From: Phycisphaeraceae bacterium
Lineage (GTDB): Bacteria > Planctomycetota > Phycisphaerae > Phycisphaerales > SM1A02
Direction of reading: 5' to 3'
NCBI GenBank assembly: GCA_015709595.1
Contig: CP054178.1
Span: 1,488,001-1,552,000, forward strand
Length of the DNA: 64,000 nt
Part shown: positions 1-64,000 of the stretch, in pieces
Layout of the letters: the number at the start of each line of letters is the position of its first letter
How positions within the stretch are numbered: the stretch's first letter is position 1
Notes under the pieces: generated by a model
What the model was told of the DNA's origin: nothing
Databases searched by the model: none
What the model saw: the letters and a program-made list of their open reading frames with translations, nothing else
Translations under genes and position numbers: made by a program

Positions 1-120
1 GACGACGCGGTCGCGGACCTGGAACGTGATGCACACTCCCCTCTCCCTCTGGGAGAGGGGCCCCCGGAAGTGGGGGTGAGGGCGAGGACCGCCGAAGCAC
101 GAAAGGCGGTGACGGCATGA
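1..120 (+). CDS. C-terminal end of an unidentified upstream gene (partial)
   Basis: Frame 1 is open from the first base to a TGA at 118-120. That stop overlaps the ATG of homoserine dehydrogenase at 117 as ATGA, the usual arrangement of translationally coupled genes. The visible part starts DDAVADLERDAH and then runs through a dispersed palindromic repeat (35-87), so the last ~28 residues (SPLSLWERGPPEVGVRA and on) are repeat-derived rather than family-conserved. The product cannot be identified from 39 codons. Being coupled to hom suggests amino-acid metabolism, but that is inference only. Confidence 0.5.
   Translation, partial: DDAVADLERDAHSPLPLGEGPPEVGVRARTAEARKAVTA
35..87. repeat. Dispersed palindromic repeat, family CTCCCCTCTCCC...GGGAGAGG
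   Basis: The arms CCCCTCTCCC (38-47) and GGGAGAGGGG (51-60) form a 10-bp perfect hairpin with a TCT loop, followed by GGGGGTGAGGGCGAGG. A second copy of the same design lies inside the mqnE gene at 44644-44682. Here the repeat is translated as the C-terminus of the partial upstream gene. Confidence 0.8.
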
Positions 121-1682
121 GTCCGCCCATCGCCAAGCACGCTTCAACACCATCGGGACACCGGCGCCTCAACCCCGGCGAGCCGCGATCACTGTCCAAC
201 GATCCGCAACCCCTCAACAGCGAGCCGCGACCGTCGGGGGGCGGTCCGACCGCCGCGCGCACGATCCGCATCGCCCTCCTCGGCTGCGGGACGGTGGGGG
301 GTCGCGTCGCCGCCACGTTGCGCGACGAGCACGATCGGCTGCTCGCCCGCACCGGGCTGGATCTGCGCCTGGTGCGGATTCTGGTCCGCAAGGCGGGCCC
401 TCGCCGATCCATCTTTGGTGGGATCGTCACGGAGCGGTTCGAGGAGATTCTGGAGCAGCGCCCCGACGTGGTCATCGAGGCCCTCGGCGGGGCCGAGCCC
501 GCCGCCACGTTCATCGAGCGGCTGCTCGAAGCGGGCGTCCACGTTGTCTCGGCCAACAAGACGGCGATCGCCCACCACGGCCCGCGCCTGCGCGCGGCGG
601 CGACGCGGGGCGGGGTCATCCTGGCGCACGAGGCGGCGGTCGCCTCGGCCATCCCGGTGCTGGCCGCCCTGCGGCACCTGCGGGGCGATGAGATTCAGTC
701 GGTGCGAGGCATCGTGAACGGCTCGACCAACTTCATCCTGGATCGCATGACCGAAGCCGGGCTGTCGCGCGACGACGCCCTGCGCGAGGCCCGCCGCAGG
801 GGGCTGGTCGAGCCGGACCCCAGCGCGGACGTGTCGGGCCGCGACGCGGCGGAGAAACTCTGCCTGCTCGCCCACGCCGCGGGCTTCGGCGAGTTCACGC
901 CCGTGGATGTGGACCGCGCGGGCATCGAGGCGATCACCGCGGAGGATGTGCTCGCCGCGCGCCGCCACGGCTACGCCATCAAACTGGTGGCCGAGGCGGT
1001 TCGCACGCCCCACGGCGTGACGCTGCGCGTCGGCCCCACGCTGCTGCCGCGCGATCATCGGCTGGCCCGCGTGCGGCTGGAGGAGAACGGCGTCGAGATC
1101 AACGCCCTGCTGGGGGGCGAGATCTTCCTGCAAGGCGCCGGAGCCGGACCGGAGCCCACCACCAGCGCGCTGCTGGGCGATGTGCTTCGCGTGCTGCGCG
1201 CCGGCAGCGGGCCGGAACTGACGCTGACGGGGCACGAGCCGGACGCTCCGCCACGATCGCGCGATCACGCCAGCCGCGACGCCGGCTTGAGCAACGACGC
1301 CAAAACGAGCCGCGACCATGAGGGAGCGGTTTCCCCGTCCCTCGCCTCGCGCTCCCACGTCCCCCCCGCCATCCCGCGCATCCACCTCGTACGTCTGGCC
1401 TGCGACCGACGCGCCATCACCCCCGCGCGTGTGCTGGAACCCTTCCGCGAGCACGGCGTGGGCTTCCGCGAGATCGACGTGACGCCGCGCAGCGCCATCC
1501 TGCTGACGCACGCGGTGCCTGTCGATCGGATCGAGCGGGCGGTCGCGGCCATCGAGCGCGTGACGCCGGCGGCGTCGCTGGTCGTGCCCGAGGCGTCGTG
1601 CGCCCGCCGCCGCCCGTCGAGCGCGGGAGAGACCGGCGTGGAGATTGTCGCGTCCGCGGGAACGGCGTCGATGGCGGGGTGA
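117..1682 (+). CDS. hom: Homoserine dehydrogenase with C-terminal ACT-like domain
   Basis: NAD(P)-dependent reduction of aspartate semialdehyde to homoserine, the branch point to threonine and methionine. The protein is 521 aa. The nucleotide-binding motif GCGTVGG is at about residues 56-62, the catalytic-lysine segment SANKTAIA at about 143-150, and GIVNGSTNFIL at about 199. The last ~100 residues (IPRIHLVRLACDRR onward) look like the regulatory ACT domain. The start is the ATG overlapping the previous stop (ATGA). Two parts look repeat-derived: the ~48-residue extension before the Rossmann fold, and a linker of about 40 residues before the ACT domain (nt ~1250-1370) holding a copy of the GAGCCGCGACC repeat. 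Family members normally start close to the GxGxxG motif, so both are additions. The gene converges on the next one with 7 bp between stops. Confidence 0.93.
   Translation: MSPPIAKHASTPSGHRRLNPGEPRSLSNDPQPLNSEPRPSGGGPTAARTIRIALLGCGTVGGRVAATLRDEHDRLLARTGLDLRLVRILVRKAGPRRSIFGGIVTERFEEILEQRPDVVIEALGGAEPAATFIERLLEAGVHVVSANKTAIAHHGPRLRAAATRGGVILAHEAAVASAIPVLAALRHLRGDEIQSVRGIVNGSTNFILDRMTEAGLSRDDALREARRRGLVEPDPSADVSGRDAAEKLCLLAHAAGFGEFTPVDVDRAGIEAITAEDVLAARRHGYAIKLVAEAVRTPHGVTLRVGPTLLPRDHRLARVRLEENGVEINALLGGEIFLQGAGAGPEPTTSALLGDVLRVLRAGSGPELTLTGHEPDAPPRSRDHASRDAGLSNDAKTSRDHEGAVSPSLASRSHVPPAIPRIHLVRLACDRRAITPARVLEPFREHGVGFREIDVTPRSAILLTHAVPVDRIERAVAAIERVTPAASLVVPEASCARRRPSSAGETGVEIVASAGTASMAG
180..235 (+). 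repeat. Two partial copies of the GAGCCGCGACC repeat in the hom N-terminal extension
   Basis: GCGAGCCGCGATCACTG begins near 178 and GAGCCGCGACCGTC lies at 222-235. Both match the first half of the 23-bp repeat seen complete at 1307, 5698 and 38278. They encode part of the non-conserved N-terminal extension of Hom. Confidence 0.5.
1307..1329 (+). repeat. Dispersed 23-bp repeat (GAGCCGCGACC...GGGAGCGG), copy within hom
   Basis: The sequence reads GAGCCGCGACCATGAGGGAG then CGG. It differs from the copy at 5698-5720 at one position. It lies in frame in the linker before the Hom ACT domain and is translated as SRDHEGA. Confidence 0.75.
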
Positions 1683-1689
1683 TGGGCGA

Positions 1690-4467
1690 CTAACGCACCA
1701 TCACCTGCACCCAGTCGATATCAGACTCGAAGTTGAAAGCGAACACCGGCGCCACCACCACGTGACGGATTGAGACTTCGATCGCGCCATCATGGCGGAC
1801 AAAGCGAGATGCCTGGATGTTCTCCATGGTGTGAAGTCGGTCGAACGGACCGATGACAGATGTGCCGATCGTGACGAAGGTTCCTGTATCCCAGTTACGC
1901 AACTGCACGCGCTGAGTGCCGCTGGGTTGATTGACACGGGAAACGACATTGACTCCCAGGGTTTCCGGGGAGGCCGCTGCCGTCATCCCACGAACATGCA
2001 GGATCATGGAATGAAGATCGGTGAACGTCTGGCCGTACCCGGAACGGACTCGCAGCCATCCGGACGAGACGTGTCGAATGCTGTTGACATCCCCGAAGAG
2101 GTGGGTGCCGCGCGTGATTTCGAGAGCGTTCAGCAACGCCTCCTCGAAGGTCGGACAGCCCACCCACGCCGCGATGTAGTTCGACGGCGTGGCGCCGACC
2201 GACCAGAACCCGCCTCCGAGATACAGCGCCGGGCGACGATCGGCGCCAAACACAAACGGCCGCGCCACGTGGATGGGATGCGTGCCCAGGCCATTGTTGG
2301 GATCGCGTGTATAGACCGAGCGCCACGATTGCCCGTTCCAGCGCCAGACGGCCTTCTCGCCCAGCAGAAAGAGCGCGGGTCGGCTGTCAATCCCGTCATC
2401 GAAGGTCGCCATGGTTGACCAGTCGTCGCCCGACTGCAGGTTGACGCCCACGATTCGCCAGCCGCCGTCGCGATATCGCGCGAAGTCCTGGACGTTGAGT
2501 CCACCGACGCCTGAGAAGTCTCCCAGCACGTAGAGTTCCGGTCCGCCACCATCATCGTGAACGTGCATCGCTCGGACCGTGCCCGATGTCCAGCCCGGCA
2601 CGGGATGCCAAGCGAGGCCATCCCAGCGCGCAAGCCCCGCCGCAGCGACGCCGCCGATCGAGCTGAACTGCCCCCCCGCATAGAGCATCGGGCCTTCACC
2701 ATCGTCAAAGACAATCATGCTGTTGATCGTCCCGGATGTCGGTAGTCCGGTTCCCAGCGAAGACCACTGCTGTCCATCCCACGCTGCCACGCGCCCCGGC
2801 AATGGTGTCGAGCCGGACTTGGTGAACGTGCCGGTGACCACCAGTCGCTCTCCCGCGCCGTGCCCGTCGTCGTAGACGGTCATGGCGCGAACGATCCCGC
2901 TCCCGCCCTGTGATGTCTGGAGTCCCTCGCCCACAGAGTGCCATGCCGCGCCGTCCCAACGCGCGATCCCTTGCACGGAAGTCTGCCCCGACGCGGTGAA
3001 ACCGCCTCCAGCGTATATGAGCGTCCCAAGCCCGTCCTGGAATCCAGCCAATGCGTTGACCGATGCGTTGAGGCCGTCGCCCAGCGGACGCCACGAAGAG
3101 CCATCCCACCGGCCTACGTTGGCCAATGGGACGAAACCAGCAGCGTCGAACTGACCGCCAACGTAGAGTGCCGTCTCACCAGGCACGACATCGGGCCCAA
3201 CCGCCATGGCCCGGACCACCAAGTTGCTCCCTGTGATTCCCTCACCCGGCGTGGTGAATCCGCTCCATCCGACGCCTTCTTCAAAGAGCGCGATGTTCGG
3301 CGTGACCACGTTCCCGGCGCGGGAAAATGATCCGCAGACGACGAGCATCGCGGCGTCATCTCCATCGGGCGTGAGGACGAGGGTACTCACCACTCCTCGA
3401 GTCGAGTTGAGTCCCGGGTCAATCCATTCTCCTTGACGGAGCAGCATCAGGGTTCTCGGTCCGAATCCCTGCACGGTGAACGCGCCACTGACCACCAGAT
3501 CAAAAGAGTCCTTCACGCCGTTGGGACGGAGATTCAGGCGAAGGTCTGACACACCACTGAGTCGCATGTCCACGGGCGTCCACGCGCTATCCCGGTACAT
3601 GGCGAGAAAACGGGTCTGCACCCCCTCGATATGAGTAAACAGCCCGCTTGCGTAGAGCGAGGTCCGCCCTTGCTCGTCGGTGTACGCCCTGACGCCGCGC
3701 ACCGGTCCGTTCGCTTGTCCAATGACCGACCAACCGGATCCATCCCAGCGGCTGACAAAGCCGGCGCTCGAAGTTCCCTGTCCGACGATCAAACACGGTC
3801 CTTGACCCCCGACATTCCTTGTCACTTCCATGTCATAGACGATGAATCCCGGGTTGCCCGTTGAATGCCAACTCTGTCCATCCCATCGTGCGACGAAGCG
3901 CATCGAGACACCGCCGACGCGAACAAAGTCACCCCCAATGTACAGCCCGGGCGCCGACCCCTCGGCCATGTGTCGAATCACGTTGATCTGCCCGGCGCCT
4001 TCATCGACACCGGCACCGACCGGCTCCCATCGAACGCCATCCCACCGCGCGATGCCGTTGGCCGGCACCCCGTTCACCTGCGCGAAGGCACCTCCCACGA
4101 ACAAGCCCTGCCCCCGACCATCGTTCAGGTCGGCCACTTCAATCGCACGCAGGTACGCGCTCGAACTCTGAGGGATCGAGGCCCGCACGACACCGATCGT
4201 GACCCACTGGTCGCCCTCCCAGCGCGCCACGCCCCAACTCACGCCATCGGCATGAGGGACCAGGCCAATCACATGCAGGCGAGGCCCGGCCCCGAGCCCA
4301 TCATCGAACATGACGGCCTGTTCGACGAATGGCAACCCCGGCGCCCCAAAACCATCGGCCCAATGCGGGGCACAGTCTTCTTGCGCCGCAAGAGCCGAAC
4401 CCATCACCGCCGCCACCATGAGACCGAGAACGAGACAAAGATGCCTGATTCGCCAATGCTGCGCCAT
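1690..4467 (-). CDS. Large secreted protein of repeated beta-propeller-like units
   Basis: About 925 aa from the chosen ATG at 4467. That ATG gives a clean signal peptide (MAQHWRIRHLCLVLGL...ALAAQ) and has a G-rich ribosome site (GGGGGC) upstream. The longer open frame to 4602 has no signal-like start. The body is a run of similar units of ~50-55 residues, each with a variant of ARWDG..W..(V/L)G.G...G and a D.G.G..LY(V/A)GG.F element (for example IARWDGAAWHSVGEGL, LYAGGQFSSIGG). This pattern resembles Kelch-like or FG-GAP-like propellers of planctomycete exported proteins. The final ~130 residues are non-repetitive. Function unknown; an extracellular or cell-surface role is inferred from the signal peptide. 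It lies alone between hom and TDO. Confidence 0.85.
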   Translation of the reverse strand: MAQHWRIRHLCLVLGLMVAAVMGSALAAQEDCAPHWADGFGAPGLPFVEQAVMFDDGLGAGPRLHVIGLVPHADGVSWGVARWEGDQWVTIGVVRASIPQSSSAYLRAIEVADLNDGRGQGLFVGGAFAQVNGVPANGIARWDGVRWEPVGAGVDEGAGQINVIRHMAEGSAPGLYIGGDFVRVGGVSMRFVARWDGQSWHSTGNPGFIVYDMEVTRNVGGQGPCLIVGQGTSSAGFVSRWDGSGWSVIGQANGPVRGVRAYTDEQGRTSLYASGLFTHIEGVQTRFLAMYRDSAWTPVDMRLSGVSDLRLNLRPNGVKDSFDLVVSGAFTVQGFGPRTLMLLRQGEWIDPGLNSTRGVVSTLVLTPDGDDAAMLVVCGSFSRAGNVVTPNIALFEEGVGWSGFTTPGEGITGSNLVVRAMAVGPDVVPGETALYVGGQFDAAGFVPLANVGRWDGSSWRPLGDGLNASVNALAGFQDGLGTLIYAGGGFTASGQTSVQGIARWDGAAWHSVGEGLQTSQGGSGIVRAMTVYDDGHGAGERLVVTGTFTKSGSTPLPGRVAAWDGQQWSSLGTGLPTSGTINSMIVFDDGEGPMLYAGGQFSSIGGVAAAGLARWDGLAWHPVPGWTSGTVRAMHVHDDGGGPELYVLGDFSGVGGLNVQDFARYRDGGWRIVGVNLQSGDDWSTMATFDDGIDSRPALFLLGEKAVWRWNGQSWRSVYTRDPNNGLGTHPIHVARPFVFGADRRPALYLGGGFWSVGATPSNYIAAWVGCPTFEEALLNALEITRGTHLFGDVNSIRHVSSGWLRVRSGYGQTFTDLHSMILHVRGMTAAASPETLGVNVVSRVNQPSGTQRVQLRNWDTGTFVTIGTSVIGPFDRLHTMENIQASRFVRHDGAIEVSIRHVVVAPVFAFNFESDIDWVQVMVR

Positions 4468-4657
4468 GATGCGCCCCCTCTGGCCACAAGATGACCGTGG
4501 ACCTAACTGACCTGCGACCATCGTCATACCTCGGCGATGGTTGAATACGCAAGTCACATTCTGACAAGACTTTCCAGAGAGTTCAATGGGCAAGCCAAGC
4601 ATTTTTGCTAAAATACTTGCGGCAATCTGGCGGCGCTGAAGGTGCCGACCATGCCCC

Positions 4658-5440
4658 CTACAACCGATGCCGCACCGCCCACAGGTCGGGGAAGACCGGC
4701 AGGAAGAGCGACTTCTTGAGGAACTCCACGCCCGGCGAGCCGCCCGTGCCGTGCTTGGCGCCGATGGTGCGCTCCACCACCTTCACGTGGCGGTAGCGCC
4801 ATTCCTGGAATCCCTCGTCGAAGTCGGTCATCAGCTCGAAGAGGATGGCCACGTCGGGCCGCGTGCGGTAGAGGTGGTAGACCGCCTCCTGCACCGCCTC
4901 GTCCGGCTCGGCGGGGGCGTCCGCCGGGCGCTCGCGGAGGCGCTTGGGCACGGCGGCGCCCAGCGTCTCCAGGTAGTCGTACCAGTGGTCCACCACGCTG
5001 CGTTCGGTCAGCCGCCGCATCACCGCGGCATGGCCGGGGTCGCCCTCCTTCAGGTACTTCACCACGCCCGGGCGCTTGTAGCCCAGCAGGAACTCGATTT
5101 CGCGGAACTGCGCGGACTGGAAGCCGGAGGATGTCTCCAGCCGGTCGCGGAAACTGGTGAACGACATGGGCGTCATGGTCTCGAGGATGTCGAGCTGGCC
5201 CACCAGCGTCTTCATGATGGTGCGGCAGCGCTGCCAGGTGGCGATGGCGCCGTACAGGTCGCCCGCGCTGAAGTCGCGTTTGATCTTGTCCAGTTCGTGC
5301 AGCAGCAGCTTGAACCACAGCTCGTAGGTCTGGTGAATCACGATGAAGAGCATTTCATCGTGCTCGGGCGGGCTGGAGCGCGGCTTCTGCAGCGACAGCA
5401 GGGCGGGAATGTCCAGGTACGTCGAATAGGTGAGCGGCAT
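4658..5440 (-). CDS. kynA: Tryptophan 2,3-dioxygenase (haem)
   Basis: Opens the indole ring of L-tryptophan to N-formylkynurenine, the first step of the kynurenine pathway. At 260 aa it has the usual bacterial length. Visible family landmarks are DEMLFIVIHQTYELWFK with the distal His at 36, SSGFQSAQFREIEFLLG with the substrate-binding Arg at 113, and FQEWRYRHVKVVERTIG with the proximal haem His at about 218, then KHGTGGSPG. The 5' 374 bases plus the upstream region are repeated at 8869-9417 with only three mismatches, so this complete copy lies at one end of a direct repeat. Kynureninase and an ACMSD-type enzyme are encoded at 22.3-24.7 kb. Confidence 0.95.
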   Translation of the reverse strand: MPLTYSTYLDIPALLSLQKPRSSPPEHDEMLFIVIHQTYELWFKLLLHELDKIKRDFSAGDLYGAIATWQRCRTIMKTLVGQLDILETMTPMSFTSFRDRLETSSGFQSAQFREIEFLLGYKRPGVVKYLKEGDPGHAAVMRRLTERSVVDHWYDYLETLGAAVPKRLRERPADAPAEPDEAVQEAVYHLYRTRPDVAILFELMTDFDEGFQEWRYRHVKVVERTIGAKHGTGGSPGVEFLKKSLFLPVFPDLWAVRHRL

Positions 5441-5615
5441 CGATCAAGTGTATGGGCCGCCGCTCGAGCGCAACGAACGTGGCGCGGGGTCGCCGCGCCA
5501 CGGGGCGTCATCGAGTTTCACGACGCACGAGCCGCCGACCGGGCGACGATCACCGTCGGCGCCGTCGCCGACCGAGCACCATCACCCCCGCGGCGGCGAA
5601 GAGCAGCCCCGCGCC
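5067..5615. repeat. 549-bp direct repeat, left copy
   Basis: Matches 8869-9417 at a constant offset of 3802 bases with three mismatches (5098, 5180 and 5279). It contains the first 374 bases of the TDO gene, the intergenic space, and the last ~22 codons of a PEP-CTERM gene. The match stops abruptly at both ends. Together the two copies bracket a 3253-bp segment (5616-8868). Confidence 0.95.
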
Positions 5616-5640
5616 CGGGGTGGGAGCCGCCGTCACTGAT
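5550..5640 (-). pseudogene. C-terminal remnant of a PEP-CTERM protein gene
   Basis: Read on the minus strand this encodes APTPGAGLLFAAAGVMVLG followed by a poly-Arg tail and a stop. It is the same tail as the intact gene at 9352-10038. Only the part inside the 549-bp repeat (to 5615) is identical, and the rest of the gene is missing. It marks the break point left by the cassette between TDO and its former neighbour. Confidence 0.8.
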
Positions 5641-5697
5641 CAGCGTGCCGGCGAGATCCTACCAAGCGGGGCGTCGATGGTCAGATGGATCTGCGAC

Positions 5698-5720
5698 GAG
5701 CCGCGACCGTGAGGGAGCGG
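5698..5720 (+). repeat. Dispersed 23-bp repeat (GAGCCGCGACC...GGGAGCGG), intergenic copy
   Basis: Starts GAGCCGCGACCGTGAGGGAG. It is the reference copy of the family also found at 1307 (+) and 38278 (-). It lies just inside the left end of the inserted cassette, upstream of the HTH gene. Confidence 0.75.
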
Positions 5721-5850
5721 GCCGCGGCGCCCGCCCGTGGATCATGGGGGCGAGGGGAGCACTTTTTCTCAGAAGTTTGTCACGCTCGGGGTTGGCGAAC
5801 GCCTTCATGAGGAGGGAAGCGCGATGGGTTCGCGCGAACCATATGCGACC

Positions 5851-5869
5851 GGGAGGCGAACAGACCATG
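5851..5869 (+). promoter_or_regulatory. Ribosome binding site and ATG of the HTH ORF
   Basis: GGGAGG at 5851-5856 lies ten bases before the ATG at 5867. A second, stronger-looking site, GAGGAGGG at 5809-5816 before the ATG at 5823, opens another frame that runs into the same heptanucleotide tract but is not in frame with the HTH domain at the present repeat number. Confidence 0.5.
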
Positions 5870-7585
5870 CGGGAGACAATCCGTGGAAAGCCATCAGCCG
5901 ACAGCCGACAGCCGACAGCCGACAGCCGACAGCCGACAGCCGATCCTACCACATCTGGGGCCATGGCATCACTGCACGCCCCACGTTCAGTGGTTTCCGC
6001 ACCGGGTGCCGTGGAGCGTCTTGGCCGCCTCGGTCTTTCGGCCCGGCAGGCGGAAGTGGTGTTGCTGCTGGCGGAGGGAATGACGGAGGAGGCGGCCGCG
6101 GATCGGCTGTGCGTCTCGCCGCATACGGTGCATGACCACGCCAAGCACATCTACCGGCTCCTGGGGGTCCACAGCCGGGTGGAACTGGCGGGAAGGATCT
6201 TCAGGATTTTGGCGGAAACCCCTGAGGAGGGGATTGCACATCGAGATCGCTCCAGTACGTTTCTCATCGTGGTGATCACACTCTGTGACATCGTCGAGAC
6301 TACATCTGGAGAGAACATAATGTCACCAAGAACAACATGCCATTCAGCGCACGATCTGGCCCCGAGGTTTCGGTGCCTCGAGTATCCTGCCACCAATCGG
6401 AACTCTCTCTCTGGCGCAAGAGCTACCAATCGCCCGACGTTCGAGACTCTCATCGCTGTCGTCGCCTCGGCAGCTGTGATCGTGCTCGCACTGATGTCAG
6501 GTTCTGCGCATGCACAACATGGAGCCAATGGCACACCTCAGCAGCCAAATGGACAGAACGGCATGTCTGGGACCGATCCCGAGAATCCCATCCGACCCCA
6601 CGGCGGAAATGGCGGACATGGGTGGGGCGGCGGCAACGGAGGGCACGGTGGAACTGGTGCGAATGCGTCTTCATCGACCAGTTGGGATGAACCTGGAAGG
6701 GGTGGGTATGGTGGTGACAGTGGCGAGAGCGGCGGATTCGGAGGACAAGGCGGTGATGGAGGCGGCTGGTCCGGCTACCAGGAAAGTTCCTACACCGATG
6801 GTGCCGATGGTGGGAACGGAGGGCGTGGTTATTCCGGCGGTGGAGATGGCGGCTGGGGTGGGAAAGGACAATCAAGACAGTCCGGAATGGGAGGGGATGG
6901 TGGCAAAGGCGGATTTGGTGGGGATGTCCTTGATGCCAGCACCAATGCCGGTCATGGGGGTGTGGGTGGTGGTGGCGGTGACGGAGGCGACAGCAGTGAT
7001 TCGATGGGCGGGTGTGGCGGCGATGCAGGCTTCGGGGGAGATGGCGGCCCAGGAGGTGGAAATGGTGGTGACGGAGGCCTGGGCGGTAAGGGTGGCAACG
7101 GCGCATGTCCAACTCTTGATAATCCTTTCGGTGCGGATGGCGGCGACGGTGGGATCGGCGGAGCTGGCGGAAATGCAACAATCACTTGGATCGGGGGAAA
7201 CGGTGGTCGTGGCGGGGATGGCGGCGACGGTGTTGTGCCGGGGTACGGTATGGTTGGGGGGTACGGGGGAACTCCAGATGGTCTTAATGGTAGTGATGGG
7301 GATGACGGGAACGTTCTCGACTGCTTCCCAGTTGGAGGCGGTGGAACGATCTGCCGCCTTGACATCAGACAACTCTTCACCGATGGACAAAAGATCTGGG
7401 GAGCAACAGCATGTCGCGTTTCATTCGTTCCATCGTCACGGCGGCTTCTCTGGTCGTCTTCGCTCCCTGCGCAGCCCAACAGCTGGCTCCCATCCACGAG
7501 ACAGAACTTGTGCGGTATCTCGCCATCATCTGCCCCTCAGATGAAGAGGCCATTCTCATTCAGACGCTCTTCAGGGATTACCTGA
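5867..7585 (+). CDS. LuxR-type HTH / membrane segment / glycine-rich protein in one reading frame
   Basis: One frame is open for 572 codons. Residues 9-28 are coded by a heptanucleotide tandem repeat (ADSRQPT twice). Residues ~55-115 are a GerE/LuxR-type helix-turn-helix (LSARQAEVVLLLAEGMTEEA then VSPHTVHDHAKHIYRLLGV). A hydrophobic stretch (TLIAVVASAAVIVLALMS) at ~194-211 ends in SAHAQ, a signal-peptidase-like site. From ~217 to ~495 the sequence is GG-x-GG repeats. A good ribosome site precedes Met152 (ATG 6320), so this may be two genes, an HTH regulator and a secreted glycine-rich protein, with the first lacking its own stop. The frame overruns the next gene by 175 bases; the paralogue at 28356 stops right after GGGGL. 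Function unknown. Confidence 0.7.
   Translation: MRETIRGKPSADSRQPTADSRQPTADPTTSGAMASLHAPRSVVSAPGAVERLGRLGLSARQAEVVLLLAEGMTEEAAADRLCVSPHTVHDHAKHIYRLLGVHSRVELAGRIFRILAETPEEGIAHRDRSSTFLIVVITLCDIVETTSGENIMSPRTTCHSAHDLAPRFRCLEYPATNRNSLSGARATNRPTFETLIAVVASAAVIVLALMSGSAHAQHGANGTPQQPNGQNGMSGTDPENPIRPHGGNGGHGWGGGNGGHGGTGANASSSTSWDEPGRGGYGGDSGESGGFGGQGGDGGGWSGYQESSYTDGADGGNGGRGYSGGGDGGWGGKGQSRQSGMGGDGGKGGFGGDVLDASTNAGHGGVGGGGGDGGDSSDSMGGCGGDAGFGGDGGPGGGNGGDGGLGGKGGNGACPTLDNPFGADGGDGGIGGAGGNATITWIGGNGGRGGDGGDGVVPGYGMVGGYGGTPDGLNGSDGDDGNVLDCFPVGGGGTICRLDIRQLFTDGQKIWGATACRVSFVPSSRRLLWSSSLPAQPNSWLPSTRQNLCGISPSSAPQMKRPFSFRRSSGIT
5895..5943. repeat. Heptanucleotide tandem repeat, seven units of CAGCCGA
   Basis: Seven perfect 7-bp units. 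Seven is not a multiple of three, so gain or loss of a unit changes the reading frame. The tract lies 28 bases after the putative ATG of the HTH ORF (5867), as in phase-variable genes. Confidence 0.9.
6308..6322 (+). promoter_or_regulatory. Internal ribosome site and ATG for the glycine-rich protein
   Basis: GGAGAG at 6308-6313 is followed six bases later by ATG at 6320. It is in frame with the HTH domain upstream and would give a 421-residue protein starting MSPRTTCHSAHDL with an internal signal-anchor-like segment. It supports independent translation of the glycine-rich part. Confidence 0.6.
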
Positions 7586-8802
7586 ATCGCTTTGATGCGT
7601 TGATCCGGGCTGACTTGGAGGAATACTCGGTCCAGTTGCGGTCTGCGGAGAACAGGCAGGCCGGGGGCAGGCGGCCGCGCGAGAGAGCGCAGGACGAGGC
7701 GGAACAGGACGTGATGCCTCTTCACGAACGGTATCGGCGGATCTACGAAGCACAAACAGACCTTGTCCGCCGACTCGAAGCGCTTGACAGTTGGTTGTTC
7801 GATGAGATCGAGAGTCTGTTGGACCTGTCTCTCCAAGAACGGGTTCGGCGTGCGCGGCACGCTCGACTCCGTTTCATGTTTCGTGACGAGCAGGCCGGTC
7901 CTCTTGAGTTGCGAGTCGATCTGGTCGAAATCGCGCGCCCGTTCGCTCAGAGTGAGACAGAGCTCCACAACAAAATACTCGACGCCTATCTAGATGAATA
8001 TGAGCGGCGCTACATCGATGCCCTCAGGCACCTGAACGATGTACGCCGACAGTGGCGCGTGGTATGGCACGAAGGAAATGGCTACGAAGAGATGATCAAC
8101 TCCGAGCGCATGGCGGCTCGCCTGGAAACCCGGACGGCCCGCGAAGAACTGATTGATCAATGGACCGCTGCGCGCGATCGCCTCCACGATCGGGCCGGGC
8201 GCATGGCGGTCGCGCCGTATTATCGACTGCGTGACCTGCTGCATGACGGGGTGATCGAGATTCGCAATCGATTGGGCGAAACGGATCGAACTGTCTTCGA
8301 AGCGATGTTCAACCGGACAGCATACCCCACGATTTACCCAGACCCAGGATCAGCCGAGTCCCTGTACGAAATCGCACGGGCACTTCCGGACTTATCGGAA
8401 TCTCAGCGCACGGTGATCGTGGAGCTGCGTGATCGCTATCGTGTTGAACACGACGAGTTGAGCCGCCGCATGGCAGTGTCCGAGTTGGAGCGCACGCTCG
8501 CTGGTGTTCGTAACGAGCCCAACTCATCGAAACGCAACGCTGATTACTGGTCTGAGTTGTTCGCCCTCGGTGAGAGCCGAGAAGCCCTCAACGAACGTCA
8601 GTCGGTTTCCATCCGCGCGATCCTGACGCCTGAACAGTCCGCCGGACTGCCGGTGTGGAATTTCAAAGCGAACCCGCCCGCGCGCCCGTGGGATCCGGCG
8701 GATGCCCATCGACGGGAGCGTGAACGCCGCGAGCAGGAACGTCGTGATCGAGCGCGACCGATGCAGGATCGCTCGGCAGGGGCGGACCATCTGTCCCCAT
8801 GA
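7411..8802 (+). CDS. Secreted helical protein with C-terminal LTxxQ-like motif, cassette copy 1
   Basis: 463 aa with a signal peptide (MSRFIRSIVTAASLVVFAPCAAQ) and a clear ribosome site (GGGGAG at 7398-7403, seven bases before ATG). The body is long charged helices without membrane segments. Near the end is ILTPEQSAGLPVWNFKANPP followed by ARPWD. The LTPEQ motif resembles the LTxxQ motif of Spy/CpxP-like periplasmic proteins, though the overall length is far greater. It is paralogous to 29203-30486: shared blocks include AYPxxYPDP, a REALN block and LPxWxFxxNPPxRPWD. Both copies directly follow a glycine-rich gene, so the two products probably act together, most likely in the periplasm. No known function. 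Confidence 0.85.
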   Translation: MSRFIRSIVTAASLVVFAPCAAQQLAPIHETELVRYLAIICPSDEEAILIQTLFRDYLNRFDALIRADLEEYSVQLRSAENRQAGGRRPRERAQDEAEQDVMPLHERYRRIYEAQTDLVRRLEALDSWLFDEIESLLDLSLQERVRRARHARLRFMFRDEQAGPLELRVDLVEIARPFAQSETELHNKILDAYLDEYERRYIDALRHLNDVRRQWRVVWHEGNGYEEMINSERMAARLETRTAREELIDQWTAARDRLHDRAGRMAVAPYYRLRDLLHDGVIEIRNRLGETDRTVFEAMFNRTAYPTIYPDPGSAESLYEIARALPDLSESQRTVIVELRDRYRVEHDELSRRMAVSELERTLAGVRNEPNSSKRNADYWSELFALGESREALNERQSVSIRAILTPEQSAGLPVWNFKANPPARPWDPADAHRRERERREQERRDRARPMQDRSAGADHLSP

Positions 8803-8868
8803 TGCGCGGGTCGGTGCTTGACGCTCCGAGGCATGCGCAACTCATGCCCATCCACGTGATCGCGCCCG

Positions 8869-9242
8869 CCCGGGCGCTTGTAGCCCAGCAGGAACTCGAG
8901 TTCGCGGAACTGCGCGGACTGGAAGCCGGAGGATGTCTCCAGCCGGTCGCGGAAACTGGTGAACGACATGGGCGTCATGGTTTCGAGGATGTCGAGCTGG
9001 CCCACCAGCGTCTTCATGATGGTGCGGCAGCGCTGCCAGGTGGCGATGGCGCCGTACAGGTCGCCCGCGCTGAAGTCGCGCTTGATCTTGTCCAGTTCGT
9101 GCAGCAGCAGCTTGAACCACAGCTCGTAGGTCTGGTGAATCACGATGAAGAGCATTTCATCGTGCTCGGGCGGGCTGGAGCGCGGCTTCTGCAGCGACAG
9201 CAGGGCGGGAATGTCCAGGTACGTCGAATAGGTGAGCGGCAT
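8869..9242 (-). pseudogene. 5' fragment of tryptophan 2,3-dioxygenase
   Basis: Encodes the first ~124 residues of TDO, 99% identical to the complete gene at 4658-5440 (one amino-acid change, FREIEF to FRELEF). It retains the distal His and the Arg of the active site but lacks the proximal haem His and the C-terminal half. After the repeat ends the frame runs on into unrelated sequence and antisense to the preceding gene. A functional enzyme is very unlikely. The start codon and upstream region are intact, so a truncated peptide could still be made. Confidence 0.9.
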
Positions 9243-9417
9243 CGATCAAGTGTATGGGCCGCCGCTCGAGCGCAACGAACGTGGCGCGGGGTCGCCGCGC
9301 CACGGGGCGTCATCGAGTTTCACGACGCACGAGCCGCCGACCGGGCGACGATCACCGTCGGCGCCGTCGCCGACCGAGCACCATCACCCCCGCGGCGGCG
9401 AAGAGCAGCCCCGCGCC
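8869..9417. repeat. 549-bp direct repeat, right copy
   Basis: Partner of 5067-5615 (three mismatches). At its right end the PEP-CTERM gene continues intact; at its left end the TDO sequence stops after the codons for FLLGYKRPG. Confidence 0.95.
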
Positions 9418-10038
9418 GGGCGCGGGAATCGACGCCTGTTCGACGGCGATCGAGCGGAAGGTGAAGTCGCCGGCGTTGCTCGGACCGGGGTTGCCCGAGG
9501 CGAGCGTGAGCGTGGTGATGGGACCGGCGAAGATGCTGCTGCCGCTGATCGTCCACGCCCCGCCCTGGCCCTGGGTGGCGGGCGAGTCGTTCTGCAGCGT
9601 GCCGAAGCCGTTCCATGAGCCGCTCGTCGCGCCGCTGGCGATCAGCAGGTGCGAGCCGAGATCGGTGGTGATGAGCGCCGATTCATGCACCGTGTCGCCG
9701 TAGTTGCCCGCGGTGTAGAGCGCGCCCAGTGACAGCGAGATGACGTTGACCGGCTGCGAGAACGAGAATCGGATGAACTCGAGGTTGTCGATCTCGCCGG
9801 CCACGCTTCCGCCGCCCACGCCCACGCCGCTGAACCCGCCGACGGTCTTGCCCTTGAAGGCGCCGTTGAAGGATTCGACGGTGACGTTGACCCCCGACAG
9901 GGTGAAGCTGGCGGAGGTCTGCCCGTCGGTCAGCTGCCACGAGTTGAGAATGTCCGCGCCGGCGGCGCCGCAGCAGGCCGCCGCCACCGCGCCGGCGATC
10001 GAGGTGCTGGTGAGGATTCGACGCTTCTGGGGATGCAT
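9352..10038 (-). CDS. PEP-CTERM-type exported protein
   Basis: 228 aa from the ATG at 10038, which has an excellent ribosome site (AAGGAG, seven bases upstream); the longer frame to 10230 is rejected. It has a signal peptide (MHPQKRRILTSTSIAGAVAAACCGAAGA in two stretches), a beta-rich middle, and the sorting tail PAPGAGLLFAAAGVMVLG followed by Arg residues. Such tails direct proteins to exosortase-dependent anchoring at the cell surface. It was probably the direct upstream neighbour of TDO on the same strand before the cassette arrived, since both copies of the 549-bp repeat span the TDO start and this gene's end. The role of the beta domain is not recognised. Confidence 0.88.
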   Translation of the reverse strand: MHPQKRRILTSTSIAGAVAAACCGAAGADILNSWQLTDGQTSASFTLSGVNVTVESFNGAFKGKTVGGFSGVGVGGGSVAGEIDNLEFIRFSFSQPVNVISLSLGALYTAGNYGDTVHESALITTDLGSHLLIASGATSGSWNGFGTLQNDSPATQGQGGAWTISGSSIFAGPITTLTLASGNPGPSNAGDFTFRSIAVEQASIPAPGAGLLFAAAGVMVLGRRRRRR

Positions 10039-10384
10039 CCGTGTGCTCCTTGTCGCGGCGGTCGCCGCGACGGACGTTGGCCCGACCGCGATCCGTCGCG
10101 GGGGCGAGTCCTTCAACGGTCGAATTCGGTTGACGTGAACGCCAAGGCCGGCGGCGACAGGGGATCGCTTCGGCTCCGCGTACAGGGAAAATGTTGCCCA
10201 GTCGGTCGCACCAGTTGCGCGCGGCGGCAAGCATGCCAGGCGCCTGCCGAGTCGTTACCAGACGTTGCGGATCAGGGGCGGGGGCTTCCGCGCTGCCGCA
10301 GGATGGAACCGCAGGCGAGACGCCCGCGCCGTCGTGGAGGTCACGGGAGGGGACGTCTGCACGACTGATCTGGAGGGAAGTTGC
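10039..10384. other. Intergenic region between nusG and the PEP-CTERM gene
   Basis: About 345 bases. It holds the PEP-CTERM ribosome site at its left edge and one short dispersed palindrome, GCAGGCGAGACGCCCGCGC, at 10311-10329. No gene or clear terminator was seen. The expected rplK does not follow nusG. Confidence 0.5.
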
Positions 10385-11020
10385 TCACCCCTCCGCCGGG
10401 CTGATCTGCCAGTATTCCAGGTCGATGGGCGCCTGGCGGCCGAAGATGGTGACGAGCACCTTGACGCGCTGCTTCTCGGGCATCAGTTCGTCCACGGTGC
10501 CGTCGTAGCCCACGAAGGGGCCGTCGTTGATCTTGACGTGGTCGCCCTTGCGGAACTCCATCTTGACGGTGGGCGTCTCGTCGGGTCGGCGCGAGTCGAA
10601 GAGCATCTTCTCGACCTCTTCGGCCCGCATGGGGGTGGGTCGTCCGGCGGTGCCGACGAAGTCGCCCACGCCGGTGGTTTCCTTGATGAGGAAGAACACG
10701 TCCTGGGGGATGCGCCCGTCATCCTCGAGTTTCATTTCCACGAAGACGTAGCCGGGATAGAGCTTGGTTTCGGTGATCTTGACCTTGCCGGCTTTGAGTG
10801 TCTTGGTCTTCTCGGTGGGCACCATGATGCGCCCCACGCGATGCTGCAGCCCCTCGATCTCGACCTTGCGCAGCAGCGTCTCGCGGACCGAGTTCTCCTT
10901 GTTCGAGGCCACGCGCAGCACGAACCAGTTCATGCCGTCGCGGTACATCGGCAGGTCGGCGGCGGGGTCGAACTTCTCGACCGTCGGGTCACCCTTCTTG
11001 GTTTCGGTCTGGTTGGTCAC
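10385..11020 (-). CDS. nusG: Transcription termination/antitermination protein NusG
   Basis: 211 aa. Binds RNA polymerase and couples it to Rho or the ribosome. The NGN domain starts at MNWFVLRVASNKENSVRETL (about residue 30) and includes LYPGYVFVEM and GVGDFVGTAGRPTPM. The C-terminal KOW motif is FRKGDHVKINDGPFVGYDGTV. The N-terminal ~28 residues are an extra charged leader. It lies downstream of secE (66-bp gap) on the same strand, the conserved order. The ribosomal genes rplK-rplA that normally follow are absent. Confidence 0.96.
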   Translation of the reverse strand: MTNQTETKKGDPTVEKFDPAADLPMYRDGMNWFVLRVASNKENSVRETLLRKVEIEGLQHRVGRIMVPTEKTKTLKAGKVKITETKLYPGYVFVEMKLEDDGRIPQDVFFLIKETTGVGDFVGTAGRPTPMRAEEVEKMLFDSRRPDETPTVKMEFRKGDHVKINDGPFVGYDGTVDELMPEKQRVKVLVTIFGRQAPIDLEYWQISPAEG

Positions 11021-11086
11021 GGCGGGTTCCCCTGCGAAACGGGTGAGTGCAACAGCGGACGGATGCGGCCAGCGGGATACGGAACG

Positions 11087-11500
11087 CTACGCGGCGTCGA
11101 TGACCCGCAGAACGCGGAAGAGCGGGCTGAAAATCAGGTAGTCGATCACGAACAGGACGACCGCCATCACCGCGGTCAGGCCGATGACGACCATGGTCAT
11201 GCCCGTGATCTCACGCCGCGTGGACCAGTTGACCTTCTTCATCTCCCCCTCGGTGGCGATCATGAAGTCCACCGTCCGGGGGCGGCGCCCGATGAAGTGG
11301 TACACGAACAGTCCGACGATCGCAGTCACTACGATGACCGTGCCGTACTGGATGTACACCGGCTGCACCCCGCTGACGCGGATGGCGGCCAGTTGCTCGC
11401 CCAGCCACAGCCCGCCCATGAAGCCCACCAGGCAGAACGAGGCGGCGGACACCACGCGGGTCCAGTACCCCTGACCCGGCTTGTGAATGGCGAATCCCAT
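11087..11500 (-). CDS. secE: Preprotein translocase subunit SecE (long form)
   Basis: 137 aa from the ATG at 11500 (GGAG eight bases upstream). SecE clamps SecY in the Sec translocon. The C-terminal half has the family core, FMIATEGEMKKVNWSTRREI followed by a membrane helix. Two extra membrane segments precede it (SFCLVGFMGGLWLG and YGTVIVVTAIVGLFVYHF), so three are predicted instead of the single helix of minimal SecE. It sits between tRNA-Trp and nusG as in many bacteria. Confidence 0.93.
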   Translation of the reverse strand: MGFAIHKPGQGYWTRVVSAASFCLVGFMGGLWLGEQLAAIRVSGVQPVYIQYGTVIVVTAIVGLFVYHFIGRRPRTVDFMIATEGEMKKVNWSTRREITGMTMVVIGLTAVMAVVLFVIDYLIFSPLFRVLRVIDAA

Positions 11501-11560
11501 GTCGTTGCTCCAGCACGTCGAATCGTGACGCCGGATCAGTCCGGCGTTTGACAACGGAAA

Positions 11561-11633
<73 letters not shown>

Positions 11634-11734
11634 TCATTGGGCGATCCGGCGGTGCGGCGGTCTGGTGATCGGGTCAGCCACATCCGGCCGCGCCGCATCG
11701 CCAGATCACCCTGTCGCCACACCACCAGGTCCGT

Positions 11735-11914
11735 TCATTTCCTCTTGATCTTGTGCAGCGTGTGCTTGCGCAGCGAGGGGCTGTACTTCATCAGCCCTTC
11801 CTTGAGGCGTTCGGCGATGCCGCCCTTGACCCGGATGTTGGTTCGGTAGTTCAGGTCGCCCGTCTCCTCGCAACGGAGCCACACGTATTCTCGATCTTCG
11901 GACTTCTTGGCCAT
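11735..11914 (-). CDS. rpmG: 50S ribosomal protein L33
   Basis: 59 aa: MAKKSEDREYVWLRCEETGD, then NYRTNIRVKGG and a basic C-terminus ending in HTLHKIKRK. L33 is a small protein of the large subunit near the E site. The position between tuf and tRNA-Trp is the conserved location. Only one cysteine is present, so it is the zinc-free (C-minus) type. Confidence 0.9.
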   Translation of the reverse strand: MAKKSEDREYVWLRCEETGDLNYRTNIRVKGGIAERLKEGLMKYSPSLRKHTLHKIKRK

Positions 11915-11994
11915 TGTTCGGCGCTCAGCTTTCCGGGACTGTCGGCCAGAGATTCACTCGCCGCCGCCCTGTCGTTCTCCCCTCCGGCCCCGGC

Positions 11995-12014
11995 CGTCCG
12001 CCCGAGGGCGGACG
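11995..12014 (-). terminator. Hairpin downstream of tuf
   Basis: CGTCCGCC and GGCGGACG form an 8-bp perfect stem with a CGAG loop, 26 bases after the tuf stop codon. No T run follows, so termination may be partial or it may be an mRNA-stabilising or processing hairpin. Confidence 0.4.
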
Positions 12015-12039
12015 ACCGGAGCGGGGGGCGGATTGGTGA

Positions 12040-13251
12040 CTACTCGAGAATCTTCGTGACGACGCCCGAACCCACGGTGCGTCCGCCCTCGCGGACGGCG
12101 AACCGCAGCCCCGGCTCCATGGCGACCGGCTTGCCCTGCAGGTCGATGGAGACGGTGATGTTGTCGCCGGGCATGCACATTTCGGCGCCGCCCAGCAGTT
12201 CGAGGCGTCCGGTCACGTCGGTGGTGCGGAAGTAGAACTGCGGCTTGTAGCCCGTGAAGAACGGGGTGTGTCGTCCGCCTTCCTCCTTCGTGAGCACGTA
12301 GACCTCGGCCTCGAACTTGGTGTGGGGGTTGATGGAGCCGGGCTTGCAGAGCACCTGGCCTCGCTCCACGTCCTTCTTTTCGATGCCTCGCAGCAGCGCG
12401 CCCACGTTGTCGCCCGCCATGCCCTGGTCGAGGGTCTTGTTGAACATTTCGACGCCGGTGACGACGGTCTTGCGCTTCTCGGCGGTCATGCCGACGATTT
12501 CGACTTCATCGCCGACCTTGACCAGTCCGCGCTCGATGCGTCCCGTGACCACCGTGCCGCGTCCCTTGATGGAGAAGACATCCTCGATGGACATGAGGAA
12601 GGGCTTGTCCTGCTCGCGCTGCGGAATCGGCACGTAGGAGTCCAGCGCATCCATGAGTTCCTGGATGCACTTGGTCTTCTCGGGGTCGCTGGGGTTGGTC
12701 AGCGCCGGGTACGCCGCCCCGCGGATGATGGGCGTGTCGTCGCCGGGGAAGTCGTACTTCGAGAGCAGCTCGCGCACCTCGAGCTCGATCAGGTCGAGCA
12801 GTTCGGGGTCGTCGACCAGGTCCACCTTGTTGAGGAAGACCACGATCTTGGGCACGCCGACCTGGCGGGCCAGCAGGATGTGCTCGCGCGTCTGGGGCAT
12901 GGGGCCGTCGGCGGCGGACACCACCAGGATGGCGCCGTCCATCTGGGCGGCGCCGGTGATCATGTTCTTCACGTAGTCGGCGTGGCCCGGGCAGTCCACG
13001 TGGGCGTAGTGGCGGGTGGCCGACTCGTACTCCACGTGGGCGGTGGCGATGGTGAGAATCTTGGTGGGGTCGCGGCGACCGTCGGACTCGGAGGCCTTGG
13101 CGACCTCGTCGTACGCCTTGAAGGTGGCCAGACCCTTGGCCGCCTGCACCGCAGTGATGGCGGCGGTCAGGGTGGTCTTGCCGTGATCCACGTGCCCGAT
13201 GGTGCCGACGTTGACGTGCGGCTTGGTGCGCTCAAAGACTGCCTTTGCCAT
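12040..13251 (-). CDS. tuf: Elongation factor Tu
   Basis: 403 aa from the ATG at 13251 ([20 protein letters not shown]). GTPase that delivers aminoacyl-tRNA to the ribosome. G1 [12 protein letters not shown]3 [14 protein letters not shown]4 NKVD, then the two beta-barrel domains ending in GVVTKILE. A ribosome site (GGAG) lies about ten bases upstream. The frame upstream to 13425 is rejected because it runs into tRNA-Thr. The usual order tRNA-Thr, tuf, rpmG, tRNA-Trp, secE, nusG is preserved. Confidence 0.98.
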
Positions 13252-13383
13252 GATGGCGTACTCCAGCGTGACGGTTTCGTCGGGCTTCCACCCGACCTGA
13301 TTCGGAACTCGGCCGACCGCGACAGGCGCAGCAACAGCCGACACACTCACAGCGCGCAGCGCCCTCCACCCGAGCGCTGCCGA

Positions 13384-13455
13384 AGCCACCGACGGGGCTT
13401 GAACCCGTGACCTCACCCTTACCAAGGGTGTGCTCTACCACTGAGCTACGGTGGC
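13384..13455 (-). tRNA. trnT: tRNA-Thr (anticodon GGT)
   Basis: Cloverleaf on the minus strand: acceptor GCCACCG/CGGTGGC, D stem GCTC/GAGC, anticodon stem CACCC/GGGTG with loop TTGGTAA (GGT), T stem ACGGG/CCCGT. CCA is not encoded. It lies 132 bases upstream of tuf and is probably cotranscribed. Confidence 0.96.
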
Positions 13456-13676
13456 GGATTGACGACCCCAGCGTGCCCCCATTCTAGGGCAGCCCACCGG
13501 CTCCGTCGTGCCTTCAAGCCCACGTGCGGAACCCTGATTGAAAAACCGTCCCTCGGGGGACGGCTCGCCGGACATGCTAGCCGGTTCCGCAGGCGAGGCA
13601 AGTCACCCGGTGGCCTGTATGCGCGGGGGTTCGATGCGCCCGTCAGGCGGGGTCGCGCGGCATGTGGTGAACTAGG

Positions 13677-14750
13677 ATGCAGCCACCCGAACCGGACATT
13701 CCAGTCTCCATGCTCTCCAAACTCAAATCCATGCGCAACCGAACCAAGCGGCTGGCGAGGAGAGTCCTCGACGGCCAGTCCGCCAACCCATCGGTCACCC
13801 CCTCAGGGGAGGTCGTCATCAAGGTTCCCTTCGACCGGGCGGATGTCGAGGCGTGGCAGACGCTGACCAACGAGGAGCAGAACGAGCGCAACGTCCGCCA
13901 CCTGCGGCAGAAGGTGCTGCAATGGGAAGGCATGCCCGCCGCCGAGGCGGCCCGCAACCGCTGGTTGGCGCAGCCGTTCTTCTTCACCCACGTGCCCAAG
14001 ACGGGGGGCACCTCGCTCGAGCACATCATCGCCAAGAACTACAACATCACCGGTGTCAACCGCATGAACGGCCCGGCGGTGTCGGAGAACCCGGCCGGGC
14101 TCTTCAAGATGGGCGTCATGCCCCACGCGGTGATGGGCCACTACGAACTCAACTACCTTGTATACCAGGGCTTCACGCAGCCCACCGTGCACACCACCAT
14201 GCTGCGCGACCCGGTGAAGCGGGTGATCTCGTTCTACAACTGGATCCGCGAAAGCCCCAACCACCCGCAGCACGCCAAGGCCATGTCGATGCCGCTCATC
14301 GACTTTCTGCGCGACCACGACCGGCCCGAGACGCGCAACGGCCAGATGCTGCGGCTTTCAGGCCGCATGGGCGCCAAGTACGTGCGCAACCCCAAGAAGG
14401 CCCGCGAGGCGCTGGAGATCGCCAAGGAGAACCTGCTGACGATCTTCTCCTTCTTCGGCCTGCTGGAGCGGTTCGACGAGTTCCTGCTCACCTGCCACAT
14501 CGTGCTGGGCTGGCGCGACATCCTGTATGAACGACGCAACGTGAGCGCCAGGCCCGCGGAGAAGACCGAGGTGACGGATGCGGACCTGGATTTCATCCGC
14601 GAGCACAACGCGCTGGATGTGGAGTTTCACGACTTCGCGCGGAAGATCGTCGAGGAGCGGGACGCCCACCTGGGCATCACGCCGGAGCGGGTGAAGAAGT
14701 TCCGTGAGGCGAACGCGACCTTCTCGGCGATTCTGGCGGCGGGGCATTGA
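13677..14750 (+). CDS. Sulfotransferase family protein, copy 1
   Basis: 357 aa. Transfers sulfate from PAPS to an acceptor, probably a cell-surface glycan. The PAPS 5'-phosphosulfate loop is FFFTHVPKTGGTSLEHII (about residues 100-117) and the 3'-phosphate region is MLRDPVKRVISFYNWI (about 177-192). NGQMLRLSGRMG and FSFFGLLERFDEFLL are shared with the paralogues at 18297 and 19316. No signal peptide or membrane segment is seen, so the enzyme is probably cytoplasmic. The start is uncertain: the ATG at 13710 (MLSKLKSMRNR) aligns with the second copy's MLAKI. First gene of a five-gene plus-strand cluster. Confidence 0.87.
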   Translation: MQPPEPDIPVSMLSKLKSMRNRTKRLARRVLDGQSANPSVTPSGEVVIKVPFDRADVEAWQTLTNEEQNERNVRHLRQKVLQWEGMPAAEAARNRWLAQPFFFTHVPKTGGTSLEHIIAKNYNITGVNRMNGPAVSENPAGLFKMGVMPHAVMGHYELNYLVYQGFTQPTVHTTMLRDPVKRVISFYNWIRESPNHPQHAKAMSMPLIDFLRDHDRPETRNGQMLRLSGRMGAKYVRNPKKAREALEIAKENLLTIFSFFGLLERFDEFLLTCHIVLGWRDILYERRNVSARPAEKTEVTDADLDFIREHNALDVEFHDFARKIVEERDAHLGITPERVKKFREANATFSAILAAGH

Positions 14751-14763
14751 GGCGGGCTTGGCT

Positions 14764-16383
14764 GTGACACGTGCGGCCCCGGTCGATACGATGCACCCGG
14801 AACGGGGGGCGTCCATCACCCCGCTGGCGGAGCCCGTCTTGACCCTCACCGATCCCGCCCAATCCCTCTGGTCCATGCATCACCGCACGCGACCCCTCAC
14901 CTGCCTGGGCGACGCGCGCGAGTTGTATTCTCGCCAGCCATCGACGTTCGCCAGGGCCATGCCCGAGCACTACGTGGACCGCCGCGTCTTCCGCAAGTGG
15001 TGGGAATGGGAGTACATCGCCGAGTGCGCCGACCTGCTGGGGTGCCTGGAGCGGGGCAGGACCGGCGTGGGGCTGGGCGTGGGCTACGAGCCGCTCATGT
15101 TCCACTTCGCAAGCCGCTGCGAGCGGATCGTGGCGACGGACCTGTACTCAGGCGACACCGACTGGAAGGAAGCCCGCTACGACACGGTGCAGAAACTCTA
15201 CGACTCCGCCCCGATGGTCTTTCCCAAGGAGCGGCTGGAAATCCGCTCCGCCGACATGCGCTCGCTGGGCGTGCCCGACGGTTCATTTGACTTCGCGTGG
15301 TCGTGCTCATCCATCGAGCACATCCCCACGCTGGAGGACCTGGTGCAGGTCTTCCGCGAGCTGGCCCGCGTGCTCAAGCCGGGCGGGCACGCGATCCTGA
15401 CCACCGAGTTCTGCATCACCGAGACGCCGTACCTGCTGCCGCACGTCAACGCCCTGGACCGCGACCTGTTCCGGCGCATCGTGCAGTCGCTGGGCGCGTT
15501 CGAGGTGCTGGGGGAGACGGACTGGTCGTACAACTGGACCCTGGCCGCCAACGCGCCTCGCGCCAGGCGGGTGCTCTTTCCCGCGCTGGTGCACGGCACC
15601 TACCTGCCGTCGCTGGAGGGCCACTTCACCGGCCACATGGCCAACTACGTGGGCGTGTCGGTGATCTGTCCGGTGGCGTTCGTGCTGCGCCGCGTGAATG
15701 ATGCAGGAGTCCGGGTGCCGGACTGGAAGGACTTCGACCTCGACCCCCGCGTGCGCGACTTCGCGTGGGCGGTGAAGATGATCCAGCAGCGCAAGCCCGC
15801 GGACGTGGTGGAGCGGCTGAGGCCCATCATCGAAGCCGGTCCGCGCGGCTCATCCATGCAGTTCTTCCTGCATGTTTTCCGCTTCTACATCGAGGCGATG
15901 GCGCTGGATCACCACTTCAGGCATGCGGACCTGGTGAAGGCGATTCACGACCACCTGCTGCCGAATCTTCCGCCCGGTCCGCTGCAGGACGGCGACTGTC
16001 TGGACCTGGTGGGCTACCTGCTGCACGAGGCGGGCGACACCGGCAACAGCGCGGAGATGTACCGCATCGCCGCGCTCAGCCCCAGCACGCTCAACGATCA
16101 CGCCATCACGCTGGCGTTCGGCTACCTGCGTTCGATGATGAAGATGAACCTGACCGATCCGGGGATTCACTTCGTGGCGGACATCGTGGCCCATCTGATT
16201 GCGATGGGCTGGCCGCCCGCGTCGCTCGACGCCGCATGGCGCAAGGGTTTGTCGCTCGTGACGCTCTCGCGCGCTCAGCGGAAGGCGCTGCATGAGAAGG
16301 TCGTCGCCGAGACGAAGCGGCGGGAATCGCTGCTCTTCGACCACGCCGCGCTGGAGGGGATGCTCGCGTCCGGCGGCGCATGA
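14764..16383 (+). CDS. SAM-dependent methyltransferase with long helical C-terminal domain
   Basis: About 539 aa. The class I methyltransferase core lies in the first ~300 residues: motif I GVGLGVGYEPLMFHFA, the acidic strand end IVATDLY, SFDFAWSCSSIEHIP, and the post-motif LARVLKPGGHAILTTEF. The rest (from VPDWKDFDLDPRVRDF) is helical and may bind a partner or substrate. The start is uncertain: the GTG at 14764 follows an AGGCGGG stretch and is 13 bases after the previous stop; the ATG at 14791 is possible. It ends in an ATGA overlap with the next gene. By neighbourhood the acceptor is probably a sugar or glycan precursor; that is inference. Confidence 0.82.
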   Translation: MTRAAPVDTMHPERGASITPLAEPVLTLTDPAQSLWSMHHRTRPLTCLGDARELYSRQPSTFARAMPEHYVDRRVFRKWWEWEYIAECADLLGCLERGRTGVGLGVGYEPLMFHFASRCERIVATDLYSGDTDWKEARYDTVQKLYDSAPMVFPKERLEIRSADMRSLGVPDGSFDFAWSCSSIEHIPTLEDLVQVFRELARVLKPGGHAILTTEFCITETPYLLPHVNALDRDLFRRIVQSLGAFEVLGETDWSYNWTLAANAPRARRVLFPALVHGTYLPSLEGHFTGHMANYVGVSVICPVAFVLRRVNDAGVRVPDWKDFDLDPRVRDFAWAVKMIQQRKPADVVERLRPIIEAGPRGSSMQFFLHVFRFYIEAMALDHHFRHADLVKAIHDHLLPNLPPGPLQDGDCLDLVGYLLHEAGDTGNSAEMYRIAALSPSTLNDHAITLAFGYLRSMMKMNLTDPGIHFVADIVAHLIAMGWPPASLDAAWRKGLSLVTLSRAQRKALHEKVVAETKRRESLLFDHAALEGMLASGGA

Positions 16384-18251
16384 GCACGCGAACCCTGGCC
16401 CAGGCCGGTCGCTCCGCTCGACGCCTGCAGCGTCAGACGGGGCTGTATCTCTCGCGCGTGAGGTGGCTGGCGCGGGACGTGTGGAGCACGTTCGGTCCGC
16501 GCGTCCTGGGCGTGGCCGCCGTCAATCTGCTGGGCGTGGCGTGCGCCATGGCCAGCATGGGCGGGGCGTTTCTCATCGCCAGGCGGCTGGAGAAGGGTGA
16601 GGCGATCGACCTTCTCGGCCTGCGCATCGAGCACCTGGGCGAGACGGGCACGCTCACCATCATCGCCTCCTTGATCGCCCTGCTGGGCGTGCTGAGCGCG
16701 GCGTTCCTGTACCTGGCCCAGTGGCTGATCGAGCGCATCGCCGCGGCGCACCAGAAGCGCAACGCGGCCCGGCTGTTCCGCGTCGTCACCGACCCGGCGT
16801 ACCGCGGCTGGCCGGCGCTGGTGGAAGGCGACCCCCGCCGCACCATCTCGCGCATGGCCTCCACGGGGCTGAAGATGACCGGGCTGTCAGTCATCGCCCT
16901 GCTGCAGATGATCCTGCCGATCGCGGTGTTTCTCGCCAGCGCGGCCGCGCTGGTGGTGATCGACCCCGTTGTCACGCTCGGGCTTCTGCCGGTGGCGGCG
17001 GTCTACCTGCTGCCGCTGCTGCTCATCAACCGGGGCGTGGTGCGGGTGCAGAAGCGCGTCGCCGAGGCGACCAGCGAGTCGCGCCAGTCGATCGACGCGG
17101 GGCTGCGCCTGGCGATCGACGCCAGCGCCCCCCACGTCATCAAGCAGTCGTGGGCCGAGCACGCCCTCGAAGGGCCGGAGCACGCCAGGGCCGCGCGGCT
17201 GCTCTCGCATCGGCGGTTGTCGGTCCAGCGCATCCAGGCGGCCAACACCGTGGTCTTTGTGCTGGCGATCCTGGGTCTGCTCATCTTCTTCGGCCACGCC
17301 ACGCGGACGGGTGAGCGCACGTGGTCGGAGTTCCTGGTGTACCTGGTGGCGCTGCGGTTCCTCGTGGGCGCGATCCGGCAGGTGACGAGCAAGTTCATCC
17401 GCCTCAGCCGCTTCCACGGCGCGTACCGGGCGTACACCGAGTTCATCGACGACGCCGAATCGCTCCGTTCGATGCTCGCCGCCCAGCCCGCGCCGACAAT
17501 GCCGGAGAAGATCATCATCCGTGCGCCGGACGAGCCGCTCTTCGAGTCGGACCTGCGCCTGCGGCTGGAGCCGGGTCAGGTCGCCTGGCTGCTCTCGCCC
17601 GATCGACCCACGCACGCGGTGATGCAGCGGCTGCTGGCGGCGGCGTCCGATGCGCTGCGCGGGGGAGGCGACCTGGTCACGCCCGCGTTGTGCTACGCCG
17701 GGCTGCCCGCGGTGGACCAGTTGCGAACCCTGCGCGAGAACGCGCTTGGTCCGTCGCCGGACGACGCGGCGGCCCGTGCTCACGAGCAGCGCCTGATCGC
17801 GTGGGGGTTCGGCGAGGAGATCGAGCGGCTCCCCGACGGGCTTGACACCCGGGCCGATCACCCCGCCTCGCGGGCGATCGACCCGGCGTTCCTCTTCGCG
17901 CTGGGCGCCGCCGCCCTGCCCGACGGCGCGCCCGTGCTGGCGCTGGCCGCGAGAGCGGGCGAACTCGGCGCCGACCGGCTCACCCGGGTCATCGACGACC
18001 TGCGCCCGACGTACCTCTTTCTCGCGGGAGACAGTCCCGACGATCCCATGAACGGGGCCTTCGAGCCGCTCGACGATCGCATCGTCGGCGCGGCGGTGGT
18101 GCTGGACGGCGCGGTGGTCGCCTGCGGCGACGGCGCGTGGCTGGCGCGGGCCCGCGGGTCGATCCGGGCGGCGTTCGACGAGCGGCGCGGCGTCGCCGGG
18201 CCGGGCGACGACGAGGCGGAGATCGACGCGATGGACGAGGAGGAAATCTGA
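16380..18251 (+). CDS. ABC-exporter-like membrane protein with degenerate ATPase domain
   Basis: 623 aa. Residues ~40-340 form a type I exporter-like membrane domain (about six hydrophobic segments, e.g. VLGVAAVNLLGVACAMASMG, LLQMILPIAVFLASAAALVV, ANTVVFVLAILGLLIFFG). From ~385 the sequence aligns by position with a nucleotide-binding domain, but the Walker A region reads LEPGQVAWLLSPDRPTHAVM with no GKS/T, the LSGGQ signature is missing, and the Walker B position lacks the hydrophobic-D-E pair. Relics LPDGLDT and VVLDGAVVACGDGAWL remain. It therefore cannot be an ordinary ATP-driven transporter alone; a structural or regulatory half-transporter is possible. Its ATG overlaps the methyltransferase stop by four bases (ATGA). 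Confidence 0.8.
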   Translation: MSTRTLAQAGRSARRLQRQTGLYLSRVRWLARDVWSTFGPRVLGVAAVNLLGVACAMASMGGAFLIARRLEKGEAIDLLGLRIEHLGETGTLTIIASLIALLGVLSAAFLYLAQWLIERIAAAHQKRNAARLFRVVTDPAYRGWPALVEGDPRRTISRMASTGLKMTGLSVIALLQMILPIAVFLASAAALVVIDPVVTLGLLPVAAVYLLPLLLINRGVVRVQKRVAEATSESRQSIDAGLRLAIDASAPHVIKQSWAEHALEGPEHARAARLLSHRRLSVQRIQAANTVVFVLAILGLLIFFGHATRTGERTWSEFLVYLVALRFLVGAIRQVTSKFIRLSRFHGAYRAYTEFIDDAESLRSMLAAQPAPTMPEKIIIRAPDEPLFESDLRLRLEPGQVAWLLSPDRPTHAVMQRLLAAASDALRGGGDLVTPALCYAGLPAVDQLRTLRENALGPSPDDAAARAHEQRLIAWGFGEEIERLPDGLDTRADHPASRAIDPAFLFALGAAALPDGAPVLALAARAGELGADRLTRVIDDLRPTYLFLAGDSPDDPMNGAFEPLDDRIVGAAVVLDGAVVACGDGAWLARARGSIRAAFDERRGVAGPGDDEAEIDAMDEEEI

Positions 18252-18296
18252 CCGATCCACGATGCCGGACGCGTAGAATCCGGCGAGGCGACATCC

Positions 18297-19310
18297 ATGA
18301 CCATCCCCAACATGCTCGCCAAGATCCGTCGGACCCTGGTGGACGCGCGCGACGCCTCGCGCGGCGACGCCGACCCCGGGGTGCATGCCAGGCGGGTGCA
18401 TGAGTGGCGCGGGCTGTCGCTGGACGAGCAGAATCGGCGCAACAGCGAGCGGCTCAATCGGCTGGTGGTCAAGTGGCCTGACCTGCTGGCCAATCCCACG
18501 CCGGTGGGCGAGGCGCGGAAGCGCCCGCTCATCTTCACGCACGTTCCCAAGGCGGGGGGCACCACGCTCGAGTACCTGATCGCCAAGAACTACATTCCCG
18601 CGCGGCTGCTGCACATCAACGCCCCGGCCCTGCACAAGAACCCCAGCGCGCCGTTCAAGAAGGGGCGCTCGCGCGACGTCATCATGGGCCACCACAAGCT
18701 CAACCACGTGGTGTACCAGCTGGTCAATCAGCCCTTCGTGCACCTGACCATCGTGCGCGAGCCGGTCAGCCGCATCGTGTCCTATTACAACTACCTGCAC
18801 ACCACGCCCAATCATCACCTGCACAAGCAGGCCACCACGCTGCCCATCGAGGAGTTCGTGGAGGCGGACAACATGGTCGAGCTGCAGAACGGCCAGACGC
18901 TGCGGCTGGCGGGCGTGCAGGAGCGGCGCATCCTGCGCAACCGCCCCAACGCCCCCAAGTGGCTGCAGCAGGCCAAGGACACGCTCATCAACCGCTTCAC
19001 CTTCTTCGGCGTGATGGAGGAGTACACGCGGTTCCTCCTCCTGTGCCGGCGACTGCTGGGGTGGGAGGACGTGTACTACGAAACCCGCAACGTCTCCACC
19101 AAGTTCGTGCGGATGGAGGATCTGTCGCCAGCGGTCATCGAGCGCATCCGGGGGCGCAACCCGCTGGATGTGAAACTGTGGGAGTTCGCGCGTGGACTGT
19201 TCCACGAGCGCTGCGCCGAGGCGGGCGTCACCGACGCCGACGTGGACCTGTGGAAGCAGAACAACAAGCGGTACCTGGAGCTGATCCACGCGCCGCTGAC
19301 CCGGACCTGA
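18297..19310 (+). CDS. Sulfotransferase family protein, copy 2
   Basis: 337 aa, same family as 13677 and 19316. PAPS loop LIFTHVPKAGGTTLEYLIAK (about residues 78-97), 3'-phosphate segment IVREPVSRIVSYYNYL, then NGQTLRLAGVQERRIL and FTFFGVMEEYTRFLLL. The region DLWKQNNKRYLELI at the C-terminus matches the out-of-frame end of copy 3. The methyltransferase and ABC-like gene lie between copy 1 and copy 2; copy 3 follows after only five bases, so copies 2 and 3 are surely cotranscribed. Confidence 0.9.
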   Translation: MTIPNMLAKIRRTLVDARDASRGDADPGVHARRVHEWRGLSLDEQNRRNSERLNRLVVKWPDLLANPTPVGEARKRPLIFTHVPKAGGTTLEYLIAKNYIPARLLHINAPALHKNPSAPFKKGRSRDVIMGHHKLNHVVYQLVNQPFVHLTIVREPVSRIVSYYNYLHTTPNHHLHKQATTLPIEEFVEADNMVELQNGQTLRLAGVQERRILRNRPNAPKWLQQAKDTLINRFTFFGVMEEYTRFLLLCRRLLGWEDVYYETRNVSTKFVRMEDLSPAVIERIRGRNPLDVKLWEFARGLFHERCAEAGVTDADVDLWKQNNKRYLELIHAPLTRT

Positions 19311-19315
19311 GCCGC

Positions 19316-20316
19316 ATGGTCCGAGGACTCCTCCACGCCGCGACGATCTGGACCTGGCCCCTGCTGCCGGCGTCCGTACGACGGGCGCGCGTGCGGCGGC
19401 GTCTCGATCGCTGGGTCATGCCCTTCGAGACGCTGGCGGCCCGCCCCAGGCCCTTTCCGGGGCGCGTGCTCTTCACGCACATCCCCAAGGCCGGCGGCAC
19501 CACGCTCGAGCACCTGCTGGCGAAGAATCATCCCCCCAACGGCACGGTGCTGATCAACTCGGAGAACCTGTTTCTGCACCCGATGGTGTTCGGCCGCTTC
19601 GGCGGACTGCCGCGCGTGGTGATGGGCCATCACAAGCTCAGCCAGCCGCTCTACATGCTGATCGACCACCGGACGGCGCACGTCACGATCCTGCGCGAGC
19701 CGGTGTCGCGCGTGCTGTCGCACTACGACTACCTGCGCGTCAGCCCCAACCACCGCACGCATCGGACGGTGCGCGAGATGACGGTGGAGCAGTTCGCCGC
19801 CAGCCGCGTGACCCCGGAATTGTGCAACGGTCAGACGCTGCGTCTGGCGGGGATGCTGCCGCGTGTGCTGTCGTCGCGTTTCCGCGCCCCGGCGTCGGCG
19901 CTGGCGTCGGCGAAGGAGAACCTGGAGCGACGGTTCTCCTTCTTCGGGCTGACCGAGCGGTACGGCGAGTTCCTGCTGATGGCGGCGCGGCTGCTGGGAT
20001 GGCGCGACGTGTTCTGCGAGCCGCGCAACGTGTCGAAGCAGCGGACGCAGCGCGACGCGGCGATGGACCGGGCGATCGAGATCATCCGGGAACGGAACGC
20101 ACTGGACATCGAGCTGTACGACTTCGCCCGCGCGCTCTTTCAGCGGCGGCTGGACGCCCTGGGAATCACCCCCCCCCGCAGGACGCCGCCCGCTACGAAC
20201 GACTCAACCGACGGCACGCCGACATGTGCGACCGGGTCGTCCGCTCCGCTCCGGCATCGCGCCCGGTTCACGGGGCTCCGGTCAGCGGCGCTCCATCGGA
20301 TGATTCAGGCGGTTGA
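19316..20316 (+). CDS. Sulfotransferase family protein, copy 3 (frameshift in a C9 tract)
   Basis: The frame starts at ATG 19316. It carries the PAPS loop VLFTHIPKAGGTTLEHLLAK, the 3'-phosphate segment ILREPVSRVLSHYDYL, NGQTLRLAGMLPR and FSFFGLTERYGEFLLM. At a run of nine C (20169-20177) the frame leaves the family: the read frame continues as non-homologous sequence to 20530, antisense to selB. One extra C would instead give QDAARYERLNRRHADMCDRV, resembling the copy 2 C-terminus, and a stop at 20316. The entry is therefore given to 20316. The shift may be a sequencing error or a slippery phase-variable tract. Confidence 0.82.
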
Positions 20317-22308
20317 TCGCTCCCTCAGCGCCTCTTGCGTCGCTCGACGCACGTCGCCCACGCGCTTCGTCACCCCGACCCGGTCAAGGTGCTCCGCCAG
20401 CGGCACGGCGTGCCGGCGGCTGACGCCGATCACCTCGCGCAGTTCGCCCATGGTCATCCCATCGGGCCGGGCGGCGAGCGCCTCGATCACGCGCTGGCGC
20501 AGCGCCCGCTCGTGCATCGCGTGCATGTAGAGCGGCCCGCCGACGTGGACGAGGTCGCCGGTGGAGACGCCCACGTCGAGAATCCGCCTGGCGTCCTTGT
20601 CGCTCAGTCCGGCGGCGCGGGCGACTTCGTTCACCTCGGTCGGAGCCAGGCCCGCCTGCTGGCAGAGCGCGATGGCCTTCGTCAGCGCGACCTGCTGGGC
20701 CGGCGACAGCACCGGCCGCGCCCTGGGCGTCCACACGCCCCGCTCATCTCCCGCCAGAACCCCGTGCGCGACCAGGTGATCGAGCAGCGCGTGGAGCGTG
20801 TCGGCATCCGCCTCGCGCTTGAGATGCTGGATCAGACGGAGGCGAGGAATGAAGGTTTCGAGGGGCGAGGCCTCCTGCATGGTCCTGACCGCGTCCAGCG
20901 CCGCCGTCGTGAGCGCCTGCGCCACATCCGCGTGCAGCCGATAGGCGCCTCCTGATGTCGTCGTGACGGTGACGAGGCGGTCGCCTCGCCGGAGCGCGTC
21001 GATCAGCGTCGCGGCCTCGGCGGGCGATACGTCGGCGTCACGCGCGAGATCGAGATCACTCCAGGACCGCGCTGCGAAGAAGCGGATCGCCGCTTCGGCG
21101 CGGATTCGGGCGTCGGGCGAGCGCAGTTCCGCCAGTCGCGGCAGCAGGGCGCGCGTTTCGCGCCCGCGCCAGCGGCGGCACACCGGCAGCAGCACGTGAC
21201 CGCCTCCCAGCGTGACCAGGGGCGACTCGGCGCGGATGACGAAGGGCTGCCCCCCGGACGCGACCACCGGCTGCGCCAGCACCAGCTGGGCATACCCCTC
21301 GCCGCCGGGCGGCAGGGCGGTTGATCGCGGCTCCGGGGCGCCGCGGGGGGCGCTGGGGGGGGCGCCGGGACTTGGCGACAGCAACCGCACGCGGGCCATC
21401 ACCTCCGCCGTGCCCAGGTGCAGCCGCACGCGGGCGCGATCCTTCAGCGGCCACGGACACTCGGGCAGCAGCGAAAGATGCACCGTGAGCACGCGCGAGG
21501 GCGCCAGCGACCCCGGCGCGGCGAGTTCGTGACCGCGCGTAATGTCCGTGTGATGGACGCCGATCAGGTTGATCGCCGCCCGCTGCCCGCGCGAAACCGA
21601 CTCGACATCCCGTCCGTGCGACTGCAGTCCGCGCACCCGCACCCGCTGGCCGCGCGGCAGCCACTCGACTTCGTCGCCAAGGCGCAGCGTGCCCGCGTAG
21701 ACGGTGCCCGTGACCACCGTGCCCACGCCCTTGCCGGCGAAGGAGCGATCAATCGCCAGGCGGAAGGGTCGATCGGTCCGCGCGGCGTCGAGCGATTCGT
21801 ACGCCTCTCGCAGGGCGTGCTTCAACTCGTCAAGCCCCATGCCGGTCGCCGCGCTGGTGCGCACGAGGCGCGCGTGTTCCAGGAACGAGCCGCGCACCAG
21901 CGAGCGAATCTCCGCCTCGACCAGATCGAGCCACGACGGTTCGGCCAGATCGCACTTGGTGATCGCGATGACGCCGCGATTCACGCCCAGCAGCCGCAGG
22001 ATCGCCAGGTGCTCTCGGGTCTGGGGCATGATGGCGTCGTCCGCCGCGATGACGAGCATGGCCAGGTCGATGCCCGTGGCCCCCGCCAGCATGTTCTTGA
22101 TGAAGCGTTCGTGGCCCGGCACATCGACGATGCCCAGCCGCGCGTCGCCCAGGTCGAGATGGGCGAAGCCGATGTCGATGGTGATGCCGCGCTGCTTCTC
22201 CTCCGGCAGGCGGTCGGTGTCCACGCCGGTCAGGGCGCGCACCAGCGAGGTCTTGCCGTGGTCGATGTGGCCAGCCGTGCCGAGGATGATGGTTCGAGGC
22301 GCGCTCAT
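20305..22308 (-). CDS. selB: Selenocysteine-specific elongation factor SelB
   Basis: 667 aa from the ATG at 22308. Delivers Sec-tRNA to UGA codons marked by a SECIS hairpin. The GTPase domain has [32 protein letters not shown] and TKCD. Then come EF-Tu-like barrels (with a Pro/Gly-rich, low-complexity insertion around [11 protein letters not shown]) and C-terminal winged-helix repeats (from about residue 420) that bind SECIS. The start codon overlaps the stop of the ACMSD-like gene (TGA/ATG sharing four bases). No selC tRNA, selA or selD is visible in this window, so they must lie elsewhere if the system works. Confidence 0.93.
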
Positions 22309-23339
22309 GGCGTGCGGGGAAGGTGTGGGGGGCGGCCCAGGAACGCCCAGCCGTTGTCCCACAGGATGCCGCGCCGGACTGGCTCCGCCAGGTCGGTCAT
22401 CGACTCGACCAGCGCGCCGGGCGTCTCCTCTCCGAGCGGGAAGGGGTAGTCCGACCCCAGGGCCACCCTGTCGTGCCCCATCGTTCCCAGCAGGTAGCGC
22501 AGGGCGTCGGCATCATGCACCAGCGAATCGACCCAGAAGCGCCCGAGGTACTCGCGCGGGCTGCGGTCGTTGTGGACGGCGCAGAGGTCGGGCCGCGCGC
22601 GGAAGCCGTGCTCGATGCGCCCCAGCGTGAAGGCGAACGACCCGCCGCCATGCGCGAAGCAGACGCGCAGCGTGGGCAGCCGCTCGAACACGCCGCCGAA
22701 GATCATGGAGCAGATGGCCCGCGAGGTTTCCGCGGGCATGCCCACCAGCCAGGGCAGCCAGTAGTCGGGCATCTCCTGCCGCCCCATCATCTCCCACGGG
22801 TGGATGAAGATGCACGCGCCCAGCGCCGCCGCCGCCTCGAACACAGGGAACAGCTGAGGTGCGTTCAGGTTCCAGTCGTTGACGTGGCTTCCGATCTGCA
22901 CGCCCGGCATGTGGAGTTCACGAACGCAACGCTCCAGTTCGCGCACCGCCAGATCGGGGGCCTGCATGGGAATCGTGCCCAGGCCGACGAAGCGGCCGGG
23001 AAAATCGCGGCAGACCGAGGCGACGTGATCGTTGAGCAGCCGCGAAAGGTCCAGCGCGTGCTCCGGCTTCGCCCAGTACGAGAACATCACCGGCACGGTG
23101 GAGAGCGCCTGCACGCGCACGCCGCTGGCGTCGCACTCGCGCGCCCGGCGGGCGGGATCCCAGCAGTTCGACTCGACCTCGCGGAAGAATCGATCGTCGA
23201 TCATCATCCTCGCGCGGCAGGGGGCGCAGTGGTCCAGCCGCACCCAGCCGCCCACGCCGTACCGCTCGCGCAGGTCGGGCCAGCGCTCGGGCAGGATGTG
23301 TGTGTGCAGGTCGAGTTTGGGCGGCGATTCGGCGGGCAT
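22305..23339 (-). CDS. Amidohydrolase, aminocarboxymuconate-semialdehyde decarboxylase type
   Basis: 344 aa from the ATG at 23339 ([20 protein letters not shown]); an ATG at 23369 is possible. ACMSD removes CO2 from 2-amino-3-carboxymuconate semialdehyde, steering tryptophan breakdown away from quinolinate and NAD. Metal ligands fit the family: DLHTH near the N-terminus, IFIHPWEM in the middle, FAHGGGSF, and the catalytic Asp in [16 protein letters not shown]-like [19 protein letters not shown] is also typical. It is divergent from kynureninase (70-bp gap), supporting a tryptophan role. The gene is translationally coupled to selB, with which no functional link is obvious. Confidence 0.88.
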
Positions 23340-23409
23340 GGCGTGTGGGCGATGGTACACAAGCGGCATGATTCCATCGAAGTCGGCGCATCCCCGATAT
23401 CGTGTCGCC

Positions 23410-24726
23410 ATGACACCGGCCCCTTCGCCCCCCGCGCCCCCGGCATCCCCGGCGCCCGCGTTCGACGACGCCTCGGAGGACTTCGCGCGACATCGTGACG
23501 CCGCCGACCCGCTGGCGACGTTCCGCGAGCGGTTCCTGATTCCGCGACGCCCGGACGGGTCGGATGTCATCTACCTGTGCGGCAACTCGCTGGGTCTTCA
23601 GCCGAAGCATGCGCGCACGCTGGTGATGGAGGAACTGGACGACTGGGCGTCGCTGGCGGTGGAGGCCCACTTTGAGGGGCGCCGCCCCTGGTACCCGTAT
23701 CACGAGGTGGTGCGCGGCGGGCTGGCCCGGCTGGTCGGGGCGCGCGAGCACGAAGTCGTGGCGATGAACTCGCTCACCGTCAACCTGCACCTGATGATGG
23801 TGTCGTTCTACCGGCCCACGCGGCAGCGATTCCGCGTGCTCATGGAGTCGCCCGCGTTTCCGTCCGACACCTACGCCGTGTGCTCGCACGTGGCTTGCCG
23901 CGGATTCGACCCGCGCGACGCGGTCATCGAAGTCTCGCCGCGCCCAGGCGAGCACCTGATCCGCGAGGACGACATCGAGCAGGTGCTGCGCGAGCGGGGC
24001 GACTCCATCGCCTTGGTGCTGCTGGGCGGCGTGAACTTTCTGTCCGGGCAGGTGCTGGACATGCCGCGGCTGACGCGGGCCGCCCACCACGCGGGAGCGA
24101 TGATCGGCTTCGATCTGGCCCACGCCGTGGGCAACGTGCCGCTGGCCCTGCACGAGTGGGACGTCGATTTCGCCTGCTGGTGCTCGTACAAGTACCTCAA
24201 CAGCGGTCCCGGCGCGGTGGCGGGGTGCTTCATCCACGAGCGTCACGCGCGCGATGTCACCCTGCCCCGCTACGGCGGCTGGTGGGGCAACGACCCCGCC
24301 ACGCGCTTCCGCATGCACCTGGAGCACGAGTTCCGCCCCGTGCCCACGGCGGACGGCTGGCAACTGAGCAACCCGCCGATTCTGGCGCTGGCGCCGGTCA
24401 AGGCGTCGCTCGATCTGTTTGATGAGGCGGGCATGGCGGCGCTGCGAGTCAAGAGCGACGGGCTGACGCCCTACCTGCGCTGGCTCATCGAGCGCGAGCG
24501 GCCGGAGTGGTTCGAGGTCATCACGCCGCGGGAGACGGTCGCTCGCGGGTGCCAGTTGTCGATCCTGGTGCACGACCGGCCGCGCGAGCGGTTCAAGGCG
24601 CTGACGAGCGCGGGCGTGGTGTGCGATTTCCGCGAGCCGAACGTGATCCGCGTCGCTCCCGCGCCGCTGTACAACACGTTTCTCGATGCGTGGCGTTTCG
24701 CGCGGGCGCTGACTGAGTTGCGGTGA
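23410..24726 (+). CDS. kynU: Kynureninase (PLP-dependent)
   Basis: 438 aa. Cleaves kynurenine or 3-hydroxykynurenine to (hydroxy)anthranilate and alanine. IYLCGNSLGLQPK and EVVAMNSLTVNLHLMM form the substrate and PLP phosphate regions, IGFDLAHAVGNVPLALHEW carries the PLP-N1 Asp, and the Schiff-base Lys is in CWCSYKYLNSGPGAVAG. YGGWWGNDP and the C-terminal VICDFREPNVIRVAPAPLYN equivalent (VVCDFREPNVIRVAPAPLYN) are typical. The first ~20 residues are a Pro/Ala-rich leader. The start is the ATG at 23410. It shares a divergent promoter region with the ACMSD-like gene. Confidence 0.96.
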   Translation: MTPAPSPPAPPASPAPAFDDASEDFARHRDAADPLATFRERFLIPRRPDGSDVIYLCGNSLGLQPKHARTLVMEELDDWASLAVEAHFEGRRPWYPYHEVVRGGLARLVGAREHEVVAMNSLTVNLHLMMVSFYRPTRQRFRVLMESPAFPSDTYAVCSHVACRGFDPRDAVIEVSPRPGEHLIREDDIEQVLRERGDSIALVLLGGVNFLSGQVLDMPRLTRAAHHAGAMIGFDLAHAVGNVPLALHEWDVDFACWCSYKYLNSGPGAVAGCFIHERHARDVTLPRYGGWWGNDPATRFRMHLEHEFRPVPTADGWQLSNPPILALAPVKASLDLFDEAGMAALRVKSDGLTPYLRWLIERERPEWFEVITPRETVARGCQLSILVHDRPRERFKALTSAGVVCDFREPNVIRVAPAPLYNTFLDAWRFARALTELR

Positions 24727-24729
24727 CGT

Positions 24730-27516
<2,787 letters not shown>

Positions 27517-27676
27517 GGCGTGATTGATCCCGAAATGCACAGCCCATCAGCCAACCGGCTGGTTCGCAGGGATTGGCAAGGTGGTTTCCCGAATTCGCGT
27601 TGCACGACCGGCAAAGCGTATCCAGCCGGATGTCCAATGTGCGGTGGCCTGTGGATGCCAGCGGGCGGCGCCTCGA

Positions 27677-28243
27677 TCAGTTGCCCGAGACAGGCACTCG
27701 AACCGTGGCTTTGATGCGCTGCAGGCGCGTCCTCAGGGTCATAGCGGAGAGGCCCAGGTGGACCGCGATCTCCCGGTGCGAGTATCCACGCGCCCAGAGC
27801 CGCAGCAACGCCTGCTGCTCCGTCTCGAGCGTTTGGAGAAGGTGCGCCAGCAGCCGCTCCAGTTCATCCGAGTTCGGGGACCGATGCGGTTCCAACCCGC
27901 TCATTCGAGGAATCACCCCCAGGCCTTGAGCGTGTCGGATCCGCGCCTGTTGCCGGCGCTCCCGTCGCATCGCACTGGCGACGATGTGGGTCGCGGCCTG
28001 CTGGGTGTACTTCGTCAGCGTGGATTCGTCCGGCACGCCCCCTCCGAAACGACCGACGACCCAGGCGCGGTCGATCCGTCTTCGCAGCGAAGCCATCACA
28101 TCATCCAGGTCGTAGAGGTGCTGGACCGACCGTACGCGGGACCGGAACCGACGGCGGATCAGGGGTTCCAGCCGATCAATCAGCCGCTGGACCGCTTCGC
28201 GGGCGGCGGCGGCGTCGGGATGATCCGGGCGAAACAAGTGCAA
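27677..28243 (-). CDS. ECF-type RNA polymerase sigma factor
   Basis: About 188 aa. The C-terminal sigma-4 helix-turn-helix is clear: LLRLWARGYSHREIAVHLGL then SAMTLRTRLQRIKATV. The N-terminal part has DLDDVMASLRRRI and a WVVG/STLTKYTQQAATHIV segment at region 2 position. No ATG fits: the frame opens with TTG at 28243 or 28237, and the GGAG upstream is better spaced for 28237. It is 160 bases upstream of the kinase gene and divergent from the glycine-rich gene at 28356, so the 113-bp gap probably carries both promoters. Likely targets include the kinase operon and possibly the glycine-rich cassette; that is inference. Confidence 0.85.
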   Translation of the reverse strand: MHLFRPDHPDAAAAREAVQRLIDRLEPLIRRRFRSRVRSVQHLYDLDDVMASLRRRIDRAWVVGRFGGGVPDESTLTKYTQQAATHIVASAMRRERRQQARIRHAQGLGVIPRMSGLEPHRSPNSDELERLLAHLLQTLETEQQALLRLWARGYSHREIAVHLGLSAMTLRTRLQRIKATVRVPVSGN

Positions 28244-28355
28244 TCTCCGATCTTGGATGACGCAACAACGTGGTGGGCGGCGTTATTCCTCTGCGGGGAG
28301 GATTCTCCCAGCGTCCGATACGAACATCTGAAACGGATGGTTCCCAAGCCAGCGG

Positions 28356-29177
28356 ATGGCATTCTCAGATTCAGAAGAGAGGTACGACACGATCTGTGGA
28401 AAGACCGCGACAATCCTTCTCGTTGTCAGGGCTTTGGTGACTGCCGCCGGAGCGAGTGGGCAGGGTTATCCACCCGGTTACACGTTTGGTGCCGCCGGAG
28501 ACGAAGACCATCCCGATGGATATCACGGATATCCAGGAGCTCACGCATCAAACACCAACCGACCTGATGGGGGGCGTGGTGGCGATGGCTGGACTTCGAA
28601 CGATCAATCGGTCTCCGGCGATGGTGGTCCAGGCGGACACGGCGCCAACACGTGGGATGACGTCTCGTTTGGCCGCGCCGGTCATGGTGGGAATGGTGGC
28701 CATAGTGGTACTGCGGGCGGCGTAGGGGGAAGAGGGGGCGACGGCGGATGGGCATCGACCGCCCTGCCCGGACAGACGGCAACATTTGCCGGCGGTGATG
28801 GTGGACGTGGTGGTCTCGGGTGCGAGTTGGGAGGTCGAGGTGGTGATGGCGGGAATGGCGGCCCGAACCCCTACGGTGGAACTGGGGGTGAGGGAGGCGA
28901 GGGCGGCGCTGGGGGAGATCTGTGGCCGAATGAAGTCGGAATGGGTGGACCGGGTGGAAACGGAGGCGACGGCGGGAAAGGGGGAGATTCGGTCAATGGC
29001 AACGGAGCGAATGGCGGGAGGGGCGGGAAGGGCGGCGATGGAGACGGTCCGGGTCAGGGTGGCGCCGGGGGTGAACGCGGAGTGTCGGAAAGCAACGGCG
29101 TGAACGGTTCGCCCGGAGCCGCCGGCGCCAACGGGATCGTCCTGTGGTGCAATCCGGCTGGGGGCGGAGGGCTTTAG
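28356..29177 (+). CDS. Glycine-rich exported protein, cassette copy 2
   Basis: 273 aa. A short N-terminus with a hydrophobic stretch (TATILLVVRALVTAAGASGQG) may act as signal peptide. From residue ~45 onward the protein is GG-x-GG repeats with Asp, Asn and few large residues, ending NGIVLWCNPAGGGGL. It is paralogous to the glycine-rich part of 5867-7585 (shared end: NGSxGxxGxxxVLxCxPxGGGG). It resembles PE_PGRS or collagen-like low-complexity proteins only in composition. The LTxxQ-like partner follows after 25 bases. No HTH domain is attached here, unlike copy 1; the sigma factor next door may take the regulatory place. Confidence 0.8.
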   Translation: MAFSDSEERYDTICGKTATILLVVRALVTAAGASGQGYPPGYTFGAAGDEDHPDGYHGYPGAHASNTNRPDGGRGGDGWTSNDQSVSGDGGPGGHGANTWDDVSFGRAGHGGNGGHSGTAGGVGGRGGDGGWASTALPGQTATFAGGDGGRGGLGCELGGRGGDGGNGGPNPYGGTGGEGGEGGAGGDLWPNEVGMGGPGGNGGDGGKGGDSVNGNGANGGRGGKGGDGDGPGQGGAGGERGVSESNGVNGSPGAAGANGIVLWCNPAGGGGL

Positions 29178-29202
29178 TCACGCGACAGCGTCTGGAACTG
29201 CA

Positions 29203-30486
29203 ATGAAGTCTGTCACGCCGTTGAACATCCTTCTTCTGGTTCTGATGGCGGCAAGCCATCAGGAACCGGACACGATCGATTCACCATGGGACCGGATTCC
29301 CACGGTGATCAGTGAGTCCCAGTTCCTCCGTGCTTCCAAGCGTCTGCATCTGACCAACGAACAGGAGTTGATTGCTCGTCTTCTGTACGACACGTACGTG
29401 AAGGAGCGCCGCGAGCGCTTTCAGAACGAAATCCGCGAGTTTCATCGCGAGGAGGCGGATGCCATCCGCCGCACCAATCTGCCCGGCGTTCCGGTGTCCC
29501 GGATTCGGGAAGACTTCCAGCAACTGCGTGACCGCATGGGCGAGATTCGACGGCGCGTGCTGATACATGAACAGGAATTTCTTTCTCACTTTCAGGCCGT
29601 GCTTCACGAGGACCAGCATGCGCGGTGGCCGCTGGTCGTTCGAGGACTTGCCCGTGCGCGCCTGACGGCCTTCATGTCGCAGTTTCCGGAGGGACGTATT
29701 GATCTCGTCGCGCTGGGTGAGGGATTCGCGATCGAAGATGTTCCATGGATCGACTTCGTGAACGAGTACGAGCCGCTCTACCTCAGCGCGCTGCGGAAGG
29801 CCACGAACGCCGCGCATGAGTTTGAGTGGAATCTCCTTGAGATTCGCGAGATTCAACAGCGCCTGCAGCAGGAGGAGCCGGACAGCTTCAGAGCACACCA
29901 ATTTCGAGAGCGCATCCGCGCGCTTCAAGAGCGATTCGGGCGTGCCCGTGTCACCGCGTCAGAGCAACTGGCTGAAGTGAATCGCGAATGGATCGAGCGA
30001 CTGATCGCTCGGGTGGATGATCCTCTCAAGCCGGTCATTCGGGAACGGTACCTGGAGGCCGCCTACCCAGAGGTGTATCCCGACCCGACGGCCGCAACTC
30101 GACTCTTTGATGTGATTGAAGCGATGGATGACCTCTCTGACGGCCAGCGGGAAGTGATGAGCATGCTTCGCCAAAACTGGAGCAATCATCATGCAGTTCT
30201 GTGTGAACGGATGGTGGAGACGATTCACTTTCGATACTGGTCCATGTATGCCGGCAAGCCCAGCCCCATTGGAAACGATCAGGAGCTGTGGGAGGCCCTG
30301 AAGTCGATCGGTTATGAGCGAGAAGCCCTCAACCAGGCCCAGATTGGTCAAGTGCGGCCGCACCTGACGGGGGATCAAATCGCCCGTTTGCCTCAATGGG
30401 ATTTCGTGAAGAACCCCCCGCCGCGGCCGTGGGACCGGGACTATGACCGGCTCTGGCGGCAACGCACCGAGCGGCGGGATCAATAG
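29203..30486 (+). CDS. Secreted helical protein with LTxxQ-like motif, cassette copy 2
   Basis: 427 aa with a signal peptide (MKSVTPLNILLLVLMAASHQ). Long charged helices follow, including two blocks with repeated RIRxxLQERFGRA-like patterns. The C-terminus has REALNQAQIGQVRPHLTGDQ, then LPQWDFVKNPPPRPWD. The whole aligns with 7411-8802 (AYPEVYPDP versus AYPTIYPDP). The LTGDQ matches the LTxxQ signature of Spy-like proteins. It sits 25 bases after the glycine-rich gene, so both are one transcript. Function unknown. Confidence 0.85.
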   Translation: MKSVTPLNILLLVLMAASHQEPDTIDSPWDRIPTVISESQFLRASKRLHLTNEQELIARLLYDTYVKERRERFQNEIREFHREEADAIRRTNLPGVPVSRIREDFQQLRDRMGEIRRRVLIHEQEFLSHFQAVLHEDQHARWPLVVRGLARARLTAFMSQFPEGRIDLVALGEGFAIEDVPWIDFVNEYEPLYLSALRKATNAAHEFEWNLLEIREIQQRLQQEEPDSFRAHQFRERIRALQERFGRARVTASEQLAEVNREWIERLIARVDDPLKPVIRERYLEAAYPEVYPDPTAATRLFDVIEAMDDLSDGQREVMSMLRQNWSNHHAVLCERMVETIHFRYWSMYAGKPSPIGNDQELWEALKSIGYEREALNQAQIGQVRPHLTGDQIARLPQWDFVKNPPPRPWDRDYDRLWRQRTERRDQ

Positions 30487-30576
30487 CGCCTTCTGGATGC
30501 GGTTCGGGAGCGCCGACGACTGTGTGCACGATCGGCGCGGACGCCAAGCGTCACGTCGGAGGGGAAGACGCCGCGA

Positions 30577-31845
30577 TCATCCGCCCACGTACTTCCCGAA
30601 CACCAGGCACACGTTATGCCCGCCGAAGCCGAAGGTGTTGTTCAGGGCGATGCGGACGGGCCGCTCCTGGGCGTGATTGGCGGCGAAGTCGAGGTCGAAG
30701 CCCTCATCCGGGTTGTCGCAGTTGATGGTGGGCGGAATCACGTCGTTCCTGGCCGCGAGGATGGCGACGACGGATTCGATGCCGCCCGCGGCCCCGAGGG
30801 CGTGGCCCGTCATGGACTTGGTGGAGCCGACGACGAGTTTCTTCGCGTGGCTGCCGAAGAGTCGCTTGATGGCGTTGACCTCCGCCGCGTCGCCCAGGGG
30901 GGTGGAGGTGCCGTGGGCGTTGATGTAGTCCACCTGGTCGAGGTTCACACCGGCGTCCTGCAAGGCGAACTTCATGGCGTGCAGGGCGCCCTCGCCCTGC
31001 TCATCCGGGGCGGCGATGTGGCCCGCGTCGCCGGTGGCGCCGAAGCCGAGCACCTCGGCGTAGATGGCGGCGCCGCGTTTGCGGGCGTGCTCCAGTTCCT
31101 CCAGCACGATGACCGCGCCGCCCTCGGACAGCACGAAGCCGTCGCGGTCGCGGTCGAAGGGGCGTGAGGCCTTGGTCGGGGCGTCGTTGCGCGTGGAGAG
31201 GGCCTTCATCGCCGCGAATGAGCCGATGCAGAGGGGGGTGACGGCGGCCTCGCACCCGCCGGCGAACATGAGGTCGGCGTTGCCCCGCTGGATCAGGTGG
31301 AAGGCCGCCCCGATGGCGTGCCCCCCGGTGGCGCAGGCGGTGGCGGTGGAGGTGTTGGCCCCCCGCAGGTTGAAGCGGATCGACACGTTGCCCGCGCAGG
31401 CGTTGACCATGAGCTTGGGCACGGTGAAGGGGCTGATGCGGCGGGGGCCGGTCTCGAGCAGCTTGGTGTGTCCGGTTTCGATGGTGATGATGCCGCCGAT
31501 GCCCGAGCCGATGGCCACCCCGTGCCGGTAGGGGTCGCCCGAGTTGGGGTCGAAGCCCGCGTCGCGGGCGGCCTCCACGGCGGCGCAGAGCCCGAAGGCG
31601 CAGAAGCGGTCCATTCGCTTCAGTTCATTGTGCTCGATGACCGCGCCGGGGTTCCAGCCGCGGACTTCGCCGGCGATGCGGACGGTCCACTGGTCATCCT
31701 GGGGGAAGGCGGTGATGGTGTCGATGCCGGACCTGCCCGCGACGAGCGCAGACCACAAGCCGGGGATGTCGGGGCCGAGGTTCGTCACGGCGCCGAGTCC
31801 CGTCACGACGACGCGTCTCGGGGCGCGGGGGTTCATCGTCGGCAT
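30577..31845 (-). CDS. fabF: 3-oxoacyl-ACP synthase II
   Basis: 422 aa from the ATG at 31845; ATG 31836 (MNPRAPRRVVVTGLG) is equally possible. Condenses malonyl-ACP with acyl-ACP in fatty-acid elongation. The Cys-His-His triad is visible: STATACATGGHAIG, NAHGTSTPLGD and STKSMTGHALGAAGG. GFGATGDAGHIAAP and the C-terminal NNTFGFGGHNVCLVF are typical of FabF. It follows acpP on the same strand, separated by about 50 bases, the usual acpP-fabF order. Confidence 0.96.
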   Translation of the reverse strand: MPTMNPRAPRRVVVTGLGAVTNLGPDIPGLWSALVAGRSGIDTITAFPQDDQWTVRIAGEVRGWNPGAVIEHNELKRMDRFCAFGLCAAVEAARDAGFDPNSGDPYRHGVAIGSGIGGIITIETGHTKLLETGPRRISPFTVPKLMVNACAGNVSIRFNLRGANTSTATACATGGHAIGAAFHLIQRGNADLMFAGGCEAAVTPLCIGSFAAMKALSTRNDAPTKASRPFDRDRDGFVLSEGGAVIVLEELEHARKRGAAIYAEVLGFGATGDAGHIAAPDEQGEGALHAMKFALQDAGVNLDQVDYINAHGTSTPLGDAAEVNAIKRLFGSHAKKLVVGSTKSMTGHALGAAGGIESVVAILAARNDVIPPTINCDNPDEGFDLDFAANHAQERPVRIALNNTFGFGGHNVCLVFGKYVGG

Positions 31846-31895
31846 GGGCCGTCCGGGAGCGGCCGGGGGGTCGATGCCCACCCGGCCAGGTCCGC

Positions 31896-32147
31896 TCAGC
31901 CCTTGTTTCCGGCGGCCTTGCAGATGTATTCGATGGCCTGACCCACGGTCTGGATCTTCTCCGCCTCCTCATCCGGAATGGAAGTCTCAAACTCGTCCTC
32001 GAACTCCATCACCAGTTCGACGGTGTCGAGCGAGTCGGCGTTGAGATCGTTCGTGAAGTTGGTTTCCCGGGTGATTTCGCTCTTGTCGACGCCCATCTGC
32101 TCGGCGACGATGTCGATCACCTTGGCTTCGATCTCGGCTTCCGTCAC
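31896..32147 (-). CDS. acpP: Acyl carrier protein
   Basis: 83 aa. Carries growing acyl chains on a phosphopantetheine arm attached to the Ser of [15 protein letters not shown] (about residue 38). The start is the GTG at 32147, fixed by AGGAG at 32155-32159 seven bases upstream; no in-frame ATG fits the family length. Normal acidic four-helix composition. A few extra residues (KAAGNKG) end the protein. Confidence 0.96.
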
Positions 32148-32463
32148 GTCCGTTCTCCTGCGATAGGAAGAGCCAGCCCGCCGGCGGGGCGGTTGGGCCT
32201 CGATGGTAGCGTGTCCCTGAGCCAGTTTCAATCCGGGGCGCTTCGCTTCGGGTTCCGGGGACGGGGAATCGTCCCTCATCGACCCGGCGCGGGGGTGGAA
32301 TCCCTTGACATTTCACGCAACCTCGCCAATCCTCTGCACATAGCCATCAGGGCCGACGCGAGCGGGGAGCCATCAAGGTGCGGAGATGGTCGGGGCTTGC
32401 TCGTGGTTCGGCCAACACCCGTCGTCAACCGCATACACCTCACCCTATCGCAGGAGAGAACAC
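32148..32463. other. Divergent intergenic region between acpP and the DUF11 gene
   Basis: About 315 bases. It holds the acpP ribosome site (32155-32159) and, on the plus strand, a TTGACA at 32305-32310 with a weak AATCCT 17 bases later. AGGAGAG directly before 32464 is the ribosome site of the DUF11 gene. No other gene was seen. Confidence 0.45.
32305..32333 (+). promoter_or_regulatory. Possible promoter of the DUF11 lipoprotein gene
   Basis: A consensus -35 TTGACA with 17-base spacing to AATCCT. The -35 is perfect but the -10 is poor. It lies about 130 bases before the ATG. Confidence 0.3.
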
Positions 32464-34013
32464 ATGAGGCGTCTCCTCACGCCCGTCGCGCTGGCGGCCT
32501 TGGCACTGTCAGCGTTGACCAACATCGGATGCCAATCCACGCAGTCCACGTCGTCTACGACGGCCACGCAGTCGGCCCCGGCGCAGCGGGCCGGCTGGCC
32601 CTCCATGTCGGGAGGCGGAATGACCTGGTCGTCGCTGGCATACCCCACGGGTGATGCCCGCACCAGCGCCATCGGCATTGAGAAGGGCGTTCCGGGAGAG
32701 GTCCGCCTCAACCAGCCCTATGAGTATCTGATCGTCGTCACCAACCTGACGGGCCTGACCCTGAAGGACGTGGCCGTGTCCGAGCAGCTGGAAGGCGCTC
32801 TGACCATCAACTCGTCCACCCCGGCGGGTCGGGCGGGCACCGCCGGTACGTACAACTGGGTCATCGGCTCGCTGGGACCGAACGAGTCCAAGACCATCCG
32901 CATCAACGCCACCGCCACCAAGGAAGGCACCGTCGGCTCGTGCGCCTCGGTGACGTACAACTCGCTGCTCTGCGCCACGTTCCGGTGGTGCAGCCGGCCC
33001 TGGCGATCACCAAGACGGGCCCGGCGGAAGTCCTCAAGTGCGAGGAAATCACCTACCGCTTCGTGGTGCGCAACACGGGCACCGGCTCGGTTGACAACGT
33101 GGTCATCAACGACCCGCTGCCCAACGGGCTGACCACGCTGGACGGCAAGAACGCCATCTCCTTCTCGGTCGGCACGCTGAAGGCCGGCGAGTCGAAGGAG
33201 TACACCGCCAGGGTGAAGGCCGCCGCCAAGGGCAACTACTCCAACACCGCGACGGTGAGCGCCACCGGCGGCTACAACGCCTCGTCGCAGCCCGTCGCCA
33301 CCGTGGTGCGCGAGCCCGCGCTGCGCATCACCAAGACCGGCCCGGCCCGCGAGTTCATCGGTCGCAACGCCACCTATGAGATCACCGTCACCAACACCGG
33401 CGACGGCGACGCCCGCGACACGATGATCGAGGACACCGTGCCCGCCGACGCCCGGTTCATCAGCGCCAGCGACGGCGGCGCGTTCGCCAACGGCAAGGTG
33501 ACCTGGAACGCCGGTACGCTCAAGCCCGGCGCCTCGAAGAAGGTGACCGTCACGCTTTCACGTGACAGCGCCGGCGCCCTCAACAACACCGCCGTCGCCC
33601 GCGCCTTCTGCGCCGAGGCCGTCACCGCCAACGCCCAGACGGTCTACTCGGGCATCCCGGCCCTCCTCCTCGAAGTGATCGACATCGAGGATCCGGACCT
33701 GGTCGGCACCACCGAGACCTACGTCATCACGGTGACCAACCAGGGCTCCGCACCGGCCACCAACATCCGCATCGTGGCCACCGTCGAGCCGAACCAGACG
33801 CACGAGTCGAACTCCGGCCCGACCCGCGGCACGGTCGCCGGCCCGGTCCTGACCTTCGAGCCGCTGGCTTCGCTGGCGCCGCAGGCCAAGGCCACCTGGC
33901 GCGTGATCGTCAAGAACGTGAAGGCGGGCGACGTCCGCTTCCGCGTCTCGATGACCGCCGACCAGCTGACCAGGCCGGTGGAGGAGACCGAGTCCACCAA
34001 CATCTACGAGTGA
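32464..34013 (+). CDS. DUF11-repeat lipoprotein, frameshifted near 33000
   Basis: The start is ATG 32464 (AGGAGAG upstream), with a lipoprotein signal ending LSALTNIGC. The first frame carries one DUF11-like immunoglobulin-type unit (GVPGEVRLNQPYEYLIVVTN onward) to SVTYNSLLCAT near 32980. The family sequence then continues in another frame: VVQPALAITKTGPAEVLKCE, two more DUF11 units (ITKTGP...YRFVVRNTGTG; ITKTGP...YEITVTNTGDG) and a final unit ending at 34013. One missing base at about 32980-33010 explains this: the span of 1550 bases would become 517 codons with one extra base. DUF11 proteins are surface or envelope proteins of planctomycetes. A 13-bp terminator hairpin follows. Confidence 0.83.
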
Positions 34014-34043
34014 TTGGCGGCTCGGAGCACTGCTGACTGACCC

Positions 34044-34073
34044 GACGGTGCGGCGGGAAACCGCCGCACCGTC
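34044..34073 (+). terminator. Hairpin terminator after the DUF11 gene
   Basis: GACGGTGCGGCGG and CCGCCGCACCGTC form a perfect 13-bp stem closed by a GAAA tetraloop, 30 bases after the DUF11 stop. Only CTTCAC follows, not a long T run. Confidence 0.7.
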
Positions 34074-34107
34074 CTTCACAATCAGGCCGGGAGACGAGGG
34101 AGTCCGC

Positions 34108-34980
34108 ATGGGGTCGTTGTGCGATCGTCTGGTCCGTCCGCTCCTGGCCGCCGCGATGGGGCTGGCTGCCTGCCTCGGTCCGATCGGGTGCGAAACCCTG
34201 CGGTCAATCGCCGCCGACGCTCCCAGGCCGACCGCGGACATCACGTCCCTGCGCGTCACCGGGCTGTCGCTTGAGTCCGCCAGCGTCGAAGTGGGCGTGC
34301 GCGTGGCCAATCCGTACGCCGTTCCGCTGCCAGTCGCCGACATCACCTACGCCCTCTCGTCGGGGCAGGCGACTTTTCTGACCGGCGCCGCCGGGGCGCA
34401 GGGGACGATTCCCGCCAAGGCGTCGCGCGACTTCGCCCTGCCCGCCACCATCCGTTTCGCTGACCTGATGCAGGCGGTATCGGGCATCAGGCCTGGGGCG
34501 ATGGTTCCCTACGCCGTGGACTCGGTGATCTCGCTGGACACCGAAGCGCTGGGCCGGGTGGAGGTTCCGCTGAAGAAGGAAGGCGAACTGCCCGTGCCCG
34601 CGCCGCCCACGGTGAGCGTTGACTCCATCGAGTGGGGGGAACTGACGTTCGCCAACGCTTCGGCGACGGTGAACCTGCGGCTGGGCAACCCCAACGCGTT
34701 CGGCGTGGATGTCAGCCGCATCGCCTATGGCCTATCGCTGGGCGGGACCGAGGTCGCCCGCACCGACCTGGCGCAGGCGGCGACGATCGCGCCGGGCCGG
34801 GACGCCGTGCTGCGGCTGCCGCTGTCGTTCTCGCCCCGCGGCGCGGGGGCGGGGCTGTTCAACGTGCTGATGGGGCGCGGCGCGTCCTACGGCGTGTCCG
34901 GTCAGTTGAGCGTCACCACGCCCTTCGGCCCCCTCACGCTGCCGCTCAGCGGCGGGGGCGACACGCGCTTCACCCGATAG
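34108..34980 (+). CDS. LEA14-like lipoprotein (two WHy-type domains)
   Basis: 290 aa from the ATG at 34108, which has GAGGGAG five bases upstream; the longer frame to 34048 overlaps the terminator. The lipoprotein signal ends [10 protein letters not shown]. Two similar units follow, each with a phrase like [17 protein letters not shown] / [17 protein letters not shown] and a later F-G-x-L or IPAKAS element. This is the water-stress/hypersensitive-response (LEA-2) fold found in desiccation proteins. Likely anchored in a membrane. The exact role is unknown. Confidence 0.82.
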
Positions 34981-35053
34981 ACCCGATCACGCTTCGAGCC
35001 GGCGCGGTTCCTGGTGGGAATCGGCCTCTCGATCGAGCCAGAGGAGAGTGCAG

Positions 35054-35479
35054 ATGCCGTTCATCAAGGAGTTCAAGGAATTCGCCCTTCGCGGCAACGT
35101 GGTGGACATGGCGGTGGGCATCATCATCGGCGCCGCCTTCGGCAAGATCGTCTCGTCGATGGTCAACGACGTGATGATGCCGCCCCTGGGCCTGCTGCTG
35201 GGAGGCGTGGATTTCTCGGACAAAACGCTGGTGCTCAAGGAGGCCGTGGCCGCCTCGGAAGGCGTGAAGGAAGCACCCGCCGTCGTGCTCAAGTACGGCG
35301 TGTTCATCAACGAGATCATCAACTTCACGATCGTGGCGTTCGCCGTTTTCCTGCTCATCAAGGCGATCAACACCGCCAAGAAGCGCATGGAGAAGGAGAA
35401 GCCCGCCGCCCCCCCGCCCGGCCCCAGCGAGGAAGTGAAGCTGCTGACCGAAATCCGCGACGCGCTGGCGCGGCGGTGA
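35054..35479 (+). CDS. mscL: Large-conductance mechanosensitive channel MscL
   Basis: 141 aa. Opens under membrane tension to release solutes during osmotic downshock. [28 protein letters not shown] covers the N-terminal helix and TM1 (given in two parts), [20 protein letters not shown] is TM2, and the C-terminal helix [13 protein letters not shown] is present. The ATG at 35054 is preferred over the GTG at 35048 because GAGGAG at 35041-35046 is then spaced about seven bases away. It is the third gene of the plus-strand block that separates fabG/fabD from acpP/fabF. Confidence 0.95.
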
Positions 35480-35489
35480 GGCCGATCCG

Positions 35490-36227
35490 TCACATCGCCA
35501 GGCCGCCGTCCACCGTCAGCACCTGGCCGGTGATATACCCCGCCGCGTCGCTGGCGAGGAACGACACCGCGTGCGCGATCTCCTCCGGCTGGCCGAAGCG
35601 ACGTGCGGGGATCACCTTGGCGTACTCCTCCTTCACCGTCTCGGGCAGGGCGGCGGTCATGTCGGTCTCGATGAACCCCGGGGCCACCACGTTGGCCGTC
35701 ACACCCTTGCTGCCCAGTTCCTTGGCGATGGTCTTGGTCATCCCGACCAGCCCGGCCTTGGCGGCGGCGTAGTTGGCCTGGCCCGCGTTGCCCATCAGCC
35801 CTGTCACCGAGCCGATGTTGATGATCCGCCCGAATCGCCCGCGCATCATCGGTCGGGCGGCGGCGCGGCAGGCGATGAACGCCGAACGCAGGTTCACGCG
35901 GATCACCTCGTCGAAGTCCGCGTCGCTCATGCGCAGGATCAGCCCGTCCCGGGTGATGCCGGCGTTGTTGACCAGCACGTCCAGCCGCCCGTGGTTGGAC
36001 GCCGCGCTCTCGATGGCCTGCTGCAGGGCGTCGCCGTCGCCCACGTCGCAGGTGACGACTTCCGCGCTTCCCCCCGCCGACTCGACGCGCTCGCGGACTT
36101 CGTGCAGCGACTCCGCCGAACGGGCGACCAGGACCAGGTGCTTGCCGTCGGCGGCGAGGCGTTCGGCGATGGCGCGGCCGATGCCGCGGCTGGCTCCGGT
36201 GACGATGGCGACGCGTTTCTCGCTCAA
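35490..36227 (-). CDS. fabG: 3-oxoacyl-ACP reductase
   Basis: 245 aa from a TTG at 36227, set by AGGAG at 36234-36238 six bases upstream. NADPH-dependent reduction of 3-oxoacyl-ACP. TGASRGIGRAIAE binds the cofactor, NNAGITRDGLILRM and INIGSVTGLMGNAGQANYAA AKAG carry the catalytic Ser, Tyr and Lys (given in parts), and FIETDMTAALP follows. The gene ends 11 bases from mscL, convergent. Same strand as fabD, separated from it by a lipoprotein gene. Confidence 0.95.
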   Translation of the reverse strand: MSEKRVAIVTGASRGIGRAIAERLAADGKHLVLVARSAESLHEVRERVESAGGSAEVVTCDVGDGDALQQAIESAASNHGRLDVLVNNAGITRDGLILRMSDADFDEVIRVNLRSAFIACRAAARPMMRGRFGRIINIGSVTGLMGNAGQANYAAAKAGLVGMTKTIAKELGSKGVTANVVAPGFIETDMTAALPETVKEEYAKVIPARRFGQPEEIAHAVSFLASDAAGYITGQVLTVDGGLAM

Positions 36228-36233
36228 CGGCGG

Positions 36234-36238
36234 CTCCT
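36234..36238 (-). promoter_or_regulatory. Ribosome binding site setting the TTG start of fabG
   Basis: AGGAG on the minus strand, six bases before TTG 36227. No ATG or GTG is available in a suitable place, and the family's N-terminus begins here. Confidence 0.6.
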
Positions 36239-36351
36239 GAACTCGACAGGCGATCGGGCGGGAGCGTCCGGCTCGCACCTTCCGTCGCCTGGCCCGGATC
36301 ATACACGCGCCCGCGACGGGGACGCGACCTCGTCGAGGCGCGTCACGAAAA

Positions 36352-36379
36352 CAAGGCGTCGTCCGAAGACGACGCCTTG
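36352..36379 (-). terminator. Rho-independent terminator of the lipoprotein gene
   Basis: CAAGGCGTCGTC and GACGACGCCTTG form a perfect 12-bp stem. On the minus strand the loop is TTCG and TTTT follows directly. It lies 28 bases after the lipoprotein stop, so fabG starts a separate transcript or relies on read-through. Confidence 0.88.
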
Positions 36380-36406
36380 CGATGAATCACACGATGCGGG
36401 CGGCGA

Positions 36407-37231
36407 TCAGAGCGGCACGCCGGGACCGGGTCCGCCTGGCGGGTTGCCGCCGGGGCCGGGGGGCGCGCCGGGGCCGGGCCCCGGGGGCGAGCCGGGTCCG
36501 GGTCCGGGCGGGGCGTTGGGATCGCCGCCGGGCCCGCCGCGCTGCTCCAGCACCGTCTGCGGGACGGTGATGTCCACGTCCGGCTGGCTGGCGCGGGCGA
36601 TCTCTTCCTCGATGATCTTGTGCCACGCGGCGATCATGTCATCGCCGCTGATGCGCTGCAGGATGTCCGGCGGGGTGGGAGCGGAGACGAACTCCGGCCC
36701 GTCCACCGAGTAGTCCATGTACCAGAGCGTGGGCTCGAACTCGTCGTCCACGGTGAAGATGGCCAGCACCGCCAGCGCCCCGGCGCCGGTGCTGACGCCC
36801 GTGATCTGCGGGTTGGAGCCGGTGACGATGTGGACCTCGCTGATGCCCGCCACGCCGCGCTGCCACTGGCCCGAGGCGAGCAGGTCATCCAGGGCCGCCT
36901 GCTCCTCGGGGCGCAGCATCTCGCGCACCGTGTTGGCGTCGCCCTTCACCCAGGCGTCGAAGAAGCGCAGCATGGCCCGCACTTCCTGCGGGTTGTTGGT
37001 GGTCAGACGATCCACCTTGACCCGCTCGTCGATGTTCATCTCGGCGCGGAGCTGGTCCACGCTCGGAGGCGGCGGCGGAGGCGGGGGAGGCGGCGGCGTG
37101 TTGTTGATCACCACAGGCGGGGGCGGGTCTTCACCGCAGCCGGCCAGCGTCAGCGTCGCGGCGACGCTCGCCAAGGCCATCGTGCCCAGGGGCAGCCAGC
37201 CGAGGCGTCGATCAGGCATCCGGTTCATCAT
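36407..37231 (-). CDS. Proline-rich lipoprotein of unknown function
   Basis: 274 aa. The lipoprotein signal ends in ATLTLAGC; next come a run of about eleven prolines and a helical domain (VDQLRAEMNIDERVKVDRLT onward) that contains VREMLRPEEQAALDDLLASG and a beta part (TGVSTGAGALAVLAIFTVDD). The last ~45 residues are Pro-Gly repeats (GPGPGSPPGPGPG). The start overlaps the end of fabD by up to 20 bases, so the two are cotranscribed; MPDRR at 37219 is an alternative start. The middle looks like a small NTF2/DUF4440-like fold, but this is not certain. Confidence 0.78.
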   Translation of the reverse strand: MMNRMPDRRLGWLPLGTMALASVAATLTLAGCGEDPPPPVVINNTPPPPPPPPPPPSVDQLRAEMNIDERVKVDRLTTNNPQEVRAMLRFFDAWVKGDANTVREMLRPEEQAALDDLLASGQWQRGVAGISEVHIVTGSNPQITGVSTGAGALAVLAIFTVDDEFEPTLWYMDYSVDGPEFVSAPTPPDILQRISGDDMIAAWHKIIEEEIARASQPDVDITVPQTVLEQRGGPGGDPNAPPGPGPGSPPGPGPGAPPGPGGNPPGGPGPGVPL

Positions 37232-38141
37232 GGCTCGTGACCTTTCTGTTGCGGTCGATCCGTCGCATCAACCCGCGGAGAACCGTTCCGGGGGCCAACT
37301 CGTGGCATTCACAAGTATACCGCGCCGTCAGGGCTTCGCACGACTGCGACCATCGGACGGGGTTCACCAACTGTTCGACGAGGCGGGTGCGGAGAAGTTC
37401 CATGTCCCCGGCCAGATGCGGCTGGGCGGTCACGTTGGACCAGACCACCGTCGAAGGGGGCGTGAGCGCCACCCGTGCCAGCGCGTCGGCCAAACCATCC
37501 GCCGCGGGCTGCATCAGCGGGGAGTGAAAGGCCCCGGCCACCTTGAGAATAGTTGCTCTAAACCCTTTTTCAGAAGCCACTTGCGACGCTCGTTCGCACG
37601 CGGAAGCGTGCCCGGACAGGACGATCTGGCCCGGTGCGTTGAAGTTCGCCGGCACCAGCACCTCGCCCCGGGCGGCGGCGTCGCAGATCTCGCGGGCCTG
37701 ATGCTCGTCCGCCCCGATCAGGGCCACCATGCCCCCCTTCGATGCCTCGGCCGCCTGCTGCATGAGCCGTCCGCGGGTCGCCACCAGCCGCAGCCCGGTC
37801 TCGAAGTCGAATACCCCCGCCAGGTGCAGTGCGGTGTACTCGCCCAGCGACAGGCCCGCGGCGGCGGCGATCGTCCAATCCGCTCCACGCTCGATCAGTC
37901 CGTGCCATGAGGCGATCGAGCAGGCATAGATCGCCGGCTGCGAGATGTCCGTGCGATTGAGACGCTCTTCCGGCCCGTTGAAGCAGAGGTCGGAGAGGGC
38001 GCCTCCCAGTTCCACCCGAAGCATGGCGTCGGCCTGCTCAAAGAGGCGTCTGGCCGCGGCGCTCCGTTCGGCCCACGTTCGTCCCATGCCCATCGCCTGC
38101 GCCCCCTGGCCGGGGCAGAGCACCGCGATCTGCTCGCTCAT
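37212..38141 (-). CDS. fabD: Malonyl-CoA:ACP transacylase
   Basis: 309 aa. Loads malonyl groups onto ACP. CPGQGAQAMGMGRTW is the oxyanion region, GLSLGEYTALHLAG carries the nucleophilic Ser, and GAFHSPLMQPAADGL has the catalytic His. The C-terminus WSQSCEALTARY follows VNPVRW as usual. It overlaps the downstream lipoprotein gene, and fabG follows on the same strand. Confidence 0.95.
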   Translation of the reverse strand: MSEQIAVLCPGQGAQAMGMGRTWAERSAAARRLFEQADAMLRVELGGALSDLCFNGPEERLNRTDISQPAIYACSIASWHGLIERGADWTIAAAAGLSLGEYTALHLAGVFDFETGLRLVATRGRLMQQAAEASKGGMVALIGADEHQAREICDAAARGEVLVPANFNAPGQIVLSGHASACERASQVASEKGFRATILKVAGAFHSPLMQPAADGLADALARVALTPPSTVVWSNVTAQPHLAGDMELLRTRLVEQLVNPVRWSQSCEALTARYTCECHELAPGTVLRGLMRRIDRNRKVTSHDEPDA

Positions 38142-38408
38142 GCGCGTCTCCTCGTCTCGTCGCCGGAAGGCGTGACTGTAGCGCGGGGCGGATGCGGGTC
38201 GCGGCGGTCCAGCGGTGGACAGTGCAATCGCAATCTTGCTGGGGGGAAGGTGACGGTTAGTGGAGCGAGCGCCCCGCCCGCTCCCTGACGGTCGCGGCTC
38301 GCTTTGAAAATCATGTGATCGCCCGGCCGTGGCGGCTCAACTCATCCGCGAAGCGGCATCACCGGTACACTTGCTCAGGGAACCGTTCAACGTCCCGAGG
38401 GAACACCC
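38142..38408. other. Divergent intergenic region between fabD and the propeller gene
   Basis: About 267 bases. It contains one full copy of the 23-bp GAGCCGCGACC repeat on the minus strand (38278-38300). Nothing else recognised. Confidence 0.5.
38278..38300 (-). repeat. Dispersed 23-bp repeat, intergenic copy
   Basis: On the minus strand it begins GAGCCGCGACCGTCAGGGAG. It differs by one base from the copy at 5698. Confidence 0.75.
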
Positions 38409-39521
38409 ATGCGCCCCGTCATCCGTCTCGCATTCGGTCTGCTGCTCGCGTCAGTGGCTGCTTCGTCCGCCGCTCAGTCGCCCGGGACCGGCATGCCCAT
38501 CGAGAAGCACGATAAGCCCGCCGCGGGAAAGGGGATCGAGGGCGTGACGGGAACGCTGATCGTGCTGAACAAGTCCGAGGCCAGCGCCTCGCTGATCGAC
38601 CTGGCCAGCGGCGTGGAGATGAAGCGCGTGCCGACCGGGGTCGGGCCCCACGAGGTGGCCGTATCGCCCGATGGAAAGACCGCCGTGGTGGCCAACTACG
38701 GCGAGGGTCAGCCGGGCCAGACCCTCAGCGTCATTGACCTGACCACCGGCACGCTGACGAAGATGATCGACCTGGAGAAGTACCGTCGTCCGCACGGCAT
38801 CGTGTTCCTGCCGGACGGGGAGCGCGTGGTCGTCACCGCGGAGGCGGAGCAGATGCTGCTGGTGGTCCATGTCGGGAAGGGCGAGGTGGAGCGCGCCATC
38901 GGCACCGAGGCAAGGGTGAGCCACATGGCGGCGCTCTCGCCCGACGCCACGCGCGCGTTCGTGGCCAACATCGGATCGCATTCGATGACCGTGATTGACC
39001 TGGAGAAAGGCGAGCGCCTTGGCCAGGTGTCCACCGGCCCGGAGGCGGAAGGCATCGACGTGTCGCCCGACGGCTCGCAGGTGTGGGTGAGCAATCGCCG
39101 GGGCAACACCGTGAGCGTGGTGGACGCCAAGTCGCTGGACGTGATCGCGACGCTCGACTCGCCGACCTTCCCGATCCGCCTGAAGTTCACTCCCGACGGC
39201 GCCAGGGTGCTGGTCTCCAACGCCAACTCGGGCGACGTGGCGGTCTTCGACGCCAGGGAGCGCCGTGAGATCAGGCGCATTCACATGAACGAGAAACCCG
39301 TGGATGACACAAGCGACCGTCTCTTCACCGATCAGTTCGGCAACAGCCCGGTGCCCGTGGGCATTCTGGTGCTGCCGGGGGGCACGCATGCCTTTGTGGC
39401 CAACACCAACGCCGACATCGTGACGGTGCTCGACCTGCGCAGCATGTCGATCTCCGGGCGGCTCAAGGCGGGCAAGCAGCCGGACGGGCTGGGGTATACG
39501 CCTGTCACGCTGAAGCAGTGA
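38409..39521 (+). CDS. Exported YVTN-type beta-propeller protein
   Basis: 370 aa with a signal peptide (MRPVIRLAFGLLLASVAASSAAQ). The body is about seven blades with repeats such as VAVSPDGKTAVVANYG, IVFLPDGERVVVTAE, IDVSPDGSQVWVSNRRGNTV and LKFTPDGARVLVSNANSGDV, typical of YVTN/cytochrome D1-like propellers. No haem motif is seen, so an electron-transfer role is not supported. Function unknown; extracytoplasmic. It precedes the PEP-CTERM gene but has its own spacing of about 195 bases. Confidence 0.87.
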   Translation: MRPVIRLAFGLLLASVAASSAAQSPGTGMPIEKHDKPAAGKGIEGVTGTLIVLNKSEASASLIDLASGVEMKRVPTGVGPHEVAVSPDGKTAVVANYGEGQPGQTLSVIDLTTGTLTKMIDLEKYRRPHGIVFLPDGERVVVTAEAEQMLLVVHVGKGEVERAIGTEARVSHMAALSPDATRAFVANIGSHSMTVIDLEKGERLGQVSTGPEAEGIDVSPDGSQVWVSNRRGNTVSVVDAKSLDVIATLDSPTFPIRLKFTPDGARVLVSNANSGDVAVFDARERREIRRIHMNEKPVDDTSDRLFTDQFGNSPVPVGILVLPGGTHAFVANTNADIVTVLDLRSMSISGRLKAGKQPDGLGYTPVTLKQ

Positions 39522-39605
39522 GAGCCGATGTCAGAATGGGCAACCTGTGTAGGACAGGCAATTGCTCCGTCAGACCACGGGTCATCGAAGTCATCAGGCA
39601 ATCGA

Positions 39606-39634
39606 TTGACACAGTCGGTGCTTTCCCGTACGGT
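39606..39634 (+). promoter_or_regulatory. Predicted sigma-70-type promoter of the PEP-CTERM gene
   Basis: TTGACA at 39606-39611, a 17-base spacer and TACGGT at 39629-39634. The first three and last -10 bases partly fit TATAAT. It lies about 80 bases before the gene's ATG. Confidence 0.5.
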
Positions 39635-39716
39635 GGAACTTCGAAGCCAGCACGCCGGGATTCGCTCGGCGGCTTCGGGAGAGATCATTTCGATTCCCTG
39701 AGAGAGGAGAAAGTCG

Positions 39717-40385
39717 ATGAAGAAGTCAGTTTTCGCGGCGTCCGCCGCGGCGTGCGTGGTTGCCTTGGGCGCGTCGGCCGGCAACCCGCTGAACATCGTC
39801 CGCTACGATGTGATCAACGCCGCACGGTCCGGCTTCGGCGGCTGGGCCCACACGTACAACGGCACCATCACCGACACGGGCTCAGGCAGCGCCAACGGCA
39901 TCAGCTTCACCCGCGCCGACTACACGGGCGGCTCCGGCACGCTGAACGACGGCAGCCCCGGCACCAGCCCCGGCGACACCCAGCTGTTCGCCAACAACGC
40001 CTTCGCCAGGCCTGTGATCACCCTGTATCTGGACGGCATGTACACCTTCAAGGACATCACGCTGTTCAGTTTCGACAGCGGCAACAGCATTCCGGGCTGC
40101 ATCGCCAGCTTCGACGTGACCATCGCCGGGCAGACGGCCACCTTCGTCAGCACGCACATCACCACGAATGACGAGTGGGTGCAGATCACCGGCTCGTCGC
40201 TCGACGGTCTGGCGGACAACAAGGTGATCCTGTCCAACTTCGTTCACGACGGTCGGAACAACGGGCTGTCCGAGCTGTTCTGCATCGGCGAAGTGGTGAT
40301 CAACGGCAACGTGGTGCCCGCGCCGGGCGCGCTGGCCCTGCTGGGGCTGGCCGGTTTCGCGGCGCTTCGTCGTCGTCGGGCTTGA
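39717..40385 (+). CDS. PEP-CTERM-type exported protein
   Basis: 222 aa with ribosome site GAGAGGAG, a signal peptide (MKKSVFAASAAACVVALGASAG), a beta-rich body and the sorting tail VPAPGALALLGLAGFAAL followed by RRRRA. These tails are cut by exosortase-like enzymes and join the protein to the cell surface. Two cysteines in the C-terminal half (GCIASFD and ELFCIGE) may form a disulfide. Same general class as 9352-10038 but not closely similar. Function unknown. Confidence 0.88.
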   Translation: MKKSVFAASAAACVVALGASAGNPLNIVRYDVINAARSGFGGWAHTYNGTITDTGSGSANGISFTRADYTGGSGTLNDGSPGTSPGDTQLFANNAFARPVITLYLDGMYTFKDITLFSFDSGNSIPGCIASFDVTIAGQTATFVSTHITTNDEWVQITGSSLDGLADNKVILSNFVHDGRNNGLSELFCIGEVVINGNVVPAPGALALLGLAGFAALRRRRA

Positions 40386-40411
40386 TCAACGCCCATCCAC
40401 CTGATCCACGA

Positions 40412-40437
40412 CAAGCCGCACGCCGCCGTGCGGCTTG
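40412..40437 (+). terminator. Hairpin terminator after the PEP-CTERM gene
   Basis: CAAGCCGCACG and CGTGCGGCTTG form an 11-bp perfect stem with a CCGC loop, followed by TTCATT. It could also serve the convergent small gene. Confidence 0.7.
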
Positions 40438-40479
40438 TTCATTGGTTGCACCATTGCCTGGGTATGAAGGCGTCAGCGC

Positions 40480-40704
40480 TCACGCCGCCCGCGGGCGACG
40501 ATCCGCCGGGTCATTCGGACCGGGCAGGTTGAAGGCCCGCGCCAGGTCGTCAATCCGACGACTCATGCACTCGATGGCGTACAGCGCCTCGGCTCCGGCG
40601 TCGATCGTTCGTGAGTCCGGGCCCGGCGGCGCGGCGGGAGAGTCCGGGCGGACCAGTCGAAGGCGGGGCCGGGTTCGATCAGGCGTGGTCAGGTCGTGCG
40701 ACAT
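40480..40704 (-). CDS. Small protein of unknown function
   Basis: 74 aa from the ATG at 40704, with GGAG eight bases upstream. The sequence MSHDLTTPDRTRPRLRLVRP begins a basic, Pro-rich N-terminus; the second half (IDAGAEALYAIECMSRRIDD) is helical. No family recognised. The good ribosome site and position between terminator and next promoter support a real gene. Confidence 0.5.
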   Translation of the reverse strand: MSHDLTTPDRTRPRLRLVRPDSPAAPPGPDSRTIDAGAEALYAIECMSRRIDDLARAFNLPGPNDPADRRPRAA

Positions 40705-40913
40705 CGTGGTCACTCCGATTCAGCCGTCCACCACCTTGCAGCATCGGATCGGTTGATGCCCCGCACCTGTCCCGTGGTCCGTCATCCGACCGAACAGTCG
40801 CCTTCAGCCCGCAGGGTTTGCCCAGTTTCACGATCCATTCGGACCTCGGCGACGTAGAATCAGCGGCATCGCCGAGTCGGATCGTCGGCAACGCATCACG
40901 ATGAGGAGTCGCC

Positions 40914-41075
40914 ATGCGGGATCAGAATTTTCGCATCATCATCGGAACCGCCGCGCTCGCCCTGATGCTGGCGGCGCTGACCGGCTGCAACACCATCGAG
41001 GGCGCTGGACGCGACCTCAAGGCCGTGGGCGAAGGAATCTCCGAGGCGGCCTCGGACCTCAATCCATCCCAGTGA
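40914..41075 (+). CDS. Entericidin-like small lipoprotein
   Basis: 53 aa. GAGGAG lies six bases before ATG 40914. The lipoprotein signal ends LMLAALTGC, and the mature part NTIEGAGRDLKAVGEGISEA is the hallmark of the entericidin A/B family, small envelope lipoproteins linked to stationary phase or stress. TAGAAT at 40855-40860 may be the -10 box. It converges on the Wzz-like gene. Confidence 0.85.
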   Translation: MRDQNFRIIIGTAALALMLAALTGCNTIEGAGRDLKAVGEGISEAASDLNPSQ

Positions 41076-41087
41076 CGCCGCGTCGGG

Positions 41088-43595
41088 TCAGCCGATGGGC
41101 TCCGCCGCCGGGTCCGTTTCGTCGAAGATGCGCTTGGCCCGGCTCAGACGCACGTAGGCCAGTCCCGTCAGAAGCAGCAGGGCGGCATATCCCGCTCCGA
41201 AGATGACGCCGGCCCGCTCCAGCCGACGATCCTCGATCGGCGTGGGGTTGATCTGGGCGTAGCGTGTCTGTCCGTCCTGCTGGTGCTCGCCCACGAGTTC
41301 GGTGCGCGCCCCGTCGGGCCGCTTGCCGGCCTGTCGGCGTGATTCGGAGACCAGCGTCATCGCCAGCGTGTCAAGCGTGGTGAGCAGCGTCGGCTGGTCG
41401 CTGCCGCTCATCGTCAGCACCAGCTCGCCATCGCGGGTGGAGTCGGTGGTGAGATGCGCCTTGAGGTGGCTGCGCAGCGAGGCGTCGTCGGAGAGCATGG
41501 GCATCTGCCGATCCGCGTACCGTCGCGCGGCGGTGCGAAGAAAGGCGTCATCCTCCAGCTGACCGGCGTGCCAGAGCTGCCACTGGGCCGCCTGCTCATC
41601 GGTGAGCGGGAAGCCAGGCCGCGGCTGGGCCTGGATGGTCACCGACGCGGTGTAGACGGCGGGGAAGAACTGGTCCGCCGCGAACCATGAGCCGACCCCG
41701 ACCAGGGCGGCCATGATGGTCAGCCACGCCACCGTGGCGACGGCGCGGGGACGCGCCCACCTGCGGATCATGGCCTTCTCGGATGCCGCCAATGCTCGCG
41801 CCGCCTCGGCCAGCGCCTCGCGTTCCTGCTGGATGCGGGCCGCCAGGCGCATGCGCTCCTCGGTCTCCTCGCGGGAGGGTCGGTTCGGCGTCGTGGCGGG
41901 TGACGCCAGCTGGATCGACTCGGGCGATCTGGAGCGGGCGTGCTCCCGCAGCAGTCGACGGACGCGCGAAAGACGGCTCTTCCGGCGCCGCAGGTGCTCC
42001 GCCGCCTGTCGCAGCATCGCCGCCTTCTCGCGCAGTTCGCGGGCGTGCTGATCGCTCTTGCCGGTGACGGCCGAGGCCGCCCGCGCTTCCGCCGCGGCCA
42101 GCAGCGCCTCCAGTTCGCTGATGCGCGCCTGCAGCGCGATGGTGCGGTCATCCGACTCCACGCGGATGTCCGCCCTGGCGTCGTCGGCTCCGCGACGCGC
42201 CTCCTCGGCGTCGATGCGGGCGCGCTCCAGCTCGGCGCGCAGCGCGTCGATCTCCGCCTGCTGCTCGACGATGCGCCGGTCGCGCCTGGCCAGGTCGTCG
42301 TCATCCGCCACCGTCTGGCCTCGCGCCTGACGCAGGGCCTCGGTCAGTTCGCGGATGCGCTCCTCGCGCCGCTCCAGTTCCGCCGGATCGGCGGCCAGCT
42401 TGGCCTTCGCCAGCTCCTCCTTCAGCCGGGCCACCTGCTGCCGCAGGTCGCGCACGGCGGCCAGCGCCTCCGCCCCGCGCTGAATCTGCTCCGTCTGCTC
42501 GCCGATGGCGGCGGCGAACTCCTCCAGGCGCGCCTTGGCCGCCTCCAGCGTGGACGACTGCCGGGAGATCGTCTCGTCGCGCTCGGCGATGGTCGCCTCC
42601 AGCGAGGCGGCGCGACGACGGGCCTCGTCGCGCTCGCGCTCCGCCTGCTCCGCCAGTTGCAGCCCTTCGGCCTCCGCCGCCTCGATGCGGGCCCGCGCCG
42701 ATGACAACTCCGACTCCAGCGCCGCGCGGGATTCCGACGAGACGTCCAGTTCGGCCTGCATCGACTCGACGCGCGCGATCAGTTCGCCCACGTTCGATTC
42801 CGCCTTCTCCACGCGGGCGGTCAGTTCGGCATGTTCGCGCTCCAGCCCGGCACGGTCGCGACCGGCCTGCTCCAGCGACTGACGCGCCTGCTCCAGCTGG
42901 GACCGGGTGTTCGAGAGCGACTCGCCCGTGTTCGCCAGTTCCGCGCGAAGCTGCTCCATCTCGGCGGAGACGGCGTCGCGCTCCTGGCGGGCCGCCTCGG
43001 CGTCGGCGTCGGCGCGGGCGGCGTGCTCGCGCGTGCGCTCCAGATCGGCGCGCAGCGTACGCTCCACCTGCTCCAGTCGCTCGGCTTCCTCGTTCAGACG
43101 CTCGCGCTCGACCTTCAACTGGTCCCAGTGCTCCTTGAGCAGCTGCTCGGCCTGGGCGTGCTGCTCGCGCAGCCGGGCGACCTCAGCCCGTTCGCCGGCC
43201 AGCGCCTCACGCTCGGCGTTCAGGGCGGTGCGCGAGGCGTTCAGGTCGTTCTCCGCCGCCTCCAGCACCCCCTCGCGCTCGGTGAGCGATTGCTCCTGCT
43301 GACTGAGCTGATGGTGACGCTCGGTGAGAAGACGCTCGACCTGCTCGGCGTCCGCCTGGCGCCGGGCGAGCGCCGCTTCCGCCTCGTCGAGCGCGCGGGC
43401 GCGATCCTCCAGCGAGGCCAGCTGCTCGGCCTGCTCCGCCTGCGCGCTGCGGATGCGGCTGAGCTGCGCCTCCACCGAGGCGATGATGTCCAGCACCGAG
43501 CCGGAGGCGTCGGAGCCCCGCGACGTGGGATTCGACGGTGCGGCGTCGCCCTTGGATCGAACGGCGGCGGAGGCGTTCTGCGGTGCGTTGCTCAT
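41088..43595 (-). CDS. Wzz-like polysaccharide co-polymerase with a very long coiled coil
   Basis: 835 aa. Residues ~35-560 are almost entirely heptad-rich coiled coil (repeated EELA/ERDE/LEQAR patterns) predicted to be cytoplasmic. After a basic region comes TM1 (AVATVAWLTIMAALVGVGSW), an extracytoplasmic part beginning YTASVTIQAQPRPGFPLTDE, and TM2 (ERAGVIFGAGYAALLLLTGL). The TM-loop-TM layout with the VTI-x-A start matches Wzz/PCP chain-length proteins, but their N-terminus is normally short. A fused cytoplasmic scaffold is unusual. No kinase domain is present. A role in exopolysaccharide or surface glycan assembly is inferred. Confidence 0.78.
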   Translation of the reverse strand: MSNAPQNASAAVRSKGDAAPSNPTSRGSDASGSVLDIIASVEAQLSRIRSAQAEQAEQLASLEDRARALDEAEAALARRQADAEQVERLLTERHHQLSQQEQSLTEREGVLEAAENDLNASRTALNAEREALAGERAEVARLREQHAQAEQLLKEHWDQLKVERERLNEEAERLEQVERTLRADLERTREHAARADADAEAARQERDAVSAEMEQLRAELANTGESLSNTRSQLEQARQSLEQAGRDRAGLEREHAELTARVEKAESNVGELIARVESMQAELDVSSESRAALESELSSARARIEAAEAEGLQLAEQAERERDEARRRAASLEATIAERDETISRQSSTLEAAKARLEEFAAAIGEQTEQIQRGAEALAAVRDLRQQVARLKEELAKAKLAADPAELERREERIRELTEALRQARGQTVADDDDLARRDRRIVEQQAEIDALRAELERARIDAEEARRGADDARADIRVESDDRTIALQARISELEALLAAAEARAASAVTGKSDQHARELREKAAMLRQAAEHLRRRKSRLSRVRRLLREHARSRSPESIQLASPATTPNRPSREETEERMRLAARIQQEREALAEAARALAASEKAMIRRWARPRAVATVAWLTIMAALVGVGSWFAADQFFPAVYTASVTIQAQPRPGFPLTDEQAAQWQLWHAGQLEDDAFLRTAARRYADRQMPMLSDDASLRSHLKAHLTTDSTRDGELVLTMSGSDQPTLLTTLDTLAMTLVSESRRQAGKRPDGARTELVGEHQQDGQTRYAQINPTPIEDRRLERAGVIFGAGYAALLLLTGLAYVRLSRAKRIFDETDPAAEPIG

Positions 43596-43777
43596 GGCGG
43601 TCGGCCCTTGTGCGAAGGCAGGAAGTGGCGCTTCTGTCCGGGGTTATCGACACTCGAACGACCCGTCTGAAGCCGATCCGCCCGCGCGGGTGGAGAAGTT
43701 GTCCGAGGTTGACGCCCCCACTACGCTCCCGTCAGGAGAGGCCGCATTCACACCCGCCACGGGCCATCGGAGCGACC

Positions 43778-45232
43778 ATGACCGCGTTCGCCATGACCGA
43801 GAACTCGATGCGCGACACCCGCCGGGCGACGCCCCCCTCCTTCGACCCCCGGCTGGAGCCGATCGCCGCCAAGGTGGACGCGGGCGAGCGACTGTCGCTC
43901 GACGACGGCCGCATCCTGTTCGACACGCCCGATCTGTGGACCGTGTGCGACCTGGCCCATCGCGTGCGCACGCGTCTGCATGGCGACGTGACGTACTACA
44001 ACGTCAACCGGCACCTCAACTACACCAACATCTGCGCGCTGTCGTGCAAGTTCTGCGCCTTCCACCGCAAGAAGGGGCAGGACGGCGCCTACGAACACTC
44101 GCTGGATGACATCCGGGCCGAGGCGAGGCGGGCCGTGGAGGCCGGCGCCACCGAGATTCACATCGTCGGCGGGCTGCACCCGTGGCTGCCCTTCGAGTAC
44201 TACACCGACATGATGCGCACCATCCGCGAGGTCGCGCCGCACTTGCACATCAAGGCCTTCACCGCGGTGGAGATCGTCCATCTGGCCCGCATCAGCAAGC
44301 GCGGCAAGTTGAAGCAGGACGGCATCCGGGCCGTGCTGCAGGATCTGAAGGATGCGGGCCTCGGCTCGCTGCCGGGCGGCGGGGCGGAAGTCTTCGACGA
44401 CCGCGTGCATGACGAGGCGTACAAGGGCAAGATCCGCAGCGACGAGTGGCTGGATGTCCACCGCATCGCCCACGAACTGGGGCTGAACACCAACGCGACG
44501 ATCCTGTACGGCCACATCGAGTCGATCGAGGATCGGCTGCATCACATGGACCTGCTGCGCCGGGCGCAGGATGCGGCGCTGGCGCGCCTCGGGTACGAGT
44601 CGGACGCGACCGGTGCGATCACGCTCACACGCCCCGGTGCGAAACTCCCCTCTCCCACGGGGAGAGGTGCTGGTGGCGAGGGTTCTTCGTCAACAGCCCC
44701 CCCCGCTTCCCCCGCCGGCTACTTCCAGACCATCATCCCCCTGCCGTTCTTCCCGGATGAGAGCGAACTGGAGCACCTGCCCGGTCCCAGCGGGCTGGAC
44801 AACCTGCGCACGCTGGCGGCGGCGCGGCTGATGCTGGACAACTTCCCGCACGTGAAGGCATTCTGGATCATGCAGACGCTGTCAATGGCGCAGGTGATGC
44901 AGCAGGCGGGCGCCAACGACCTCGACGGCACGGTGGTGTGGTACGACATCACCAAGTTGACGCAGGGTGTGGATGGCGTGGCGACGCATCAGGAGACCAC
45001 GGTGTGGGATCTGCGCAAGGCGATCCGCGAGGCGGGATTCCGCCCTGTGGAGCGCGACACGCTGTACCGGCCGGTGGTGCGCGAGGGGATGGCGTGGCGG
45101 TTGGAAGATCCGGTCCCTCGTTTCAACAACGGGATTGCACGACTGGCAGGTGGATGGACAGCCGAGGAACACAGGGCGTTCGAGGAGGCGATTGCTGATT
45201 GCGAGAGGATCGACCCACCCACATCGTGCTGA
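43778..45232 (+). CDS. mqnE: Aminofutalosine synthase (radical SAM), with an inserted repeat
   Basis: 484 aa from the ATG at 43778 (GGAG five bases upstream). Joins chorismate-derived 3-enolpyruvylbenzoate to adenosine in the futalosine route to menaquinone. The iron-sulfur motif CxxxCxxC is in NICALSCKFCAFHRKKGQDG, followed by EIHIVGGLHPWLPFEYY, typical of MqnE. YDITKLTQGVDGVATHQETT also fits. Between LTRPGA and GYFQTIIPLP the protein carries about 20 additional residues (LPSPTGRGAGGEG and then Pro/Ala/Ser) coded by the palindromic repeat at 44644. That loop replaces a normally short turn, so the reading frame has absorbed the repeat. Confidence 0.9.
   Translation: MTAFAMTENSMRDTRRATPPSFDPRLEPIAAKVDAGERLSLDDGRILFDTPDLWTVCDLAHRVRTRLHGDVTYYNVNRHLNYTNICALSCKFCAFHRKKGQDGAYEHSLDDIRAEARRAVEAGATEIHIVGGLHPWLPFEYYTDMMRTIREVAPHLHIKAFTAVEIVHLARISKRGKLKQDGIRAVLQDLKDAGLGSLPGGGAEVFDDRVHDEAYKGKIRSDEWLDVHRIAHELGLNTNATILYGHIESIEDRLHHMDLLRRAQDAALARLGYESDATGAITLTRPGAKLPSPTGRGAGGEGSSSTAPPASPAGYFQTIIPLPFFPDESELEHLPGPSGLDNLRTLAAARLMLDNFPHVKAFWIMQTLSMAQVMQQAGANDLDGTVVWYDITKLTQGVDGVATHQETTVWDLRKAIREAGFRPVERDTLYRPVVREGMAWRLEDPVPRFNNGIARLAGGWTAEEHRAFEEAIADCERIDPPTSC
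44644..44682. repeat. Dispersed palindromic repeat, copy inside mqnE
   Basis: ACTCCCCTCTCCCACGGGGA begins the copy, which continues GAGGTGCTGGTGGCGAGGG. The arms CCTCTCCC and GGGAGAGG pair. Same family as 35-87. It is translated in frame as LPSPTGRGAGGEG. Confidence 0.85.
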
Positions 45233-45353
45233 TCTGGCTCAAGCAGGGCGGACGCTGAACAAACTCGTGCGGTGCATCCGATAGGATGAGGCATGCTCCT
45301 CGACTCCACAGTCTTGTCTTTGTTTCGAGCGGCCTCAACCCCAGCGAGATGAG

Positions 45354-46232
45354 ATGCTGAATCGCCATCGCGCCATTTTGTCACTCCTTCTCGAATCCGG
45401 AGGTGAGGCAGACCACCGACCGGTCACGAAGTGGGCCTTCATCCTGCGTCATGAGTCCACAACTGGCGGCGGTCCAGCGTTCTATCAGTTCCTGCCTTAC
45501 AAGTACGGCCCGTTTTCCTTCTGTCTCTTTCAGGAAATGGCCGCGCTCGCTCGGGATGGGTTCGTGACAGAGAAGGATCACCGCTGGACGCTGACCGATG
45601 CCGGGAGGAAGGCCGCGAACACTACTCAGCCGGACGTGCGGCGCGACATTCGGCGGATTGTGCAGTCGCACACCAAGAGCACTCGCAAGGAAACGGACGA
45701 CCATCTGATCGACTACGTGTATAAGAAGTATCCTTGGTACACGGTCAACAGCGAGATTCGCCAGTTGGCATCGCGCAGACGCGGCGAGGTCGCTGTCTAC
45801 ACCGCCGGGTATGAGGGATTGCTCGTCGATGGCTTTCTCAATGGGCTGATGGATGCCGGGATCGTTCGACTGATCGACGTCCGCAACAATCCCGTCTCTC
45901 GTCGATACGGGTTCCACAAGACAACACTGAGACGCCTGTGTTCGAATGTTGGCATCGAGTACGCTCACTTTCCGCAACTCGGCATCACGAGCGATGAGCG
46001 CCAGGATCTTGATCGTCCGGGTGTTCGCCAATCGCTCTTTGCGGAGTATGCTCGCACAACACTTGAGGACGAGGGCGATGCGATCGATGAGGTGGCCCGC
46101 CTGGTCAAGGACGCGCCAAGCGTGCTCGTGTGCATGGAGTCATGCCCATCGGAGTGCCATCGATTCCATCTCGCCAAGCCCGTCTCAACTCGGACACGTC
46201 TCCCGATTCGGCATCTGGAGCTGCGGGCATGA
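45354..46232 (+). CDS. DUF488-domain protein with N-terminal winged-helix-like domain
   Basis: 292 aa. Residues ~1-85 resemble the Panacea/DUF4065 type (YQFLPYKYGPFSFCLFQEMA then DGFVTEKDHRWTLTDAG). Residues ~140-290 are a DUF488 domain: VYTAGYEGLLVDGFLNGLMD, RLIDVRNNPVSRRYGFHKTT, YAHFPQLGI and the CMESCPSECHR zinc-like motif. Base composition is visibly less GC-rich than the neighbours. The stop overlaps the next ATG (ATGA). DUF488 proteins occur in accessory and defence islands, but no activity is established. Probably horizontally acquired. Confidence 0.8.
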   Translation: MLNRHRAILSLLLESGGEADHRPVTKWAFILRHESTTGGGPAFYQFLPYKYGPFSFCLFQEMAALARDGFVTEKDHRWTLTDAGRKAANTTQPDVRRDIRRIVQSHTKSTRKETDDHLIDYVYKKYPWYTVNSEIRQLASRRRGEVAVYTAGYEGLLVDGFLNGLMDAGIVRLIDVRNNPVSRRYGFHKTTLRRLCSNVGIEYAHFPQLGITSDERQDLDRPGVRQSLFAEYARTTLEDEGDAIDEVARLVKDAPSVLVCMESCPSECHRFHLAKPVSTRTRLPIRHLELRA

Positions 46233-47044
46233 CGGTTGAACGCCTGAAACTGCTGATCACGGTCAAGACTTACCCGATCCCTTCGGCGAAGTACGATGAA
46301 CTCGTCTGCACTGCGGGTGTCACCGAGGAGGGCAGTTTCATCCGACTCTATCCGATTCGCTTCCGTGATCTGCCCTTCAGCCAGCAGTATGCGAAGTATC
46401 AGTGGATCGAAGTGGACGCCGAAAAGCACGCGGGCCGTGACAGCCGCAAGGAAAGCTACCGTCCGCGCGAAGACACGCTGAAGATTGTCGGCGAGAAGAT
46501 CGGCACGCAAAACAACTGGGCCGAACGAGCCAGGTACGCTCTCCGCAAGCGAGCACCTTCAATGGAAGCTTTGTGGGAGCAGCAGAAGCAGGATCGCACC
46601 TCACTCGGCATCATTCGCCCGCGTGAGATCTTCGATTTGGAGATCGCCGCGGACAGCGCGAACTGGAATCCTCGATTCCTGGACGCCATGAAGCAGCAAC
46701 GGCTCTGGGATGACCGTTCAGCGACACACGAGCCCCCGCGCAAGGTGCCGTGGAAATTCCACTACCACTTCCGATGCGACGATGAGCGGTGCAAGGGGAA
46801 CCACCGGATGATGATCGAGGACTGGGAAGCAGGCGCGCTCTACTGGCGATGCGTCGATGAGGGGGCGACTCCTGACAAAGCCGCACAGAAAGTGCGGCAG
46901 AAGTTTTTCGATCAGATGTGCGCACCAAAAATCGACACGCACTTCTTCGTCGGCACTGTGCTCGAACACGGCACTTGGGTGATCATTGGAGTTTTCTGGC
47001 CGGAGAAGGAAACCCTCGGCCCGCTCTTTGACGGCAACCCATGA
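46229..47044 (+). CDS. Partner of the DUF488 protein, unknown function
   Basis: 271 aa from the ATG at 46229, which overlaps the DUF488 stop. The N-terminal part has LLITVKTYPIPSAKYDELVC and GSFIRLYPIRFRDLPFSQQY, the middle is rich in charged residues, and HYHFRCDDERCKGNHRMMIE gives a Cys/His cluster that may bind zinc. The end FVGTVLEHGTWVIIGVFWPE is hydrophobic and compact. No named family is recognised with confidence. The partner order and coupling suggest a two-protein complex. Its stop overlaps a further ATG at 47041, whose frame (MTKYVFRRNDLGG) soon enters sequence antisense to murJ and may be the start of a lost third gene. Confidence 0.72.
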   Translation: MTVERLKLLITVKTYPIPSAKYDELVCTAGVTEEGSFIRLYPIRFRDLPFSQQYAKYQWIEVDAEKHAGRDSRKESYRPREDTLKIVGEKIGTQNNWAERARYALRKRAPSMEALWEQQKQDRTSLGIIRPREIFDLEIAADSANWNPRFLDAMKQQRLWDDRSATHEPPRKVPWKFHYHFRCDDERCKGNHRMMIEDWEAGALYWRCVDEGATPDKAAQKVRQKFFDQMCAPKIDTHFFVGTVLEHGTWVIIGVFWPEKETLGPLFDGNP

Positions 47045-47133
47045 CCAAGTATGTCTTCCGGCGCAACGACCTTGGCGGGAGCCCCTCGCACCTCGCCGCG
47101 CCGTTGCGTCGTCAACCTTGGAAGCACTCTGGT

Positions 47134-48711
47134 TCACGCCGCACGCCCCATCGCCCACCCCAGCTCCGCCATCCCCATCACCCGCGCCAGACCCGCCACC
47201 ACAGCCCCGCCCACACCCACGAGCACCAGCAGGTGCAGCGCCGTCACGCCCCACCCGTGCGGCCCGGCGGGAAGCAGCAGCGACACGCTCCACACCGCGC
47301 CGGCCATGACCGCCGTCGCGCCTGCCGTGCGCGCCCAACTGGTCAGCACGCAGCGGTCGATCACGTGCGCCGCGTAGCGGCGCGTCAGCCGCAGCAGGAT
47401 CAGCACCTGCACGATCGAGCAGATCGCCGTGGACCACGCCAGCCCGGCTTCCCGCAGCGGCGTGAAGATGAGCGACAGGTTGAGCGCCAGGTTCAGCCCC
47501 ACCATGCCGATCGCCACCTTGACGGGCGTCATCGAGTCGCCCCGCGCGTAGAACGCACGTGTGAGCGTGTGCGTCATCGAGTACGCCCAGATCGCCGGGG
47601 CGTAGCCCATCAGCACGAAGGCGACGCGGCGGGTGTCCTCGGCGGTGAACTGCGCCCCCTGGTAGATCACCGCGGTGAGCGGCTCGCGCACCAGCATCAG
47701 CCCCGCGCTGGCGGGCAGCCCGATGAACATCACCAGCCGCAAGCCGCGGCGCAGGATGTCGGCGAACCGCGCCGCATCGTGGTTGACGCGTGCCAGCGCG
47801 GGGAAGATCGCCGTCGCCACCGCGATGCCGAACACGCCGAGGGGAAACTCATACAGACGCTGCGCGTTGTTGACCGCGGTGAGCGCGCCTTCCTGGAGCG
47901 GAAAGTCGATGCCGAAGATCGTCGGCCCCACGGTGGTCGGGTAACTGGCGATCAGGTCGTCCAGAAACACGTTGACCTGCAGCACGCCCAGCCCGATGAA
48001 CATGGGCCATGCCTGCCCGAGCACGCGGCGCATCGACGCCATCGCCTCGCGCGCCTGCGCCCACGAGCCCACCCACCACTTCCATCGGCGCAGCGCCGCA
48101 AGCGACCAGGTCACCTGCGCCACGCCCGCGAGCAGCACCGAGATCGACACGATCATCACGTGTCCGCGCCCGCCCGTGTCGTCCGGTCGCAGCAGCGCGT
48201 AGCCCATCGCCGCGCCGACCAGGAACAGGTTGAGCACGATCGGGGCCGCGGCGGTCGGCCCGAACCGGCCATGCACCTGCAGCATGGCGCCCATGATCGC
48301 CACCAGGCACACCAGCGGCATGTAGGGCAGCATGACCATCATCAGGCGCAGGGCGTCGTGTCCGTGCTCGTGGCGTGTTGACAGCGCCCACAGCAGGATC
48401 TCGCCGACGATCGTCACGCCGCCCAGCGCCAGCGCCATGCCGCCGATGGTGAGCGTCGCCAGGCGTCGGGCCATGGCGGGGTCATCACGATCCAGCCGCG
48501 TGTACTCGGGCAGAAAGGCCGCGGAGAGCGCGCCTTCGCCGAACAGCCGCCGGAACAGGTTGGGCACCATGAAGGCGAACCAGAAGGCGTCCATGATGGC
48601 GCTGATGCCGAACAGCCGCGCCAGCGCCGCGTCGCGGGCCAGACCCGTCACGCGGCTGACGAGCGTCAGCAGGGTCACGGTTCTCGCGTTGGTCTCGAAG
48701 CGGTCGGACAT
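47134..48711 (-). CDS. murJ: Lipid II flippase MurJ
   Basis: 525 aa with about fourteen hydrophobic segments. Moves the peptidoglycan precursor lipid II across the inner membrane. The N-terminus has TLLTLVSRVTGLARDAALAR and ALSAAFLPEYTRL, typical of MurJ/MviN; later segments such as LYEFPLGVFGIAVATAIFPAL and RAFYARGDSMTPVK also fit. It starts at the ATG 48711. It converges with the DUF488 module. Confidence 0.94.
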   Translation of the reverse strand: MSDRFETNARTVTLLTLVSRVTGLARDAALARLFGISAIMDAFWFAFMVPNLFRRLFGEGALSAAFLPEYTRLDRDDPAMARRLATLTIGGMALALGGVTIVGEILLWALSTRHEHGHDALRLMMVMLPYMPLVCLVAIMGAMLQVHGRFGPTAAAPIVLNLFLVGAAMGYALLRPDDTGGRGHVMIVSISVLLAGVAQVTWSLAALRRWKWWVGSWAQAREAMASMRRVLGQAWPMFIGLGVLQVNVFLDDLIASYPTTVGPTIFGIDFPLQEGALTAVNNAQRLYEFPLGVFGIAVATAIFPALARVNHDAARFADILRRGLRLVMFIGLPASAGLMLVREPLTAVIYQGAQFTAEDTRRVAFVLMGYAPAIWAYSMTHTLTRAFYARGDSMTPVKVAIGMVGLNLALNLSLIFTPLREAGLAWSTAICSIVQVLILLRLTRRYAAHVIDRCVLTSWARTAGATAVMAGAVWSVSLLLPAGPHGWGVTALHLLVLVGVGGAVVAGLARVMGMAELGWAMGRAA

Positions 48712-48787
48712 GGGGGAAGGAGGGCATCAGGCGGTCGAGCGTGGCACGTGAGGTCGTTTCATTCGCCTGGAGCGAAGATCCCGTGTG

Positions 48788-50023
48788 TCATTCAGTGGTC
48801 GAGTGAGAGTGCGGGGCATTGCTTTCCACCGCGGCGAAGACCGTGCCGCATTCACCGCAGGCGCCCAGTCCGCCCTGCGTGGGCGTGGCGCGCAGGTCGT
48901 GGCCGCAGGTGATGCACGTCACGCCCTGCTGGTCGAACCGTCGGGCCAGGCGCACACGGTAGCCGTGCGCCACCAGCGCTGCGGCGCCCAGCAGGATCAC
49001 CGCGTCCATGGTCATGGTGAAGTCGCGCGGCAGCCGCGTGAAGAACGTCGCCGCCGACCGACCCGCGGCGCCGAGAAATCCTGAACGCGCCAGCAGGTAG
49101 GCCAGCGCCACGCCCCCATAGATCGCCAACACCAGGATGACCCCGTTGAACAGCGGACGGAGCACGAGCCGCCGAATGGCCGCGGCGTCCATCGACGGCG
49201 GCGGTTGCCAGACGATGACGTGCATGCTCGCCGCACAGCGGGGACAGACGACCACGCCGCGTGAATCCTGTTCGCTTGCAGAGCACGGGTATCCGCACGC
49301 CGGACATCGCCTGGAGGCACGGGCCTCCTTCGACACCTCGCGCCAGATGACCATCCAGACCCACATCAGCCCGCCCAAGAGCAGGGCCTGCGCCGCGCCG
49401 TAGATGATCGCCGGCACGGGGTAGGGCAACGCCGCGACCACCTGGGGCCAGTGGCGCACCAGCCCGTACATGGTGAGCACCACCGTAGCGGTCAGCGCCG
49501 CCCAGGCGATGAAACTCCGCCGCGTTGAGATCGTCGAGAACACGTCTCCCGCGAGCAGGGCATTGAGCCGCAGCCGCGCGCGGTTGAGCGGGCCGCCAAT
49601 GGGGCGCAGCGCCGCCGCCCATGCCGCCGCCACCGCCACCCCGCCCATGCTGGCGGCCAGGTCAGTCCAGGTGAACGTCCGCCTCAGCACGGGCAGCGAC
49701 TGCGTCCACTCATCCATCGCCGCCCACGTCAGCCCGGTCACCAGCAACCATCCCGGCGAGCGAATCCATCGCGTCATCCACAGAAACCCCGCCAGCAGCG
49801 CGAAGGCGTACATGTGAACAAACTTGTCGGGCGGCGGCTCGCCCGGGCGGCCGATGTCCAGCGCGGGCCAGTGCGTCATTGTGGTGAGCGACAGGGCGTA
49901 CAGCACGAACGCCACGCGCCACCAGAAGGCGTGCCGATGCGTCACGTCATCCGGCGCGGCCGGTTCGACCGCGGCCCCGCGCGGCGACTGCTCCGCTGGC
50001 GCTCGGTTGCGCGGGGTGGTCAC
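48788..50023 (-). CDS. VanZ-like membrane protein with two zinc-ribbon segments
   Basis: 411 aa. The first ~130 residues form a VanZ-like domain (DKFVHMYAFALLAGFLW and DEWTQSLPVLRRTFTWTDLA). Four or more membrane helices follow. Two zinc ribbons are visible: RRCPACGYPCSASEQ... CPRC at about 240-270 and CITCGHDLRATPTQGG... CGEC near the C-terminus. The second resembles the planctomycete ribbon CxxCGYxLRGLxxxxxCPEC of 52978-53934. The start is a GTG at 50023 that overlaps the ParA stop (GTGA). Function unknown. Confidence 0.78.
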   Translation of the reverse strand: MTTPRNRAPAEQSPRGAAVEPAAPDDVTHRHAFWWRVAFVLYALSLTTMTHWPALDIGRPGEPPPDKFVHMYAFALLAGFLWMTRWIRSPGWLLVTGLTWAAMDEWTQSLPVLRRTFTWTDLAASMGGVAVAAAWAAALRPIGGPLNRARLRLNALLAGDVFSTISTRRSFIAWAALTATVVLTMYGLVRHWPQVVAALPYPVPAIIYGAAQALLLGGLMWVWMVIWREVSKEARASRRCPACGYPCSASEQDSRGVVVCPRCAASMHVIVWQPPPSMDAAAIRRLVLRPLFNGVILVLAIYGGVALAYLLARSGFLGAAGRSAATFFTRLPRDFTMTMDAVILLGAAALVAHGYRVRLARRFDQQGVTCITCGHDLRATPTQGGLGACGECGTVFAAVESNAPHSHSTTE

Positions 50024-51153
50024 GCCGCCTCGTTGGTGTGATTCGATCGATGTTCATCCGCCCCGGAGTCCGACGCAACGGCGCCCGGTTCCGGCGAAAG
50101 CGCGGCGACCGCGTCATCCAGTTCGATGGCGATTGATCCGTCCGTCGGCCCCAGCGCCTCGATGGCCTCGATGGCTTCCACGACTTCCAGCGCGTCCGGC
50201 TTCAGCTCGATCGCCGCGTCCGCGCCCGGCGTCGACTCGTCAGCCAGCGGCACGTTGAGATCATCGTCGTCCGCCGTCGTCGGCTGGATCGTCGCCGGCG
50301 GCGCGACGGGGGTTCTCGCCTCGATCGACACCCCCCACGACGCCGCCACGCGCTCGGCGAGCAGCCGGTAGTCGATGGCGCCGGCGCACCACGGCGCGTA
50401 GTCGAAGATGGTCTGCCCGAAACTCGGCGCCTCGGCCAGCTTGATGTTGCGGCGAATGGCCGGCTCCAGGACGCGGCAGTCGCGCCAGGGCACGTCCTGG
50501 CCGCGGGCCTGCTCGAAGAAGTTCTCCAGATCCGCCACGATCTCGCGCGAAAGCGTGGTATTGGCCTCGTGGGCGCAGAGCACGATGCCGCTCACCCGCA
50601 GGTCGGGATTGACGTTCTCACACACCAGCCCGACCGTCTCCAGCAGTTTGCCCACGCCCTGCAGGGGCAGGAAGTGGGCCTGCATGGGCACCAGCACCTC
50701 GCGGGCCACCGCCAGCGCGTTGAGCGTGAGCAGCCCCAGCGAGGGCGGACAGTCGAACATCACCACGTCGTACCGATCCAGCACGTGACGAAGCTTGTTG
50801 CCCAGCACGAACTCGCGCCCCGGGCGGGTGGAGAGCTCCAGCTCCGCGCCCGCCAGATCCGTTTCGGCGGGCAGCACGTCCAGGTTCTCACGCACGCGCA
50901 CGATCACGTCATTGGCCTTGACGGGCGGCTCGACGAGCAGGTCGTACACCGTCGGGCGCTCCGACGGCTCGATGCCCAGGTGCAGCGTGAGATGCGCCTG
51001 CGGGTCGAGATCGACCAGCAGCACGCGCAGCCCGAGTTCCGCAAACGCCGCGCCGAGGTTCACCGTGGTGGTGGTCTTGCCGACCCCGCCCTTCTGGTTC
51101 ATCAGGGCGATGCGGCGCGGGCCGTCCGTCCGGTCGTGTGACGTGGGTCTCAT
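50020..51153 (-). CDS. ParA/Soj-type ATPase with acidic C-terminal tail
   Basis: 377 aa. The deviant Walker A is MNQKGGVGKTTTTVNLGAAF, followed by LVDLDPQAHLTLHLGI, and FDCPPSLGLLTLNAL is the Walker B region. This is the chromosome-partition or MinD-like family that moves cargo on nucleoid or membrane. The last ~110 residues are acidic and low complexity (VEAIEAIEALGPTDGS) and are additional to the family. No ParB gene and no parS-like cluster were found in this window, so a cargo other than the origin is possible. Confidence 0.85.
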   Translation of the reverse strand: MRPTSHDRTDGPRRIALMNQKGGVGKTTTTVNLGAAFAELGLRVLLVDLDPQAHLTLHLGIEPSERPTVYDLLVEPPVKANDVIVRVRENLDVLPAETDLAGAELELSTRPGREFVLGNKLRHVLDRYDVVMFDCPPSLGLLTLNALAVAREVLVPMQAHFLPLQGVGKLLETVGLVCENVNPDLRVSGIVLCAHEANTTLSREIVADLENFFEQARGQDVPWRDCRVLEPAIRRNIKLAEAPSFGQTIFDYAPWCAGAIDYRLLAERVAASWGVSIEARTPVAPPATIQPTTADDDDLNVPLADESTPGADAAIELKPDALEVVEAIEAIEALGPTDGSIAIELDDAVAALSPEPGAVASDSGADEHRSNHTNEAA

Positions 51154-51220
51154 GCGGGTTCTATCGGCAGATTCCGCGCGTTTCGATGGCGAAACGGGCG
51201 CGCCGTCCGGCCGCCCCGAC

Positions 51221-52837
51221 TCACCGCTCCACGGTGGTGAGCAGGTCGATCCGACGGGGCTGAATGACCATCAGCCGCAGACCGCCGTCGTAGGACTTGT
51301 CGCCCACGATGCCGACCAGCTGATCGATCATGCCCACGTAGTCGAACCGTCCGTCCGGCTGCAGGTAGGCGATGGTCCGCCCGGACGCGGGGTCGGTCAG
51401 CCGCAGCAGCCGGGGCAGCCGCGAGCCATCGTAAATGAGCGACGCGGCGACGCGGCCCACCGCGGTGTAGTCCGCCGCCAGATCGAAGGCCAGGCGGGCG
51501 GCCTTGGCGTCCTCTGACGTCATCTGCGCGCGGGCGCGGACCCGGTCGAGGTTGAGAATCTGCTGCTGAATCTCCAGCCGCGCATCGAGCAGCTCCACCT
51601 TCGCCCTGGCGATCGCCTTGTGACGATCCGAGGCCTCAGGCGACTCGATGATGGCGAGATACCGCTGCCGGAGCGGCTCGATCTCCGCCTCGCGGATGGG
51701 GGCCTTCTTCATGGCCTCGTAAGCGGCCTCCACGTCGTCGAATGTGACCTGAGCGATCGTCTTGGCCGGCGGCTGGGGCGCGGCGGGTTTCGACGCCTCC
51801 TCCGGCCTGGCCAGCGGATCGTTGGCCACGGGCGGGGTCGCCGCGCCGCTTCCAGCGCCGGTCGCTCCGTCGTCGGCCTGACCGTCCGTGTTCGTGCCGG
51901 TCGCGGGGGGTTCCGCGGGCCTGGCGTCCGTCGGCTTGTCTGATGCGGCGCCGGCGGGCGGGTTGCTGGTGGTCGAGGTGGATTGCGACGCGCCGCCGCC
52001 CGCGGGGATGGTGAGCGTGATGCTCTGCTGGTTGGGCTTGACGGCCGTCGGTTCCGCGTTGCCTGGTGCTCCGCTCCCTGCCGGGTTGGGCTGGGACGAC
52101 GCGCCGCCAGCCGGGGGCGTGCTGGTCGTCGTGCCGCCCGCGGGTGGATTGGCGGCGGGACGACCGCCGGCGGGCTGATTCGCGGGCGTCGTCGGCGTCG
52201 CGGGATTCGCGGGCGTCGTCGGCGTCGCGGGATTCGCGGGATTCGCCGCGGGGGCGGTTTCGCGCGCCACGCGCTCCTTCCACGCGGCCACATCCTCCGC
52301 CGTCGCCTTGCGCAGATATGCCGTCGAAATCCAGCCCGAGGCGCTCTCGGGCATGGCGATCTTGAGGAACGTTCCCTGGTCGCCCGTCGCCGTGCCCAGC
52401 ACGCGGACGCGCGTTTCCGGCTCCAGCCGGACCAGCCACTTCCAGCTGGAGTCGGGCGAACCCTCGCGGAGCAGGTTGGGAGCGATCACCTCGACGGTGC
52501 CCAGCGTCAGTCCGCTGGCGCCGTCGGCGCTCACTCGCACCTCGTCGGCCTTCACGTAGGCGTAGAAGCTTCGGAAGGCGTGACCCTCGGTGCGGATGCG
52601 CGCCCAGCCGAAGCGCTCGCCCATCACCGTGACCACGTCGCCCTTGTGAATCTTGCCGAAGGGATAGTACGTGTCGCCCGCGCCGGAGCGCACGTTGAGA
52701 TCATCGCCCGTGACCACCGCCTGGTACGCGGACGCCTCGCCATCCTGACCGCGGGCGGCGAGGGGCGTGCTCGCGCACAGCAACGCGGACAGCAGCACAC
52801 TCAGGGCACGTCGATGCGGCACGCGTGTCGTGAACAT
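51221..52837 (-). CDS. Secreted SH3-domain protein with a Pro/Ala-rich linker
   Basis: 538 aa with a signal peptide ending LAARGQ. Residues ~38-100 form a bacterial SH3 domain (VVTGDDLNVRSGAGDTYYPF), a second SH3-like unit is at ~110-180 (EPETRVRVLGTATGDQGTFL), then comes a low-complexity linker of NPATPTTPA and PAGG repeats to ~370. A C-terminal helical domain (FDDVEAAYEAMKKAPIREAE) is at ~385-530. Bacterial SH3 domains often bind peptidoglycan, so a cell-wall role is inferred. The linker includes a 27-bp duplication at 52181-52234. Confidence 0.82.
   Translation of the reverse strand: MFTTRVPHRRALSVLLSALLCASTPLAARGQDGEASAYQAVVTGDDLNVRSGAGDTYYPFGKIHKGDVVTVMGERFGWARIRTEGHAFRSFYAYVKADEVRVSADGASGLTLGTVEVIAPNLLREGSPDSSWKWLVRLEPETRVRVLGTATGDQGTFLKIAMPESASGWISTAYLRKATAEDVAAWKERVARETAPAANPANPATPTTPANPATPTTPANQPAGGRPAANPPAGGTTTSTPPAGGASSQPNPAGSGAPGNAEPTAVKPNQQSITLTIPAGGGASQSTSTTSNPPAGAASDKPTDARPAEPPATGTNTDGQADDGATGAGSGAATPPVANDPLARPEEASKPAAPQPPAKTIAQVTFDDVEAAYEAMKKAPIREAEIEPLRQRYLAIIESPEASDRHKAIARAKVELLDARLEIQQQILNLDRVRARAQMTSEDAKAARLAFDLAADYTAVGRVAASLIYDGSRLPRLLRLTDPASGRTIAYLQPDGRFDYVGMIDQLVGIVGDKSYDGGLRLMVIQPRRIDLLTTVER
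52181..52234. repeat. 27-bp tandem duplication within the SH3-protein gene
   Basis: Two perfect 27-bp units beginning CGCGGGCGTCGTCGGCGTCG, with a further nine bases of a third. Each unit adds nine residues (PATPTTPAN) to the linker. The frame is kept, as 27 is divisible by three. Confidence 0.8.
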
Positions 52838-52977
52838 GGCAAGGACTCCTTTCCTGCGCGACGACCGATGAAAAGATGGTGCGTCAGTGTAGCACGTTAC
52901 CCGGTGGGAATGGAAGAGGATGCAGTTGACAGCCGATGCACGCGCCCCCGGGTCCGGGACGTATCATGCACGCGGCC

Positions 52978-53934
52978 ATGCGCTCTCCCCTGCCCGGCTC
53001 GATTCTCGCCTCAGCCGCGCTGTCCCGATCGGGTCGGGGACGCACTGTCGAGGGCGATTTTCCCTGCCGCTCCTGCGGGTACAACCTGCGCGGTCTGCCT
53101 TACGGAAGCCGCTGCCCGGAGTGCGGGCTTCCCATGCGGGAGAACGAACGCTGGACCAGCGGGAGCTTCCTGCCGCGACTGAACATCCTGCTGCCGCCCG
53201 AGCGCGGGGCGAGACGGCGGCTGGAGATCGGCTTCCTGCTCGCGGCGGCGGCCATGATCATCATGCTCGTGGTCGGCTTCATCCGCGGTCTACCGGTGCA
53301 GACGCTCGGCGCGGGGCACGCTTCGATCATCCTGACCGTCGCCAATGGTCTGTGGCTCGGAGCGGTCCTGCTTCTGACGCCACGGACGTTGACCGACTAC
53401 GGCAGGCGGTTCAAGTTCGCCCGCTGGTTCGTGCGGGGGTCTGCGGTGGCGTGGATCGTGGCCCACGGCGCCGCGCTGCTGGTGGTCTACGGCCCGACCA
53501 ACCTGCCCGGCGAGTGGGTCTTTCACGTGACGTGGTACCTTGGACGCTTCCTCGGTACGGCGGGGATGCTGGTCTTCTTCCTGATTCTGAGCGTCGCTTC
53601 GTGGGACGCCGACCGCGATGACGTGGGCCGGCGCCTGATGACGGTCTTCTGGGGCGTACTGTGCTTCGGTGCGATCATGCTGCTGGCCCCGCGCGGGCTG
53701 CTGGGCGTCTCGGCCATGGGGCCGGTCGTGGTCGGGCTGTTCGCGCCCTTCGCGCTGGCGTGGGCCATCTTCATGGGCGTGGGCGTGTGGTGCATGCTCA
53801 CGCTGCACGGCACGGTGCGCTGGGTGACGACCGGCGCCCAGGGTCTGGCCGGCCGACCCGAGCGCATCAAGTCCACGCGTGAGGAGATCGACCGGCAGGT
53901 GAAGGCGTCGATCCGCCCGTGGCCGGGGGATTGA
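52978..53934 (+). CDS. Membrane protein with N-terminal zinc ribbon
   Basis: About 318 aa from the ATG at 52978; 52936 or 52966 are possible. The N-terminal ribbon FPCRSCGYNLRGLPYGSRCP ECGLP (two parts) is widespread in planctomycetes. About six membrane segments follow (IGFLLAAAAMIIMLVVGFI, WIVAHGAALLVVYG, GTAGMLVFFLILSVASW, FWGVLCFGAIMLLA and more). The C-terminus is charged. Function unknown. Confidence 0.75.
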   Translation: MRSPLPGSILASAALSRSGRGRTVEGDFPCRSCGYNLRGLPYGSRCPECGLPMRENERWTSGSFLPRLNILLPPERGARRRLEIGFLLAAAAMIIMLVVGFIRGLPVQTLGAGHASIILTVANGLWLGAVLLLTPRTLTDYGRRFKFARWFVRGSAVAWIVAHGAALLVVYGPTNLPGEWVFHVTWYLGRFLGTAGMLVFFLILSVASWDADRDDVGRRLMTVFWGVLCFGAIMLLAPRGLLGVSAMGPVVVGLFAPFALAWAIFMGVGVWCMLTLHGTVRWVTTGAQGLAGRPERIKSTREEIDRQVKASIRPWPGD

Positions 53935-53938
53935 TGGA

Positions 53939-53985
53939 TGAAACACGAAGAGCCGCAGAGAACCACAGAGAGAGGCGGGAGAGCG
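53939..53985. repeat. Diverged relative of the GxxExxY-flanking repeat
   Basis: GAAACACGAAGAGCCGCAGA followed by GAACCACAGAGAGAG resembles the outer end of the inverted repeat at 55486 and 55982, at several mismatches. It lies next to the 3' end of the aldehyde dehydrogenase gene. Confidence 0.45.
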
Positions 53986-54008
53986 TATTCAGCGTCGTCG
54001 TCCGTATT

Positions 54009-55475
54009 TCAACATGTTCTCACGCACACGGTCTTCGCCTCGGTGAAGAACTTCAGCGCCTCCTCGCCGCCCTCGCGTCCCACGCCGCTCGCCTTGACCC
54101 CGCCGAAGGGCACGCGCAGGTCGCGCAGCAGCCAGCAGTTGATCCACACGGTGCCGCTCTCCAGCCGCGCCGCCACGCGGTGGGCCTTGCTCACATCCCG
54201 CGTCCACACGCTGGCGCTCAGGCCATACTTCGTGCCGTTGGCCATGGCGACCACCTCATCCTCCGAGTCGAAGGGGATGATCGAGACGACCGGGCCGAAG
54301 ATCTCCTCCTGATTCGTGCGGCAGGCGTGCGAAAGCCCGGCGACCACCGTCGGCTCGATGAACCACCCGCCCCGGCAGCGGTCGGACCCGGCGGGCATGA
54401 CGGCCCGGCCGCCGCACAGGATCGTGCCGCCTTCCCGGCGGGCGAGTTCGATGTACGCGAGAATCTTGTCGAAGTGGGCCTTCGAGACGATGGCGCCAAC
54501 ATCCACGTCGTCGGTGAGCGGGTCGCCGACTTTCATGGCCTTGGTGCGCTCCACGAAGTCGCGTGTGAATCGGTCGAGGATGGAGCGTTGCACGAACAGG
54601 CGCGAACCGCACAGGCAGATTTCGCCCTGGTTCATGAAGGCGGCCCGCACGCTGGTCGTCAGCGCCTCGTCATACGCGGCGTCGTCGAAGACGATGGTGG
54701 GGTTCTTGCCGCCCAGTTCGAGTGAAAGCCGCTTGAACATGGGCCCGGCGGTGCGTGCGATCCACTCGCCCGTGGCCGTGCCGCCCGTGAAGGAGAGGGT
54801 CGGCACGTCCGGGTGCGAGACGAGGGCCGCACCGGCCTTGGCGCCCAGTCCGTGGACGATGTTGAGCACGCCGGGCGGCAGGCCCGCCTCGATGGCGAGC
54901 TGCGAGAGCAGGAAGGCCGTCATGGGCGTGACTTCGCTGGGCTTGGCGACCACGGTGTTGCCCGTGGCCAGCGCCGGGGCGACCTTCCACGTGAACAGGT
55001 AGAGCGGCAGGTTCCACGGCGAGATGCACCCCGCCACGCCCCGCGGACTTCGCGTGACGTAGTTGAGGGCGCGCGAGGCCATCACGCCGCTTTCGGTGGT
55101 GTAGCAGGGCGATTCGGTGTGCAGGATTGCGCCCGCGAAGAACCGCAGGTTGCTCGCGGCGCGGGGGATGTCCACGGTCCGCGACAGGGCCAGCGGTTTG
55201 CCGTTGTCGATGGTCTCGGCGCGCGCCAGCCGCTCGAGGTTGGCGTCAATCAGGTCGGCCAGCCGGAGTATGAGCCGGGCGCGCTCGGCGGCGGGCGCGG
55301 CGCTCCACCCCGGAAAGGCGCGTTTCGCGGCCTGCACGGCGGCATCGACGTCGCGCTCGTCCGAGTCCGCAACGCGCGAGTAGACCAGCCCCGTGGCGGG
55401 CTCGGGATTGTCAAGCCACGACCCACCCGCGGGGTCCGCCAGCCGTCCGTTGATGAGGTTTTGAAGATTCAACAC
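54009..55475 (-). CDS. Aldehyde dehydrogenase, 2-aminomuconate-semialdehyde type (ALDH8-like)
   Basis: 488 aa. Oxidises 2-aminomuconate semialdehyde with NAD, after ACMSD in tryptophan breakdown. The catalytic residues are at the expected places: ELGGKNPTIVFDD (Glu) and MNQGEICLCGSRLFV (Cys). ISPWNLPLYLFTWKVAPALA and WINCWLLRDLRVPFGGVKAS closely follow ALDH8-type enzymes, which have the NQGEICLC and WINCWL/WTNCWL signatures. Substrate is inferred from these and from the kynurenine genes elsewhere in the window. 2-hydroxymuconate semialdehyde is the alternative. The IR element starts 11 bases upstream of its start codon. Confidence 0.87.
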   Translation of the reverse strand: MLNLQNLINGRLADPAGGSWLDNPEPATGLVYSRVADSDERDVDAAVQAAKRAFPGWSAAPAAERARLILRLADLIDANLERLARAETIDNGKPLALSRTVDIPRAASNLRFFAGAILHTESPCYTTESGVMASRALNYVTRSPRGVAGCISPWNLPLYLFTWKVAPALATGNTVVAKPSEVTPMTAFLLSQLAIEAGLPPGVLNIVHGLGAKAGAALVSHPDVPTLSFTGGTATGEWIARTAGPMFKRLSLELGGKNPTIVFDDAAYDEALTTSVRAAFMNQGEICLCGSRLFVQRSILDRFTRDFVERTKAMKVGDPLTDDVDVGAIVSKAHFDKILAYIELARREGGTILCGGRAVMPAGSDRCRGGWFIEPTVVAGLSHACRTNQEEIFGPVVSIIPFDSEDEVVAMANGTKYGLSASVWTRDVSKAHRVAARLESGTVWINCWLLRDLRVPFGGVKASGVGREGGEEALKFFTEAKTVCVRTC

Positions 55476-55485
55476 GAGAGGTGAT

Positions 55486-55518
55486 TTGAAACACGGAGGG
55501 CCACGGAGGGCCGCGGAG
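55486..55518 (+). repeat. 33-bp inverted repeat, left arm
   Basis: Begins TTGAAACACGGAGGGCCACG and ends GAGGGCCGCGGAG. Perfect partner of 55982-56014. It contains an internal near-repeat of ACGGAGGGCC. Confidence 0.95.
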
Positions 55519-55531
55519 GTGAAAGAAGCAG

Positions 55532-55909
55532 TCAGAGAACTCGGCGGATGAGACCGTCTCGGAGCCGGAGTTCGTTGAAGTTCAGCAGCAGACCGACGGA
55601 TTTGCCTGAAAGGCGGAGGTAGGTCAGCAGCTGCGCTTCGTGAATCGGCTGGACTTTTTCGACGGCCTTGAGTTCAACCACGACAGCATCCTCCACCAGC
55701 AGGTCGATACGAAACCCCGCATCCAGAAGCACGGCATCATAACGCACCGGCACATCGACCTGTCGAGCGAACCGCAGCCCTTCCTTGGCCAACTCGTGCG
55801 CCAGGCACACTTCGTACACGGATTCCAGAAGCCCCGGCCCCAGCGCGCGATGCACGCGGATTGCACAAGCGATGATCCGTTCAGTGATTGCCTCGTGAAG
55901 CAACGCCAT
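55532..55909 (-). CDS. GxxExxY protein (PD-(D/E)XK-like nuclease fold)
   Basis: 125 aa from the ATG at 55909 with GAGGAG six bases upstream. The frame upstream to 56014 reads through the inverted repeat and is rejected. The family signature is in RVHRALGPGLLESVYEVCLA (G-x-x-E-x-x-Y), followed by DLLVEDAVVVELKAVEKVQP with the PD-(D/E)XK-like D, E and K, then HEAQLLTYLRLSGKSVGLLL NFN (in parts). The family is predicted to be a small nuclease, but the activity is not shown. It is the only gene in the inverted-repeat element. Confidence 0.85.
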   Translation of the reverse strand: MALLHEAITERIIACAIRVHRALGPGLLESVYEVCLAHELAKEGLRFARQVDVPVRYDAVLLDAGFRIDLLVEDAVVVELKAVEKVQPIHEAQLLTYLRLSGKSVGLLLNFNELRLRDGLIRRVL

Positions 55910-55981
55910 GACCTGCTCCTCAAGATTCGACTGCAAACTTGGCGGCCTCGCGCTCTCACCGTTTCTCTCTCTTGCTTCCCT

Positions 55982-56014
55982 CTCCGCGGCCCTCCGTGGC
56001 CCTCCGTGTTTCAA
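55982..56014 (-). repeat. 33-bp inverted repeat, right arm
   Basis: Exact reverse complement of 55486-55518; begins CTCCGCGGCCCTCCGTGGCC on the plus strand. It lies before the chosen GxxExxY start. Confidence 0.95.
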
Positions 56015-56018
56015 GACC

Positions 56019-56801
56019 CTACTGCGTCGCCAGGCGGCCGCCGTCCACTGGCAGGTTCACGCCGTTGAGGTACGACGCCTCGGGGGAGCAGAGAAACGCC
56101 ACGACATTGGCCACCTCCTCCGGGGCGGCGAAGCGGCGTGTGGGAATCTGCGCCGCGGAGCGCTCCACCACGTCCTCGTAGGTGGTCGCCTCGCGCGAGG
56201 CGCGGCCCTGCAGCAGCGTGCGCAGCCGCGCGGTGTCGGTGAAGCCGGGGAGCACGTTGTTCACGGTGATGCCGAACGGCCCGAGTTCGTCAGCCAGCGT
56301 GCGTCCCCAGTTGGCCACCGCGCCGCGGATGGTGTTGGACACGCCCAGCCCCTTGATGGGCATGATGACCGACGTGGAGATGATGTTGACGATGCGCCCG
56401 TAGCCCGCCTGGCGCATGCCCGGCGCGACCGCCTGCACCAGCGACTGGCCGCACGCGATGTGCATGGTGAAGGCGTCCAGGTACTCCTCCACCTTCGCCT
56501 CGATGGCCTTGCCGGCGGGCGGGCCGCCGGTGTTGTTGATGAGGATGTGGATCGGACCGTGCGTGAGCGCGTGCGCCATCGCCGCCTGTCGCACGCCCTG
56601 CCAGTCCCTGAAGTCCGCGCACAGGGTGTCGTGCGGTTGGCCGTGTTCACGCGGGAGTTGCTGACGGGTGAGTTCCAGCGCCTCGGCGTGACGGGCGATG
56701 AGCGTGACCGTCGCGCCCGCTCCCGCCAGCGCCATGGCGCAGGCCCTGCCGATGCCCTGCGTCGAGCCGCACACGTACGCACGCTTGTTCACCAGTTGCA
56801 T
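56019..56801 (-). CDS. Short-chain dehydrogenase/reductase-like protein, atypical active site
   Basis: 260 aa. The cofactor-binding loop is CGSTQGIGRACAMALAG and NNTGGPPAGK follows. In place of the usual YxxxK, the protein has VSNTIRGAVANW, so the catalytic Tyr is replaced (Ser/Asn) and Lys by Arg. This SNxxR variant forms a recognised SDR subgroup with uncertain chemistry. The gene precedes the aldehyde dehydrogenase on the same strand with only the IR element between, so the two once formed an operon, possibly for aromatic breakdown. Confidence 0.82.
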   Translation of the reverse strand: MQLVNKRAYVCGSTQGIGRACAMALAGAGATVTLIARHAEALELTRQQLPREHGQPHDTLCADFRDWQGVRQAAMAHALTHGPIHILINNTGGPPAGKAIEAKVEEYLDAFTMHIACGQSLVQAVAPGMRQAGYGRIVNIISTSVIMPIKGLGVSNTIRGAVANWGRTLADELGPFGITVNNVLPGFTDTARLRTLLQGRASREATTYEDVVERSAAQIPTRRFAAPEEVANVVAFLCSPEASYLNGVNLPVDGGRLATQ

Positions 56802-56843
56802 GGGTTCTCCTTGGCGGGTCTTTCCGGACGGACGTTGTCAGTC

Positions 56844-56881
56844 CGACGAAACGACGCCCCGCGCCTCGTCCGGTTTCGTCG
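56844..56881 (-). other. Hairpin between the metal ATPase and the SDR gene
   Basis: CGACGAAAC (56844-56852) and GTTTCGTCG (56873-56881) pair perfectly with a 20-base loop. Possible weak terminator of the upstream ATPase; no T run. Confidence 0.35.
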
Positions 56882-56897
56882 CGGGGTCAAGGGATGG

Positions 56898-58919
56898 TCA
56901 ATGGCGGCCGGGCGAGCGGTGCGCCAGAATCCGCAGTGAGTTGGCCACGACCACCAGCGTCGAGCCCTCGTGTCCCAGCACGCCGATCCACAGGGGAATG
57001 TCGCCGATCACCGTCAGCGTGGCCAGCACCGCGATCACGCCCATGGCGAAGAACAGGTTGGCCAGCATGACGCGCCGCACCCGCCTCGCCAGCGAGATGG
57101 ACCAGGGGATGCGGTCCAGGTCGTCGTGCAGCAGCACCACGTCCGCGGCTTCGAGGGCGGCGTCGGCCCCCACGCCGCCCATCGCCAGCCCCACGTCGGC
57201 CACCGCGAGGGCGGGGGCGTCGTTCACGCCGTCGCCGATGACTGCCAGCCCCCCCACTTCCCGGTGCTCGGCGCGGAGTCGGCGGATCTGCTCCACCTTG
57301 TCCTCGGGCATCAGTTCGGCGCGCACGTCGGTGATGCCCAGCTGCGCCGCCAGGCGCTCGGCGATGATCCGCGCGTCGCCGGTGAGCATGGTGACGCTCT
57401 CCACCCCCGCCGCGGCCAGGTCGCGCGTCAGGTGCTCGGCGCCCACGCGCGGGGTGTCGGCGAGGGTGAGCACGATGGCGTCGCCCTGGTGGGCGATGAC
57501 GATGGCCTTGGCCCCGGTTTCGAGGATGCGCGACACCACCTCGCGCGTGTGCCCGCGGAAGCACACGTCGATCAGCTCCTCGCAGAAGTCGAGGTTCCCG
57601 ATGCGGACGCGCTCGCCCTGGAACACGCCCTCCACGCCGCGTCCCGGCACGTCGGTGAGCGAGGCGAGCTCCCGCGGGTGAAGCTGTCTCTGCTGCGCCA
57701 GCCGCACCACGGCGGCGGCGATGGGGTGGGTGGAGCGCTGCTCGGCGGCGTAGGCGATGGAGAGGAGCGACTCGACATCACCCGCCGCGATGGGGGTGAC
57801 GCGCGTCACCTCGATCTGCCCGGTGGTGAGCGTGCCGGTCTTGTCCAGGGCGACGCGGCGGACGCGCGAGAGCCGCTCGAGCGCGTCGCCTCCCTTGATG
57901 AGCACGCCGGACCTCGCCGCGCGCGACAGCCCGCACAGGGTGGCGGTGGGCGTGGAGATGACCAGCGCGCAGGGGCTGGCCACCACCAGCAGCGTGATGG
58001 CGCGGTACAGGGCGTCGGTGAACGAGTCGCCCCCCAGCAGCATGAACCCCCCATGCGCCAGCCCCGCCAGGATGAACACCGTCACGGTGTAGGGGGTGGA
58101 GAAGCGGTCGATCACGCGCTGCAGCGGCTGGCGGCGCTCCTGGGCCTCCAGCACCAGTTCGAGAATGCGGTGGATGCTTGATTCCTGCACCGGGCGCGTC
58201 ACGCGCACCTCGATGGCCCCGTGCCGGTTGATGGTGCCGGCAAACACGCCGTCATCCACCTTCACGCTGCGAGGCATCGACTCGCCGGTCAGGGATGACT
58301 GGTCCACCTCGGTGTGCCCGTCGGTGACGACGCCGTCGGCGGGAATCGTCTCGCCGGGACGGACGAGCACGACATCGCCGGCGTGCAGTTCCTCCGGCTC
58401 GATGGGCTGCCAGGCGTCGCCGCGCTTCACCAGGGCGTTCTTGGGCATGAGCTTGTTCAGCCGCGACACCGCGTCGCGGGCCTTGTTCATGGCCCGGTGC
58501 TCCAGCCCGCCCGCGAGCGTGAACATGAAGAGGAGCAGGGCGCCTTCCTCCGGGTGGCCGATGCCCGCCGAGAGGAACGCGCCGACCACCATGAGCACAT
58601 CAATGTCGGGCCTGAAGGCGCGCAGCGACTCGAGCGCCGCGCGCACGCCATGCACCGAGCCGAGCGCGAGGGACCCATACACCAGCCCCAGCCCGACCTG
58701 ACCCAGCGCGGGGCTTGGCTCGGCGGCGAATTCCCAGAGCAGGAATCCGACCAGCAGCGTGATGCCGCACCAGATCGCCAGCGGCAACTGGCTGGCGTCG
58801 CTGACCCACCAGGCCAGGCCGCTGGGTCGGGCTGTCTTTCGAGGTTCACCCGATTCGCGCGATGTCGCCGGGGCGGCTTGCCCATCCGTCCGGCTGGAGA
58901 GGTCGAGTGGTGTGTGCAT
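56898..58919 (-). CDS. P1B-type metal-transporting ATPase (SPC type)
   Basis: 673 aa. DKTGTLTTGQ is the phosphorylation site, TGESMP the actuator motif, MLTGDA and GDGVNDAPAL the hinge. The metal-binding membrane motif is SPCALVIS rather than CPC, and TM near the C-terminus has GHEGSTLVVVANSLRIL. SPC with HEGST is typical of the P1B-4 group (cobalt or other divalent ions, possibly ferrous iron or zinc). No N-terminal metal-binding (HMA) domain is present. Predicted to export a divalent metal. It ends 96 bases before the SDR start. Confidence 0.93.
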   Translation of the reverse strand: MHTPLDLSSRTDGQAAPATSRESGEPRKTARPSGLAWWVSDASQLPLAIWCGITLLVGFLLWEFAAEPSPALGQVGLGLVYGSLALGSVHGVRAALESLRAFRPDIDVLMVVGAFLSAGIGHPEEGALLLFMFTLAGGLEHRAMNKARDAVSRLNKLMPKNALVKRGDAWQPIEPEELHAGDVVLVRPGETIPADGVVTDGHTEVDQSSLTGESMPRSVKVDDGVFAGTINRHGAIEVRVTRPVQESSIHRILELVLEAQERRQPLQRVIDRFSTPYTVTVFILAGLAHGGFMLLGGDSFTDALYRAITLLVVASPCALVISTPTATLCGLSRAARSGVLIKGGDALERLSRVRRVALDKTGTLTTGQIEVTRVTPIAAGDVESLLSIAYAAEQRSTHPIAAAVVRLAQQRQLHPRELASLTDVPGRGVEGVFQGERVRIGNLDFCEELIDVCFRGHTREVVSRILETGAKAIVIAHQGDAIVLTLADTPRVGAEHLTRDLAAAGVESVTMLTGDARIIAERLAAQLGITDVRAELMPEDKVEQIRRLRAEHREVGGLAVIGDGVNDAPALAVADVGLAMGGVGADAALEAADVVLLHDDLDRIPWSISLARRVRRVMLANLFFAMGVIAVLATLTVIGDIPLWIGVLGHEGSTLVVVANSLRILAHRSPGRH

Positions 58920-58973
58920 CGTCCGATTAGCGTAGCGCGAAGCGGGACGGAGCCCGGCGACGACGGGATCGCC

Positions 58974-60776
58974 TCACCGCCCCACCGGGCGCCCATCCGG
59001 CCCCAGCGAGGGCGGCAGGTCGGTCCAGGCGCGCAGGTTGACTTCGATGCGGCCGGGGTCGGGTCGCCACGGAACCGCCGGGTTGGGGGCGGTCTCCACC
59101 CCCCCGCTGTCGCCGTGCGTGCGCAGGAAGCCGATGCCCACGCCCCGGTCGGTTGAGGCGATCAGCCACGGATCGGGCAGCACCACGCGACAGAACCAGC
59201 GATCGCCGAGCGAGCGACGATGCACCTCCATCGCATCCTCGTGTCCGCCCGCCCAGAGCCGGTACCACCCGACTTCCGGCACGGTGATCGCCGCCACCGG
59301 GTTCTCCGATGGTCCGATCAGGATGGTGACGGCCTCCACGCCTCGAGTATCCAGCGGACCCGAGGCCCGGTTGAGCAGCACCGCCTGTCCCGGCGGACCC
59401 CCGGGGCGGAAGCATTCCACGAAGACCTCCCATCGCCCGTCAGCGCGGCGGATGGCCACGTTGGTGGACCATTCCGGCTCGGCGGGGAGCAGGTTGTTCG
59501 CGTTCACTTCCGCCAGGGTGAGTGGGGGTTGGAACGGACCCATCAGCAGACCGGGAGGCGTGGCCTCGAACACCCGCGGACGGATGGCGAAGCGGCGCTT
59601 CGATCGACCGGAGTCGATCTCCAGCAGCGGTTGAATGGTCCGCCGCGCTCCCAGCGGACCGGCGGGGGGCGGCGCCGGTCGATCGACGAATACCCGCGTC
59701 AGCACGCCCGGAGGCAGTTCCACGGCGGTGGGGATCTCGGCGGCGTCGCGCTGGGCGTCGCCCCACACCCAGCGGAAGCGCACCACCCGCTCCACTCGAC
59801 CGGCGTTGGTCATGGCCAGACGCACCTGGTCGCCCTCGTCGCCGTCGGGCCAGAAGAGCACCATTTCGTGTCCGTCCACCCAGCCGTTGGCCTCCGCCGG
59901 TAGGGAGGAATCGGGTCGTGAGAAGTCCAGCAGCACGCGCAGCAGGGCCGAGAGTTCGAGCCCGTCGGTCACCCAGGCGGCGAAGGGCATGCCCCGATCC
60001 TCGCAGATGGCGGTCAACTGCTCGCGGCAGGCGCGAGCGGCGCTGACGCTGCGCGACGCCAGACGCCCCAGCGCCAGCAGCCACAGGTCGGCGTGGTATC
60101 GCGCCACCAGCATCTGCGCCTCGTCCCCGGCGGGCGGGGGCGGGGGAACCCGCAGTTTCGAGGCCAGCAGCACCCATCGCCAGTACTCGAAGGGATTGTC
60201 GGGATCGGGCCGATGCGGCGCCGTGAAGCGGTCGAGCGGCGGACCCGAGGCGTCGATCGGACCGTCGTCAAACGGGTCGTGCGGGATCGTCCGCCACGTC
60301 GGGTTGAGCGTCACGCCCAGCACCCGCACCGTGCCACCGGCGTCCGCCGGAACCCGCGCCACCAGGTGCGGCCGGCCCAGGCCGAGCGACGAATCGTCGG
60401 TCGGTTCGATCGCCCGAACGTTGAGCCAGGTGGGCGGGGTGGTCCAGTGCAGATCGCGCGGTCGATCGCTGGCGTAGAGCCAGATGACCTGCCCCGTTAC
60501 ATCGCCCCCCTGCTGATAGCGCACCGACAGCGTGCGCGGCCAGTTGTCGCCGTGCCTCTCCGCGTCCAGAGGCAGGAACAGCGCGCCCCCCGGCGCCAGC
60601 ACCGGGTCGGCGATGGCGGGATCAAGACGCACGCCCTGTACCGAATCCCCCCGGGCCATCGGTGCATCCGACAGGGTCCACACGACCAGCGCCGTCACCA
60701 CGATCCGCATCACGCGAGTGAAGGCGCGGCATCGGGCGGCCGACAACAGCAGGAGCGGCGGGTGTTCCGTCGTCAT
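58974..60776 (-). CDS. Exported protein of unknown function
   Basis: 600 aa with an N-terminal hydrophobic segment (VMRIVVTALVVWTLSDAPMA). The rest is mainly beta-type with a helical middle part (EAQMLVARYHADLWLLALGR) and a Pro-rich piece. Repeated phrases such as PGGALFLPLD and PPGVLTRVFVDRPAPPPAG suggest two carbohydrate-binding-like beta domains. No motif matches a family I know. Alone between the metal ATPase and the plus-strand CBM-like gene. Confidence 0.72.
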   Translation of the reverse strand: MTTEHPPLLLLSAARCRAFTRVMRIVVTALVVWTLSDAPMARGDSVQGVRLDPAIADPVLAPGGALFLPLDAERHGDNWPRTLSVRYQQGGDVTGQVIWLYASDRPRDLHWTTPPTWLNVRAIEPTDDSSLGLGRPHLVARVPADAGGTVRVLGVTLNPTWRTIPHDPFDDGPIDASGPPLDRFTAPHRPDPDNPFEYWRWVLLASKLRVPPPPPAGDEAQMLVARYHADLWLLALGRLASRSVSAARACREQLTAICEDRGMPFAAWVTDGLELSALLRVLLDFSRPDSSLPAEANGWVDGHEMVLFWPDGDEGDQVRLAMTNAGRVERVVRFRWVWGDAQRDAAEIPTAVELPPGVLTRVFVDRPAPPPAGPLGARRTIQPLLEIDSGRSKRRFAIRPRVFEATPPGLLMGPFQPPLTLAEVNANNLLPAEPEWSTNVAIRRADGRWEVFVECFRPGGPPGQAVLLNRASGPLDTRGVEAVTILIGPSENPVAAITVPEVGWYRLWAGGHEDAMEVHRRSLGDRWFCRVVLPDPWLIASTDRGVGIGFLRTHGDSGGVETAPNPAVPWRPDPGRIEVNLRAWTDLPPSLGPDGRPVGR

Positions 60777-60895
60777 GGGTGGGGTCTTGGAGTCGCTGAA
60801 AGAACCTCGGGCCGTTCGCCAAGGAGTAGACGAGGCCGCGAGGCACGCGGGCGCGGAACATGGTACACCCCCGCCCCGGTCGGGAGAATCCGCTC

Positions 60896-61207
60896 ATGGT
60901 GCGAATCGAAAGCAGCGGCGACGTGACCTTTGAACTGCACGACCCCGGCGCCCGCCAGGTGCTGCTGGTCGGCGCCTTCGACTCGTGGCACGAGCAGCGC
61001 CTGCCCATGCGGCGCGACGAGCGAGGCACATGGCGACTGACGGTGCAGGCCGGACCCGGCTGCCACCTCTTCCGCTACCTGATCGACGGCCGTCGCTGGC
61101 GGCTGGATGAGGCGGCGCATGGCGTTCATCGCACCGCCGATGGACAGGTCAAGAGCCGATGCTGGCGTCCGCCTCTTACGCAGGATCCCGACGCGATCGC
61201 GGCGTGA
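60896..61207 (+). CDS. Small CBM48/AMPK-type glycogen-binding domain protein
   Basis: 103 aa from the ATG at 60896 (GGGAG ten bases upstream). The fold signature is VTFELHDPGARQVLLVGAFD SWHEQRLPM (two parts), then GTWRLTVQAGPGCHLFRYLI DGRRW. This is an isolated domain of the isoamylase N-terminal / AMPK beta type that normally binds glycogen or starch. As a stand-alone protein it may target or regulate glycogen enzymes. The C-terminal ~15 residues lack conservation. Confidence 0.82.
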   Translation: MVRIESSGDVTFELHDPGARQVLLVGAFDSWHEQRLPMRRDERGTWRLTVQAGPGCHLFRYLIDGRRWRLDEAAHGVHRTADGQVKSRCWRPPLTQDPDAIAA

Positions 61208-61453
61208 AGCAAGAGGAGCGGAAGAGCAGGACGGGCTGTCGGGCGTGCCCGCTGTGCCGCACGGCATATGCCGGGTGTGCCACGGCTCTGTGAGCCGTGC
61301 GAGCGCCAGGTGTGCCACGGCTCTGTGAGCCGTGCGAGCGCCAGGTGTGCCACGGCTCTGTGAGCCGTGCGAGCGTTCCGGAGCGATCCGTCGCACGGCC
61401 GACACGGCCGTGGCACGCAGTCGAACGCCGCACGCTCGTGGCGCGCGAGCGGC
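61208..61453. other. Intergenic region with tandem palindromic repeats
   Basis: About 245 bases between convergent genes. It holds three 35-bp repeat units (61274-61378). A related inverted piece, CACGGCCGTGGCA, lies at about 61404-61416. No gene seen. Confidence 0.6.
61274..61378. repeat. Three tandem 35-bp units containing a hairpin
   Basis: Units start at 61274, 61309 and 61344. Each contains CACGGCTCTGTGAGCCGTG, an 8-bp stem with a TGT loop. The first two are perfect, and the third diverges in the last four bases. The array lacks spacers, so it is not CRISPR. Confidence 0.9.
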
Positions 61454-62392
61454 TCACTCCACCCCGTAGGGCTCGACCGTGCCGTTGACCTCCAGCACCA
61501 CGGGCGAGGCGGGGCGAAGACGGGCGCGCTGGCGACGGATCAGTGATTCGCGTGACGCGGCCCGCACGGCGGGCATGGGCGTCAGGCGATCCGCCGCGAT
61601 GATCCCGGATGCGTTCGCCGCCGGATGACCGGCGCGCTGGCGTTTCACCATCTCGGCGATGGCGGGCAGGGCCTCGATGACCCGAAGCGTGCCGTCGAAG
61701 TCCTCCACCACCGCGGTGCAGTTTTCGATCCAGTCGCCGCAGTTGTAGTAGGTGAAGCCCTCCTCCACGCGCTCCTCCGGCTTGTGAATGTGCCCGCAGA
61801 TGACCCCCTGCAACCCCCGGCGGCGGGCTTCCTGCATCAGGGCGTCCTCGAAGCGGCTGATGTAGGTGCAGGCGGACTTCACGCGACCCTTCACGTACTG
61901 CGCCAGCGACCAGTACGGCTTGCCGCGCCACCGGCGCACCGCGTTGTACACGCGGTTGAGGCGGATGAGCCACTCATACGCCATGCTGCCGGCCATCGAC
62001 ACCAGCCGCGAGTGACGCACCACCAGGTCGAACTGATCCCCGTGAATGACAAGAAACCGCCGGTGGTCGGCGGTTTCATGCACGGCCTGATCCGCGATGC
62101 GGACCCCGCCCAGCTGCATGCCCAGGTATTCGCGCACCGCCTCGTCGTGATTGCCGGGAATGAAGACGACCTGAGCGCCATCCTGAATCAGCCGCAGCAC
62201 CTGCTGCAGCACCTCGTGATGCTCCACCGGCCAGTAGACGCGGGTTCGCATGCGCCACAGGTCAACCACGTCCCCCACCAGGTAGAGCGTCTCGCAGGTC
62301 AGGCAGCGCAGGAATCGAACCAGGTCGCGGGCCTGGCTCCCCCGGCTGCCGAGGTGCGTGTCGCTGATGAAGACGGTTCGGTAGTGAAGCAT
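61454..62392 (-). CDS. LpxH-like metallophosphoesterase
   Basis: 312 aa. The calcineurin-like metal ligands are all present: SDTHLGS, LVGDVVDLW, IPGNHDE, VIHGDQFDLV and CGHIHKPE. The family includes UDP-2,3-diacylglucosamine hydrolases (LpxH and LpxH2) of lipid A synthesis, and DLWRMRTRVYW with SMAYEWLIRLNR fits the LpxH2-type. The C-terminal ~70 residues beyond IAEMVKRQRAG are an additional tail. Lipid A genes are not visible nearby, so substrate assignment is moderate. Confidence 0.85.
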   Translation of the reverse strand: MLHYRTVFISDTHLGSRGSQARDLVRFLRCLTCETLYLVGDVVDLWRMRTRVYWPVEHHEVLQQVLRLIQDGAQVVFIPGNHDEAVREYLGMQLGGVRIADQAVHETADHRRFLVIHGDQFDLVVRHSRLVSMAGSMAYEWLIRLNRVYNAVRRWRGKPYWSLAQYVKGRVKSACTYISRFEDALMQEARRRGLQGVICGHIHKPEERVEEGFTYYNCGDWIENCTAVVEDFDGTLRVIEALPAIAEMVKRQRAGHPAANASGIIAADRLTPMPAVRAASRESLIRRQRARLRPASPVVLEVNGTVEPYGVE

Positions 62393-62728
62393 GTCCTGTC
62401 TCCCGGAAGCACTCAGAGCGGCACAGGTCCAGCGGCCCAGGCGTCAGTGGCCCAGGCGTCCCGCCTGTGACCCCCGCCTCTCGCAGGATTCTTCGACCAC
62501 CCCTGTGCGCACCCGGACGGCATCGCGCATGGATCGCGCCACGGATGCGCTCAAACCCGGTTCAAACCCCTGGAACGGCCTCGGAGACCCTCCAAGGCGC
62601 GGTTTTCTGACCACCGGCCCATCGAGCGGCATCCAAGTCGGTGTGGAATATGGCATGATCGCGGCCCGTCCCTGTTCCGGGGGTCGAGGGGCTGGGTGCG
62701 GCTCGTGCAGGCAGGAAGGAGTCGGACG
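62393..62728. other. Intergenic region upstream of the coiled-coil secreted protein
   Basis: About 335 bases between divergent genes. It has a duplicated GGCCCAGGCGTC (62434 and 62449 region) and the palindrome CAGGCGTCCCGCCTG at 62453-62467, a member of another dispersed repeat type. AAGGAG before 62729 is the ribosome site. No other feature seen. Confidence 0.5.
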
Positions 62729-63595
62729 ATGAAGTTGCTTCACCCGGCGTGGCTGATCGGGTTCTCGGTGCTGGCGGCATCGCCGCTGGCGATTGAGCCG
62801 TCGCAGGATGACCCCGTCTCCGTGCAGGCCGCCCCCTCGACGCCTGTGGACCCGCAGCACGCCTACATCAAGGCGCTGCTCGAGGAGATCGCGCGGCTGG
62901 AGAAGGCCCTGAGCCAGGCCCGTCACGAGCTGGCCAGCGTGAAACTGAAGAACGATCAGGCCGAACGCGAGCTGGCGGAAATCCGCCAGTTCCTGGTCGA
63001 CCACCGGGAGTTCGGCGACGACTTCGCCCGCTACCGCGAGGTCAAGGCCATCACCGAGCGTGAGGAGCGCCGGCGCACCGCCGAGGAGCTGCGCCTCAAG
63101 CGCGAGGAAGAGGCCGGCCGCCGCGCCGCCGAGCGCTCGCAGGGGCGGCAACAGCGCGAGGCGGAACGGGCCGAGGAGGAAAAGCAGGAGAACTTCCGCA
63201 AGGCCGGATTCCAGCCGCTGGGGCTGGAAACCTACCTGGGACGCGTGGGGTTCTTCTATCACACCGAGCGGTCCACCGGGGCTCGCGTGGAGTACGAGCC
63301 CATCATCGGGCACTTCCTCGAGCCGGTGGAGCGATCGCGCATCGACTTCTCCCGCATGACCATCTCCGGCAGCGTGCTCAACAACTCGGACGAGGTGCGC
63401 AACATCGGGGTGGCCATTGCGTTCTTCGACCGCCGGGGCAACCAGGTGGGCGCCGCGACGGTGCAGATCAACAACGCCAGGCCCAACGTCCCCTACCCCT
63501 TCACCACCGTGGTGGACATGGCCCTGGACGGCCCGTTCGCCAAGTCGTCGAGCTGGGTGCTCTACGCCGACCCGGTTCCGCCCGCGGGCGGATGA
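62729..63595 (+). CDS. Secreted coiled-coil protein of unknown function
   Basis: 288 aa from the ATG at 62729 (AAGGAG nine bases upstream). The signal is MKLLHPAWLIGFSVLAASPL. Residues ~45-160 are a charged coiled coil (ALSQARHELASVKLKNDQAE, EEAGRRAAERSQGRQQREAE). The C-terminal ~115 residues are a beta domain (RMTISGSVLNNSDEVRNIGV) of the kind seen in FxLYD-type proteins. Function unknown; extracytoplasmic. Confidence 0.8.
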   Translation: MKLLHPAWLIGFSVLAASPLAIEPSQDDPVSVQAAPSTPVDPQHAYIKALLEEIARLEKALSQARHELASVKLKNDQAERELAEIRQFLVDHREFGDDFARYREVKAITEREERRRTAEELRLKREEEAGRRAAERSQGRQQREAERAEEEKQENFRKAGFQPLGLETYLGRVGFFYHTERSTGARVEYEPIIGHFLEPVERSRIDFSRMTISGSVLNNSDEVRNIGVAIAFFDRRGNQVGAATVQINNARPNVPYPFTTVVDMALDGPFAKSSSWVLYADPVPPAGG

Positions 63596-63617
63596 CCGCG
63601 ACGCGACGACGGTCGCG

Positions 63618-64000
63618 TCATCCCTGCACGCTGATCGACTGCTTGGGCGGGGGCGCGGCGGCGGCCTGCGCCGCGGCGCTCTGGGCCGCGCCCTTCGCCT
63701 CGCGGGCCAGCTGCTCCATCAGCATCACCCAGGTTTCGCGCTCGAACTCCAGCAGCCGGAGCACCTCGTCCACGATGCCGGCGTCGCGCTGACGGCTGGC
63801 GTCGAGCAGGCGCGTATACATGAAGGTATACAGCGCGGCGAGTTTCTCGCACAGGTCCGGGTCGTGCTCGGGCCGCAGCGAGTTGATCAGCTCCATCAGG
63901 ATCGCCTGGCAGCGCGTGATCCCCTCGAATGACTTTTCGTAGTCCTTCCCGATCAGTCCTTCCCGTCCGAGGCGGGCGAAGCGGATGGCGCCGTCGAAGA
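63618..64000 (-). CDS. fliS: Flagellar secretion chaperone FliS (5' end outside the window)
   Basis: The visible part reads FDGAIRFARLGREGLIGKDY EKSFEGITRCQAILMELINSL (two parts), then LCEKLAALYTFMYTRLLDAS and EVLRLLEFERETWVMLMEQL. This is the helical-bundle FliS that holds flagellin in the cytoplasm before export. The last ~25 residues are Ala/Pro-rich. The start lies past 64000. A flagellated cell fits a planctomycete swarmer. Confidence 0.9.
   Translation of the reverse strand, partial: FDGAIRFARLGREGLIGKDYEKSFEGITRCQAILMELINSLRPEHDPDLCEKLAALYTFMYTRLLDASRQRDAGIVDEVLRLLEFERETWVMLMEQLAREAKGAAQSAAAQAAAAPPPKQSISVQG

Follow-up and report, generated by a model that had tools for sequence, protein, structure and literature searches.

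Campbell-type integration by a single crossover places an insert between direct repeats of the region of homology and preserves the genes of the host, while template switching, or microhomology-mediated break-induced replication, leaves short shared words at its joins and a step back that yields a duplication. Transposons typically duplicate 2–14 bp of their target site. A further route is documented in the S. pneumoniae clone R3022, for which the account of that clone describes a transformed cassette inserted additively beside its locus, with a small duplication of 3,276 bp and without flanking repeats; in the same account the mechanism of additive insertion is also called unclear (PMC3784515). 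The locus described here lies in a 64-kb window, the whole stretch of DNA analysed, from the chromosome of a Phycisphaeraceae bacterium. As R3022 is described, the two cases are alike in that a cassette appears to have been added near an intact locus with a local direct duplication and without pre-existing flanking repeats, and they differ in that R3022 received a laboratory PCR cassette for that locus and duplicated 3,276 bp, whereas here natural DNA from a putative donor accompanies a duplication of 551 bp (PMC3784515). Like a Campbell integrant, the insert lies between direct repeats and the host genes are kept; unlike one, it contains no recognised vector functions, and no circular form was seen. 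The short shared words at its joins and a step back giving a duplication would also fit template switching, although no donor template was found for the insert.

Base-by-base comparison at an offset of 3802 established that the insert is enclosed by two 551-bp copies of the junction between a gene for tryptophan 2,3-dioxygenase (TDO) and a PEP-CTERM-like gene (Table 1). The copies are 99.5% identical, with three mismatches at 5098, 5180, and 5279 (left-copy coordinates), and their limits are sharp, with a mismatch at 5064 immediately outside and further mismatches from 5616 on. The initial annotation had described repeats at 5067–5615 and 8869–9417 with this offset, this number of mismatches, and an abrupt end to the match, all of which was confirmed, the true copies being two bases longer at the left. 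Two of the three differences are synonymous and one exchanges Ile and Leu; an attempt to polarize them with the TDO loci of 19 relatives was abandoned, because the codons there are too variable to tell which copy changed. The three mismatches mean either that some time has passed since the event or that a slightly different strain supplied the DNA. The window gave no further direct repeat of at least 60 bp (seed 20), and in a scan of 472 kb, about 12% of the chromosome (at least 85% identity, 70 bp, E 1e-10), this pair was the only direct repeat longer than 100 bp with copies less than 20 kb apart. The same scan returned one tandem repeat of exactly 100 bp and one 497-bp pair separated by 187 kb.

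Table 1. Features of the TDO/PEP-CTERM-like locus and of a second gene pair, in window coordinates.
Feature	Position	Strand	Evidence or remark
Complete tryptophan 2,3-dioxygenase (TDO) gene	4658..5440	-	PF03301 1e-55; TIGR03036 1.9e-73
Left copy of duplicated junction	5065..5615		551 bp; offset comparison, repeat search
CGCCCGGG at left-copy start	5065..5072	+	
PEP-CTERM-like gene remnant	5550..5615	-	Last 66 bp
CGCCCGGG across left copy/insert junction	5612..5619	+	
Inserted segment	5616..8866	+	3251 bp
REP-like palindromic 23-mer	5698..5720	+	Exact copy of a chromosome-wide repeat
Promoter-like leader and LuxR-type HTH block	5750..6236	+	87% identical to G000:C1:1681738-1682234
7-mer CAGCCGA, seven times	5895..5943	+	
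LuxR/GerE HTH reading	5963..6223	+	PF00196 6e-11
Glycine-rich ORF, probably secreted	6320..7585	+	3' end overlaps next ORF; three chromosomal paralogues
Predicted helical protein, 463 aa, probably exported	7411..8802	+	Sub-threshold LTXXQ match
Right copy of duplicated junction	8867..9417		551 bp, 3 mismatches; offset comparison
CGCCCGGG at insert/right copy junction	8867..8874	+	Duplicate of the one at 5065
Truncated TDO	8867..9242	-	Initial 376 bp, some 125 codons, running on into insert sequence
Complete PEP-CTERM-like gene, start codon uncertain	9352..10230	-	Sub-threshold motif matches; homologues in the family's other genera
Glycine-rich ORF of second pair	28356..29177	+	No comparable flanking repeats
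Helical partner in second pair	29203..30486	+	E 2e-25 to the insert's protein

The duplication left each host gene complete once. TDO is complete at the left copy, where only the final 66 bp of the PEP-CTERM-like gene are present; the latter gene is complete at the right copy, where the initial 376 bp of TDO open a chimeric ORF that still matches PF03301 (1.9e-35). When the flanks were fused through one copy, both genes were intact, so that the offset comparison and the joined flanks bear out the layout of complete and truncated genes proposed earlier. Because either gene survives whole just once and fusing the flanks restores the junction, the TDO–PEP order most likely preceded the insert, as had also been proposed, with the duplication arriving alongside it; that two genes are left intact by one-copy joining is most simply read as an insertion that duplicated the junction. 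Of the names given to these genes, TDO was upheld by the Pfam and NCBIfam matches, its TIGR03036 score of 247 bits lying under the equivalog cut-off of 390.7 (NCBIfam), and PEP-CTERM was not, as the motif scored under both curated cut-offs (TIGR02595, 14.9 vs. 16 bits, NCBIfam; PF07589, 11.9 vs. 20.7, Pfam); that name therefore stands on a weak motif match and is given here as "PEP-CTERM-like."

Sixty relatives, none of the same genus, were searched with window positions 4600–10200, four candidates being scored per genome, and the nearest TDO among their listed loci was 74% identical. The PEP-CTERM-like gene stood beside TDO at 0 of 19 loci (12 of them with only about 1.5 kb of flank) and at none of the best 80 TDO loci, compared with flanks of up to 10 kb. 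Conversely, no TDO or NusG match occurred in the 1.5-kb flanks of 11 relatives' PEP loci (12 PEP loci in all).

The insert has an atypical composition: its GC content is 61.3% (measured on 5616–8868) vs. 67.6% for the window, and its tetranucleotide distance exceeds that of all 122 sliding windows. The GC3 of its glycine-rich ORF is 0.51. The copy of its leader/HTH block lies 188 kb away in the same chromosome, and alignment of the two indicates that the HTH frame continues without a stop into the following ORF, owing to a C run that lacks one base relative to the paralogue. Two weak PADLOC matches of CARF models to the HTH (E 2e-4 and 5e-4) were taken as generic HTH similarity. The REP-like repeat of the insert is also present in other families of the order. 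The helical protein had been called LTxxQ-like, a label with weaker support than the PEP-CTERM name, since it scored 11.1 bits against PF07813 (LTXXQ/Spy-CpxP), for which the cut-off is 24.3; one paralogue reached 15.6. An AlphaFold2 model from two sequences was too poor for use (mean pLDDT 49.5), and no similar solved structure was found at E up to 1. Among the own-genome DNA matches listed (40 of 181 candidates scored), none fell in insert bases 1–80, 622–3007, or 3079–3253. A candidate donor gene at the left edge (5623–5709, 29 residues) was set aside as unconvincing, its best other match in 61 genomes having E 0.03, and no RNA family was detected in 4500–10400 at E up to 0.5.

The same chromosome holds three more glycine-rich/helical pairs, making four with that of the insert. 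These pairs, together with the leader/HTH copy, make the cassette less foreign than the initial annotation had implied. Direct repeats comparable to the 551-bp pair were found around none of the three other pairs; a 41-nt direct repeat spanning one of them (L051; 80%, 10.9 kb apart) was discounted as a member of a simple-sequence family. Near the helical loci of relatives, no glycine-rich ORF was seen (0 of 29), with the retrieved DNA covering the helical frame to its upstream limit in just 13 of the 29. A truncated copy of the leader is present at G000:1588913. One could speculate that leader-HTH/glycine-rich/helical operons are lineage-specific surface-protein cassettes spreading within the chromosome by neighbour-sparing, junction-duplicating insertions, the present copy being the one young enough to have retained its duplication and the older pairs and the G000:1588913 copy worn relics, but this broader proposal is a long shot. 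The insert looks like a member of a resident gene family that was rearranged once, and not like a new kind of mobile element.

No machinery for self-movement was recognisable in the insert. Its two large ORFs and ten further ORFs gave no match over cut-off to families of mobility, replication, mobilisation, or integration functions, and no transposase gene was found, the LuxR-type HTH giving sub-cut-off matches only (HTH_Tnp_ISL3, 14.8 vs. 27.4 bits; IS630 transposase, 16.6 vs. 100). Neither terminal inverted repeats nor flanking IS copies were found at the insert. Inverted repeats of at least 30 bp were absent from 3500–11500; a laxer scan of 5600–8900 gave 20 pairs of 12–23 nt, of which the one nearest both ends (5727–5749 and 8795–8817, 23 nt, 78%) is set back from them by 111 and 49 bp, and a mid-insert pair is at least as good. 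At 551 bp, the duplication is not the short target-site duplication of a transposon. The nearest tRNA gene, at 11561, is too distant to be an attachment site. The DNA of the insert had no match in plasmid and phage collections, and the helical protein had none there or, as six exact peptide patterns, in viral contigs.

The explanation favoured, with moderate confidence, is a single additive insertion of linear, near-native DNA guided by microhomology, whether through a template switch or through transformation. Linear DNA native to this organism or to one closely related to it, with one member of the resident family (promoter-like leader, LuxR-type HTH, secreted glycine-rich protein, and helical partner), would have entered at the TDO/PEP-CTERM-like junction. 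From left to right, host sequence would give way to the insert after 66 bp of the 3' end of the PEP-CTERM-like gene, and the insert would give way to host sequence that resumes 551 bp further back, inside TDO. This step back would create the duplication and spare both host genes. The microhomologies CGCCCGGG and CCGGGCGC would probably have guided the joining, in the manner of template switching or of additive integration by transforming DNA.

CGCCCGGG occurs five times on the plus strand of the window and six times on the minus strand, and three of the five plus-strand copies are at junctions, one of these having been produced by the duplication. The copy start shares the 8-bp CCGGGCGC with the outer right end, and likewise 8 bp with the left join. 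Such sharing is reached by 1% of random point pairs and by 3.7% of GC-rich points, and because the junctions are so GC-rich, the 8-bp words are just mildly unusual. A Ku gene, which Ku-dependent joining of the ends of a staggered break would call for, was not found, PF02735 having no match in the genome in a search whose control was positive in B. subtilis only. The ComEC domain has one match in the genome, which is no proof of competence, since the E. coli control was also positive. In the overall weighing, the additive insertion was credited with the completeness of the genes, the 87% block copy, the paralogous pairs, the REP-like copy, and the lack of mobility families over cut-off and of plasmid or phage matches, and further with the sharing of CGCCCGGG and 8-bp words at the joins, the absence of Ku, the presence of ComEC, and the S. 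pneumoniae precedent. Held against it were the three mismatches, which a Campbell or a transformation route explains equally, the lack of a donor match for most of the insert DNA among the matches listed, and the atypical composition, which also fits a foreign origin.

Among the alternatives, the one that survives best, although unlikely, is the Campbell-type integration put forward in the initial annotation. In the version weighed here, a circle carrying the insert and a 551-bp TDO/PEP piece from a sister strain would have entered by one crossover, leaving the homology as direct repeats. The geometry and the intact genes of that proposal stand: direct repeats of one homologous segment bound the insert, excision would restore the genes, this homology-insert-homology order is the single-crossover pattern, and the mismatches are compatible with a donor of a slightly different strain. 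The circle itself was not borne out by the searches for replication, mobilisation, and integrase families or for plasmid, phage, and viral-contig matches. It must, moreover, first have acquired exactly this chromosomal piece, for which the matches listed elsewhere in the genome (40 of 124 candidates scored) comprised only one of 33 bp at 88%.

It is improbable that the arrangement is an assembly artefact, with the insert coming from elsewhere or from a strain assembled along with this one and a graph error having produced the duplicated junction. The arrangement is known from one assembly, which may derive from a metagenome, as most of the relatives found are MAGs. Nevertheless, the assembly consists of a single 3.84-Mb contig with 99.1% completeness and 0.7% contamination, the insert has repeats and paralogues in common with the rest of the chromosome, and the copies differ at three positions and are therefore not one sequence written twice. 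Poorer still are the prospects of a larger tandem duplication spanning the junction and a nearby former place of the insert, with one copy then mostly deleted. Such a history would likewise give a junction-insert-junction order, but the insert must formerly have been near the locus, no second copy of it appeared among the matches listed in the genome, and the 412 kb around the locus showed no other remnant of a larger duplication. The least credible alternative has two steps, tandem duplication of the junction through the 8-bp CCGGGCGC, which the start of the copy has in common with the outer right end, and later entry of the insert at the duplication joint. Within duplicated DNA totalling about 1,100 bp, an independent insertion would have had to strike this joint to within a few bases, and no short target duplication is evident there.

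Should the arrangement be real in the cell, the additive insertion favoured here would be a clear natural case of a chromosome gaining several genes with neither neighbour broken. The 551-bp repeats would then predict a measurable rate of excision, which could separate a recent, unstable gain from a selected one. The presence of four glycine-rich/helical pairs in one planctomycete chromosome could also interest research on the surface proteins of planctomycetes.

The junction between the tryptophan 2,3-dioxygenase gene (TDO) and its neighbor, a PEP-CTERM-like gene named from sub-cut-off motif matches, occurs as two 551-bp direct repeats of 99.5% identity. Offset comparison and a repeat search revealed three differences between the copies and loss of similarity immediately beyond either edge, and base-by-base comparison showed the repeat coordinates in the initial annotation to be correct to within two bases. 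The complete TDO has its 5' part in the left copy, which continues through a 109-bp spacer without differences between copies and closes with the final 66 bp of the PEP-CTERM-like gene. In the right copy TDO is cut down to its first 376 bp; the spacer follows, and then the terminal part of a PEP-CTERM-like gene that is complete. Rejoining the flanks around one copy leaves both genes intact, an arrangement that would fit insertion of the intervening segment with duplication of the junction, as initially proposed. This arrangement is unusual for the chromosome: among direct repeats longer than 100 bp in 472 kb, this is the only one whose copies lie within 20 kb of each other. The same 472 kb also contain one 100-bp tandem repeat exactly at the threshold and one 497-bp pair separated by 187 kb.

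Coordinates of features at the duplicated junction and related loci (unprefixed, window; G000:C1, same chromosome; L205, stretch of the same genome)
Feature	Coordinates	Strand	Remarks
Complete TDO	4658-5440	minus	PF03301, 1e-55
Left repeat copy	5065-5615
Insert	5616-8866
Glycine-rich ORF	6320-7585		downstream of 487-bp block
Helical protein	7411-8802		463 residues, predicted helical
Right repeat copy	8867-9417
Complete PEP-CTERM-like gene	9352-10230		end within right copy
REP-like repeat copies	5698-5720, 1307-1329, 38278-38300; L205 1248, 1819, 1914
Second gene pair	28356-30486
Third leader copy and truncated gene	G000:C1:1588913-1589666		stretches L192, L204
ORF with Y1_Tnp match	L205 1-3204		G000:C1 around 3835495-3838698

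The first 134 bp of the insert include a REP-like 23-mer in exact copy. They precede a 487-bp block with a promoter-like leader, seven CAGCCGA repeats and a LuxR-type helix-turn-helix (HTH) reading; a block at a distance of 188 kb shares 87% identity with it. In that distant copy the HTH frame ends in a stop close to the block end. Comparison of 6210-6330 with the paralogous stretch (L032 6210-6235) revealed that the C run of the insert is one base shorter, which removes the stop and leaves the HTH frame open into the glycine-rich ORF; this opening may be genuine and fuse the two readings, or may stem from slippage or from an error in sequencing. The helical protein scored far under the cut-off as LTXXQ (11.1 vs 24.3 bits), and its structure model was poor (mean pLDDT 49.5). 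The first bases of the insert (5623-5709) read as a 29-residue C-terminal-like peptide whose stop falls within the REP-like repeat. It may derive from the 3' end of a donor-site gene; a search with this peptide returned no convincing relative.

Neither the two large ORFs of the insert nor ten further ORFs matched a mobility family over cut-off, and sub-threshold transposase matches were confined to the HTH. Repeat scans found no inverted repeats marking the insert ends. The helical protein had no match among 72,556 plasmid and 50,697 phage records, six of its exact peptide patterns found no relative in viral contigs, and the insert DNA matched nothing in plasmids or phages. Ku had no match in the genome (the control search was positive in B. 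subtilis), and ComEC had one. At the junctions, the word CGCCCGGG, present five times on the plus and six times on the minus strand in 64 kb, has plus-strand occurrences at 5065, 5612 and 8867, of which the one at 8867 duplicates that at 5065, and CCGGGCGC is common to the copy start and the outer right end. Because an 8-bp word is shared by chance at 1% of random point pairs and 3.7% of GC-rich points, and more than one junction pair was inspected, these words are no more than suggestive of microhomology. On these grounds we prefer a single additive insertion guided by microhomology, either through template switching or through the integration of transforming DNA. A comparable case is documented in PMC3784515: in a pneumococcal clone, a cassette introduced by transformation was inserted near its locus together with a duplication of 3,276 bp that had no flanking repeats; the authors state there that the mechanism of that additive insertion is unclear. 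Single-crossover (Campbell) integration of a circle would account for the geometry but lacks independent support, and we consider it unlikely. Misassembly is less probable still; the three positions at which the copies differ and the single-contig genome of 99.1% completeness weigh against it. The feature is real in the sequence, a somewhat uncommon and tidy example of an ordinary kind of event. We infer the empty ancestral site, the direction of change and the donor only indirectly, since none of the 60 relatives drawn belongs to the same genus, the nearest TDO among the matches listed is 74% identical, and no PEP-CTERM-like gene was found beside TDO in the relatives' loci examined. At the three mismatched sites, the TDO codons of 19 relatives are too variable to assign the changes to either copy.

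Across 472 kb of chromosome there are 29 occurrences, with up to three mismatches, of the REP-like imperfect palindrome GAGCCGCGACCGTGAGGGAGCGG, and near-identical copies are present in other families of the order. A literature text search with fragments of this sequence yielded no paper; REPs in Planctomycetes as such are already known (PMC3733652). The genome's only Y1_Tnp (RAYT-like transposase) match among those listed lies in a stop-free ORF of 1068 codons, in frame (residues 501-563) between two stretches of tRNA-synt_1 (3e-112). It scored 25 bits against a cut-off of 23 and is flanked on both sides by REP-like copies. The ORF is that of a class I tRNA synthetase, which we take to be valyl-type. 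The Y1_Tnp match is a candidate REP/RAYT insertion that keeps the frame of an essential gene, which, if true, would be unusual.

The glycine-rich ORF and the helical-protein gene form a recurrent pair. Elsewhere in the genome the helical protein has four matches, of which three have E values from 3e-48 to 2e-25 and the fourth 3e-5; the glycine-rich ORF adjoins the insert's gene and the three stronger paralogues (4/4) and is absent near the weak match. The second pair, in the window, adjoins an ECF-like sigma factor gene and a TPR Ser/Thr kinase gene. A weak relative or better occurs in 65 of 121 family genomes, own included (up to 13 candidates scored per genome); among the scored candidates from other genomes, the best is 29% identical (E 6e-13). 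None of 29 helical loci in relatives had the glycine-rich ORF nearby, with only 13 of these stretches extending upstream as far as the helical frame itself. Third-position GC is 0.51 to 0.76 in the pair genes and 0.87 to 0.94 in TDO, the PEP-CTERM-like gene, NusG, SecE, EF-Tu, the kinase and FabF; low values are no proof of foreign origin, because other window genes are also low (1690-4602, 0.71; the ECF-like gene, 0.78).

The three pairs other than that of the insert are without comparable flanking repeats. A third leader copy (78 bp, 88%, at G000:1588913), containing TTTGTCAC, lies immediately upstream of a 5'-truncated helical-protein gene whose relative is the helical protein of the operon bearing the 87% HTH copy. 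This region is apparently the deletion remnant of a similar operon, and the leader directly preceding a truncated relative suggests that such operons arise and decay within the chromosome. The gene family carried is probably of greater interest than the duplication itself.
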